IMG/VR virus record: IMGVR_UViG_3300043409_000542
Coordinates: 1 to 35,727 of that record
Source: a virus
DNA: 35,727 bases
Direction: 5' to 3' (one strand)
Shown: positions 1 to 35,727 of the stretch, in pieces
How the letters are laid out: every line of letters starts with the position of its first letter
How positions within the stretch are numbered: the first letter of the stretch is position 1
Program-made: the position numbers and the translations under genes
The notes under the pieces: generated by a model
The model's database searches: none
The model's input: only the letters and a program-made list of their open reading frames with translations
Told to the model about the DNA's origin: nothing

Positions 1-112
1 CCACTAATTTCTCAAGGCCAGCCGAACCCCTCCCCCCCCATGCAACCGGCCACCGGGCGCTGGCCACCGGGCGCTGGCCACCGGGCGCTGGCCACCGGGC
101 GCTGGCCACCGG
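1..112. repeat. terminal direct repeat, left copy
   Basis: Bases 1-112 are identical to 35602-35713, including a run of eight C (32-39) and the following 14-bp repeat array. The two copies diverge at base 113 because the right copy carries one more 14-bp unit. This is the signature of a circular or terminally redundant genome, so the window is probably a complete phage genome of about 35.6 kb. Confidence 0.95.
48..112. repeat. 14-bp tandem repeat array (left)
   Basis: Four perfect copies of GGCCACCGGGCGCT (48-61, 62-75, 76-89, 90-103) are followed by nine bases of a fifth (104-112). The unit is GC-only apart from one A and one T and contains TGGCCA across unit junctions. Two CTGGGAG direct repeats follow at 113-126. 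On the circular map the array lies about 80 bp upstream of terS, so it may take part in packaging-site recognition; that role is inference. Confidence 0.9.
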
Positions 113-156
113 CTGGGAGCTGGGAGCGCGCAGCCATTATGCATTTTTCGATATAC

Positions 157-172
157 ATAAGCGGGTGCTTAT
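157..172. other. small inverted repeat at the end of the 169-378 ORF
   Basis: ATAAGC (157-162), loop GGGT, GCTTAT (167-172) forms a 6-bp hairpin overlapping the stop codon of the minus-strand ORF. It lies in an AT-rich patch (137-176). There is no U-tract, so termination is uncertain. Confidence 0.35.
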
Positions 173-378
173 ATAAGTGGCTCGTTATTTATTAACCCTA
201 TGCAATCAAGGGGCATTCCTGGGCGGTAACCCATAGCGTGCAAGCGCGTATAGATGTCGATCATCGCGTCGAAACCGCGCGTAAGATCTCCCGCGCCAGC
301 GGCCCGGATGATTGATCTTTGCGCGAAGTCTAGGCGCCGCTGAAAGTAGGTAGTGTCGGTCTTACAGGGTCTTACCAT
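169..378 (-). CDS. hypothetical protein
   Basis: Small ORF of 69 residues from ATG 378, or 76 from GTG 399; neither start has a clear ribosome binding site. I do not recognise the family. The predicted product is soluble and helical, with an Arg-rich segment (FQRRLDFAQRS) and no transmembrane stretch. Its reading direction matches the late genes. Its 5' end abuts repeat units at 382-418, so it could be controlled by whatever binds those repeats. It could be spurious, but residue use looks protein-like. Confidence 0.5.
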   Translation of the reverse strand: MVRPCKTDTTYFQRRLDFAQRSIIRAAGAGDLTRGFDAMIDIYTRLHAMGYRPGMPLDCIGLINNEPLI

Positions 379-381
379 GCG

Positions 382-711
382 ATTGTCACAAATAGTCACG
401 AATAGTCAAATTATAGTCATTCGAAAATGCCAAAAAACCCAATGAAATCAAGGCGCTTGTCAAAATTGTCCTAATTGTCACGGTTTTTCTGAGCCGCAGC
501 CCGTGCGTGTAGCGTTTGCGAGCGTGTCATGCCGGGAAATGCCCTATATATATCTATTTCATTTCTTGAGTTAAAAAAACAATGACAATTAAGACAATTA
601 GGACTATTCCCCTCTGAAGCGCACGTAAAAAGACCCCTAAAAATTTGACTATCCGATGACAATTAAGACAATTCTGTACCAAAACCAAGGGTAAACCCCT
701 AGAAAATAGTC
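382..711. repeat. mirror-image iteron cluster, candidate origin or control region
   Basis: The stretch 379-787 has no convincing gene but many short repeats. The left cluster reads ATTGTC/ATAGTC at 382, 392, 402, 413, 465 and 474, with a CTTGTC variant at 456. The right cluster reads the complement, GACAAT/GACTAT, at 584, 593, 602, 647, 658 and 667, and one reverse unit lies at 706. Spacing within groups is 9-11 bp, about one helical turn. Between the clusters is an AT-rich core (541-580) with TATATATAT and a run of A. Such an arrangement suits an origin bound by an initiator or a two-sided operator; which one is unknown. Confidence 0.7.
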
Positions 712-712
712 C

Positions 713-744
713 TTGCATTGTACGGAAATCATGTACACTACATG
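713..744 (+). promoter_or_regulatory. candidate promoter with overlapping palindromic operator
   Basis: TTGCAT (713-718) and TACACT (734-739) resemble -35 and -10 boxes, though the spacer is short at 15 bp. The -10 lies inside a perfect interrupted palindrome, CATGTA-CAC-TACATG (730-744), the typical size for a dimeric repressor site. It would drive the plus-strand operon beginning at 788. Confidence 0.4.
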
Positions 745-787
745 CAGGCCAAGCAAACCCGCAAGGCCATCAACGCAAAGGCACACA

Positions 788-979
788 ATGACGAAATCCG
801 AAATTCGCGAAGTTAGCAAGACCGTACAGTACGGCGCCACACTTGGCCCGGACTACATGGCGCGCGCATTGTCCGCGCTGTACCGCAGCGCCCGCAGCAA
901 AAAATCGCAGGATGAGATCTTGGCCGTCGCGCTAGCCTACGGCGTCGTAAGCAACGACGAATTTATCATCGGCAGCTAA
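788..979 (+). CDS. hypothetical protein, first gene of the left operon
   Basis: Product of 63 residues from ATG 788, preceded by AAAGGC at a sensible distance. An upstream in-frame start at 713 would run through the predicted promoter and palindrome and is rejected. The protein is basic in the first half and mostly helical (motif ARALSALYRSARSKK), with no membrane segment or metal-binding cluster. Family not recognised. A GC-rich hairpin follows at 986-1003. As the first gene behind a likely early promoter it could act on the host or on gene control; that is a guess from position. Confidence 0.65.
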   Translation: MTKSEIREVSKTVQYGATLGPDYMARALSALYRSARSKKSQDEILAVALAYGVVSNDEFIIGS

Positions 980-985
980 ACCCCA

Positions 986-1003
986 GGGCGGCGCAAGCCG
1001 CCC
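986..1003 (+). terminator. GC-rich hairpin after the first left-operon gene
   Basis: GGGCGGC (986-992) and GCCGCCC (997-1003) pair around a GCAA tetraloop, a stable GNRA loop. No U-tract follows, so it may stabilise or process mRNA rather than terminate. Confidence 0.4.
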
Positions 1004-1023
1004 ATCACTTGAAAGACAAGAAC

Positions 1024-1773
1024 ATGAAGCACCTGGGATATATCCTGTACGAAGGCCCATCGGTCATCGATGGCGCGCCGATCGTCGTGATCGTGAACAA
1101 GCTCGACGGCTCAGACAATTCGAAAACGGGCGCCATTGTCCAGTCGTTTATCATCCGCAGCGACGTTGCGCCGACCGATGCACTCAAGAGCGGCGCCGAT
1201 GAGTCAGTCTGCGGGCAATGCGAGCACCGCCCGAGCTTGGCCAAGCACACGGGCGCCGCGCCCTGCTATGTAAACGTCGGGCGCAGCGTGCGCGCAGTGT
1301 ACGACGCATACAAGCGCGGCCGCTACACTAGGGCGAGCGTTGAGACCATCGCGCTGGCGCTAGCTGGCAAATCCCTGAGAATCGGCACGTACGGAGACCC
1401 GGCTGCGGCCCCTGTAATGGTCTGGCAGCGCGTGACACGGTACGTCATCGCACGTGCCGGGTACTCGCACCAATGGGACACGACGGGTTTTGATCACAGC
1501 TCATGGGCGCCGCTAGTGATGGCATCGGCCGACACGGTCGATCAGGCCGCGCGTGCTAATCTGTACGGAATGCGGGTTTTCCGGGTATCCATCGGTGCCG
1601 ATAAACAGCCAATGGAAACGACATGCCCCGCATCGGCAGAGGGCGGGCGCAAAGCGACATGCGCGACATGCATGTTGTGTGGTGGCACTAGCAAAGCGGC
1701 CAAAGATATCGTCATCGCTGACCATGCTGTCGGACACAAGCGGCGCCGGACCATTATGCTAGCTATTGCATAG
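1024..1773 (+). CDS. conserved phage protein, DUF7227-like
   Basis: Product of 249 residues from ATG 1024; a TTG at 1009 is a weaker alternative. It matches my memory of a widespread phage family of unknown function. Recognisable parts are the N-terminal YEGPSVIDGAPIV, a Cys pair in CGQCEHR, CYVNVG, the segment LRIGTYGDPAAAP, and a C-terminal Cys cluster CPAS...CATCMLC. The clustered cysteines suggest a metal or Fe-S site. It is the largest gene of the left operon. No enzymatic activity can be assigned; the family assignment is from memory, not a search. Confidence 0.8.
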   Translation: MKHLGYILYEGPSVIDGAPIVVIVNKLDGSDNSKTGAIVQSFIIRSDVAPTDALKSGADESVCGQCEHRPSLAKHTGAAPCYVNVGRSVRAVYDAYKRGRYTRASVETIALALAGKSLRIGTYGDPAAAPVMVWQRVTRYVIARAGYSHQWDTTGFDHSSWAPLVMASADTVDQAARANLYGMRVFRVSIGADKQPMETTCPASAEGGRKATCATCMLCGGTSKAAKDIVIADHAVGHKRRRTIMLAIA

Positions 1774-1785
1774 TGATCGCGACTG

Positions 1786-1807
1786 TATGCGTCCGATCGG
1801 ACGCATA
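1786..1807. promoter_or_regulatory. 22-bp perfect palindrome in an intergenic gap
   Basis: Bases 1786-1807 form an uninterrupted palindrome, TATGCGTCCGA followed by its exact complement, in the gap between genes ending at 1773 and starting at 1847. It could be an operator or a protein-binding site. As RNA it would fold into a hairpin with almost no loop and no U-tract. Confidence 0.55.
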
Positions 1808-1846
1808 TGGGCGCGCGCTGTGCACGCTATAACCTACGGGCAAATT

Positions 1847-2080
1847 ATGATCAAGTATTCAATTGGGGATTGCGTTACATTTTCGAAGGACGTGGTCCGG
1901 CGCCTGGGATGTGATAAGACGGTGGCGGACGCGCGCGGACGCGTGGTTGACGTTAACGGTCCGGTCGTATCGGTCGATTTTGCCGGTACGTGGACCCCGC
2001 ACGAAGACGGTGGCACGGTCCGGCATGTGCCGGCCGGTAACCTAACTAAAATTTTAGCTAACGGGGTCCGCTATGAATAA
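1847..2080 (+). CDS. small beta-rich hypothetical protein
   Basis: Product of 77 residues from ATG 1847. The pattern (GDCVTFS near the start, then RGRVVDVNGPVVSVDFAG, ending HVPAGNLTKI) resembles short SH3-like beta-barrel phage proteins that open with a GD-x-V motif and end in an NL motif. No catalytic residues are visible. The stop overlaps the next gene by 8 bases, suggesting translational coupling. Function unknown; a start further upstream at 1766 would cross the palindrome and is less likely. Confidence 0.7.
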   Translation: MIKYSIGDCVTFSKDVVRRLGCDKTVADARGRVVDVNGPVVSVDFAGTWTPHEDGGTVRHVPAGNLTKILANGVRYE

Positions 2081-2297
2081 GACCATGCGCGCACGTTATC
2101 CCGGCCGGTGCGCAGCCACCGGCGCGCCATTTAAAACCGGCGCACTGATCTACTATGATCAGGCTACTAAACGGGCCACACTCGCGCCGGTGTCCAATAC
2201 GATAACGTTTATCGGGGAGCATGGCCCCACGACGTTTATACGTAATGCGCGCGGCCGGTGCGAAGATGCGCCATGCTGCGGGTGCTGCACAATCTAA
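2073..2297 (+). CDS. Cys-containing small hypothetical protein
   Basis: Product of 74 residues starting inside the end of the preceding gene. The N-terminus RYPGRCAATGAPFKTG resembles half of a zinc-ribbon-type motif common in small phage proteins, and the C-terminus is Cys-rich (CEDAPCCGCC). Metal binding is therefore plausible. A strong inverted repeat follows the stop. Function unknown. Confidence 0.65.
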   Translation: MNKTMRARYPGRCAATGAPFKTGALIYYDQATKRATLAPVSNTITFIGEHGPTTFIRNARGRCEDAPCCGCCTI

Positions 2298-2306
2298 TGC
2301 CCGACT

Positions 2307-2331
2307 GTCAGGCGCCCGAGCGGCGCCTGAC
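2307..2331 (+). terminator. perfect 10-bp stem hairpin
   Basis: GTCAGGCGCC (2307-2316), loop CGAGC, GGCGCCTGAC (2322-2331). It lies in the 67-bp gap after the gene ending at 2297. No U-tract follows on either strand, so it is a partial or factor-dependent terminator or an mRNA stabiliser. Confidence 0.45.
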
Positions 2332-2364
2332 GGGCGCACATTCGCGTCGTAAACTGGATCAACC

Positions 2365-2547
2365 ATGTACATCATCGCAATAGACAATGGCGTTTTTAGC
2401 GTGCAGCGCGTGCCGAGCGCGTGCCGGTCGGCGCGCCAGTACTTTGGCGCAGATAAGCCCGAGCGCATCCGCGTGCTGGGCTGGCCATTTGCGAGCATCT
2501 ACATAGTCAACGGCACCGATAGCAACGGCACGGCGGTCGCATGGTAA
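2365..2547 (+). CDS. hypothetical protein
   Basis: Product of 60 residues from ATG 2365. Short soluble protein with two beta-like stretches (MYIIAIDNGVFSVQ and IYIVNGT) flanking a basic helix. Family not recognised. It overlaps the start of the next gene by 7 bases, as throughout this operon. Confidence 0.6.
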   Translation: MYIIAIDNGVFSVQRVPSACRSARQYFGADKPERIRVLGWPFASIYIVNGTDSNGTAVAW

Positions 2548-2717
2548 CCCTATGCACCGGGCGCGTCGTCGTCCACACACGCGAGCCGAACGGCTCGACA
2601 CTCGCCACACCTACACCGGGCGACTACGCCATGACGCGCGCAGAGTACGCCGACTATCTGGCGCAACGCGCCGCTAACCATGCCGAGGATCGACCGGATT
2701 GGAACAATCAATTATGA
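2541..2717 (+). CDS. hypothetical protein (58 residues)
   Basis: ATG 2541 to TGA 2715-2717. The frame is open between two overlapping neighbours and fills the gap between 2547 and 2714 exactly. The predicted protein begins MVTLCTGRVVVHTRE and has a helical C-terminal half (YAMTRAEYADYLAQRAANH). The stop overlaps the next start as ATGA. Function unknown. Confidence 0.6.
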   Translation: MVTLCTGRVVVHTREPNGSTLATPTPGDYAMTRAEYADYLAQRAANHAEDRPDWNNQL

Positions 2718-2935
2718 AACACCTAGTAACCTATCGGGCCGGGCAGCCCGGATACGCCGACGAGCACCGACGCGGCACGGTCGATATCTGGCACGACCAA
2801 CGCCGATACGTTTACAAAAGCACCCTGGCGCGCAACGTGCGCGCGTTCATCGCGCGCGCATGGCAGCAAGAGCACGTCCGGGTAACCGGGCGGCATCCAT
2901 CATACACACTGAAGGATCATCATGCAGACAATTAA
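2714..2935 (+). CDS. hypothetical protein
   Basis: Product of 73 residues from ATG 2714, coupled by ATGA to the previous gene. A start at 2699 would lie inside the upstream gene without a ribosome site. The protein is rich in Arg and His (RNVRAFIARAWQQEHVRV) and may bind nucleic acid, but no known domain is visible. Confidence 0.65.
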   Translation: MKHLVTYRAGQPGYADEHRRGTVDIWHDQRRYVYKSTLARNVRAFIARAWQQEHVRVTGRHPSYTLKDHHADN

Positions 2936-3236
2936 GCTAAACCGTGCCACCTACACCATAACCGACGGGCGCCAAGATTTTATGGGCGCGCTGCTAAAGT
3001 GTACAGGCAAGCATAAGCGGGTAAAGTCTAAAGGCCCGGAGCGGCGCATCTATCCGCCCTACGGTGCCAGTCAGTCGACCGCCGACTATGTGGCGGCGTA
3101 CGAAGCCTGCAATAGTGGCCGGTGGCCGCGCGGCAGCGGCGCGCCCTATGGTAGCGAAGCCACTAGCTGCTATGCGGGCCTCACCACTCGCCTAACGCCG
3201 ACGGAAGGCGAAGACGAATGCTCTATGCTGCCCTGA
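2922..3236 (+). CDS. hypothetical protein
   Basis: Product of 104 residues. ATG 2922 is preceded by AAGGATCATC, a reasonable ribosome site. The N-terminal half is basic (CTGKHKRVKSKG), the rest contains several Gly, Ser and Tyr and two Cys. Last sizeable gene of the left operon; it runs towards the convergent primase gene. Family not recognised. Confidence 0.65.
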   Translation: MQTIKLNRATYTITDGRQDFMGALLKCTGKHKRVKSKGPERRIYPPYGASQSTADYVAAYEACNSGRWPRGSGAPYGSEATSCYAGLTTRLTPTEGEDECSMLP

Positions 3237-3271
3237 TAGCGACGCTGGTCGCCATAGTGCTTAGTTTATGA
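3218..3271 (+). CDS. possible 17-residue membrane microprotein
   Basis: ATG 3218 to TGA 3269-3271, starting inside the preceding gene and ending 11 bases inside the convergent primase gene. The peptide MLYAALIATLVAIVLSL is wholly hydrophobic and could span a membrane once. Very short ORFs arise by chance, so this is tentative. Confidence 0.3.
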   Translation: MLYAALIATLVAIVLSL

Positions 3272-5498
3272 TGCGCCTGAGTTCGGACTTGCTAGTAGTC
3301 CTGAGTTCAGGCGCGCAGAATACGTGTTTCTTGGTCTGATGCGCCGCTGACCCGACGCGGCCGCAGTCTACCCAACCGCACTCCTTGAGCGCGTGCAGCA
3401 GCGCGGCTTGGGGCAGTTTCACGCCCGAAGGCGCAATGCCGGTCAGTCGGTCGCATAGCAAGTGAAACGGCGACCCGATAACCCCAGGCGCGAATTCACC
3501 TATGCGGCCCCGTATTTGGCCCGATAAGAACGACTCAGCTATCGACATGCCGTGCTCGACCATGATTGCCTTGGCCTCAGTCATAGGCGGCGGTGCGGCT
3601 GGGTTCCAGCCCGACACATCGCGCGCGTACAGGTGCGCTGCGACCGCTGCAAACCCGTCCTGGCGCTGATACCAGTTCCATAAAGCCGTGGCCATGCGCT
3701 CGGGCATCTTGTCGGCCTCGCACCATAGGACAAACCAGCGGCGATCCTCTGATGGGATTGAGATAGCGGCGCGCTCGTTCGAGAACGCCACGACCAGGAT
3801 ACGGTTGAGTGCCATGTAGGGGTGCAAGCCCTTGCGCTGAATGGATAGCATCTCGGGCGGCGATGCGATGATAGGCTTTAGTGTATTCTCCAGCGCGCGG
3901 CGATCCTTGGCGTCCGACTGGCGCAACTCGGCTATTTCCATGACTTCGCATTCGAGCGCATAGCCCCACACTTGCGTGAGTTCTTCGTTTCGGACAAGTG
4001 AGCAATTAGTCTTGCTCGGGCCTCCAATGGCCCAGAAAAAAGGCGCCATCAGGGTATCTTTGCCCGACCCGTGATTGCCGCCCAATAGGATAGCGTGATT
4101 GATCTTGTGCGCGGGGAATTGCAGTTTGTGCGCCATGATGTTTAGTAAGTGCTCACGCTCGTATGACTCAGGCACCATGCGCTCGAGGTGACGCAGCCAT
4201 GGCCCACAGTCAGCAGCAGCGCCCGCAGGGCGCGCGTCACGCCATCGGTTGGCGTGAGTATCGCCGACGAGTAGCGGCGACCCAGGCGCGTAAGTGACGC
4301 CGACCAGGGCGTGCGCGCCACGCGATTGGCGGTGCTGGTCGAACGACACGCTGGCCTCGACTCGGGCCTTGCTGTGGACTGACTTGCAGAAGATGTGCCG
4401 AAACAGCGCGTTGAAAGTGCTGCGCGACACTTCGCGGCGCTCCTCCAGATCGAAGTAGGCGTCATCGTCCTGTAGATAGGCGAACCGGGTGAACCATTCT
4501 TCACGCTCCAACCGGCTCACCTCGCGGCGTTCTACCTGCGCGATCACCTCGGCGGCAGCGTCCGGGTAGGCGGCGGTCGGCGCCAGCTTGGCGAGTGCAC
4601 CCTCCATCACGGTGGCCAGCAGCTCATCGCGCAGCCCGGTAGTGTGCCGGGGGCCGCCTTGGGCCTCGACCCATGCCAAGAAGTCAGCCGAACCGTAATC
4701 GATGCAATGTGAGTGCAGGCAACAATAGGCGCGGTTCGAAGCGAGGTAGCGGCCCTCTGGGTTGCCGTCGGTATGCTGGTCGGCCTGTGGGCAAGTGACG
4801 CCAGCCCAACCTTCAAAATTAGGGCGCGACAGTACATGGCCCTGCTCGGACAGCCAGATCAATACATCATCGGTGCCGTCATCGGTCAATCGGATCGGGC
4901 GGTGCGTGGCCTCGACTGGCCCCGGCGTGACGCCGAGAGCGGCGCAGATGGCCTCAAGCGTAAACTCGCGCTCGGGGTGGAACTCGACCAAACGGGACGC
5001 GAAGCCGTCGCGCTCGGGCTTTAGGTTGACCGATCCGGGCAAGCGAAAATTGCGGACAGGGTTGCAGGCGCCGGGGTCGGTGAAGCCAGCGGCGGCGATG
5101 GCCGTGATCGCGGCGGCGTACTCGCCCTTGGGCGGCTGCACCGAGAACACATAGCCGTACTGGAAATTGTCGGGCGAAGTCTCCATGATCCAAGTCGGCG
5201 GCAGGGGTGGCGCCTTGCTCTTGGTGCCGATATCGTCCAGCATCATCACTAGAATGTACTCGCAATTGGCGACCGACGCCGATACGCGCCCGTCCACAAA
5301 GCGGTCGATGATGTAGGACGCCGTGTTACCGTACCAGGCGCCCTTACCCGTCCATTTACCCGGCAAGTAGGACGGCCAGGTGGCCTTGATCGCGCCATCG
5401 GCGTGGTATTCAAGCGGCAATTTGGGCTTTTGCCGTACAAACAGCGCAGTCTCGCCTTCCGGGGCCAAAGATATGATAAAGTCTATGAATTGTTGCAT
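3261..5498 (-). CDS. primase-helicase (RepB-type primase plus DUF5906-type SF3 helicase)
   Basis: Product of 745 residues that should prime and unwind DNA at the phage fork. The N-terminal third looks like an archaeo-eukaryotic primase of the RepB type, with an acidic pair in MMLDDIG (residues 85-91). A Cys/His cluster follows (C236, H242, C260, H264, C265), likely zinc-binding. The C-terminal half is a helicase of the DUF5906/D5 kind: Walker A GGNHGSGKD (473-481), Walker B EVMEIAE (518-524) and a sensor-like FSN (572-574). AAAGGG precedes ATG 5498. It is the last gene of the minus-strand replication operon, after the polymerase. Domain names are from memory. Confidence 0.9.
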   Translation of the reverse strand: MQQFIDFIISLAPEGETALFVRQKPKLPLEYHADGAIKATWPSYLPGKWTGKGAWYGNTASYIIDRFVDGRVSASVANCEYILVMMLDDIGTKSKAPPLPPTWIMETSPDNFQYGYVFSVQPPKGEYAAAITAIAAAGFTDPGACNPVRNFRLPGSVNLKPERDGFASRLVEFHPEREFTLEAICAALGVTPGPVEATHRPIRLTDDGTDDVLIWLSEQGHVLSRPNFEGWAGVTCPQADQHTDGNPEGRYLASNRAYCCLHSHCIDYGSADFLAWVEAQGGPRHTTGLRDELLATVMEGALAKLAPTAAYPDAAAEVIAQVERREVSRLEREEWFTRFAYLQDDDAYFDLEERREVSRSTFNALFRHIFCKSVHSKARVEASVSFDQHRQSRGAHALVGVTYAPGSPLLVGDTHANRWRDARPAGAAADCGPWLRHLERMVPESYEREHLLNIMAHKLQFPAHKINHAILLGGNHGSGKDTLMAPFFWAIGGPSKTNCSLVRNEELTQVWGYALECEVMEIAELRQSDAKDRRALENTLKPIIASPPEMLSIQRKGLHPYMALNRILVVAFSNERAAISIPSEDRRWFVLWCEADKMPERMATALWNWYQRQDGFAAVAAHLYARDVSGWNPAAPPPMTEAKAIMVEHGMSIAESFLSGQIRGRIGEFAPGVIGSPFHLLCDRLTGIAPSGVKLPQAALLHALKECGWVDCGRVGSAAHQTKKHVFCAPELRTTSKSELRRIIN

Positions 5499-5511
5499 GT
5501 GTTGCCCTTTG

Positions 5512-5538
5512 CGCCGCCCCTGACCGGGCGGCGTTTTT
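5512..5538 (+). terminator. intrinsic terminator oriented against the replication operon
   Basis: CGCCGCCC (5512-5519) pairs with GGGCGGCG (5526-5533), loop CTGACC, followed by TTTTT on the plus strand. Both flanking genes are on the minus strand, where the hairpin has no U-tract. It would therefore stop plus-strand (antisense) transcripts, while in the sense direction it is only a hairpin. Confidence 0.6.
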
Positions 5539-7414
5539 ATTTACTGTACCTATGCATAACGGCCACTTCCGCGTCCAGGGGCAAGCCCTCGGCCCACGGC
5601 GGCGGCGTACACATCACCCTTTTGACCTCTTCCATCGTCGCCTCTGGTGTAGCGGTCTCGACCACGACTTCATCGTGAATGTGCAGCACTACGCCGTCCA
5701 GTTGGCGCAGCGCGTGGCGTAGCAGATCATTCGCGCAAGCCTGCGTGATATTTTCACACGCCAGACCCTTCCACAGTCGCGCGCGCGGCCATTCTTTGGC
5801 GTCGGCGGCGGGTTTCCAGGCTGCTTTGGCGTAAGTTATGCCCTCCGCATCGATCCGCGCGAATGGGTAGCATAGCACCCGACCGGATGGCAGCGAATAC
5901 CAAAGATGTTGACCGTCGAACAGATATGTGGTACGGCCTGCGGTGAACTCATGGCCTTTGTGGCGCATGGCGCGGGTGTAGGCTGACTCCAGATCGAACC
6001 AGTAGCCTACGGCCCATTGATTGGCCCTGCGCCACCCGTCCACCATCTTGCGCGCCTCATGCTCGGGTAGCGACAGGCCGTAGGCGCGGCCCATCGCAGC
6101 GAAGGCACCGATTCCACCAGCAAAGCCGCAGGCTAACTCTTGCACCTTGCCAATCTGGCGCTGATCCTTGCTGATCTCTTGCGTCTGAAATGTGGCGCGC
6201 GCATTGGCGACATACACATCCTCGCCCGACTCGAACAGCGCCAGCTTGGCCTGTCCTTTGGTGGACAGCCACGGGTTGACTCGGGCCTCGACCGCTGCCC
6301 AGTCGGCCACCACTAGCGCGTGTCTAGGCGCCGGGATCAGCGCGGGGCGCAGCATACCCTTCAAGATGTCGGTGATTCGGCGCCCATGCTGTGGAACAAT
6401 TCGATGGCCTCGAACCATTGCTGCGCGGACGGCCTGCGGGTCGGCAGCGCACTTACGCGCGAAATTATGCACTTGAGCGCCGTAGGATGAAGCGCGCCCT
6501 GTTGCGCTGCCACCAGCAAAAACGAAGGCACCTCTAATGCGGCTATCCTCCTCGTCCGCGAGATCCGCAAGCCGCCCAAACTTCGCGGTGCTGGACGCCC
6601 ATAGATCGTCCGCGCATTGGATAACTTCTTGAACATCTGGCGGTACTCCCTCGCAATTCAGTAGATTAGCGCGCACCGTCTTGTCGATGCTGACCTTATC
6701 GTCCTTGGTCATCAGCTTGCGCGCCTCGGCGTCTACACGCTCCCACACCCAGTCACGCATCTTGGACGATCTCACGCTAGAGATGGCGCCCTCGGTCACC
6801 TCCGCGACGATCTGCTCTATCTCGACCAGTTCAGCATCGGCGTACTTGACCGCCGCACGGCACAGCGGCACATCGACCAGCACGCCCCGGTCGTTGATGC
6901 GCTCGTTGACATGGTAATCCATCAGCTCATCGGCTGACAGATCGCGCAATCCCTTGCTGATTGTCCGCATGGCCCGCACATCTTGCTGGCAGTAGCTGAT
7001 AAGGTCGGCCATGTCCTGCGCGCTGTGCTTGAACGGCGGTAGGCAGCACTTGCGGATCAGCGCAGCGCCTTTATGATCTTTACGCATAGATGCGCCAGCG
7101 AACCGGCCCACATCCTCCAGCGACCCAGGCGCGCAGTTCGCTCGGGCCTGTGCAGCGGTGCAGTAGAACGACTCCAGAGGCACATTCACCTGTAGAACAT
7201 ACCAAAGTATCAACCGCTCAAACGCAGCGTTGTGGGCGCGTATCTGGTGGCCTGTGAAGTCAGGCAGCGGGCCGTGCGTCCATGTCTGCACCTCGCCGTC
7301 ATCATAGGCGTAGCACATGCACAGCACCTCGGTCGAGGCGTCTTGCGCGTAGTTGTAGACGCCGTGCGACTTGAGATCGCAGGCGCTACGGGTTTCGAAG
7401 TCGATCCAGAGCAT
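5537..7414 (-). CDS. polA: A-family DNA polymerase with 3'-5' exonuclease
   Basis: Product of 625 residues that replicates phage DNA. Exonuclease motifs: IDFET (D5, E7), HNAAFE (61-66, E instead of the common D) and YCQQD (141-145). Polymerase motif A is VVADWAAVEARV with D371; motif B has R419, K423 and then L427 and F431 where E. coli Pol I has F762 and Y766; motif C is HDE (580-582). There is no 5'-nuclease domain, as in other phage Pol I-like enzymes. The organisation and motif B match enzymes found with DUF2800 nucleases in many prophages. A hairpin lies just upstream of the start, which has only a weak GGA ribosome site. Confidence 0.95.
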   Translation of the reverse strand: MLWIDFETRSACDLKSHGVYNYAQDASTEVLCMCYAYDDGEVQTWTHGPLPDFTGHQIRAHNAAFERLILWYVLQVNVPLESFYCTAAQARANCAPGSLEDVGRFAGASMRKDHKGAALIRKCCLPPFKHSAQDMADLISYCQQDVRAMRTISKGLRDLSADELMDYHVNERINDRGVLVDVPLCRAAVKYADAELVEIEQIVAEVTEGAISSVRSSKMRDWVWERVDAEARKLMTKDDKVSIDKTVRANLLNCEGVPPDVQEVIQCADDLWASSTAKFGRLADLADEEDSRIRGAFVFAGGSATGRASSYGAQVHNFARKCAADPQAVRAAMVRGHRIVPQHGRRITDILKGMLRPALIPAPRHALVVADWAAVEARVNPWLSTKGQAKLALFESGEDVYVANARATFQTQEISKDQRQIGKVQELACGFAGGIGAFAAMGRAYGLSLPEHEARKMVDGWRRANQWAVGYWFDLESAYTRAMRHKGHEFTAGRTTYLFDGQHLWYSLPSGRVLCYPFARIDAEGITYAKAAWKPAADAKEWPRARLWKGLACENITQACANDLLRHALRQLDGVVLHIHDEVVVETATPEATMEEVKRVMCTPPPWAEGLPLDAEVAVMHRYSK

Positions 7415-7420
7415 TTTCCA

Positions 7421-7441
7421 AAGCCCCCTGTCACGGGGCTT
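7421..7441 (-). terminator. hairpin just upstream of polA
   Basis: AAGCCCC (7421-7427) and GGGGCTT (7435-7441) form a 7-bp stem with a 7-base loop. It occupies the gap between two minus-strand genes, with its 3' arm 7 bases from the polA start codon. It could be a leaky terminator or could limit ribosome access to polA. Confidence 0.45.
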
Positions 7442-7447
7442 CAGAAA

Positions 7448-8074
7448 TTACGCTGCTATGCGACGGCGGCGACCGGCTTTCGGCGCTTCCTCGGCCTCGC
7501 CCTCCAACGAAATAAACTCCACAATGTCAAAGACCGGGATCAGCACCTTGCCGTAATTTTTGTGCGGATAAGACCCCTTGTTCAAGGTCACCACCGGCAC
7601 CGGCTTAGTTTGGTCTTTGTCCACTTGCTCAGACAACGCTACCGCTAGTTCCTGTACGGCGCGCTTGCCGCCCAGGCTAGTCGTGACATAGCGCACTTCG
7701 AGGCCGCTATCCTCGCCGCTGATGCACTTCAGGCTCATGCCTAGCTGCGTTTCCCAGCCCTTCTCGGCACCCCATGGCGCGGGGTCAAGTTCTGGCAGCG
7801 GCTGCGACACGCCGACCATCTTCTCGCCCAACACTTCGCGGTTGCCCCAGGCGATAAAGCCGTGGACAAACGAGAACGGATTGACGGCCCACTTGCTGCC
7901 GTCCTCGCACTCAGTCGCGTCGGCGCCAAAGACCCAGCATCCGATCTTGTCCATCTTCAGGATCGCTACGCCACCACCAGCGCCTGCGCTGGCAACTGTC
8001 AGCGCCTTGAGTGAACTGGACAGCGACGATACAGCAGGCAGACCCGCCGTTTTGAACACACTTACATTTGACAT
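7448..8074 (-). CDS. replication-module protein of unknown function (possible ssDNA-binding role)
   Basis: Product of 208 residues; AAGGAAAAATCC precedes ATG 8074. I know this type of protein only from phages, between DUF2800 and polA, a slot often held by single-strand binding proteins. Visible features are a low-complexity Ser/Ala N-terminus, the segment KWAVNPFSFVHGFIAWG, a mostly beta centre, and a basic tail GRRRR. There is no classic acidic SSB tail, and it does not look like DUF2815. An ssDNA-binding role is inferred from position only. Confidence 0.75.
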   Translation of the reverse strand: MSNVSVFKTAGLPAVSSLSSSLKALTVASAGAGGGVAILKMDKIGCWVFGADATECEDGSKWAVNPFSFVHGFIAWGNREVLGEKMVGVSQPLPELDPAPWGAEKGWETQLGMSLKCISGEDSGLEVRYVTTSLGGKRAVQELAVALSEQVDKDQTKPVPVVTLNKGSYPHKNYGKVLIPVFDIVEFISLEGEAEEAPKAGRRRRIAA

Positions 8075-8084
8075 GGATTTTTCC

Positions 8085-9176
8085 TTAGACTAGTTTAGAG
8101 AGGGCAGCGGTTAATTGCTGCCCGATGAGCATCACAGCGGGGCGGGGATCGCTCTCCGACGCTATGGTGCTACCCGAACTGATAGAGACTGTCAATGACT
8201 CCGGCACTTTGCTTTTCAGCAGCTTTTCAGCCTGTGCCGGGGACACTATCTTGGTCACCATCACCTCGGATTCTTTCAGGCGACCCATCAGATGCGCTTT
8301 GGCCGCATCCTCGTTCGCCCATGATCTTGTTCCCCTCTTGGGGACTAACTTCCACCCTGGTACGGGCCTGCCGCCTTTGAGCATGTCGAATGCCAAGGCG
8401 CGCAAGTCTGTGATCCAGCCCTCTAGGATATCAGCATTGGTCAGGTACGCGCCTATCATATCGGCGTTGAGACTCTTGACCGCCACATCACGCGCCCGGT
8501 CTACGGCGCCAGTCATCTGTGGGCAGACTGGCTTGGCCGTACACCAGCGGCAATGGTCGCCTAGCTTGAGCGCAGCGTCGGGCGATTGGGACGCCTTGAC
8601 CGCCGCCTTCAGATCCAGCTCGAACTGCTTGATGCGAGCTGGCGTTGTCACCCATCGCCGTATCGCAGGCGGCTGGATGATGACCAACTCCACCTCATCC
8701 ACACCCGAGAAGGCCCAGGCTGTCTCGGCAGTCCGCATGGCAGCGGCAGCGTAGAACATCAACTGCTCGTTCTCCTCGGCCTCTACCATCACGCCATCGC
8801 CAAATTTCCAGTCGAGGACAATGGCGCGCTGGCCAATGCGGCCTACCAGATCGGTAGAGCCGAAAACGCCGGGTAGGAAGTCGCCAAAGCTGACCTCTGT
8901 CTCGACCTCGTACTCCATCGTCTGATCGGGATCGACTTCGTTGAGAAGATCAAGCGCGGGCCTGATCTTCTCGTCGAGCAGTTCCCCCTTGATCGCATCT
9001 GAGGGGCGCATGTTGTCAGACCCCAAGATGTGCGCCATTGCATCGTGCAGCATGGTGCCTTGGGCCATGTACTGGTTCTCGGCCTGCGGTGGCATCTTGG
9101 CGCACAGCGCCACGCTGCCGGGGCAGTTCATGACGCGCTTGGCGGTGCTCCCGCCGACGATCTTACTGTGCTTCAT
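8085..9176 (-). CDS. DUF2800 family PD-(D/E)XK nuclease, RecB/Cas4-like
   Basis: Product of 363 residues, predicted exonuclease for recombination or replication. Nuclease motifs in order: GTMLHD (40-45), GSTDL with D109, LDWKFG with D122 and K124, and EQLMFY (Q138, Y142). Four cysteines, C18 near the N-terminus and C209, C212 and C218 in the C-terminal half, fit the Fe-S staple of AddB/Cas4-type nucleases. It sits upstream of the unknown replication protein and polA, the usual order for this family. It overlaps the small gene upstream by 14 bases. Confidence 0.88.
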   Translation of the reverse strand: MKHSKIVGGSTAKRVMNCPGSVALCAKMPPQAENQYMAQGTMLHDAMAHILGSDNMRPSDAIKGELLDEKIRPALDLLNEVDPDQTMEYEVETEVSFGDFLPGVFGSTDLVGRIGQRAIVLDWKFGDGVMVEAEENEQLMFYAAAAMRTAETAWAFSGVDEVELVIIQPPAIRRWVTTPARIKQFELDLKAAVKASQSPDAALKLGDHCRWCTAKPVCPQMTGAVDRARDVAVKSLNADMIGAYLTNADILEGWITDLRALAFDMLKGGRPVPGWKLVPKRGTRSWANEDAAKAHLMGRLKESEVMVTKIVSPAQAEKLLKSKVPESLTVSISSGSTIASESDPRPAVMLIGQQLTAALSKLV

Positions 9177-9327
9177 TCTTAGGCTCTTCGTAGCTGAGAG
9201 TAACGGTGCGGGTGTAGCTGTACGAGCTGTCCCATGTCACCGTGTTGAAGTTGCCGTCCACCAGCATTTCGTTGACGCGCTCCAAGATGATGCGCTCAAT
9301 CTCTTCCTTGTTTAGCTTGATTTCCAT
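9163..9327 (-). CDS. hypothetical protein, first gene of the replication operon
   Basis: Product of 54 residues from ATG 9327, preceded by AAGGAACGATC (the same leader is used at 22648). Longer starts upstream would cross the promoter region. The protein has an N-terminal helix (KLNKEEIERIILERVNEML) and a beta C-terminus. Lying about 30 bases downstream of the predicted transcription start, it will be made first. Family not recognised. Confidence 0.7.
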   Translation of the reverse strand: MEIKLNKEEIERIILERVNEMLVDGNFNTVTWDSSYSYTRTVTLSYEEPKNEAQ

Positions 9328-9365
9328 GATCGTTCCTTGGTTGATACCCGCGATTGGGTGAACGA

Positions 9366-9394
9366 AGTGTAACATGAAAAAAAGTCCTTGACAA
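9366..9394 (-). promoter_or_regulatory. sigma70-type promoter for the replication operon
   Basis: On the minus strand TTGTCA (9394-9389) and TACACT (9371-9366) are separated by 17 bp, a good match to consensus. The predicted start near 9359 gives a leader of about 30 bases before the 9327 start codon. The -35 box overlaps that of the divergent promoter. Confidence 0.7.
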
Positions 9395-9415
9395 CATTTA
9401 TTTTTGGGGTAGAGT
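9388..9415 (+). promoter_or_regulatory. sigma70-type promoter for the plus-strand operon
   Basis: Perfect TTGACA (9388-9393), 16-bp spacer, TAGAGT (9410-9415). The predicted start falls at or next to the ATG at 9422, so the first transcript may be leaderless. It shares five bases of its -35 box with the divergent promoter. Confidence 0.65.
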
Positions 9416-9421
9416 CGGGCC

Positions 9422-9601
9422 ATGAAAACGCACACCATCGAAATTTCCCTTGCTGAACTGCAAGCCGCTTTGCGCGAGTACTGCTTGCAGCACGGGCACA
9501 ACCCAAGCTGCGTGAGCATCGTCAGCCACGAGAAAACAATTATGGTCGAGCTGGAGCCTAACGGCTTGGTGACCGCAGACGGGTTTGCCCATCGTGCTTG
9601 A
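9422..9601 (+). CDS. hypothetical protein (59 residues)
   Basis: ATG 9422 to TGA 9599-9601. The N-terminus MKTHTIEISLAELQAALREY reads as a beta strand followed by a helix, and the protein is acidic with three Cys. There is no good ribosome site, consistent with a leaderless message from the promoter at 9388-9415. It overlaps the VRR-NUC gene by a few bases. Family not recognised. Confidence 0.65.
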   Translation: MKTHTIEISLAELQAALREYCLQHGHNPSCVSIVSHEKTIMVELEPNGLVTADGFAHRA

Positions 9602-9866
9602 AAAGCAAGTCGAACGCTACTTAGTCAAGAAGGTCGAGGCCGTCGGTGGCAAGGCGTACAAGTTCACCAGCCCAGGGCGTGGCGGTGTGGCCGACCGCAT
9701 TGTGTGCCTGCCCGATGGCAGCACTTGGTTCGTCGAACTCAAGACAGCAGGCGGCAAGATGTCCGCGCTGCAACTGATCTTCGCCGAGGACATGCGCCGA
9801 ATGAAGCAGAACTATACCGTGCTGTGGTCAAAGGAGGATGTGGATGCGTATCTTAATAGCCTGTGA
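9594..9866 (+). CDS. VRR-NUC domain nuclease
   Basis: Product of 90 residues, single-domain VRR-NUC endonuclease of the PD-(D/E)XK superfamily, probably resolving branched or flap DNA in replication or recombination. Catalytic residues visible: D34 in GVADRI, E48 and K50 in FVELK, and Q60. The N-terminus EKQVERYLVKKV and SPGRGGV are typical. GTG 9594 gives the usual family N-terminus; TTG 9585 is possible. It overlaps the next gene, with a strong AAGGAGG inside its own 3' end. Confidence 0.9.
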   Translation: MLEKQVERYLVKKVEAVGGKAYKFTSPGRGGVADRIVCLPDGSTWFVELKTAGGKMSALQLIFAEDMRRMKQNYTVLWSKEDVDAYLNSL

Positions 9867-10419
9867 GTACAGCGGTCGTGTGCGGGATGCGTTTATTGCC
9901 AAGGGCCATGACGCGATGTCATGCGACTTGCTGCCCACGGACGCGCCGGGGCCGCACTATCAAGGTGATGTGTTCGATGTTATCGGGGGGGGGTGGGACA
10001 TGATGATCGCACATCCACCTTGCACACATCTGGCCGTATCTGGTGCTATGCACTTCGCTGCCAAACGCGCCAGCGGCGTCCAGCAAAAGGCATTGGCATT
10101 TGTACAACAGTTGCTGGACGCGCCGATATCGCGCATTGCCTTGGAAAATCCAGTAAGCATTATCAGCAGCCACATACGAAAGCCAACGCAGATCATTCAC
10201 CCGTGGATGTTCGGGCACACAGAACAAAAGACCACTTGTCTATGGCTTAAAGGGGTTGCACATCTTGTGCCGACAAACGATGTAAAAGCGCAGATGCTGT
10301 TGCTACCCAAGAATCAACGCGAGCGTTTGCACTATTTACCCCCTAGCGCGGATCGTTGGAAACTGCGAAGCGCGACTTACCAAGGCATCGCCGACGCGAT
10401 GGCAGCACAATGGGGCTAA
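9844..10419 (+). CDS. cytosine C5 methyltransferase-like protein
   Basis: Product of 191 residues. The start at 9844 is chosen because AAGGAGG (9831-9837) lies 6 bases upstream; ATG 9838 is too close. Motifs resemble DNA cytosine-5 methyltransferases: an N-terminal SAM-binding-like strand (RILIACEYSG), HPPCTHLAVSG with C60 like motif IV, and LENP (100-103) like motif VI. FGHTEQKTTCLWL is a signature of this phage family. It lacks a recognisable target recognition domain, so activity and target are uncertain. It contains a run of nine G (9985-9993). It overlaps the helicase by 10 bases. Confidence 0.8.
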   Translation: MRILIACEYSGRVRDAFIAKGHDAMSCDLLPTDAPGPHYQGDVFDVIGGGWDMMIAHPPCTHLAVSGAMHFAAKRASGVQQKALAFVQQLLDAPISRIALENPVSIISSHIRKPTQIIHPWMFGHTEQKTTCLWLKGVAHLVPTNDVKAQMLLLPKNQRERLHYLPPSADRWKLRSATYQGIADAMAAQWG

Positions 10420-11678
10420 GACCATATCAAGTAGAGGCGGCTAACTTCTTGTTCGACAATGACCGGGCGATGATCCTCGCCCCGGTCGGCGCTGGCAAGA
10501 CAGCTATCACGCTCACGGCCATGCAGTCGGCGCTGCATGAGGGCGTGGTGAACCGCTTTCTGGTGCTGGCGCCCAAGCGCGTATGCACTAGCGTCTGGCT
10601 GCAAGAGCGCGACAAGTGGGCGCCCGCGATGAGCATGGCCGTGGCCGTGGGGACGCCCAAGCAGCGCGCAGCGGCGTTCAACTCAGTAGCTGATGTGGTA
10701 GTGACCAACTACGACAACTTGCAGTCGCTGCCCCATCTGGACTTCGACGGGATTGTGTTCGACGAGTTGACCCGGCTGAAGAACCCCAGCGGCGCCAGGT
10801 TCAAGGCGCTGCACAAGCTGATCGACTGCCCTGTGCGTTGGGGCTTGACCGGATCGTTTACCAGCAACGGGCTGGAGGATGTGTTCGGCCAATGCAAGAT
10901 TGTGGATCAGAAGCTGCTGGGCCGTTCCAAAGGCGCGTTTCAGCAGCAGTACTTCTACCTTGTCAACAAGGAGTTCAACGACTGGGCGCCGCGCAAGGGC
11001 AGTCTGGAAGCGGTGATGGAGCGCATCAAACCGGCCACCTTCGTCTTGGATGCGGGAGAGTACAAAGACAAGCTGCCGCCGCTGCACACGGTCGAGGTGC
11101 GCTGCGACATGGACATGACCAAGTACGACGAGATGAAGCAGCACTTCGTGGTGGAGTTCCCAACGGCCAAGGCCATAGCAGTCAACGCTGCTGTGGTCAC
11201 CGGCAAGCTGCAACAGATGGCAAGCGGGTTCGTGTACGGCGACTCGACCGAGTGGTTTAGCACCCACAAGTTCGACGCGCTGGACGATCTGCTGGCCGAG
11301 AACCAACGCGCTAACACGATCATCTTCTACACCTACCAAGAAGAACTTGCCGAGTTACGCCGACGCTACCCGAAGGCGCGGACGGTAGACGCAATCGACA
11401 GTTGGAACCGGGGCGAGGTTGAGTTGCTGCTGCTGCACCCCAAGAGCGCAGGGCATGGGCTGAACCTACAGCATGGCGGGTGCAAGTGCGTGTTCTTGTC
11501 GCTGCCGTGGTCGCTGGAGTTGTACGAGCAGGCCATCGGGCGCCTGCACAGGTCGGGTCAGGCCCATGCGGTGTGGGTCTACATCATGCTGACCAACAAA
11601 ACGGTGGACGAGAAAATTTGGGCCGCGCTGCACAGCAAGCGCGCGGTGTCGGATGTTGCAATGGAGGAGCTGAAATGA
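10410..11678 (+). CDS. SNF2/DEAD-like superfamily II helicase
   Basis: Product of 422 residues from ATG 10410, overlapping the preceding stop. Motifs: Q-like LRPYQVEA (3-10), Walker A GAGKT (27-31), Walker B VFDELT with D118 and E119, motif III LTGS (147-150), and motif VI GRLHRSGQ (377-384). Such compact SNF2 helicases are common in the replication regions of phages with VRR-NUC and DUF2800 nucleases. Likely role is DNA translocation or fork remodelling. The stop overlaps the next start (ATGA). Confidence 0.93.
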   Translation: MGLRPYQVEAANFLFDNDRAMILAPVGAGKTAITLTAMQSALHEGVVNRFLVLAPKRVCTSVWLQERDKWAPAMSMAVAVGTPKQRAAAFNSVADVVVTNYDNLQSLPHLDFDGIVFDELTRLKNPSGARFKALHKLIDCPVRWGLTGSFTSNGLEDVFGQCKIVDQKLLGRSKGAFQQQYFYLVNKEFNDWAPRKGSLEAVMERIKPATFVLDAGEYKDKLPPLHTVEVRCDMDMTKYDEMKQHFVVEFPTAKAIAVNAAVVTGKLQQMASGFVYGDSTEWFSTHKFDALDDLLAENQRANTIIFYTYQEELAELRRRYPKARTVDAIDSWNRGEVELLLLHPKSAGHGLNLQHGGCKCVFLSLPWSLELYEQAIGRLHRSGQAHAVWVYIMLTNKTVDEKIWAALHSKRAVSDVAMEELK

Positions 11679-11833
11679 CAAGACTAGAACGGCTACAGAC
11701 CAAGTTGAAGGCTGCGAAAGCGGAACTCAGGATCAGGGAGAAGAACCATAACGCTACTTCGCGTTGGTACACGAAGGTCACAATGTTGATCGAAGAACTG
11801 GAGGCAAAAATTGAACTGGCGAGAACTAAATAG
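11675..11833 (+). CDS. small coiled-coil protein (52 residues)
   Basis: ATG 11675 overlaps the helicase stop. The protein is highly charged and helical, with heptad-like Leu spacing (LERLQTKLKAAKAELRIREK) and a second helix near the C-terminus. Length and coupling suggest a helicase partner or small DNA-binding factor, but nothing identifies it. Confidence 0.7.
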   Translation: MTRLERLQTKLKAAKAELRIREKNHNATSRWYTKVTMLIEELEAKIELARTK

Positions 11834-11990
11834 AACGCTTAGTACGCTGTCAGAACTGCAAGTTCTGGAACTGCTGGAGACTGAGCAAGTCGAGCAGAAG
11901 CGTATAGCAATACTTGAGCGGCTGCACCAACGCTACAACTCGTTGCGGGTGGCTAGAGAACGGATCGAAATTCTAAGGAAAGCAAGATGA
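11811..11990 (+). CDS. small coiled-coil protein (59 residues), TTG start
   Basis: TTG 11811 with GGAGG 6 bases upstream, running to TGA 11988-11990. The predicted product is almost entirely helical and charged, with regular Leu (STLSELQVLELLETEQVEQK). It overlaps the previous small gene by 23 bases and the next by 4, so it closes an otherwise empty gap. It may be a paralogue or partner of the preceding coiled-coil protein. Confidence 0.6.
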   Translation: MNWRELNRTLSTLSELQVLELLETEQVEQKRIAILERLHQRYNSLRVARERIEILRKAR

Positions 11991-12133
11991 ACATATCTTA
12001 TTTGACTCGGGTACGGGCGCACTTCAACTGCGCCGAGAAACATATCAACAGGCACAACATGCGCCAATGGGTGCGCTCGGTACGGTTCCTGGGCGACAAA
12101 TGGCTGCTGGCCGTACAGGTGGTGCGGAAATGA
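11987..12133 (+). CDS. hypothetical basic protein (48 residues)
   Basis: ATG 11987 to TGA 12131-12133, coupled by ATGA on both sides. The product is rich in Arg, His and Trp (HINRHNMRQWVRSVRF) and could bind nucleic acid. It directly precedes the transglycosylase-like gene. Family not recognised. Confidence 0.6.
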   Translation: MNISYLTRVRAHFNCAEKHINRHNMRQWVRSVRFLGDKWLLAVQVVRK

Positions 12134-12849
12134 TCCACTACCACGGGCTACCGATTACGCCAGCTACGGTGGCCGTAGTAGCCGTTAACGGAGGGCACGC
12201 GTTTGTTAGTTTTGCTCATTCAGATCAACTAGGCATAGCCATAGAGGTGTGCCAATCGTTTGCAGTTGACAACGGCGCTTTTTCCGCGTGGAAAGCCGGG
12301 CGGCCCGTAACCGATTGGCGTCCGTTCTATGGGTGGGTTGAGGCGTGTCGCCGCGTTCCGTCGTGTGACTTTGCAGTCATCCCCGATGTGATTGACGGCG
12401 ACGAAAACGCAAACGATGCGTTGTTGGATGAATGGCCTTTGGGAGCGGCTTTCGGCGCGCCTGTATGGCATATGCACGAATCGCTAGACAGGCTGGAGCG
12501 AATGGCTTTGACTTACTTGCGTGTGTGCATCGGCAGCAGCGGCCAGTACGCCAGCGTAGGAAACGATGCTTGGTGGAAACGAATTGACCAAGCGATGCGC
12601 GTAGTCTGTGATTCGCAAGGGCGTCCCCTGGTCAAAATGCACGGTCTTCGGATGCTGAATCCAAAAGTGTTTACGCGCCTTCCGCTTGCCAGCGCCGATT
12701 CGACTAATATCGGCCGGAATGTCGGCATTGACAAGAATTGGGCAAAGGGGAACTATTTGCCCCCTACTAAAGAAGCGCGCGCGCAAGTCATGCGATCACG
12801 CATTGAGTCACACAACGCACCATCAACTTATGAATACCTACAAGACTGA
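12130..12849 (+). CDS. TGT/DpdA-like deazaguanine transglycosylase
   Basis: Product of 239 residues from ATG 12130, coupled to the preceding stop. Read as a short member of the tRNA-guanine transglycosylase/DpdA superfamily, which exchanges guanine for a 7-deazaguanine base. Matching parts: DNGAFSAW (47-54) like the DSGG motif with the general acid Asp; CDFAVIPDVIDGD (79-91) like the substrate-binding Asp region; IGSSGQ (134-139) like the Gly motif; KMHGLR (169-174); and ADSTNIGRN (189-197), where D190 would be the nucleophile. No zinc-binding Cys set of tRNA TGT is visible, favouring DNA as target. Next come a QueF-like and a YhhQ-like gene. Alternative: an uncharacterised TIM barrel of another function. 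Confidence 0.75.
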   Translation: MIHYHGLPITPATVAVVAVNGGHAFVSFAHSDQLGIAIEVCQSFAVDNGAFSAWKAGRPVTDWRPFYGWVEACRRVPSCDFAVIPDVIDGDENANDALLDEWPLGAAFGAPVWHMHESLDRLERMALTYLRVCIGSSGQYASVGNDAWWKRIDQAMRVVCDSQGRPLVKMHGLRMLNPKVFTRLPLASADSTNIGRNVGIDKNWAKGNYLPPTKEARAQVMRSRIESHNAPSTYEYLQD

Positions 12850-13069
12850 ATTTTTCTGCTTGTGCCCTCTCAACGAAACGCGCATCAAATACTTTTTGGA
12901 GATTGCCACAGATGAAATAATTCCGGTAGAAGACATCATTGACCAATTTAAAAACTACGCCAGCGGCTTTCACGAACTGATTGCTGAAGACTTGCACAAA
13001 AAATTTGGTGGAAAACAAACCCTCGTCGCGGATCACCACGGCGTCACTATCGAAACGACAAGACCATGA
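12830..13069 (+). CDS. minimal QueF-like T-fold protein
   Basis: Product of 79 residues; ATG 12830 lies 20 bases inside the transglycosylase gene, without a clear ribosome site. The pattern fits the T-fold of QueF (preQ0 reductase): FFCLCP (8-13) like the catalytic-Cys strand, VED with E34 like the substrate Glu, two helices, FHE (47-49) matching the conserved QueF FHE, and a final strand HHGVTIE. It lacks the QueF ESKSLK-type NADPH motif, as does archaeal QueF-L, which adds ammonia to preQ0 to make archaeosine. It is much shorter than QueF (about 150 residues). Predicted to act on the deazaguanine nitrile; this is inference from motifs and neighbours. Confidence 0.6.
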   Translation: MNTYKTEFFCLCPLNETRIKYFLEIATDEIIPVEDIIDQFKNYASGFHELIAEDLHKKFGGKQTLVADHHGVTIETTRP

Positions 13070-13557
13070 TTCTCTACTTTGCGATTGCTCTCTATTTAAC
13101 GGCCATGATCTCGGCCAATTTACTTGTAGTGGCTTTTGGCCCTGCAATAAGCCCAATCAATGCCTTCTTTTTGATTGGCTTAGACCTTGCCCTGCGCGAT
13201 TGGTTGCATGTTCGATTGCGCGTTTGGCAAATGGGCGCGCTCATAGCCGCAACTGGCGCGCTTACTTATGTTCTCAACCCTGCCGCCGGTCAGATCGCCA
13301 TTGCGTCGGCGTGTGCGTTTACGGCTTCATCGCTTGTGGACTGGGGCGCGTTTACGCGGTTGCGCGGGTCATGGATGTTCCGCGCCAACGGTTCTAATGT
13401 GGTGGGCGCTGCGGTTGATAGCCTGTTGTTTCCAACAATTGCATTTGGTATGCTAATGCCTCAAATTGTCGCAATGCAATTTGTTGCCAAAGTAGCCGGC
13501 GGTGCTGTTTGGGCGTGGCTACTGGCCGTGCAGGTGCAGAAAAAGGTGCAGCTATGA
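13066..13557 (+). CDS. YhhQ/VUT-family queuosine-precursor transporter
   Basis: Product of 163 residues, integral membrane protein of the inner membrane with about five or six hydrophobic helices. The C-terminal half, FTRLRGSWMFRANGSNVVG followed by AVDSLLFPTIAFG, is characteristic of the VUT (YhhQ, DUF165) family that imports preQ0 or preQ1. It is shorter than E. coli YhhQ (about 220 residues), as phage versions tend to be. It is joined to the QueF-like gene by an ATGA overlap, so the two are probably translated together. It would supply the deazaguanine base for the transglycosylase. Confidence 0.85.
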   Translation: MILYFAIALYLTAMISANLLVVAFGPAISPINAFFLIGLDLALRDWLHVRLRVWQMGALIAATGALTYVLNPAAGQIAIASACAFTASSLVDWGAFTRLRGSWMFRANGSNVVGAAVDSLLFPTIAFGMLMPQIVAMQFVAKVAGGAVWAWLLAVQVQKKVQL

Positions 13558-13760
13558 GCGAGATAAAGTTAAGCCAGAAGTCTATGCTGGCCCTGTTCCG
13601 GGGCAAGTTCGAGCCACGCGCGAAGCGGGAAGGCGAGGCGCCACCGCTGACATTCTCCACCTTGAAAGACCCCGGCACTTACAAGACAGACTGGGCCGCA
13701 CCCACTAGGCCAGGGGCAATGGCGCATCTAACCATACAGAGCCGAGGTGAACATGACTGA
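13554..13760 (+). CDS. hypothetical protein
   Basis: Product of 68 residues from ATG 13554, overlapping the transporter stop (ATGA). A longer in-frame start at 13509 lies inside the transporter gene and is rejected. Basic N-terminal half (LFRGKFEPRAKREG), Pro-rich centre, no membrane segment. Family not recognised. Confidence 0.6.
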   Translation: MSEIKLSQKSMLALFRGKFEPRAKREGEAPPLTFSTLKDPGTYKTDWAAPTRPGAMAHLTIQSRGEHD

Positions 13761-13926
13761 TTGGGACTACAAGTACTTGCAAAAGGACAGCCACCCTATT
13801 GGGTTCGAACACTCGTATGCCGATACAGTAGCCGGGGTGGTACGCACAGGGCTGGCTATCGTTGGCGTAGTGGCAACGGTGTTCGCCATTGGCTTTCTGT
13901 CGGGCTACTTTTGGGGGGTGAGATGA
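13753..13926 (+). CDS. small single-pass membrane protein (57 residues)
   Basis: ATG 13753, preceded by GAGGTG, to TGA 13924-13926. The N-terminal half is polar; a single transmembrane helix follows (TGLAIVGVVATVFAIGFL, about residues 32-49) with a short aromatic tail. Could be an inner-membrane protein acting on the host or in superinfection exclusion; no family recognised. Confidence 0.65.
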   Translation: MTDWDYKYLQKDSHPIGFEHSYADTVAGVVRTGLAIVGVVATVFAIGFLSGYFWGVR

Positions 13927-14201
13927 ATGAACCAGTAGCATGGATGGACGGACAAGGGAACCTATACAGGTATCCCGATGACGCTGACCGGGGGCAGACG
14001 ATGCGCCCTTTGTTCTTCGCGCGCCCCACCAAAATTCTTAACCCTAACCTTGAGCCGGGTTGGAAGCGGGGCTGGTTCAATTTGACAGATGAAGAAATGA
14101 CCGACATTGTGGCCAAGACAGATTGGGGAGAACAACTTTGGCAAGTAGTTTGCCTAACAAAAATTATCGAAGCTACATTGAAGGAGAAGAACAATGGATG
14201 A
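13923..14201 (+). CDS. hypothetical protein
   Basis: Product of 92 residues from ATG 13923, coupled by ATGA. The start MNEPVAWMDGQGNL and the mid-region LTDEEMTDI resemble a loose group of small phage proteins with EPVAW-type N-termini. No catalytic residues seen. The end overlaps the next gene. Confidence 0.7.
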   Translation: MNEPVAWMDGQGNLYRYPDDADRGQTMRPLFFARPTKILNPNLEPGWKRGWFNLTDEEMTDIVAKTDWGEQLWQVVCLTKIIEATLKEKNNG

Positions 14202-14379
14202 AGAAGACGAGGCATTCGACGAACTCGACAGGCGGCTGAATCGTGTGCTGGAACATTGGACGCCGCTAACACCCCTGACGCAAGCTGAAATCAGCAAACG
14301 TTGGGGCAGTTGGATGACGATGTATGTTAGGCTAGTAGAAGAAGCACACGGCATATGGCACGACCCAAAAGCAACTTGA
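14194..14379 (+). CDS. hypothetical acidic protein
   Basis: Product of 61 residues from ATG 14194 with AAGGAG upstream. The N-terminus is strongly acidic (MDEEDEAFDELD), followed by a helical, Trp-containing segment. Acidic, helical small proteins like this are sometimes DNA mimics, but nothing here proves it. Confidence 0.6.
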   Translation: MDEEDEAFDELDRRLNRVLEHWTPLTPLTQAEISKRWGSWMTMYVRLVEEAHGIWHDPKAT

Positions 14380-14546
14380 CAGGCCCACACTACATCGCCC
14401 CGGACATGAGCGCCAGACTGACCGAGGAGCAGCACATCATGTTCCTACGGTTGGGTGGCAGTACTTGGTTACGAAAGAAATTAGATGCCGAACTTCAGCA
14501 CATGGCCACTAGACCAGCTAATCCAATTCGCAGAAGCGGCCTATAA
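14355..14546 (+). CDS. hypothetical protein, possible DNA-binding
   Basis: Product of 63 residues from ATG 14355. The layout MARPKSNLTG then SARLTEEQHIMFLRLGG then WLRKKL resembles small phage proteins with a ribbon-helix-helix-like pattern: a basic N-terminus, a strand, and two helices. The DNA-binding role is tentative. Confidence 0.55.
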   Translation: MARPKSNLTGPHYIAPDMSARLTEEQHIMFLRLGGSTWLRKKLDAELQHMATRPANPIRRSGL

Positions 14547-14652
14547 GCAGATTCAACAGGATCACGACCTGATCCAGCAGTTGCAATGCGAACGCAAGGA
14601 CGCGATCAAGGCGTACCGAGAAATACTGATCGCTCGTCCTGGCGCCTCTTGA
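14485..14652 (+). CDS. hypothetical protein (55 residues), convergent with lysozyme
   Basis: ATG 14485 to TGA 14650-14652. The predicted product is helical and Gln-rich (FAEAAYKQIQQDHDLIQQLQ). It starts inside the previous gene and its last 47 bases overlap the 3' end of the lysozyme gene on the other strand. Family not recognised. Confidence 0.55.
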   Translation: MPNFSTWPLDQLIQFAEAAYKQIQQDHDLIQQLQCERKDAIKAYREILIARPGAS

Positions 14653-15088
14653 CCAGTCCCGGCAGCACCCTGCCGCCGCCGATTGTGTACTTCAGCAGTT
14701 CTTGCGCTGCGTCCTCTGTCTCCCCTCGTAGGAGTTTCTGGCGCAGCGTAGAACGCTGTAGAGTTCCCAAACCACAATTAAAAGAGAAGCTGACAAGAGC
14801 ATCAAACTGACCCTGTGTAAGGCTAACAGGACATTGGATGGCGACCCCGCGCTCAAACCTTGCCAAATCTGATCGAAGAATTCCATCTACTTCCTCCGCT
14901 GAAAAGGTGCGGTTATCCGATTCCTGAAGCTGAAAATCTTGTCGCTGATCCAAAGGTAAACGACCTTGATTGGGGTATAAAACATGACCGACTCCGATTG
15001 TCCAAAGTTTTGCTGGGCAACGATATGCGCGAAACCGCACACCCTCATGGTGTCGGATCATGCGTATGCACTTGTCCGAGACTTTCAT
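14606..15088 (-). CDS. endolysin, GH24 lysozyme
   Basis: Product of 160 residues cleaving peptidoglycan glycan strands at lysis. It resembles T4-type/RrrD lysozymes: HEGVRFRAY with E15, C24 at the T4 Asp20 position, and WTIGVGH with T30, giving the E-x8-C-x5-T form of the triad. The C-terminal VSFSFNCGLG is typical. There is no N-terminal signal or anchor, so it should need the holin encoded just upstream, whose stop overlaps its start. Last gene of the late transcript. Confidence 0.93.
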   Translation of the reverse strand: MKVSDKCIRMIRHHEGVRFRAYRCPAKLWTIGVGHVLYPNQGRLPLDQRQDFQLQESDNRTFSAEEVDGILRSDLARFERGVAIQCPVSLTQGQFDALVSFSFNCGLGTLQRSTLRQKLLRGETEDAAQELLKYTIGGGRVLPGLVKRRQDERSVFLGTP

Positions 15089-15600
15089 TTTCCAAACGCC
15101 CTGCCGCCGAAATGAAACGCAATGATACTGCTAAACAGAGCCTGACTATCGCTTGACCACAGCGCCTCGGCTAGTTCTGGGAACGGCACATCCCGGTTCC
15201 AGCCGTAAACGAACATCCCAACATCGACGGCGACCATCAAGATAAAGAACCCGAAAGTGATGATGGGCCGCACCCCTGCTCGCAGGTTGTGCATCCATTG
15301 ACTAGTTCCCTCGTTCAGGCTCTGGTCATGGGCATAGATCGCCTGCATCTCAGCTTGCTGCGCTCCGATGACCGCCATGTCCTTGGCCGCGCTTGTCTCC
15401 ATCGCAAGCTGCTCAGTATGGATATGCTCGACGCGCTCTTGCGCCTCGTAGCCCAACTTACGCATTTCCAGCTCACGCTCAATCTGCATCTGAGCCAGCG
15501 CCAGTTCTTGCTTTTTGTCGGCGCGGTCTTTGAAGAAGTCCAGCAGCTTGGGCAAGCCGCCCATCAAGAAGCTGATTAGCGTAGACAGGATGGTTAGCAT
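15085..15600 (-). CDS. holin of the three-helix, GTA-release type
   Basis: Product of 171 residues. Hydrophobic segment near the N-terminus (about 1-20), a long charged coiled coil (about 24-95), then two further hydrophobic helices (about 110-132 and 152-168). HNLRAGVRPIITFGFF is like the Arg-Pro segment of the GTA_holin_3TM family. Position directly before the lysozyme supports a holin role in opening the inner membrane. Confidence 0.8.
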   Translation of the reverse strand: MLTILSTLISFLMGGLPKLLDFFKDRADKKQELALAQMQIERELEMRKLGYEAQERVEHIHTEQLAMETSAAKDMAVIGAQQAEMQAIYAHDQSLNEGTSQWMHNLRAGVRPIITFGFFILMVAVDVGMFVYGWNRDVPFPELAEALWSSDSQALFSSIIAFHFGGRAFGK

Positions 15601-15807
15601 TTATTTCCCTTCGCAACAAACAATCGTATTCCGACAGACTTCAGCGCAGTCGCCCCGGCGAGACTTGACCCACTCGTTTGCGCCGTACCGGGCCTTGCCG
15701 CATCTCATATCGCACACTTCCTTGCGAACGCCCCAAGTGTTAGGCCACGGTCGTTGTGCGCTGCCGCTGACCATGAGCAGCAGAAAAGTGACAATGACAT
15801 AGCGCAC
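15601..15807 (-). CDS. small secreted Cys-rich protein of the lysis region
   Basis: Product of 68 residues from GTG 15807. An N-terminal signal-like segment (MRYVIVTFLLLMVSGSA) precedes a mature part with six Cys (KEVCDMRC, GDCAEVC, CC). It sits between the holin and a membrane protein, so a role in lysis, perhaps spanin-like, is possible but unproven. No lipobox is seen. Confidence 0.6.
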   Translation of the reverse strand: MRYVIVTFLLLMVSGSAQRPWPNTWGVRKEVCDMRCGKARYGANEWVKSRRGDCAEVCRNTIVCCEGK

Positions 15808-15811
15808 ATGG

Positions 15812-16264
15812 TCATTTCGTGAAGTAGGTGATTGCGTAAAACCCGGAGATCACAACGCCAAGAACCATTAGAAACCCGACGATGTACATCCCAACTTCCT
15901 CGGCGTCTTGCTTGAATTTGTCGGCCCTGTTCTTGCGCTCCACATCTGCTGCCTTGCGCTCCTTCTGTATCTTCAATCGTTCTTCCAGCATCTTGAACCA
16001 AAGGTCGCCGTTTCCGCTCATCACCAGCATGTTCTTCATCTCTTCTTCTTGTGTCTGAAGTTGATGCGCCTTCATCACAATTGACATCGCCTCGGCGGTG
16101 TCGCCCTTGCGATTGGTGGACGCCTTGACTACGACATCTTTGAAGTCAAAAAACTTTACCAAGTCGCCAGCGATGCCCTGGACATCCTTCCCCATCGCAA
16201 TCGCCGCCTTGATTCCTTTCAGCGCAGCTTGCGCTGCCATGAAGGCGGTGACCGGATCAATCAC
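15812..16264 (-). CDS. phage protein with C-terminal membrane helix
   Basis: Product of 150 residues. It starts MIDPVTAFMAAQAALKGIKA, continues as a long charged helical region (ERLKIQKERKAADVERKNRA), and ends with one transmembrane helix (about 125-146). I recall similar proteins, without function, in podoviruses of aquatic bacteria near the lysis genes. It may be an accessory lysis or virion membrane protein. Confidence 0.75.
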   Translation of the reverse strand: MIDPVTAFMAAQAALKGIKAAIAMGKDVQGIAGDLVKFFDFKDVVVKASTNRKGDTAEAMSIVMKAHQLQTQEEEMKNMLVMSGNGDLWFKMLEERLKIQKERKAADVERKNRADKFKQDAEEVGMYIVGFLMVLGVVISGFYAITYFTK

Positions 16265-16542
16265 TTGTTCCTCTTGCTGATCGCCTTTGCTTTAGCTTTG
16301 GCATCGGCCTTGCTGCTGGCGCCCCAGGCGTTGAGCGACAACAGCAGCCGGGTCTTTTCACCGTCCTTGTACTCTGGGCCTGCGTTACCCGCCATCCGCG
16401 CGAGGAAACTGGCACGCCTCGGATTGTCGCCAGACTTCACAGGCGGCTTCAGCGTGCCTTCGGTATAGGACGCGCGCCCCCTGGCGTTCAAGCCACCCGC
16501 AGGGTTCTTTCCCTCTTTTCTCTGCCATGCTGGGGTCTTCAT
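16261..16542 (-). CDS. DUF6321-like small basic protein
   Basis: Product of 93 residues. The signature RKEGKNPAGGLNARGRASY, then LKPPVKSGDNPRRASFLARM and a downstream SLNAWGASSK match a family widespread in marine and freshwater phages (DUF6321 from memory). Very basic, so it may bind nucleic acid; function unknown. Its start overlaps the stop of the upstream small gene (ATGA). Confidence 0.8.
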   Translation of the reverse strand: MKTPAWQRKEGKNPAGGLNARGRASYTEGTLKPPVKSGDNPRRASFLARMAGNAGPEYKDGEKTRLLLSLNAWGASSKADAKAKAKAISKRNK

Positions 16543-16685
16543 TTTTTCTTGGCCGTTTTAGCCGAATCTCTAAAATCTTTTGCACTCGGGGCAGCCTTGC
16601 TGCCAGGCTTGTTCATCTTCTCACCAGATCCAGCCGCAATGCATTTTTGCTTGGCGTTGATGTTGCTATAAAGACCTTGTTTCAT
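16539..16685 (-). CDS. small basic conserved phage protein (48 residues)
   Basis: ATG 16685 to TGA 16541-16539. The sequence MKQGLYSNINAKQKCIAAG, then GEKMNKPGSKAAP and a Lys-rich tail, belongs to a tiny family seen in many phage structural regions. Function unknown; it may be packaged or bind DNA. Recognition is from memory. Confidence 0.8.
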   Translation of the reverse strand: MKQGLYSNINAKQKCIAAGSGEKMNKPGSKAAPSAKDFRDSAKTAKKK

Positions 16686-16694
16686 GTTTGACCT

Positions 16695-16715
16695 TAAAAT
16701 TAACCCGTCAACGGG
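16695..16715 (-). terminator. weak terminator after the large internal protein gene
   Basis: On the minus strand CCCG, loop TTGA, CGGG is followed by TTAATTTT. The stem is only 4 bp (CCCG 704-707 pairs with CGGG 712-715 in the 16 kb block), so read-through is likely and the lysis genes can still be expressed. Confidence 0.4.
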
Positions 16716-16722
16716 CGTTCGG

Positions 16723-19341
16723 CTATTCTTCTGTACCTTGCACCGCGCCGCGCATTGCGCCTGTTTTGATGTCCGACACGGCGTCCGCTACCCATTGAAG
16801 ACCGTATTTTTTTCCTATCTCTACGGCATCCGATATTTTTTGTTGGTTAAAGCCGCTGATTCTAGGTTCCAATGCGTTGAACACTTTCACCGCATCTGAT
16901 GGGTTTAGAAGCAAGGTTTTTAATTTTTCTTCAGTTTTAGCTGACGCAGTTTTAGCCCAATACTTACTGAACAGCGAAGACATAGCATATACCGGCCCAG
17001 AAACAGGGTTATAAATACGCGAAATAATTTGCTCCGGTGCTATACCTGTAAGTTGTTCTACAGGTGTTTTAGCTACTGTCTCGCCTCTAAATGGAACGGC
17101 GCTAACATCTTTAGCCAGCCTATCAGATGCAAGCGCAAAGTCCTGCACTTTTTGAGCGTAAGTAGGGCCAAATACGCGGTTAAATATGGCCGCTTTATTT
17201 CTATCTGCCAGCACAGTTAACGGAGATCCGGCGTTAACGATATCGTCCAGCATAAAAGATCGCACAGCGTTAACGGCATCTTTATTTTGCCCGTACTGGC
17301 TATTGGACATAAATTTTGATGTAAAGGCTAGATCGCCGTACATTTTTGCAACAAGTTCTTGCGGGCTTTTGAACCCGTTTTCGCTTATTAATTGTTCTCC
17401 CGCTACACGCTTAAACGCAGCATTTAACCTAACTCGTTCAGCTATCAGTTTTTGAACATTATCTACCGACCCGCGCAATTCATCTTCTAGTCCAGGCACT
17501 ATAGACACGCCGCCCTGATTGGTTTTTAACCATTTATTAGCGGCCTTAATGTCAATCACATCATTTTTAAGCGCGGCTTTGGTAAAGCTGTCAAAAAACG
17601 CATCTCGTACTATGGCCGTGCCTTCCGCGCCAGTAGCGCGTATGAACTCATCGGCGCTTGATTTATTGCCAATAATGGCGGGGCTAATTTGTTCGACAAA
17701 CTTTTTACGGTCTATTGATTTAAGGGCCTCAGAACTAAAAGGTAGTCCTACTTTTTCAAGATACGCTTTATCTGCGTTACGATACGCAGTTACAAAATCT
17801 GCGTCAAGCGCATCTATATGCCCAGCCACACGCGACTTTAATTCGGTCAACAAGCGTACATCCGACGCTTCGCTAGTTTTACGCAACTGCGAATTTATTT
17901 CACGCTTCAACGAGTCCAGGTCTTCTACTGTAGCCGCTGAAAATTTAACCCCCGCTGGGATAGCAGGCTTACCTTCAGCGGTAAGAATTGCGCTTGGCTC
18001 TGTAACTTCAGGGCGAAATTTAGCCCTGACGCGATTGTAGATAGACGGAAAAGTCTTAAATATATCTGACGCTTGCGCGCCTGCTACAAACCCATAAATA
18101 TCATCTACCGAACCAGACGGAAGTTCTAAATTTTTAGCGGCAGCTATATCAAACGCTTCTTGGTATAGCGGCTTAACCGAAACGCGCGCGGCTTTTTCTT
18201 TCTGCTCTACAAGCGCGGATATGCGTTGCCCAAATACAGTTGGATCTATAGTCCTATCGTTAGACAGGTCTGAAATTTGTTCATCTATCGACCGCACTCG
18301 TTTTACTTGTATGTTGGTTAAATCAGGCGCGCCTATTTTTAGCTGAACTTTAGACGGATCGCCAAATAAACGCATTTGATTTACCACTAGCGCCTGTTTA
18401 GCTGCTTCATATTGCGCGCCGTATTGCGCGCGGAACACCGGATCTTTTGCGGATAAATTTTGAATAAATGTATTGATGACCGGATTATCGGCCAACAATG
18501 CGCTTAACGGCATCTGAACATCAGCGCCGCCTGGGGCTTTTAACGACACGCTTTTCTGCGCTTTTGTCGCGGCTTCTAGTGTGGTTAAGAAGTTAGGGTC
18601 GGCAGCACCAGCGGCTATAAACACATTACTAATGCGGTTATCGACATCTTGCATTAGTTTATCTTCTGGGATGCCGCCTTTAATTTTTGTCCAAGTATCA
18701 CGCGCTAAATCAAGACCTTTTGTAGCCGCTAACTCAGTTACACGCGCTGCGGTTCCAAGGCCATATGCCGAAGTTGCACCGCCAAATAGCGACCCAAGAA
18801 TACGACCGGCTAACGGCATCTCAGCCTTGCCGCCAGCGTATTCCCCGGCTTGTCCACCAGTTTCTGCGCCAGCACCTACAACTGCTTGTTCAGTTGGGCG
18901 CATTAATGCCTGTCCAAACAACCCAAGTCTCTTAGTCGCCGCAAGTGGAGGGAAGGCGTAAGATTCTGGCGAAAACATTGCCTCTGTACCCGCAGCCAAG
19001 ATTTTTTGACCGCCGGTCTGTGGTTCTGCGCCGGTACTGCCAAGCGCAGCCATAGCAGGCTTATAGACAGCTTCTTTACCGGCTTTATACGCTTGCGTAA
19101 CGCCTTGGGGCGTCATTTGTGGCATGCCCAACGGCACACCGCCGCCCAGCATGGGGGTGACGCCGTAGGTAGCCATTACCTCGCCTATACCAGCCAAAGA
19201 CGATGGTAGCCCAGCTAAACCTTTACGCGCGCTCTCTAGCATCACTTTAAACGTAGATGGCGCGGAAAGTTCTTCTAGTTCTTCTGGCGTAAGCGCGGTA
19301 TCACTTCTGTACCGCTTACCTTCAATGTCGTAAACTGGCAT
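16723..19341 (-). CDS. large internal virion/DNA ejection protein
   Basis: Product of 872 residues, the largest protein of the genome; GAGGAATAAAA precedes ATG 19341. The N-terminus MPVYDIEGKRYR and an early hydrophobic, Gly-rich part are followed by long helical segments. Size and position, behind the stabilisation protein and two other long helical proteins, match the internal core or ejection proteins of podoviruses that form the DNA channel through the host envelope. No peptidoglycan-cleaving motif was spotted. This gene and its neighbours at 17-20 kb look more AT-rich than the replication region. Confidence 0.7.
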   Translation of the reverse strand: MPVYDIEGKRYRSDTALTPEELEELSAPSTFKVMLESARKGLAGLPSSLAGIGEVMATYGVTPMLGGGVPLGMPQMTPQGVTQAYKAGKEAVYKPAMAALGSTGAEPQTGGQKILAAGTEAMFSPESYAFPPLAATKRLGLFGQALMRPTEQAVVGAGAETGGQAGEYAGGKAEMPLAGRILGSLFGGATSAYGLGTAARVTELAATKGLDLARDTWTKIKGGIPEDKLMQDVDNRISNVFIAAGAADPNFLTTLEAATKAQKSVSLKAPGGADVQMPLSALLADNPVINTFIQNLSAKDPVFRAQYGAQYEAAKQALVVNQMRLFGDPSKVQLKIGAPDLTNIQVKRVRSIDEQISDLSNDRTIDPTVFGQRISALVEQKEKAARVSVKPLYQEAFDIAAAKNLELPSGSVDDIYGFVAGAQASDIFKTFPSIYNRVRAKFRPEVTEPSAILTAEGKPAIPAGVKFSAATVEDLDSLKREINSQLRKTSEASDVRLLTELKSRVAGHIDALDADFVTAYRNADKAYLEKVGLPFSSEALKSIDRKKFVEQISPAIIGNKSSADEFIRATGAEGTAIVRDAFFDSFTKAALKNDVIDIKAANKWLKTNQGGVSIVPGLEDELRGSVDNVQKLIAERVRLNAAFKRVAGEQLISENGFKSPQELVAKMYGDLAFTSKFMSNSQYGQNKDAVNAVRSFMLDDIVNAGSPLTVLADRNKAAIFNRVFGPTYAQKVQDFALASDRLAKDVSAVPFRGETVAKTPVEQLTGIAPEQIISRIYNPVSGPVYAMSSLFSKYWAKTASAKTEEKLKTLLLNPSDAVKVFNALEPRISGFNQQKISDAVEIGKKYGLQWVADAVSDIKTGAMRGAVQGTEE

Positions 19342-19343
19342 TT

Positions 19344-20819
19344 TTATTCCTCTACAACGGTTACCATTTTTCCGCTATTTAATTTAATTTGTTTACCGCC
19401 CATAGCTGCTGATTCGGGTTTTGGACGAAACTCGGGTATATCTGTAACTGCTGCAAAATCAGCATCATTAAAACCAGCGCGTTTAGCAAGTGCTTTTTGT
19501 GCTGCCAATTCTTCTTGGCCTTTCTTGAGCGAGACTTTGCGTATGGCAATCAGCGTATTTTTTATCTGTTTTTGTGTATCAAGTGTAGGTGTCCCGCTAA
19601 CAAGTTTAGATAAATAATCCGCTGTCCCGCCTAATAAACTAGGATCGGCGCCAGCAGCAAGAAGTTCTTTTTGGCTTAAATCACCAGCACCAGAGATAGC
19701 GCGTGCAAACTGTGTTTGCCCAGCCCTAAATGCGGCAAAATTATTTGTGCTCATGGATAGATCAATAGCATCAACAGCAGCATCTGCGGCGTTTATAGTT
19801 TTTCTAAATGGATCTATAGTTTGAATAACGGCCGTTCTTAGCCCCGGTATATCTTTTACGCCTTTAATCTCTGGAATCTTAGGCGCTGATTTTGCAGCGA
19901 CTGTCCCTTTATTTTCTTCTATGGTCGTATTTACTTTGGCGCGTTCGACTTGTGTAAGATCACCAAAAGATTTATCAAACAGTTCCATCGAAACCGCTTC
20001 TCTATCAACACCAAATCTATCAGATTTAGTAGCTTTTTCTATTAACTTATTTACATCTGCTGCTTGCCCCTGCGTTAATTCACCGTATGACTTTCCAAAA
20101 GTTGCAAATGCCATTCGTTCAGCATCTGGCCCTGCGGTAATTTTTTTGCCCGTTGATTGGCCAAGTAGTCTAGCGTACTCTGCGTTGAATTCTGGCGTAC
20201 CAAAAGGGAATTTCGTTAGCGCTAGGGCCGTTGCGTTCTTCATTTCGGGCGTTGTGACTTCGGCTTTTTCTTGGCGTTTAAGTTGCTCTATTTCAGCATC
20301 TATGGCATCTCTTTCTGGGCCGTATGGGCTAACATTCGCGCGCTCCATCGTAAGTTCGCGTATACGGGTGGCTATCTGAACCGCCGGGGCCACACCTTCT
20401 TTAGGTGTTCTAGATGCTGCTGCTAAGGATGCTTTAGCGGCGGCGGTCTTCTGCTCTACGCCAGCCAGTTCAGATTGCGCTTGACGGGCGTAGTTGGCTA
20501 GGCTCATGGCACCTTCGTTATCGCCTGATTGGGCAAGCAGCTTTGCGCCCTGCATGATCGACTCAGGGTTCGATTGGTCGATTTGTTGCAGCACAGCATT
20601 GCGACCGCTGATGATCTTCATCTGCGGATCTTCGCCGCCGAACATGCGGCCTAGCCCACCAGCCAGCCCATACGCGCCGCTTTGGATGTTCAAGTTGGCC
20701 TGCTGTTGGGGCGTTAGCTGAACATTTTGAAACGCACGCGCATCAAACGCAGCTTGCTGCTGCTGACGGTACGATTCGGGCGTTACGCCGAAAAGACCAG
20801 GAACAATGTTAGTTGCCAT
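19344..20819 (-). CDS. internal virion protein (second)
   Basis: Product of 491 residues with AAGGATACTAATC before the start. It begins MATNIVPGLFGVTPESYRQQ and is helical throughout, with Gln- and Ala-rich stretches and a repeated pair of related segments (MAFATFGKSYGELTQGQAAD and MELFDKSFGDLTQVERAK) spaced about 50 residues apart. Its place between two other long helical proteins supports a virion-internal or ejection role. No enzyme motif seen. Confidence 0.7.
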   Translation of the reverse strand: MATNIVPGLFGVTPESYRQQQQAAFDARAFQNVQLTPQQQANLNIQSGAYGLAGGLGRMFGGEDPQMKIISGRNAVLQQIDQSNPESIMQGAKLLAQSGDNEGAMSLANYARQAQSELAGVEQKTAAAKASLAAASRTPKEGVAPAVQIATRIRELTMERANVSPYGPERDAIDAEIEQLKRQEKAEVTTPEMKNATALALTKFPFGTPEFNAEYARLLGQSTGKKITAGPDAERMAFATFGKSYGELTQGQAADVNKLIEKATKSDRFGVDREAVSMELFDKSFGDLTQVERAKVNTTIEENKGTVAAKSAPKIPEIKGVKDIPGLRTAVIQTIDPFRKTINAADAAVDAIDLSMSTNNFAAFRAGQTQFARAISGAGDLSQKELLAAGADPSLLGGTADYLSKLVSGTPTLDTQKQIKNTLIAIRKVSLKKGQEELAAQKALAKRAGFNDADFAAVTDIPEFRPKPESAAMGGKQIKLNSGKMVTVVEE

Positions 20820-20830
20820 GATTAGTATCC

Positions 20831-22648
20831 TTAGCTGCTAAAAATTTTAGACAGATAATCAGCAAAGGCTGCGCTTCCTCCCGCACCCGTTAGGACAGAC
20901 GCAAACGGATTGTATTGATTCGCGGGTACTGATGCCTGCGCTGCTGCCGTACCGCCCTTGAACAATGCCTCTGCGCCGGTCGGGTTGGCGTTCTTACTGC
21001 CGATGTTCATGCCAAGCTGGAACGGTTGCTGGCCTAACTCCTCCAATTGCGTCACGCCAGCCATAGCCGCCTTGTACGGATCATAAGCGCCGACTTGCCC
21101 CTGCTGGTATTGCGACAATGCCTGGGCGCCAGCCCCAAACAAGCCCTGACCGAAGGCGTACTGTTGCTGACCGGCCTGCTGGGCGCCTGCCGCAAGTTGC
21201 GCGTCCGCTTGCATTTGAGCGTTGTAGTAGGCTTCCAGTTCAGGGCTAGCCGCCGCGCGGCCTGTTCCGAACCCATATCTACTAAGACCCTTTGCGATAT
21301 CTGCGTCAGAAAAGCCTTGCTTACGGGACTCGTCTATGGCCTTAACAAGTTGTTCTGGCGTGTACTGTGGGCCAGTAGCGCCAACGGCCACGCCACTACG
21401 ACCTTGCTGGTACAGTTTGTTTTGCAGATCGGCTAGGCTGCGCTCACGCCCAGGTTGCAGTAGCGCCTGCTGGCTTGAGATGTACTTAGCCGCGACTTGC
21501 TCTGGCGTTTCGGCGGCGTAACTTGCGCCAAGTTTGAACAGACCTTCTGCTGAAGTTTTAAGCGGTGCGTACAGATTGGCCGCGCCTTCTGCCTGTGTAA
21601 GCCCGGTAACACTAAGCGCCTGCATCCGGTCTTGGTACGCCTTCATCTCAGGCGTTAGGGTGTACCCGGCAGAAGTCACGCGCCCGGTCACAGGGTCGGT
21701 AACGAAGTTGGATGTACCAAATTTAGTCGTAACGCCAACTGGCCTAAACCGCGCCTCATCAGCGGCTATTTTTGCCGCATCAGTTAGGGCTTGTGCTTGT
21801 ATGCGCGCGGCTTCAACATTGCTTTGCCCCTGCATCAGCCCACCAGCAGTCTGTAAAGCCCCGGAGATTGCGGCGGCTATCTGAGCCGCAGTCAATGCGG
21901 TGCCAGCAGTAGATGCTATTTTGGACGCCGCATCGGCTACTTGAGCGGTAGTAAGACCAGTCTGGGCGGCAGTAGCAGCTATCTGAGCCGCCGTAAGAGT
22001 GCCAGTACCAGCGGCTGCTGTCTGAGCGGCTAATTCAGCGGCGGTATAGGCGCCTGGGCCAGCAGCTATGGTAGAAGTAAGAAGGCCAGTACCGCCAGCA
22101 GTAGCAGCATTGGCGGCTGCTGTCTGAGCGGCTAATTCAGCGGCGGTATAGGCGCCTGGGCCAGCAGCTATGGTAGAAGTAAGAAGGCCAGTACCGCCAG
22201 CAGTAGCAGCACCTAAAAGCCCACCGACAGCATTAACCCCAAGACCAGTAAGCGCGGCGGGAAGAACGAAATCGGTGGCTAGTGTGCCGACATTGGACAA
22301 CATGCGACTAGCGGTGCTAGTCTCATCACGCACATACTGACCCTTCGTGTCAAAAATCTGAACTGCGCCAGTAGGGCTTGTCTTGCTATAGCCCTCTACG
22401 GTATTGGTAAATTTTAGCTGGGGTGTCTCTTGACTTTGATCGTAATACGAACTATAGATAGGTGTAAGACCGGGCGGCGTAACTGCGTTATTGGCAAAGT
22501 AGCTTGCTACATTGGTAGCCGGGATACCTGTTGCGCTAGACAGTTCTTCTATCGTAAGGCCTTGGGCTGCTGCGTATTTAGCTATGACATCTGGCTTGTC
22601 TATGTTATCTACAACATATTTGCGTATTGTTTCTGCTTTAGTAGCCAT
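20831..22648 (-). CDS. internal virion protein with a recent 34-residue tandem duplication
   Basis: Product of 605 residues, ribosome site AAGGAACGATC. The N-terminal half contains an Ala/Thr/Gly-rich repeat region with TGLLTSTIAAGPGAYTAAEL occurring twice, then a helical region (EAARIQAQALTDAAKIAADE) and GTSNFVTDPVTGRV, which I associate with podovirus internal or tail-hub proteins. No enzyme domain. Role in DNA ejection inferred from neighbours. Confidence 0.7.
   Translation of the reverse strand: MATKAETIRKYVVDNIDKPDVIAKYAAAQGLTIEELSSATGIPATNVASYFANNAVTPPGLTPIYSSYYDQSQETPQLKFTNTVEGYSKTSPTGAVQIFDTKGQYVRDETSTASRMLSNVGTLATDFVLPAALTGLGVNAVGGLLGAATAGGTGLLTSTIAAGPGAYTAAELAAQTAAANAATAGGTGLLTSTIAAGPGAYTAAELAAQTAAAGTGTLTAAQIAATAAQTGLTTAQVADAASKIASTAGTALTAAQIAAAISGALQTAGGLMQGQSNVEAARIQAQALTDAAKIAADEARFRPVGVTTKFGTSNFVTDPVTGRVTSAGYTLTPEMKAYQDRMQALSVTGLTQAEGAANLYAPLKTSAEGLFKLGASYAAETPEQVAAKYISSQQALLQPGRERSLADLQNKLYQQGRSGVAVGATGPQYTPEQLVKAIDESRKQGFSDADIAKGLSRYGFGTGRAAASPELEAYYNAQMQADAQLAAGAQQAGQQQYAFGQGLFGAGAQALSQYQQGQVGAYDPYKAAMAGVTQLEELGQQPFQLGMNIGSKNANPTGAEALFKGGTAAAQASVPANQYNPFASVLTGAGGSAAFADYLSKIFSS
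22011..22211. repeat. 102-bp in-frame tandem duplication
   Basis: Bases 22011-22109 and 22113-22211 are identical over 99 bases with a period of 102, or 34 codons. Complete identity at third codon positions marks it as a very recent duplication, or a length-variable repeat. Confidence 0.9.
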
Positions 22649-22657
22649 GATCGTTCC

Positions 22658-22933
22658 TTAGATGGTGCCGTTCGACACAATGTTGCCGAGCGCGGTCATG
22701 TTGCCCGATGAGTCAATCTTAAACACCCCTGTCCCAGAGTTGTAGATGTACAGGACATTGGCCGTTTCAACAAACGAGAAATTTGTGAATGTGCCGTCTG
22801 CTTTGGTAGCAATGGCTATGGCGATGTTGTTGTACTCGGTGTCAATTTCTGTACCCTTGACGATCTTGAGCGCGTTACCAGAGGTAAGCGCGTCCTTAGT
22901 CGCAAAGTTCGTTGACTTGGTGTAATTGCTCAT
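22658..22933 (-). CDS. short virion appendage/fibre-like protein
   Basis: Product of 91 residues, overlapping the stabilisation protein stop by 4 bases. It opens MSNYTKSTNFATKDALTSGN and continues KIVKGTEIDTEYNNIAIAI, a pattern common at the N-terminus of podovirus fibre-like proteins, and ends with a beta segment. It may be a truncated fibre, an adaptor for another fibre, or a tail plug component. Confidence 0.7.
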   Translation of the reverse strand: MSNYTKSTNFATKDALTSGNALKIVKGTEIDTEYNNIAIAIATKADGTFTNFSFVETANVLYIYNSGTGVFKIDSSGNMTALGNIVSNGTI

Positions 22934-24489
22934 GATATTTTCCCGTTCTTAGCTTGGATTTCAATCTTCTGGATAGACAATTGAGATCCATTGATCGTGG
23001 CCTCATAACCTGTCTGCACAACTTTGCCGCTACCACTTGCGGATGTGGTTACCGTATTGATAGGAATGCCGCTAGAGTACTCTGCAATGACCGTAGCATT
23101 CGCGCCGTACTCGGCTATGCCGTAGTAGCTGGTCACTTGAGTCGGGATCAGCACATTGGCCGATTGATAGCTGGCGCTGAAATCAAAGCCCCATTTGATC
23201 GTTACAAACTGATTGGTGCCGCCAATAGTGAGCGCCTTGATGCGCTTGAGGATGGAGGTTACATTCTGGTCGCCCAGGTCTGCATGGTTCGTGTAGTACT
23301 GCATCCGATAGGATGAGGTATAGTCGTTGTAAGTTCCGTACAGACCAAGGTAGCCGCTTTGGCCTATCAAAAGATCACCATTGCGCTTGTACAAAAGCGC
23401 CGTTGGGTTGATGACATCCCATGTCGTGACCCTGTACGCGCCGTCTGGCAGCGTAGTCTGCGTATTGAAGCAGTAGACTTGAAGAACCGATGGGAAAGTG
23501 ACGAGGTAGAACGCTTCCTTTTCGCTGTACACCGACTTGATGTTCGCCAGCGTTTCTACCGCTATCAACCCGGCTATGTCATTGCGGACATTCTTAGACA
23601 GATCGTTAAGCGGCGCGGACTTCTCGATGATCGTGCGCGCAAAAGACCGTATCCCAGAGTTGGACAAGAACAGGATGTCTTTGCCCGTATTTTGGATCGA
23701 ATCGCGCGCGATGCAGCCAATGCCAGCTACTGAATCGCTCAAAGCCATAGTAGACGGCGTGGTAGCGTCTTTGTAGACCAAGATCTGGCGCTTTCCAAAG
23801 ATGATAAGAAAGCCATTGTGCGCTGATAAGCCGGTGATCTCATCCGGGCCGTTAGGCCACACCCGGTCTACATTCAGACTGCCGCTGGTGCCAGTAGCCC
23901 AGACATGACCCGCCAATAGATCAGAGAAATAGACTGTAGACTTGTTCGCAGTCGTATTCGCAGACCACAGACGGCCATAAGCTGATAGCGCCAGATCACC
24001 CGATGGGACAGTCGCTACATAGCCAGTCTTTTCGCTGACACGCCTGTAGGTAGTCGTACTGACTACCGGATCATAGATCAGCGGATCATAGCCAGACTGA
24101 AAGAAGTAGGTGATGCCGTTGAGCGAGGCGCATTGCCAGTTGTTAGCCGTGATCGTTGGCCCAGTACCCCCACCGCCGTAGGTCAGCTCAACAACAGCGT
24201 TGCTGCCGTCTAGCTTGAACAACTTGTTGTTGCCAACGAACAGCGTTGTTAGCGTCCCATCTAGCCCAACCAATTCATGGATCACGCCGACATTGTTGGC
24301 GCCTAGCGTGCCAGACGATGCGTTGACCCTAGACCATCCCTTACGCGACCCAATGCGACCATACTGGTCAATGATGCAATTGTTTGCAATCAGAGCAAAG
24401 CCAGCCGCTAGATCAAGCGGCGAGTCTTGCGTATTCAGCCCCAGAAAGCCTGGAGCCGAGATGCTGTAGGTCTGGACTTGTTGGCTCAT
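22930..24489 (-). CDS. tail stabilisation protein, P22 gp10-like
   Basis: Product of 519 residues. Beta-rich throughout, starting with SISAPGFLGLNTQDSP and containing NNCIIDQYGRIGSRKGW, characteristic of the packaged-DNA stabilisation or tail hub proteins of P22-like podoviruses. It would attach below the gp4-like adaptor encoded upstream and close the channel after packaging. The order adaptor then stabilisation protein is as expected. Confidence 0.85.
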   Translation of the reverse strand: MSQQVQTYSISAPGFLGLNTQDSPLDLAAGFALIANNCIIDQYGRIGSRKGWSRVNASSGTLGANNVGVIHELVGLDGTLTTLFVGNNKLFKLDGSNAVVELTYGGGGTGPTITANNWQCASLNGITYFFQSGYDPLIYDPVVSTTTYRRVSEKTGYVATVPSGDLALSAYGRLWSANTTANKSTVYFSDLLAGHVWATGTSGSLNVDRVWPNGPDEITGLSAHNGFLIIFGKRQILVYKDATTPSTMALSDSVAGIGCIARDSIQNTGKDILFLSNSGIRSFARTIIEKSAPLNDLSKNVRNDIAGLIAVETLANIKSVYSEKEAFYLVTFPSVLQVYCFNTQTTLPDGAYRVTTWDVINPTALLYKRNGDLLIGQSGYLGLYGTYNDYTSSYRMQYYTNHADLGDQNVTSILKRIKALTIGGTNQFVTIKWGFDFSASYQSANVLIPTQVTSYYGIAEYGANATVIAEYSSGIPINTVTTSASGSGKVVQTGYEATINGSQLSIQKIEIQAKNGKIS

Positions 24490-25136
24490 GTCGCAACAAA
24501 CTCTTGATTTTCAGGATACCGCGTACCTTCGAGCGCAATGTAATCCGACAGCATGGACTTGTAAAGCAGATACGCCTCAGATGAATTTAGACCTCCATCC
24601 TCGCCGCGCTCGACCAATGCCCTGGCGTATGCGTTTTGGATCACCAGCGGGTATGGCACCAGCAGTTCGGTACTGTCGGCGCTTAGACTGGCCTGGGGGA
24701 CGGTCAGCGCAAACTGAAGCGAATAGACTGCATCTGGCCTTGGGTAGAGCGTTACTTTAGTGTCACCGCTGCCGTCTACCCCATCAAATGCGTACTGACT
24801 TGGGATGGTAGCCGCCGGGATAATAGCAAAATTTTGCAGCCTGTTCATGGCCACAAAACTGATGTTAGTCATGCCAATGTTGCTAGTCGAATTGATAGCG
24901 TCTTGCACTTGGAACTTTTGCCCCGCGCCAGTCATAGAGTACTGGTAGGTGGCGGCCACCGTCGTTATGGTGACTGTCTGGCTAAGAATGTTCCACGAAA
25001 AAGCGTCTTCAATTTGACGCTTTGCGTCATTCACGAACTTGCCTATCAGCGTTGAATATGCGGTAGCTGCGTTAGTGGCGACTGTAGTCTCCCGCATCCG
25101 TACCAACACATCGTTGATTAGTTCTAGGTAGGTCAT
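24486..25136 (-). CDS. head-tail adaptor, P22 gp4-like
   Basis: Product of 216 residues. N-terminal helices MTYLELINDVLVRMRE and FVNDAKRQIEDAFSWN are typical of P22 gp4-type tail accessory factors, which bind the portal ring and begin the short tail. The middle has a beta region (VTLYPRPD). It overlaps the genes on both sides by 4 bases. Confidence 0.85.
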   Translation of the reverse strand: MTYLELINDVLVRMRETTVATNAATAYSTLIGKFVNDAKRQIEDAFSWNILSQTVTITTVAATYQYSMTGAGQKFQVQDAINSTSNIGMTNISFVAMNRLQNFAIIPAATIPSQYAFDGVDGSGDTKVTLYPRPDAVYSLQFALTVPQASLSADSTELLVPYPLVIQNAYARALVERGEDGGLNSSEAYLLYKSMLSDYIALEGTRYPENQEFVAT

Positions 25137-25462
25137 GATCTAGTCAACCCTTCTTCTTCAATTGTTACCACAACAGCGTAGGTTGATGCCGCCTCAGTAG
25201 TGACCTTCAAGATGTCACCTTCCTCCATGATGAAGGGGGCGGTAAAATCATATGTTGTCTTAGATGTTACGGCGTACTGATAGACAACCGAATAGGTGGT
25301 GGACGCGCTGGTGTCTACCCAGTCAAAAGTGACATGCTTGTTCGATGTAGAAGCATTGGCCGCGCGTAGCAGCACAACCCGGCCATAGTACCCCGTTGGC
25401 ACGGTGTACAGGGTTGTCAGCGTGTTGGCTACTGGATTTGCGCCTACGGATACCGGCCTCAT
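25133..25462 (-). CDS. small structural protein
   Basis: Product of 109 residues. All-beta in appearance, with TTLYTVPTGYYGRVVLLRAAN near the start and an acidic C-terminal region. Such proteins near the capsid gene are usually virion decorations or neck proteins. Family not recognised. Confidence 0.7.
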   Translation of the reverse strand: MRPVSVGANPVANTLTTLYTVPTGYYGRVVLLRAANASTSNKHVTFDWVDTSASTTYSVVYQYAVTSKTTYDFTAPFIMEEGDILKVTTEAASTYAVVVTIEEEGLTRS

Positions 25463-25525
25463 TGATGTTCCTTAGATGGACAAATGAGGCCCGTTAGGGT
25501 TGTCTCGGCGTCTAAATTATACGAC

Positions 25526-25669
25526 TTACTTCTTGGCTTTTTTAGCCTCGGACAACGCTATCGCTATGGCTTGCTTTTGTGACTTGACTATAGGGCCAGT
25601 CTTGCTACCCGAATGAAGAACACCTTTACCCCATTCTGTCATTACCTTGGAGACTTTGCTTTTTTTCAT
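25526..25669 (-). CDS. DUF6496-like small basic protein (47 residues)
   Basis: ATG 25669 to TAA 25528-25526. The pattern KVMTEWGKGVLHSGSKTGP then VKSQKQAIAIALSEAKK is a widespread tiny phage protein family (DUF6496 from memory). Strongly basic, function unknown; probably made in the late phase. Confidence 0.85.
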   Translation of the reverse strand: MKKSKVSKVMTEWGKGVLHSGSKTGPIVKSQKQAIAIALSEAKKAKK

Positions 25670-25670
25670 G

Positions 25671-25955
25671 CTAGTACACAATTTTTGCGGTTACAGATCC
25701 AGATGTCCATGCAGTCACATTTGCTCTCAAATAAGTCGGCGCATTTGCAATCGTGACTATGCCGTTAGCTGTAAGCGCGCTCCCCTGCGTAGACCAATTG
25801 GTTCCATCTAGACTGCCCTGCAAAGCTACAGTAGCAGTCGTAATGCCAGACACTTGCAAAAATGCTGGCAGTCCAGCGTCAACTTGAACAGCATTAGACG
25901 CGCCAGTAGCAACGACGGCGTTTAGTAGCGTAATTGGCGTTGTAATTGAACTCAT
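25671..25955 (-). CDS. small beta-rich structural protein
   Basis: Product of 94 residues with alternating beta pattern and the segment VALQGSLDGTNWS, resembling small virion decoration or sandwich-fold proteins. It lies in a block of late structural genes. Exact role unknown. Confidence 0.7.
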   Translation of the reverse strand: MSSITTPITLLNAVVATGASNAVQVDAGLPAFLQVSGITTATVALQGSLDGTNWSTQGSALTANGIVTIANAPTYLRANVTAWTSGSVTAKIVY

Positions 25956-26098
25956 TATCGACCCCTTGCAGTCTTGATGTTAGTGGCTTTACGACTACCG
26001 CGAGTCGGCATTGGCCTTGGTTTGCCAATCGCCATGATGATGGTGACTGGAATTTTTTTCTTGGTTTCTTTTTTAGGCGTTTTTGTACCGTACATCAT
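25955..26098 (-). CDS. small Lys/Arg-rich protein (47 residues)
   Basis: Start at tandem ATGs 26098/26095, stop 25957-25955. N-terminus MMYGTKTPKKETKKKIP and C-terminus ending in TARGR are strongly basic around a short hydrophobic core (VTIIMAIG). Overlaps both neighbours by 1-4 bases, arguing it is a real gene. Function unknown. Confidence 0.65.
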   Translation of the reverse strand: MMYGTKTPKKETKKKIPVTIIMAIGKPRPMPTRGSRKATNIKTARGR

Positions 26099-26481
26099 GG
26101 CTTTTCCTTAGTTATAGGCCCACCAGACTTCCATGCATCACAAGTACGGGCCGCTGCACAAGTGAATTGAAACAGATCACAATAGCCAAGATTGGCTGCT
26201 TTGATGAAATTTTCATCGTAGGACAGTCCTTCTTCGTCTTTCGCCAGCCCGTCCATGATGCACTTCATCATCTTAGGCGCCTGGATAAACGCCGCACAGT
26301 TTCCGCAGCGCATCGTTTTTATCGCGTCAGTCGGTGCGTTGTACATCACCGCTTTTTTCAACCAGAAGGCATCATTTGCCTCGTCTGGATTCGGTGGCCC
26401 GTACCCAAACTTCTTGAAAGCGTTATTACGATTCTTCAGATTGATCGTAATGTCTTGCGTAGAAATTGGACAGGCTATCAT
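26095..26481 (-). CDS. Cys-containing conserved phage protein
   Basis: Product of 128 residues from ATG 26481, next to the stop of the upstream gene; longer starts would run into that gene. Cys pairs CGNC, MKC, YC, FTC and TC are spread over the C-terminal part (MRCGNCAAF, DLFQFTC), suggesting metal binding or an Fe-S cluster. I recall similar late-region proteins in freshwater phages with no known function. Confidence 0.7.
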   Translation of the reverse strand: MIACPISTQDITINLKNRNNAFKKFGYGPPNPDEANDAFWLKKAVMYNAPTDAIKTMRCGNCAAFIQAPKMMKCIMDGLAKDEEGLSYDENFIKAANLGYCDLFQFTCAAARTCDAWKSGGPITKEKP

Positions 26482-26681
26482 TTTAGCAACCTTGAACCTA
26501 TAAAAGTCAAAAATCCGCCTACGGCGCTGGCGATCATCATACCCATCCAAAAGCCGCCTTTTCCCTTATTGGCCAACTCAAGTAGCGCCTTAACATCCTT
26601 ACTGAGCGAGCGAACTTCTGTTTGCAGCGCCTCCACTTGAGCCTCTAATTTTCCAAAGTCTCTTGCGTCAATGGTCGACAT
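26478..26681 (-). CDS. coiled-coil protein with C-terminal membrane helix
   Basis: Product of 67 residues from ATG 26681, preceded by AAAGGTGG. N-terminal coiled coil (KLEAQVEALQTEVRSLSKDV) and one C-terminal transmembrane helix (GFWMGMMIASAVGGFLTFIG). The layout resembles XhlA-type haemolysin/holin accessory proteins, but the gene is far from the lysozyme. Confidence 0.7.
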   Translation of the reverse strand: MSTIDARDFGKLEAQVEALQTEVRSLSKDVKALLELANKGKGGFWMGMMIASAVGGFLTFIGSRLLK

Positions 26682-26838
26682 TTTCTGCCACCTTTCGGGG
26701 GCGCCCAATGCGCGGTTGGGGTTGGGGTTCTACTTCTTCTACCAGTTTGTATTCCGGATGCACCATCATTGTCTTGATGTCGTATGGCAATGTAAATGTA
26801 ACAAAATTACCACTTTGAAGACATTGGAAAGTAGCCAT
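26668..26838 (-). CDS. small conserved phage protein (56 residues)
   Basis: ATG 26838 to TGA 26670-26668. MATFQCLQSGNFVTFT then IKTMMVHPEYKLVEE, with a Pro-rich tail, matches small proteins often found next to capsid genes. Function unknown. The last bases overlap the start of the next gene. Confidence 0.75.
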   Translation of the reverse strand: MATFQCLQSGNFVTFTLPYDIKTMMVHPEYKLVEEVEPQPQPRIGRPRKVAENVDH

Positions 26839-26852
26839 ATGAATCCTAAAGC

Positions 26853-26868
26853 GGGGGGCAAGCCCCCC
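26853..26868 (-). terminator. GC hairpin downstream of the capsid-linked gene
   Basis: GGGGGGC (26853-26859) and GCCCCCC (26862-26868) form a 7-bp stem just after the stop of the minus-strand gene at 26875. Only a short CTTTA follows on the minus strand, so it is a weak terminator or an mRNA 3'-end stabiliser. Confidence 0.5.
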
Positions 26869-26874
26869 ACATGG

Positions 26875-27198
26875 TTAAACAAGACGAACGACAACACACC
26901 TAATGGTAGTACTAGCCAAGTCCAATGTCCCGCCCGATTCGTTTTGGAACCGGACAGACACAGCATTGGCAGCGGATACATACGGCGTCACAGATATGCC
27001 CGATACATCAACACCCATTGAAACATTCAGCACAATGTCGCCCAGCTTAACGCCAGGGACAGCTATGGTGTTTGTTTCGCCGCCACCATCAAGAAGAGAT
27101 GATGCGTCAAGTGTAGCGGTAACAGACCAAGTATCCGAAAAAAGACCCCGAAAGGTGTCAGTACCTCGGCGTGAGGTAACAGCGGTAGCAGCAGCCAT
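26875..27198 (-). CDS. virion structural protein downstream of the capsid gene
   Basis: Product of 107 residues; AAGGAGAAATCAAA precedes ATG 27198. It is a beta-rich protein (SVTATLDASSLLDGGGETNT) with no charged helices. Its own good ribosome site and position directly behind the major capsid gene suggest a decoration or head-completion protein made in quantity. Confidence 0.7.
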   Translation of the reverse strand: MAAATAVTSRRGTDTFRGLFSDTWSVTATLDASSLLDGGGETNTIAVPGVKLGDIVLNVSMGVDVSGISVTPYVSAANAVSVRFQNESGGTLDLASTTIRCVVVRLV

Positions 27199-27207
27199 TT
27201 TGATTTC

Positions 27208-27247
27208 TCCTTAAAAAGAAAGAAACCCCCCACCGTTAGATGGGGGG
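27208..27247 (-). terminator. intrinsic terminator behind the major capsid gene
   Basis: On the minus strand CCCCCCA (complement of 27241-27247), an 8-base loop, then TGGGGGG is followed by TTTCTTTCTTTTT. This is a good intrinsic terminator located 7 bases after the capsid stop codon. It would cap capsid transcripts and reduce expression of the following genes. Confidence 0.75.
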
Positions 27248-27253
27248 AATCAA

Positions 27254-28195
27254 TTAGGCTGGTACGATCAGCGCGAAGGCCGAAGCAGACAGAGCCGCTC
27301 CACTCGAATTGGCGCTACGGAGGTTTGCAACACCGTACAGCGTATCGCTAGTGAACAGCGTAGCAAGGTACTCTTGCTTGTACTGTACTTGCGAACGAGG
27401 CGCGACTTGCTCAACCAGCACCATAGAGTCACGGTGTCCCATCAGACATACACGGGCGTTGGCGCTACCGGAGGTGGTATCGCAGTTGCTCGAAGTAAAG
27501 ACTGGGATGCCGTACAACTGGCCGATTTCACCGTTGCGAATCGCATTGCCGTTGCCCACAAACGCCTGTTCGGTATACCGAGCAAGGCCCATCAGCGTGT
27601 TACGGCTAGACGGAGGGATCAGGAAAAAGCGATTGTCCATCGGGGTATCGTTGTCATCCAGGCGTTGGATCGTGCGACGAATAGCTGAATCGGTAAGAGC
27701 CGATTCGTTATTCGAGCCAGCGACATAGGCCGTAGTACCGTCACCACCAATGAAAGCATAGGTAGCGTAGGTATTGTTGCCAGCAGCGCCGTTAAAGCTA
27801 CGACCAAGCTGTACCAGATCAGTATCGACCTGTTTAGCAAGAGCATAACCAGCATCAGCGGTATAGAACTGCCGCAGACTGTTTAGCGCCTGTGCCTCAA
27901 CGATGTCTTCGATCAAGCGGCTGTACTCATAGTGCTTGTTGATGGACACGGTGACTTCAGTCTCAGTAGCCGCCAGCAGCGTAACCGCCGTAGATGCCGC
28001 CTTGGCCGACGCAGCGCCGCGCGTGGGAGCGGGAATGTGAACGGTGTCACCTTTCTTGCCCCTAAACGACATCTTCATCACAGCGTTAGCAAGAACTAGG
28101 TTCTTCTTATACGACGCAACAATTTCATCAGACCAAATCTCGGGGATAAAGGTAGCCGCTGTAGTTACGGTTACCGCAGGGGTAGGAAATGCCAT
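27254..28195 (-). CDS. major capsid protein
   Basis: Product of 313 residues with GGAG before ATG 28195. N-terminus PAVTVTTAATFIPEIWSDEI and the segments HIPAPTRG, SRLIEDIVEAQ and RNGEIGQLYGIPVFTSSNC are typical of HK97-fold capsid proteins of podoviruses. It lies between the scaffold gene and a strong terminator, as expected for the most abundant late product. Confidence 0.93.
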   Translation of the reverse strand: MAFPTPAVTVTTAATFIPEIWSDEIVASYKKNLVLANAVMKMSFRGKKGDTVHIPAPTRGAASAKAASTAVTLLAATETEVTVSINKHYEYSRLIEDIVEAQALNSLRQFYTADAGYALAKQVDTDLVQLGRSFNGAAGNNTYATYAFIGGDGTTAYVAGSNNESALTDSAIRRTIQRLDDNDTPMDNRFFLIPPSSRNTLMGLARYTEQAFVGNGNAIRNGEIGQLYGIPVFTSSNCDTTSGSANARVCLMGHRDSMVLVEQVAPRSQVQYKQEYLATLFTSDTLYGVANLRSANSSGAALSASAFALIVPA

Positions 28196-28213
28196 GATTA
28201 AATCTCCAAAAAG

Positions 28214-28945
28214 TTACTTAACGCGACCTTCTTGATATGCCGCCATGATCTCATCGCTCAAGGCGTCATACCGATTTGGGTCGGTCATCTTCAACCGAAT
28301 TAGATCAGCCCGTCGATAGATCTTCTTTCCACTCTCACCAGTTCCACCCGTATCAACCGCTGCGGCCTTCATGCTTCGCTGTCTGATCTGCTCACCAGCA
28401 GTCTCAGTTTGCTTGGCCTTAACGCCGCGCAATTCCTTGTAGGTAGACAGCAGTTCATTGGCCGAATCGAAGTCAAACTCACCATCGGCTTTAGCGTAAA
28501 GACCCAAACGAACAGGGGAGGATTTCACCCAGTTCAAGAAGCCCGGATCTTGCGCGAGTTGCGTAAAATCTGGATGGTCTTGCGCCAGCCGCTGCTGGAT
28601 CTGCATCCTTTTGAAATCTTGTCCCGCTTGTCGGGCCGCGATCACATCTGGATGTCTATCAATCGTACTCTGAACCGCCTTCTGTGGATTCTCAAAAAAA
28701 TCTACTTCTGGCTCTTCTTTGACAGGTTGCTGTTTGGAAGAAAGGTTCTGCTTAATGAGTTCATCTGCAAGTTTTCTGACTTCGCCTACTTCTTGCGCTT
28801 GCTTCCCAATCAGCTTCTCAGCCTCCTGGTGCATTCGCACAACTTCGTCTAGCGTTTTTGTCCGGTACTTTTCCGGTAACGAAGACTCTTTGGCTTCTTC
28901 AACTTCGATTTCGCTCTGCAACTCATCTTCTTTTTCAATCAACAT
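28214..28945 (-). CDS. capsid scaffolding protein
   Basis: Product of 243 residues; AGGAACACGAT precedes ATG 28945. Highly charged, helical, Gln- and Glu-rich protein that starts with an acidic stretch, contains LPEKYRTKTLDEVVRMHQEA, and ends in a basic helix. Immediately upstream of the capsid gene. This fits a scaffold that shapes the procapsid and is then removed; no protease domain is visible. Confidence 0.85.
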   Translation of the reverse strand: MLIEKEDELQSEIEVEEAKESSLPEKYRTKTLDEVVRMHQEAEKLIGKQAQEVGEVRKLADELIKQNLSSKQQPVKEEPEVDFFENPQKAVQSTIDRHPDVIAARQAGQDFKRMQIQQRLAQDHPDFTQLAQDPGFLNWVKSSPVRLGLYAKADGEFDFDSANELLSTYKELRGVKAKQTETAGEQIRQRSMKAAAVDTGGTGESGKKIYRRADLIRLKMTDPNRYDALSDEIMAAYQEGRVK

Positions 28946-28968
28946 ATCGTGTTCCTGCCTTTTTAAGG

Positions 28969-29193
28969 TTATAGGAGTTTTCGCTCTGCTTTCAGCTTGT
29001 CCATATGGCTCTTCTCAAATCTTCCATACGATGATGGAAATGAGCCTGACCACCCTTCCAGTCTGAAAGCTGGCGCCTGCAATGCGCGGTGGGCTTGCCC
29101 ACCACACTCACATTGAACGGTCTTCATCTCATAAATGACATACCGCTCAATCTTATGCCCACTTTCGCAGGCAAAGTCAAACATTCGTTTCAT
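28969..29193 (-). CDS. zinc-ribbon protein (FmdB-like)
   Basis: Product of 74 residues. Starts MKRMFDFACESGH and has CECGG, giving the Cys-His/Cys-Cys set of a short zinc ribbon, followed by a Ser/Phe/Gly segment (GWSGSFPSSYGRF). Similar small zinc-ribbon proteins occur between portal and scaffold genes of many phages; function unknown. It overlaps the upstream gene by 17 bases. Confidence 0.75.
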   Translation of the reverse strand: MKRMFDFACESGHKIERYVIYEMKTVQCECGGQAHRALQAPAFRLEGWSGSFPSSYGRFEKSHMDKLKAERKLL

Positions 29194-29416
29194 TCAAGTC
29201 CTCGTATGCTCGTTCGCTGGCCTGCTTGAGGTTCTTCAGCCAAATAAGGATCGACAACTCCCCTTTTTTGAATTGTAGATCTTTTTCATCCGCAATGCTA
29301 GAGACATTGTTCAACGACCCTATCATAGCATCAACATCCTCCATCAGATCCGTCCACCCTGTTTTGATGAAAAGATCGAAACGATCCTCGTAATACTTCT
29401 GTAGAACTTTATCCAT
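29177..29416 (-). CDS. conserved small phage protein
   Basis: Product of 79 residues: charged, helical, with MDKVLQKYYEDRFDLFIKTG and GWTDLMEDVD. I associate it with structural regions of podoviruses, where it has no assigned role. It overlaps the zinc-ribbon gene and, in another frame, the Cys-rich ORF at 29344-29484. Confidence 0.75.
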   Translation of the reverse strand: MDKVLQKYYEDRFDLFIKTGWTDLMEDVDAMIGSLNNVSSIADEKDLQFKKGELSILIWLKNLKQASERAYEDLNETNV

Positions 29417-29484
29417 AGCGGTGTCTCATCTGTCGGCTTACGGCAAACGCAGTTCCTACCTTGTGAACAGTTGCCGTTGCACAT
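29344..29484 (-). CDS. tiny Cys-rich protein (46 residues), overlapping
   Basis: ATG 29484, coupled to the preceding stop, to TGA 29346-29344. The N-terminus MCNGNCSQGRNCVCR matches a recurrent phage microprotein motif (C-x-G-x-C-x-Q-G-R-x-C). The last half shares 73 bases out of frame with the gene at 29177-29416 and reads like non-coding sequence, so the protein may have been extended, or only its N-terminal half matters. Confidence 0.5.
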   Translation of the reverse strand: MCNGNCSQGRNCVCRKPTDETPLWIKFYRSITRIVSIFSSKQGGRI

Positions 29485-29486
29485 TT

Positions 29487-29801
29487 TTACCAAGGCAGCG
29501 TTTGATTGGTAGGCGAGACAGGTGGGGTAATCATGCTATTAATCTGCCCCTGCACACACGCTTGGCAATTGCTAATCATTTGCGGGTCGAGCCAGCCAAT
29601 AACCTGCTCCTGAGTCAATTGGGCATATGGGGTGAACGCTTGCCCCGGCGTCAGGGTGCAACGCTGGTTGTTGTCAATAGTTGCCTCGTACTGCCCGTCA
29701 ATGCCAGCTACTTTGTATAACACATTGACTACAACATCGGTCTGCCCCTCAACTTGGGGCAGGGTGTACATATTGGTTATGGTGGTGGTAAAAGTGGTCA
29801 T
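29487..29801 (-). CDS. small protein downstream of the tail fibre (possible assembly factor)
   Basis: Product of 104 residues, starting inside the fibre stop codon (ATGA). Beta-rich first half (TTTITNMYTLPQVEGQTDVV), with IDNNQRCTL and a C-terminal TQEQVIGWLD segment. The position is that of a fibre-assembly chaperone or fibre accessory protein; the sequence gives no proof. Confidence 0.7.
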   Translation of the reverse strand: MTTFTTTITNMYTLPQVEGQTDVVVNVLYKVAGIDGQYEATIDNNQRCTLTPGQAFTPYAQLTQEQVIGWLDPQMISNCQACVQGQINSMITPPVSPTNQTLPW

Positions 29802-32110
29802 GGGTGGGTTGCCTTATATGCGTCGAATTCGGCTTTGAGTTCTTGGATGGCTTTGACCAAGATGGCGGTCATATTCTGGTCTATGTACTTGAGATTTTCT
29901 GCGTCTTTAGCATCAATCACTACCGCGTCAGAACCTTCAAGAGCCAAGACATCTTGGGCTAAGAAACCATACCGCACATCGCCAGTTGGCGTAGCATCTT
30001 CGCGGGACTTCTTAAACTTAAACGCAACCGGATTAAGCTGATTTACAAAACTTAGCCCATGTGGTACTGGCTTTACTTCCGTTTTATCTCTTGCATCAGA
30101 TGTTACTGTCCACGCTATTTTAATATAGGCATTTGTTGATGTATTATTACCAATTGCAATACGATTATCTTGACTTGTAATGTCAATAACGCCAGCCTGT
30201 GCGCCAGAAGAAACTCCTATTGCAACATTGTTTGCCCCCGTTGTTAAATTTACCAAGGCATTCTGTCCCATGCCAGTATTGCCATCCCCGGAAGTTGATG
30301 AGTTAGCTACTGCCCTGCCTACATAAGTATTGCCTCCACCTGTTGCGGCGTTCCCTGCTTGGGAGCCAAGTATTGTATTGTAACTTCCCGTTCCGGTTGC
30401 CCCGCCACATTCGGTTCCGAGATAAGTATTCTGGATTCCGGTGGTTAATCCGTAACCAGCTTGAAAACCCACTGCCGTATTTTGTGCACCAGTTGCTTTA
30501 TCTAACGCTGTAACTCCGATTGCGGTCATGTAACTGCCGCTTACATTTAACCGCCCAGCCGATTTACCAACATAAACGCCTGACCCTCCTGTTGTAACCG
30601 CAGGGGCAGCCTGATAACCTACCGCAGTATTGTCAGTACCGGAGGTATTAACTAATCCAGCACTTACGCCGACAAATGTATTGTTAACTCCGGTATTAAC
30701 TACCCCTGCGTTATATCCAAAAGCAGTCAGGTACGGAGTGCCACCAGATGTAGTTTGGCTAGCGTAGACAGTTCCTAGTGCAGTCGCTGTGGCGGCTGAA
30801 GCTCCACCACCTGAAGCAGCAATCGTAATTGCACCAGAAGCATTGGTAATAGTGACGTTTGTTCCAGCAGTCAGCGTTGTCCGAGTAAAACCTGTGCCGT
30901 TACCAATGTCCAAAGCGCCATTTGCAGGCGTTGTTGTTAGCCCTGTACCGCCATTGGCTATGGGTAGAGTGCCTGTCACGCCAGTTGTCAGAGGTAGACC
31001 CGTAAGGTTGGTCGCTACTCCACTTGCTGGAGTGCCAAGCACCGGAGCCACTAAAGTCAACGCCGTGCCGTTAGTGGTAGCGCCTGTGATGCCGCCAAAT
31101 GCCCCGGCATTGTTGTACTGGACTTGAGTTGTGGAGCCGCCTGGTGATCCAGCGGATGGTGTAGCCCAACTAGCATCACCGCGCCAGAAGGTTGATGCTG
31201 ATGCTGATGTTCCGCTTCCTAGATTGGTGACTGGCAGATTGCCTGTCACGCCGGTAGTCAAAGGCAGGCCAGTAGCGTTGGTTAGAACGCCGCTTGTTGG
31301 AGTCCCAAGAATAGGCGTTACCAGGGTCGGACTCGTCGCAAAGACATTGGCGCCAGTCCCAGTCTCATCAGTAAGAGCACCCAAAAGATTGGCAGAACTG
31401 AATGACCCCAACGATGTTGCATTACCCACTGATGTAACTGCACCAGTCAGGTTGGCGTTAGTGACAACGGTAGCGGCATTGCCAACGCTTGTAACACCAC
31501 CAGTCAGGTTAGCGTTAGTCGTTACATTGCTTGCCGTAAATGATGTTGCAGTCCCTGTGATGTTGGTTCCAACTAATGCGCTAGGCGTCCCAAGTGCAGG
31601 CGTGACCAGCGTTGGGCTGGTGTTCATCACAAAGGTAGTGCCAGTTCCTGTCTGGCTTGCAATGCTGGTTGCGTTGCCTACAGATGTGATTGGCCCGGTC
31701 AGGTTGGCATTAGCAGTTACAGCACCAGCAGTCAGCCCCGCCGCCGTGCCTGTGATGTTGGTTGCCGTCATGCTAGTCGGCGTTCCCAGGACGGCACCGT
31801 TGCCAAGCGTAGCAACCCCGGTGACATTGAGTGTGGTGCTGGCGGTGATAGCCTTGGCCGCTAGGGTGGTGTTAGCCACCGTCATCGTCCCGGTGGCCGC
31901 GCCGATGTTTACCGCTGTCGCTGCGCCGAAGGCGTTTACCGTTGTGCTAGTGGTGTTAAATACGGCCGCTGTTACCGGGCCTACTACAGCCCCAGCCAAA
32001 GTTGCTACTTGAGCGGTGCTTAGACTTAGCGCGCTGGTAGTGCCGTTGGTCTGTAAGTCCAACGCGCCAGCACTTGCTATGGCGCTACTCTTGATCGTTA
32101 CTGCTGCCAT
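29798..32110 (-). CDS. tail fibre/spike with C-terminal S74 autoprotease chaperone
   Basis: Product of 770 residues; AAGGGG precedes ATG 32110. Host recognition fibre. N-terminal two thirds: Thr/Ala/Gly-rich repeats such as NANLTGPITSVGN and SPTLVTPALGTPS. Next (about 455-640) are NTAVGYQAA/NTAVGFQAG-type turns like a YadA-head beta roll. C-terminal 100 residues: an intramolecular chaperone of the peptidase S74 type, with SDARDK giving a Ser671-Lys676 dyad, predicted to cut just before Ser671 after trimerisation, and a coiled-coil end. It sits unusually between portal and scaffold genes. Confidence 0.88.
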   Translation of the reverse strand: MAAVTIKSSAIASAGALDLQTNGTTSALSLSTAQVATLAGAVVGPVTAAVFNTTSTTVNAFGAATAVNIGAATGTMTVANTTLAAKAITASTTLNVTGVATLGNGAVLGTPTSMTATNITGTAAGLTAGAVTANANLTGPITSVGNATSIASQTGTGTTFVMNTSPTLVTPALGTPSALVGTNITGTATSFTASNVTTNANLTGGVTSVGNAATVVTNANLTGAVTSVGNATSLGSFSSANLLGALTDETGTGANVFATSPTLVTPILGTPTSGVLTNATGLPLTTGVTGNLPVTNLGSGTSASASTFWRGDASWATPSAGSPGGSTTQVQYNNAGAFGGITGATTNGTALTLVAPVLGTPASGVATNLTGLPLTTGVTGTLPIANGGTGLTTTPANGALDIGNGTGFTRTTLTAGTNVTITNASGAITIAASGGGASAATATALGTVYASQTTSGGTPYLTAFGYNAGVVNTGVNNTFVGVSAGLVNTSGTDNTAVGYQAAPAVTTGGSGVYVGKSAGRLNVSGSYMTAIGVTALDKATGAQNTAVGFQAGYGLTTGIQNTYLGTECGGATGTGSYNTILGSQAGNAATGGGNTYVGRAVANSSTSGDGNTGMGQNALVNLTTGANNVAIGVSSGAQAGVIDITSQDNRIAIGNNTSTNAYIKIAWTVTSDARDKTEVKPVPHGLSFVNQLNPVAFKFKKSREDATPTGDVRYGFLAQDVLALEGSDAVVIDAKDAENLKYIDQNMTAILVKAIQELKAEFDAYKATHP

Positions 32111-32113
32111 TTT

Positions 32114-34060
32114 TTACCCCTTTTGCATTTGCAGTTCGACAATCTTACCCTTGTTGTTGATGTCAGCTTCCTTGAGCATCAACTCGGCAATTTTCACTCT
32201 TTTGTCGAACTCGCGTGAATTTGCAGCGTCTTCATTGGGCAAGTTAGTCGTGAGACTACTCGCTATCTTAGCCTGTATTTCGCGGGGCATCAGTTGCGCC
32301 TCGACCGACAGCTTAGTAGCCTCGGCCCGGTTCTGCTCGGCCTGGGTCGTATTGACCGCTATCTGCGCCTGTGCTGCCTGTATTTGCAGTTCTTGCGCCA
32401 TCTTGGCATTAGGATCTGGTTCGCTAATTTTCTCCAGCGCGGCCATCAATTCGTACCTGTTTGTCAGGCTAGAATTGTTCAAAATGCCCTTCAAAATCAG
32501 CGGCAGTACTGGCGTATTTGGCCCAAGAGTCTGCAATAGCCCGATGAACTGCTGCTGCTCGTATTCGCGCGCTATGATGCCCAAAGTTGCCGTTGGGATG
32601 AATTTCAAGTCCACACTTGGGTAGCGTTCTGGGTCGAACTGCATGTACCTGAATGCGGCCTTGTGAATGAACGGTATCAGGAAGTCTTCTTGGAAGTTTA
32701 CCAGCGTCCTTTTGTACTTCTTAATGATGGACGCCACGGCCATGCTCATGCCGCCTTGGCCCATGTCCCGCGCACCGTTTGTTATGGCGCCTTGCGCGTC
32801 TAGCGTGCCCGTACTTTGCAGCAGCATCCGCTCGAACTCTTTGGCCGTCTGCAAATTATTGCCATCTGTCTGCCCGAACTTGAACGGGTACAGAATTTCG
32901 CTCGGTGGGCCGTTGGTAAGGAACGCTTTACCCGGTTTTACCTCAAATTTAGCACCTCTCGGTAGCCTGGTCGCGTCTACCGCGATCATGGGGCTGGTTG
33001 TCAGCGCCAGAGAGTCCAAATGCGACCGTACCTGTGCGTCAATAGCTTTTTGCATATTGAACGCCTTCTCCACCGTCCCCCGGCCCAGCAGTCTATTAGG
33101 CACCGTATCGTCTTGGTAGCTGATGACAGGGCGATCCTTCATCATGTACGGATTTTCTTCGGCTTTTAGCAGTATTCCATCGTTGGCAATGACAACAATC
33201 GCCTCTACCAAGTTCGAGTACTCATCCGCGACGCTACTCTCCGGGAAAAGTTCCTCGATTTTCTCGTCTTTTAGCAGATACTCCTTCGGCACCAGCCCGT
33301 AGTAGGTCAGCAGCAGCACCTTTTCGTCTTGGTACTGGCTAATCTCCTGTGTAGGCTCCAAGTCCGTATCGTCGTAGGTGGGTGTAATGTTGACCTTACG
33401 ATAGATCCCCTTCTCCATGCCCTCTACGATCTTGTGGATGGAGATGTACTTCTCTATCGCCACGCCCATGCAGTCATCTATGCTCGTCCCGTTAGGGTCG
33501 AACAAGAAGTTCTTAGGGTTGATCGGCATGATTTTGACCGCCACCCGGTCTTTTTCTTGTACACCAATCGCAGCTTGCGTCTGCCCCGGTATCGCCTTAG
33601 TGGTCGGCACGAACATCTTGTCCGTCTTTACCACGATCTCGCCTATGCCCGTGCCGTAGATCTCGGCCATCAGCTCAATTTGATCGATAGCCTTCCTGAT
33701 CTTGTCTACCTTGAAGTCCTCCATCAACTGCGCCTTGATGAGCGCCACATCCATCGGGTTGCCGTTCACATCCCGTATATCGTCCGTGATGTCGAAGAAC
33801 TCACCTTGTCCGAATATCGCCTCCATGATCTCAGCGTGGCGTGTCTCCACCGCCTGCTGCGTGGCTGGCGTGACTATGCGGCTACGCTCCGATTCGCGGG
33901 TCTTGTCTTGCGCGTCCCATTGACCACGGAAGATGCGCTCGTACTCCTCCCAGTCCGGTAGGTAGTTCGTGTTGCGCCAGTCGCGCCAGCGGTCACAATG
34001 GCTTACAACAAAGTCCGTAAGTTCTTTGTCAGCTTCTGTGGGTTCTTCAAATTCTTCCAT
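32114..34060 (-). CDS. portal protein
   Basis: Product of 648 residues. It starts with acidic residues then WRDWRNTNYLPDWEEYERIF, and has RIVTPATQQAVETRHAEI and VISYQDDTVPNRLLGRG, typical of large podovirus portal proteins. The C-terminus is a long charged helix (a barrel or crown domain). It starts directly after terL and precedes the fibre gene. It forms the dodecameric vertex through which DNA is packed and ejected. Confidence 0.92.
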   Translation of the reverse strand: MEEFEEPTEADKELTDFVVSHCDRWRDWRNTNYLPDWEEYERIFRGQWDAQDKTRESERSRIVTPATQQAVETRHAEIMEAIFGQGEFFDITDDIRDVNGNPMDVALIKAQLMEDFKVDKIRKAIDQIELMAEIYGTGIGEIVVKTDKMFVPTTKAIPGQTQAAIGVQEKDRVAVKIMPINPKNFLFDPNGTSIDDCMGVAIEKYISIHKIVEGMEKGIYRKVNITPTYDDTDLEPTQEISQYQDEKVLLLTYYGLVPKEYLLKDEKIEELFPESSVADEYSNLVEAIVVIANDGILLKAEENPYMMKDRPVISYQDDTVPNRLLGRGTVEKAFNMQKAIDAQVRSHLDSLALTTSPMIAVDATRLPRGAKFEVKPGKAFLTNGPPSEILYPFKFGQTDGNNLQTAKEFERMLLQSTGTLDAQGAITNGARDMGQGGMSMAVASIIKKYKRTLVNFQEDFLIPFIHKAAFRYMQFDPERYPSVDLKFIPTATLGIIAREYEQQQFIGLLQTLGPNTPVLPLILKGILNNSSLTNRYELMAALEKISEPDPNAKMAQELQIQAAQAQIAVNTTQAEQNRAEATKLSVEAQLMPREIQAKIASSLTTNLPNEDAANSREFDKRVKIAELMLKEADINNKGKIVELQMQKG

Positions 34061-35308
34061 TTAGATCCCCGCTATGACATCCATCGGCTCCCACTCCTCG
34101 TCCTCTTCGCTCTCGTAGTACGATGTGATCGCCAACTGGTCTATGTAACTAAGCGCGTCGGGCAGATCGTCATGCACCCCCTGCGCCGGGAACATCAGCA
34201 ACTGATCCGTGAATGTGTCCCAGTCGCCTTCCCGGTTCAAGATCACCCGGCCATGCTCGAACCGCCCCTGCAACGACCAGATGATTCTATCCGTTTTCTT
34301 CCTGTTGCCGTGCGTCAAGTCTACTATGTGCGAATATACATTGTTTTTTCGCATCAGATCGCTCAAATACGGCAGAACCGCGTTTTTTAGCGCCCCTCGC
34401 TCAATCCCAAGGCTCACCGGCCTGTAGTCGCGCATCTTCATCAGGATCTTAGCCGCCGTTTCCCGGATGTCCCACCGTCCGTGGTCGATCTCTTTTACGA
34501 ACCATTTCCCGTCATCTGTCACCTTCACCACCGCTATGGCGCTCTCATCCAGCCGCTTCTTAGCGTTCGCGGCCTGCTTTGCCACCTCCTCGAACCCCGC
34601 CAAGTCCACTGCCACGAAGTAGCTGCCATGCTCTGGCTCTTCGCCGTACTTGATCCATTCCTCCTTGAACATGTCCGATCCCGCATTGTCGAACGACGCC
34701 AAGTACTCCTGCTTGAATGCAAAGCTACTCAGCGTCTTCTTGGCGCTCTCTATCTCCGATGGGTCGATCAGCGGGTTGTCCTTAGTCGTGAAGTGCCAGG
34801 ACTTCCAATCCTCCTGCTTTAGATGAAACAAATCAAAGAACCAGTTGCGCCCCTTCGGCGTCCCTATGAATATCGCCTTGCCCTTCTTGTCCGACAGACT
34901 TGCCCGTATCACCTGCTCCCATGCTTCTGGCTTAATGTCCGCAACCTCGTCCAGCACCGCGTATGTCAGACTTACACCGCGCAGCGTGTCCGGTCTGTCT
35001 GCGCCTCTCACATAAATCTTCGCACCGTTTATTGTCGTAATGTCCATGTTATTGATGTGCGAGTTCGAGATCACATCGCGCCCAATCTCAAGCAACACAT
35101 CCCAGATAATCTGACGCGACTGCCCCGCCGTTGGACTCACATACAGTACCGCTGACCCCGGTGGACAACGCAGCGCCTCAATCAACAGCGTAGTCGCGGC
35201 CAGTCTGGACTTCCCACAACGCCGCCCTGCCGCTATCACCTTGAACCTCGTTTTGTCGGCAAATACTTCTTGTTGCCAGGGTAGCAGACTAAAGTTCAGA
35301 TCAGACAT
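34061..35308 (-). CDS. terL: terminase large subunit
   Basis: Product of 415 residues from ATG 35308 (TTG 35311 also in frame); it overlaps terS. ATPase: Walker A GRRCGKSR (28-35) and Walker B AVLDE with D120 and E121, then a coupling-type IGTPKG (148-153). Nuclease: FVAVDLA with D235, LGIERG with E303, and HDDLPDAL with D380, D381 and D384. The motor packs DNA into the procapsid through the portal encoded next. Confidence 0.95.
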   Translation of the reverse strand: MSDLNFSLLPWQQEVFADKTRFKVIAAGRRCGKSRLAATTLLIEALRCPPGSAVLYVSPTAGQSRQIIWDVLLEIGRDVISNSHINNMDITTINGAKIYVRGADRPDTLRGVSLTYAVLDEVADIKPEAWEQVIRASLSDKKGKAIFIGTPKGRNWFFDLFHLKQEDWKSWHFTTKDNPLIDPSEIESAKKTLSSFAFKQEYLASFDNAGSDMFKEEWIKYGEEPEHGSYFVAVDLAGFEEVAKQAANAKKRLDESAIAVVKVTDDGKWFVKEIDHGRWDIRETAAKILMKMRDYRPVSLGIERGALKNAVLPYLSDLMRKNNVYSHIVDLTHGNRKKTDRIIWSLQGRFEHGRVILNREGDWDTFTDQLLMFPAQGVHDDLPDALSYIDQLAITSYYESEEDEEWEPMDVIAGI

Positions 35309-35567
35309 CAATGATATCCCCGCCTATCCCTGTGATGTTTATCGTCACGGCGCTCCTTTGCTGTTTGTCTTTCTCGAACAACGATATCGGAAGCGCGCGA
35401 TCCAAGCACATCTTTATCGCCGCCATCTGACCCGGATGCTCGTCATTCAACGCGATGTCAATGACTTTCTGTGCGACATTCTTGCCGCCAGACTTTATCA
35501 TCAGCTCTTTGAGTTCCTTGACTCGCTGGTAGTCCGTCTTCGGAAGAACCATTGGTGGTTTGTACAT
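35301..35567 (-). CDS. terS: terminase small subunit
   Basis: Product of 88 residues, mostly helical, with DYQRVKELKELMIKSGGK and AIKMCLDRALPIS. The short length, position just upstream of and overlapping terL, and the nearby tandem repeats support recognition of the packaging site. AGGAA abuts ATG 35567; ATG 35552 is an alternative start with better spacing. Confidence 0.8.
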   Translation of the reverse strand: MYKPPMVLPKTDYQRVKELKELMIKSGGKNVAQKVIDIALNDEHPGQMAAIKMCLDRALPISLFEKDKQQRSAVTINITGIGGDIIDV

Positions 35568-35601
35568 TTCCTAGTTTACCTTTTTTTGTGGGTAGGTGGC
35601 A

Positions 35602-35727
35602 CCACTAATTTCTCAAGGCCAGCCGAACCCCTCCCCCCCCATGCAACCGGCCACCGGGCGCTGGCCACCGGGCGCTGGCCACCGGGCGCTGGCCACCGGG
35701 CGCTGGCCACCGGGCGCTGGCCACCGG
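35602..35727. repeat. terminal direct repeat, right copy, with longer 14-bp array
   Basis: Bases 35602-35713 repeat 1-112. The array here has five full 14-bp units (35649-35718) plus nine bases (35719-35727), one unit more than the left copy, and the sequence ends inside it. The gap 35568-35601 between terS and the repeat holds no gene; I found no convincing late promoter there. Confidence 0.95.

Follow-up and report, generated by a model that had tools for sequence, protein, structure and literature searches.

A three-gene phage cassette predicted to salvage 7-deazaguanine bases for DNA modification

Can a virus modify its DNA with 7-deazaguanines using three overlapping genes, none of which makes the precursor? 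Well-studied 7-deazaguanine phages such as 9g devote five or more genes to making and inserting the base. The window analysed here is the whole IMG/VR virus record IMGVR_UViG_3300043409_000542 (35,727 bases, class 'linear'), in which we looked for a terminal direct repeat and found none. Because it codes for virion proteins (tail spike, portal, major head, large terminase), an endolysin and replication proteins (family A DNA polymerase, primase and SNF2-type helicase, besides a DNA methyltransferase-like protein), we assign it to a tailed phage. An earlier note, made from the sequence alone, had read three of its genes as a lean system that imports a 7-deazaguanine precursor, inserts it into DNA and tailors it. 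The core of that reading holds: a single operon codes for DpdA, a T-fold protein and a transporter, and genes for making preQ0 are missing. We consider that they probably form a salvage-type 7-deazaguanine DNA-modification cassette of bacteriophage, in which the product of the second gene would do the tailoring.

Features of the cassette, with positions in the window
Feature	Position	Strand	Basis
dpdA, TGT-like guanine transglycosylase, 239 aa	12130..12849	+	phrog_887, MED16 gp38 homology
queF-L-like T-fold protein, 79 aa	12830..13069	+	phrog_37496, predicted fold
Vut_1/YhhQ-type membrane transporter, 163 aa	13066..13557	+	PF02592
20-base overlap, dpdA end / queF-like start	12830..12849	+	
4-base ATGA stop-start overlap, queF-like / transporter	13066..13069	+	

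The coordinates, frames and overlaps first given for the three genes are all exact. Comparison with relatives indicates purifying selection on each of them, with dN/dS values of 0.04-0.08 for dpdA, 0.07-0.28 for the queF-like gene and 0.04-0.09 for the transporter gene; the excess of synonymous over non-synonymous changes is large in each, which shows that the short middle frame is a genuine gene. The trio had also been described as more AT-rich than its flanks, a hint of separate acquisition. Its GC content of 0.524 against a contig mean of 0.539, at the 38th percentile of equal-sized windows, does not support the description, and only the queF-like gene is AT-rich within the trio (GC 0.429). 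The compositional argument for separate acquisition thus falls, while modular acquisition is supported on other grounds, namely the gain and loss of the queF-like gene and the layout of related contigs (see below). Just upstream of the cassette, at 9838-11678, a DNA-methyltransferase-like gene (phrog_757) overlaps the SNF2-type helicase gene; MED16 likewise has a DNA N-6-adenine methyltransferase gene near its dpdA.

The search for the same trio in other phages, proposed in the earlier note, found the DpdA-transporter pair or the trio in many viruses; Rhizobium phage RHph_X2_30 is an example with the trio. With the transporter as the only query, IMG/VR returned 80 contigs, in 77 of which DpdA adjoins it and in 12 of which the queF-like gene is also present; with DpdA as the query, the transporter occurred in 70 and the queF-like gene in 23 of 80 contigs; and DpdA adjoins the queF-like gene in all 17 loci found with the latter (13 IMG/VR contigs, Pseudomonas phage Epa33, Mae-JY30, RHph_X2_30 and one MAG contig), although many contigs are near copies and these linkage counts are not independent. 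The same DpdA-transporter pairing is found in the unrelated isolates AB3P2, Pectobacterium phage PEAT2, Opt-719, Tbat1_6, LHE71 and Phc. Contigs L184, L186 and L187 are exceptions to it. Among isolates, phage mEp021 (L207, 2459-3726) is one: next after its gene for a membrane protein resembling YhhQ comes an annotated DNA cytosine methyltransferase gene, with no DpdA.

The queF-like gene is an optional insert that lies beside DpdA wherever it is found. Parsimony places 10 gains or losses of it on the DpdA tree, at least 6 of them forced by well-supported branches. Two contigs with near-identical DpdA illustrate the difference: in L066 the transporter gene follows dpdA directly, whereas in L069 the queF-like gene lies between them at an ATGA junction. 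Since near-identical DpdA proteins occur with and without the queF-like protein, DpdA most likely inserts the same base in both cases and the base is tailored afterwards; the pair offers a natural comparison for deciding which enzyme sets the final base. The cassette as a whole also differs among relatives. The closest relative contig (L213) carries it at the same place with 96-99% identity, and in L022 and L047 it lies before the SNF2 helicase gene rather than after it. DpdA was not found in G014 (36.6 kb), G015 and G016, which have the same helicase and polymerase and some of which are fragments. This variable placement and presence among relatives marks the cassette as an accessory module.

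The product of the middle gene belongs to a family of 'unknown function' (phrog_37496, 5e-17). An AlphaFold2 model built from 15 family members (pLDDT 95.6) shows the element order strand-strand-helix-helix-strand-strand, and the first 13 rows of a Foldseek search of the PDB with this model were all archaeosine synthase QueF-Like. The best VIA-align match was likewise QueF-Like (5jyx/5k0p; Z 12.1, rmsd 1.4, 79 of 79 residues, 23% identity), followed by GTP cyclohydrolase (Z 10.5) and unimodular QueF (Z 9.4); in a viral structure library the top match was an unnamed 83-residue protein and the third an 'archaeosine synthase'. From this model we confidently predict a T-fold protein that is structurally nearest to archaeosine synthase QueF-Like. 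Sequence comparison was far less informative: PDB searches with the protein, the family profile and a Microcystis phage homologue gave chance matches only, and hhalign with a QueF profile of four sequences reached no more than E 0.003, a weak result even as the best of seven comparisons. A mixed profile that included QueF sequences matched QueF entries, a circular result that we discarded as evidence.

The conserved residues of the family are C12, N15, E34, H48, E49, H69 and R78; all 18 sequences carry Cys12, Glu34, Glu49, His69 and Arg78, and 17 carry His48. Residues 1 to 79 of the model align with 10 to 100 of the QueF-L chain, which puts Cys12 at about residue 21, with the register set by the aligned ranges and the motif. 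The catalytic cysteine of QueF-L is Cys21, and a general acid/base Asp is common to QueF and QueF-L (PMC5485725). We sought that Asp at Cys+7 (position 19) and found Ile or Val in all 18 sequences. The product is a QueF-L-like scaffold without one defining catalytic residue of QueF-L, and its catalysis may therefore differ or be absent. The original description of the protein as QueF-like stands in part: it has the T-fold together with Cys, His and Glu, but it is nearer to QueF-L than to the reductase QueF and lacks the catalytic Asp.

Three other accounts of the middle gene differ in how well they fit these observations. The 79-residue protein might found a new class of tiny DNA-acting T-fold enzymes that dispense with the Asp of QueF and QueF-L, an idea we hold only tentatively; the conserved Asn/Asp at Cys+3 would then perhaps replace the Asp in catalysis, and the nitrile of incorporated preQ0 might, as tentatively, give dG+ or dADG, or else a base that DNA has so far not been seen to contain. 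Somewhat unlikely, in our judgement, is a non-catalytic role, in which the protein would act as a binding subunit or chaperone and hand preQ0 or DNA to DpdA; a very small, dispensable protein that always lies beside DpdA and has lost the Asp would suit such a role, but the invariance of Cys12 and Glu49 in all 18 sequences, and the presence of His48 in 17, count against it. Less likely still, the protein could act ahead of DpdA, as a QueF-type reductase that turns free preQ0 into preQ1; DpdA would then insert preQ1 and yield dPreQ1 as in Dp-1 and HVTV-1. QueF and QueF-L do share the T-fold and the cysteine, and phage proteins first named QueF-L proved to give dPreQ1 (PMC6884629). The structural and genetic evidence nevertheless goes against a reductase: besides the loss of the Asp, the model is nearer to QueF-L than to unimodular QueF, and the same DpdA occurs with and without the gene. 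The NADPH-binding motif of QueF is E[SL]K[SA]hK[LY][YFW], present as ESKSLKLYL in the enzymes of Dp-1 and B. subtilis; a search for it in the queF-like protein found VEDIIDQF instead, where the Glu alone is retained.

For the first gene, the proposal of a TGT/DpdA-like protein is well supported. It matches phrog_887 (annotated queuine tRNA-ribosyltransferase) at 2e-68 and shares 39% identity, along the whole protein, with gp38 of Pantoea phage MED16 (244 columns, E 3e-54), and an HMM of its family matches the DpdA proteins of MED16 (1e-64), Seurat (6e-14), 9g (1e-9) and Dp-1 (8e-7). In an hhalign alignment with 9g DpdA (E 7e-10), D47 falls on the 9g motif DSGAFSA and D190 on SCDSS, and the corresponding stretches are VDNGAFSA/LDSGAFSA, HGLRM/HGFGI and ASADSTN/SCDSSS. 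D47, D86 and D190, the TGT/DpdA catalytic positions, are invariant in 43 relatives; D80, which had been named with them, is variable, being kept in 40 of the 43. The AlphaFold2 model is a barrel (pLDDT 74) that VIA-align places closest to arcTGT 1j2b (Z 11.0, rmsd 4.3, 220 residues), with other TIM barrels tied and PdxJ and TrpA within about 1 Z; Foldseek with the model gave no match under 0.001, its rows being mostly tryptophan-synthase barrels. As the fold matches are ambiguous among barrels, the identification of gene 1 as a phage DpdA is based on sequence and motifs, not on fold. Its membership of the DpdA2 subfamily was ruled out, since neither BLASTP nor hhalign gave any similarity to DpdA2 of Vibrio phage nt-1.

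A TGT encoded next to a precursor transporter could instead raise queuosine in host tRNA, both genes serving as metabolic helpers, with DNA left unmodified. TGT and DpdA share fold and motifs, the model matches tRNA TGTs and other barrels among solved structures, and phages with preQ0 genes but without DpdA may act in this way (PMC6884629). We give the idea little credence, however, because the closest relatives are DpdA proteins, some from phages with modified DNA, and Pfam and NCBIfam searches, TGT models included, gave no match. The zinc site of tRNA-TGT uses cysteines, and since no Cys follows D190 in the dpdA product, that site is absent from it.

The assignment of the third gene to the YhhQ/VUT transporters is borne out by Pfam, as its product matches Vut_1 PF02592 (6.6e-13) with 49.7 bits against a gathering cut-off of 27.2. 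The queuosine precursor transporter model TIGR00697 matches residues 76-143 only (1e-6), its 28.7 bits lying below the cut-off of 50.95, and the protein has about five hydrophobic segments. Within the YhhQ/QPTR family, the E. coli member takes up preQ0 and preQ1 and the Chlamydia member queuine (PMC11130926). Because they differ in substrate, we take that of gene 3 from its context rather than from its sequence, and predict import of preQ0 or preQ1. That the transporter carries another small molecule and adjoins dpdA by chance is very improbable: Pfam names the family a putative vitamin uptake transporter, the TIGR00697 score is under its cut-off and the distant relative in mEp021 has no DpdA nearby, but DpdA adjoins nearly all the transporters found by the transporter search alone, and the pairing is repeated in unrelated isolates.

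The earlier note had seen no queC/D/E. Models for QueC, PTPS/QueD, FolE, radical-SAM (QueE) and Pfam QueF (PF14489) found nothing in the 35.7-kb record, nor in the longest of the relatives to which each was applied, whereas in control phages they detected QueC, QueD, FolE and radical-SAM proteins (9g) and QueF (Dp-1 and HVTV-1). This confirms the observation, and since the record may lack an end the absence is strong, not final. With no FolE, QueD, QueE, QueC or classical QueF encoded in the record, the precursor would have to come from the host or the medium. The Dp-1 control protein gp01 (L105, from base 131) is annotated as GTP cyclohydrolase and is actually a full QueF with the NADPH motif.

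We thus favour a mechanism in which import and insertion form the common core and T-fold tailoring an optional step that viruses gain and lose. The YhhQ/Vut-type transporter would bring additional preQ0 (or preQ1) into the cell, and host-made precursor could be used too. DpdA would then exchange guanines of the phage DNA for that base, with D190 as the putative nucleophile and D47 and D86 in the active site. Most likely, the 79-residue protein would attack the nitrile of DNA-borne dPreQ0 through Cys12; the resulting thioimide would be resolved by ammonia or water to dG+ or dADG. As the final base, dG+ is quite possible though short of probable, dADG is rather doubtful and dPreQ1 unlikely, what is left falling to another base or to no reaction at all.

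A close experimental precedent is MED16, a phage with dADG in its DNA that encodes dpdA as its sole pathway gene, without preQ0 genes (PMC8306585). MED16 thus resembles the record in its DpdA, in lacking preQ0 synthesis genes and in depending on a host or environmental precursor; unlike the record, it showed neither the transporter family nor the queF-like family in the 14 kb around dpdA, and its dADG arises without a queF-like gene nearby. The earlier note had added that such modification protects phage DNA from restriction. For this DpdA branch protection is only a plausible prediction; in MED16, dADG replaces no more than about 0.13% of G and the DNA was cut by most enzymes tested (PMC8306585), and phage Orion has DpdA but no detectable modification (PMC6884629).

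Other systems match the record in part. Pyrobaculum calidifontis QueF-Like (5jyx, 5k0p), the nearest solved structure, has the T-fold and, by the aligned ranges, a Cys at the matching place; it differs in having about 109 residues rather than 79, the acid/base Asp where the phage family has Ile/Val, and tRNA rather than the DNA predicted here as substrate. Gp33 of Sphingomonas phage vB_StuS_MMDA13 is likewise a small phage QueF-L-type protein from a dpdA cluster and shares the CPxN and Glu motifs, but it has 98 residues and an Asp seven positions after the Cys (Cys+7), and it comes from a cluster that supplies preQ0 itself (FolE, QueD, QueE, QueC), which the record's does not. 9g and CAjan/Seurat have DpdA with the same motifs as the record's but encode preQ0 synthesis genes, and 9g has Gat-QueC as amidotransferase. 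RHph_X2_30 carries the same three families in one gene run, annotated as DUF165 or hypothetical and unrecognised as a trio; its order differs and an extra small gene lies between the transporter and queF-like genes.

Later DpdA subfamilies include DpdA3 and DpdA4. DpdA, phage YhhQ homologues and dependence on host or exogenous precursor had already been named (PMC6884629). Group 3 of Hutinet et al. 2019 has DpdA without synthesis genes, as in the record, and some phages encode YhhQ homologues; in the record and most of its environmental relatives, by contrast, the genes form a tightly overlapping unit, and in the record a third gene, for the T-fold protein, is inserted between dpdA and the transporter gene. 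What is added to PMC6884629 is that environmental viruses carry DpdA and transporter as this tight unit, together with a previously unnamed T-fold family linked to the unit. The findings offer a candidate function for two PHROG families of 'unknown function', 37496 and 4899, and suggest that many environmental viruses may make and insert a 7-deazaguanine by salvage with two or three genes, so that modified viral DNA may be commoner than queC/D/E-based surveys suggest.

Several further observations concern hosts and neighbouring loci. A 3-kb trio contig (L123, CAITJF010000155.1), whose queF-like gene is 97% identical, is binned with an uncultured Nitrosomonadales genome that has QueC, which is a weak hint of a Nitrosomonadales host or else mis-binned virus DNA. 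A 1.7-kb entry labelled 'Staphylococcus phage SA 1298 Kay' (OR850331.1) codes for a DpdA whose identity, 55%, equals that of the Salmonella phage set, so that the entry may be contaminated or wrongly labelled. On the minus strand of the record, at 16723-22648 between the lysis and tail genes, frames of 872, 491 and 605 aa gave no PHROG match at 1e-4 and are possibly fast-evolving virion or injection proteins. Finally, Caulobacter phage DMCA may represent a stage between salvage and complete synthesis: its DpdA (21284-21919), which belongs to the same branch, overlaps a feature annotated as 6-carboxytetrahydropterin synthase (QueD).

Follow-up and report, generated by a model that had tools for sequence, protein, structure and literature searches.

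The locus considered here raises the question of what a protein of 79 residues does when its gene is wedged between those of a guanine transglycosylase and a likely importer of queuosine precursors, and whether such a protein is a QueF, a QueF-L or neither. The window, by which we mean the whole stretch of 35,727 bases analysed, is the IMG/VR virus record IMGVR_UViG_3300043409_000542 and carries a podovirus-like gene set including terminase, portal, major head protein, DNA polymerase, primase and endolysin.

A small gene between a transglycosylase and a transporter

The gene for the mini T-fold protein (TF) starts with ATG and occupies positions 12830-13069 on the plus strand; its product matches phrog_37496 (E 5.4e-17). 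An earlier note, made from the sequence, had placed the frame at these coordinates and pointed to C10, C12-P13, E34 and F47-H48-E49, and frame and translation agree in every one of these details. TF is a real gene under purifying selection, as evidenced by a dN/dS of 0.10-0.29 (NG86, against three close homologues) and by a start and an end that are common to its homologues.

Upstream lies a short DpdA of 239 residues, counted from a conserved MIHYHG start (12130-12849, plus strand; phrog_887, E 1.1e-68). Its AF2 model resembles the archaeosine TGT 1iq8 with a Z of 15.6, queuine TGTs with about 14.5 and DpdA 7ui4, which inserts preQ0 into DNA, with 14.0. The gene thus encodes a TGT-type fold akin to that of the insertase, the feature by which DpdA is recognised. 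Downstream follows a VUT/YhhQ-family transporter of 163 residues, likely an importer of preQ0 or a queuosine precursor (13066-13557, plus strand); it scores 49.7 bits against Pfam Vut_1, with a cut-off of 27.2, and 28.7 bits against TIGR00697, which is under that model's own cut-off. The 5′ end of TF overlaps DpdA by 20 nt and its stop codon lies in an ATGA overlap with the VUT gene, which makes it probable that the three genes are a single unit with coupled translation.

This association extends well beyond the window. Of the 103 other loci, 102 encode a short DpdA within 0.5 kb of TF and in the same orientation, which bears out the earlier placement of TF in a DpdA-type DNA-modification module; DpdA either precedes or follows TF, frequently overlapping it, and in 24 of the TF-DpdA loci a VUT transporter adjoins them as well. 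The exception (L038, 5001-5240) is a TF that keeps all signature residues on a 40.9-kb viral contig, perhaps a fragment, without a detectable DpdA.

Several features of these neighbourhoods deserve mention in their own right. In Acidovorax delafieldii (L054 4255-4944, equal to L101 5255-5944) DpdA is split into two frames next to an intact TF. A contig of 3 kb, assigned by binning to a Nitrosomonadales MAG, carries a near-identical DpdA-TF-VUT unit (L094 342-1736; TF 97%), a likeness that hints at Nitrosomonadales as the host of the window phage if the bin is right. Genes for a VRR-NUC nuclease and an SNF2 helicase adjoin DpdA-TF in the window (9585-11678) and, in the opposite direction, in Rhizobium phage RHph_X2_30 (L003 6939-8769); a small C5-methylase-like gene (phrog_757) stands between them in the window. 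ParB-like nuclease-domain genes stand beside DpdA in the unrelated phages Pantoea AH07 (L018 1182-2504), Mycobacterium Funsized (L210 1-1299), Arthrobacter Mufasa8 (L211 654-1358) and Cellulophaga phi38:2 (L212 4714-5178), and their products are possibly a further partner of DNA transglycosylases. Elsewhere in the window, three large consecutive proteins of 872, 491 and 605 residues, perhaps internal virion proteins, are encoded on the minus strand (16723-22648) next to structural genes and have no PHROG match.

A minimal T-fold related to QueF and QueF-L

For the TF family, phrog_37496, the PHROGs database gives neither function nor fold. An IMG/VR search for relatives returned 154 stretches, of which 80 were kept, and altogether 92 distinct family sequences were gathered from phages and prophages whose hosts are chiefly Proteobacteria, Pseudomonas among them. 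Among the named phages are Pseudomonas phage Epa33, Microcystis phage Mae-JY30 and Rhizobium phage RHph_X2_30, and relatives also occur in genomes of Pseudomonas, Acidovorax, Roseateles and others; a search of plasmids did not retrieve TF. Searches of Pfam, NCBIfam and PDB sequences with single sequences and profiles gave no match beyond chance ones such as Nup54. No description of the family was found in the annotations and literature surveyed, a survey that did not take in Cui et al. 2023, where an earlier mention is possible, and the papers found that pair preQ0, phage and DpdA do not mention the T-fold.

The AlphaFold2 model of TF, built from an input of 45 sequences, is of high confidence (pLDDT 96.8, pTM 0.84) and has the topology strand-strand-helix-helix-strand-strand, the bare T-fold unit. 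Its top PDB matches are the QueF-L structures 5jyx, in the thioimide form, and 5k0p (Foldseek E 2e-4, TM up to 0.83); with VIA, QueF-L superposes over 79/79 residues at an rmsd of 1.4 Å and a Z of 12.2, ahead of GTP cyclohydrolase I (FolE; 10.4), unimodular QueF (9.4), FolX/FolB (about 8.5) and QueD (7.7). Both the predicted single antiparallel unit of two strands, two helices and two strands and the structures that it matches identify TF as a T-fold protein, and the earlier note was right in proposing this fold, for which it had regarded the want of any T-fold match as decisive against it, and in naming QueF-L as a relative, since QueF-L provides the closest solved structure. TF is among the smallest tunnelling-fold proteins.

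Profile-profile comparison, which the earlier note had suggested, likewise prefers QueF among the T-folds. The HHalign alignment of TF with QueF scores 25.8, against a mean of 10.8 (sd 2.3) for column-shuffled profiles, none of 100 of which scored as high, and it puts C12 on the catalytic Cys, E34 on the Glu at the head of the QueF motif, and FHE on FHE. Sequence similarity to QueF is weak, with no Pfam match; nevertheless, homology to QueF and QueF-L is well supported though distant, because the HHalign score exceeds all shuffles, C12, E34 and FHE are in register and the folds match. FolB scores weakly above its shuffles (1/100). FolE shares the T-fold, whereas its profile score is no better than shuffles and its zinc-ligand pattern is not retained; FolE-type zinc binding by TF was rejected, as the equivalent third position is Asp/Asn and a second conserved Cys is lacking.

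Ten residues never vary in the 92 sequences: N2, Y4, F8, C12, E34, E49, A52, G61, H69 and V72. The C12-P13 codons (12863-12868, plus strand, as are those below) correspond by profile alignment to Cys55-Pro56 of QueF, which include the thioimide Cys, P13 being kept in 91/92. The E34 codon (12929-12931) corresponds in the HHalign alignment to Glu78, the first residue of an otherwise lost QueF motif. Among the F47-H48-E49 codons (12968-12976), E49 is the equivalent of Glu97, and position 48 is His in 85/92 and Gln in the remaining seven. The family also has a C-terminal signature of its own, H69-x-G-V-x-I-E-T-x (13034-13060), and position 15 holds, without exception, either Asp (54) or Asn (38). 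The earlier note had counted C10 in the CP-strand signature, a detail that did not survive the family alignment, where Cys occupies this position in 12/92 only. It had mentioned neither the invariance of H69 nor the family-wide absence of the catalytic Asp, which in QueF follows seven residues after the Cys: none of the 92 members has a conserved Asp six or seven residues past the Cys, and at positions 18 and 19, where QueF Asp62 would be expected, the residue is variable (R, T, Q, M and others) and I/V, respectively.

These residues matter for classification. QueF is defined by Cys55, Asp62, Glu97 and a QueF motif with Glu78, the lack of any one making a protein a non-QueF; the motif used as the criterion is E(S/L)K(S/A)hK(L/Y)(Y/F/W), and Glu97 is the preQ0 anchor (PMC5372742). 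Cys55 and Glu97 have their counterparts in C12 and E49 of TF (each 92/92), Asp62 has none, and the Glu (E34) alone is kept of the motif; E(S/L)K(S/A)hK is not present in TF, as the earlier note had said of the NADPH cofactor motif. TF shares with QueF-L a QueF-type fold that has the thioimide Cys (Cys21) and no NADPH motif, and lacks the Asp general acid/base that is common to QueF and QueF-L (PMC5485725). By the published criteria, TF is therefore neither a QueF nor a QueF-L but a new short relative, because the Asp required of both and the cofactor motif required of QueF are lost; the earlier idea of a new subfamily is supported, as is a size much smaller than that of QueF.

Known relatives help to define what is distinct about TF. 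The archaeosine synthase QueF-L of Pyrobaculum calidifontis (5jyx, 5k0p) is like TF in its full-length fold, the placement of its Cys, the missing NADPH motif and a partner from the TGT family (PMC5485725), and differs in its about 100-109 residues against 79, in its Asp, in the partner, which for TF is a phage DNA-type DpdA, and in that the activity of TF is predicted. TF resembles a QueF-L reduced to the fold, the nucleophile and the substrate anchors, and the earlier parallel between the two holds for the fold and the loss of the motif, whereas catalytic equivalence is weakened by the missing Asp (92/92). Of the residues of unimodular QueF (B. subtilis; PF14489), Cys55, Glu78 and Glu97 are matched by C12, E34 and E49, whereas Asp62 and the remainder of the motif have no counterpart; TF is half as long and has no Pfam match. 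The QueF or QueF-L proteins encoded near DpdA in the phages Dp-1, mycobacteriophage Funsized, Arthrobacter phage Mufasa8 and Cellulophaga phi38:2 show the same pairing of a QueF-type T-fold with DpdA/TGT. Those of Funsized, Mufasa8 and phi38:2, unlike TF, are at least 130 residues long and retain CPxTxxPD and IE(S/L)KSLK, and since they are longer and keep both Asp and motif, TF is distinct from them.

A QueF-shaped protein without catalytic Asp or cofactor site could serve host takeover, joining or blocking host QueF such that preQ0 stays unreduced to preQ1 and available for DpdA. T-folds assemble through conserved edges, and QueF is encoded in 18/19 host genomes with TF loci; a pure decoy would not, however, need C12, E34, E49 and H69 to be invariant in 92/92, and we regard this explanation as very improbable. 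QueC is likewise present in 18/19 of these genomes, which leads one to expect preQ0 in the host and leaves no obvious need for an extra preQ0 reductase. Several Pseudomonas genomes (G006, G097, G098 and G101) have two full-length QueC genes with nearly equal scores.

An optional cassette of the DpdA-VUT module

Among the 80 nearest DpdA relatives, which were picked by similarity and some of which lie on short contigs, 54 are accompanied by VUT only, 16 by TF and VUT, seven by TF only and three by neither. TF is thus missing beside 57 of the 80, nearly all of them with VUT. On a DpdA tree of 56 rows, well-supported branches show at least eight changes in the presence of TF, and the order of the genes switches too. 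The clearest case is the pair L259/L267, with 226 of 238 DpdA residues identical: the sequences match through the ATG after DpdA, then L267 carries TF, and the match resumes at VUT, as expected of a clean insertion. The TF-less DpdA-VUT relatives, the repeated changes on the tree and this insertion make TF an optional cassette of the DpdA-VUT module. No T-fold-like small neighbour, fused or substituted, was seen by eye at the TF-less DpdA loci of AB3P2, SPN3UB, D105 and Eeyore. In five near-identical pairs, the DpdA residue at position 233, in the variable tail, is the only one that differs in all five, with an inconsistent letter. A clean insertion beside a nearly unchanged DpdA indicates that DpdA works without TF, and suits a role for TF at a later, tailoring step.

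The same observations bear on the notion that TF is not an enzyme at all but a preQ0-binding partner, which would capture scarce preQ0, perhaps reversibly via Cys12, and pass it to DpdA or withhold it from host QueF. Such a protein could well dispense with the catalytic Asp and cofactor motif and keep the substrate-anchoring Glu and the Cys; given the high stability of the thioimide in QueF (PMC5372742), preQ0 could be retained by a Cys that does not turn over, and TF is tightly coupled to DpdA and frequently to the importer as well. Yet DpdA-VUT modules with near-identical DpdA manage without it, and the conservation of H48, H69 and E34 exceeds what binding by itself would need, which leaves this an unlikely candidate.

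T-fold enzymes catalyse varied purine and pterin reactions, and TF might carry out other 7-deazaguanine chemistry, such as the decarboxylation of CDG to 7-deazaguanine, in which case DpdA would insert a different base. Cui et al. 2023 reportedly predicted CDG decarboxylase activity for the phage protein DpdL. In favour of this proposal, they are also reported to have described dDG and dCDG in phages. The recurrent VUT-type neighbour, whose characterised relatives move preQ0/preQ1, suits preQ0 over CDG, however, and DpdA is much the same whether or not TF is present; we consider such chemistry improbable.

A putative tailoring enzyme for a DNA base

The reading that we prefer, with a probability of roughly one half, is that TF is an enzyme of the DpdA pathway that tailors preQ0 by way of a thioimide, and that it probably does so once the base is in the DNA. 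The precedent is QueF-L, which forms a thioimide, released by NH4+, with preQ0 already placed in tRNA by TGT (PMC5485725). That TF is optional while DpdA hardly changes suggests a step on which DpdA does not depend, and hence tailoring after insertion, comparable to that by QueF-L in archaeal tRNA.

TF may have descended from QueF/QueF-L, or be their sister, as a minimal T-fold of about 80 residues. The VUT transporter, the host or both would supply preQ0, and DpdA would swap guanine in DNA for it. T-fold proteins form ring or barrel homo-oligomers with active sites between subunits, and we infer that TF, too, is assembled as a ring-shaped oligomer, takes preQ0 as its substrate and acts on the base within DNA, not on its free form. 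The 7-deazaguanine would be held through Glu49 and probably also Glu34, and Cys12 would attack the nitrile to give a thioimide, from which a small nucleophile would free the product, ammonia yielding dG+ and water dADG, although the product may be another. Protons would be moved by His48/His69 instead of Asp, with E34 also a candidate; the loss of the Asp makes H48, H69 or E34 necessary as proton movers and is the main weakness of the tailoring proposal, against which weak sequence similarity to QueF and the locus without a detectable DpdA (L038) also count. More tentatively, TF could represent a new T-fold enzyme family, the first to act on DNA, in which a Cys12 thioimide and a His-based proton relay lead to dG+, dADG or an undescribed derivative, and which serves as an exchangeable cassette that varies the base modification.

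DpdA-VUT phages with and without TF, such as L259/L267, are natural matched pairs, and a comparison of their DNA bases would reveal the role of TF. The family is an unrecognised addition to the phage 7-deazaguanine DNA-modification toolkit, strictly tied to DpdA, and it probably finishes the DpdA-inserted base chemically, which would help the phage to escape bacterial defences. Should TF turn out to act on DNA, no earlier T-fold enzyme with that property would be known, and the protein would illustrate how small a part of the QueF fold suffices for nitrile chemistry.
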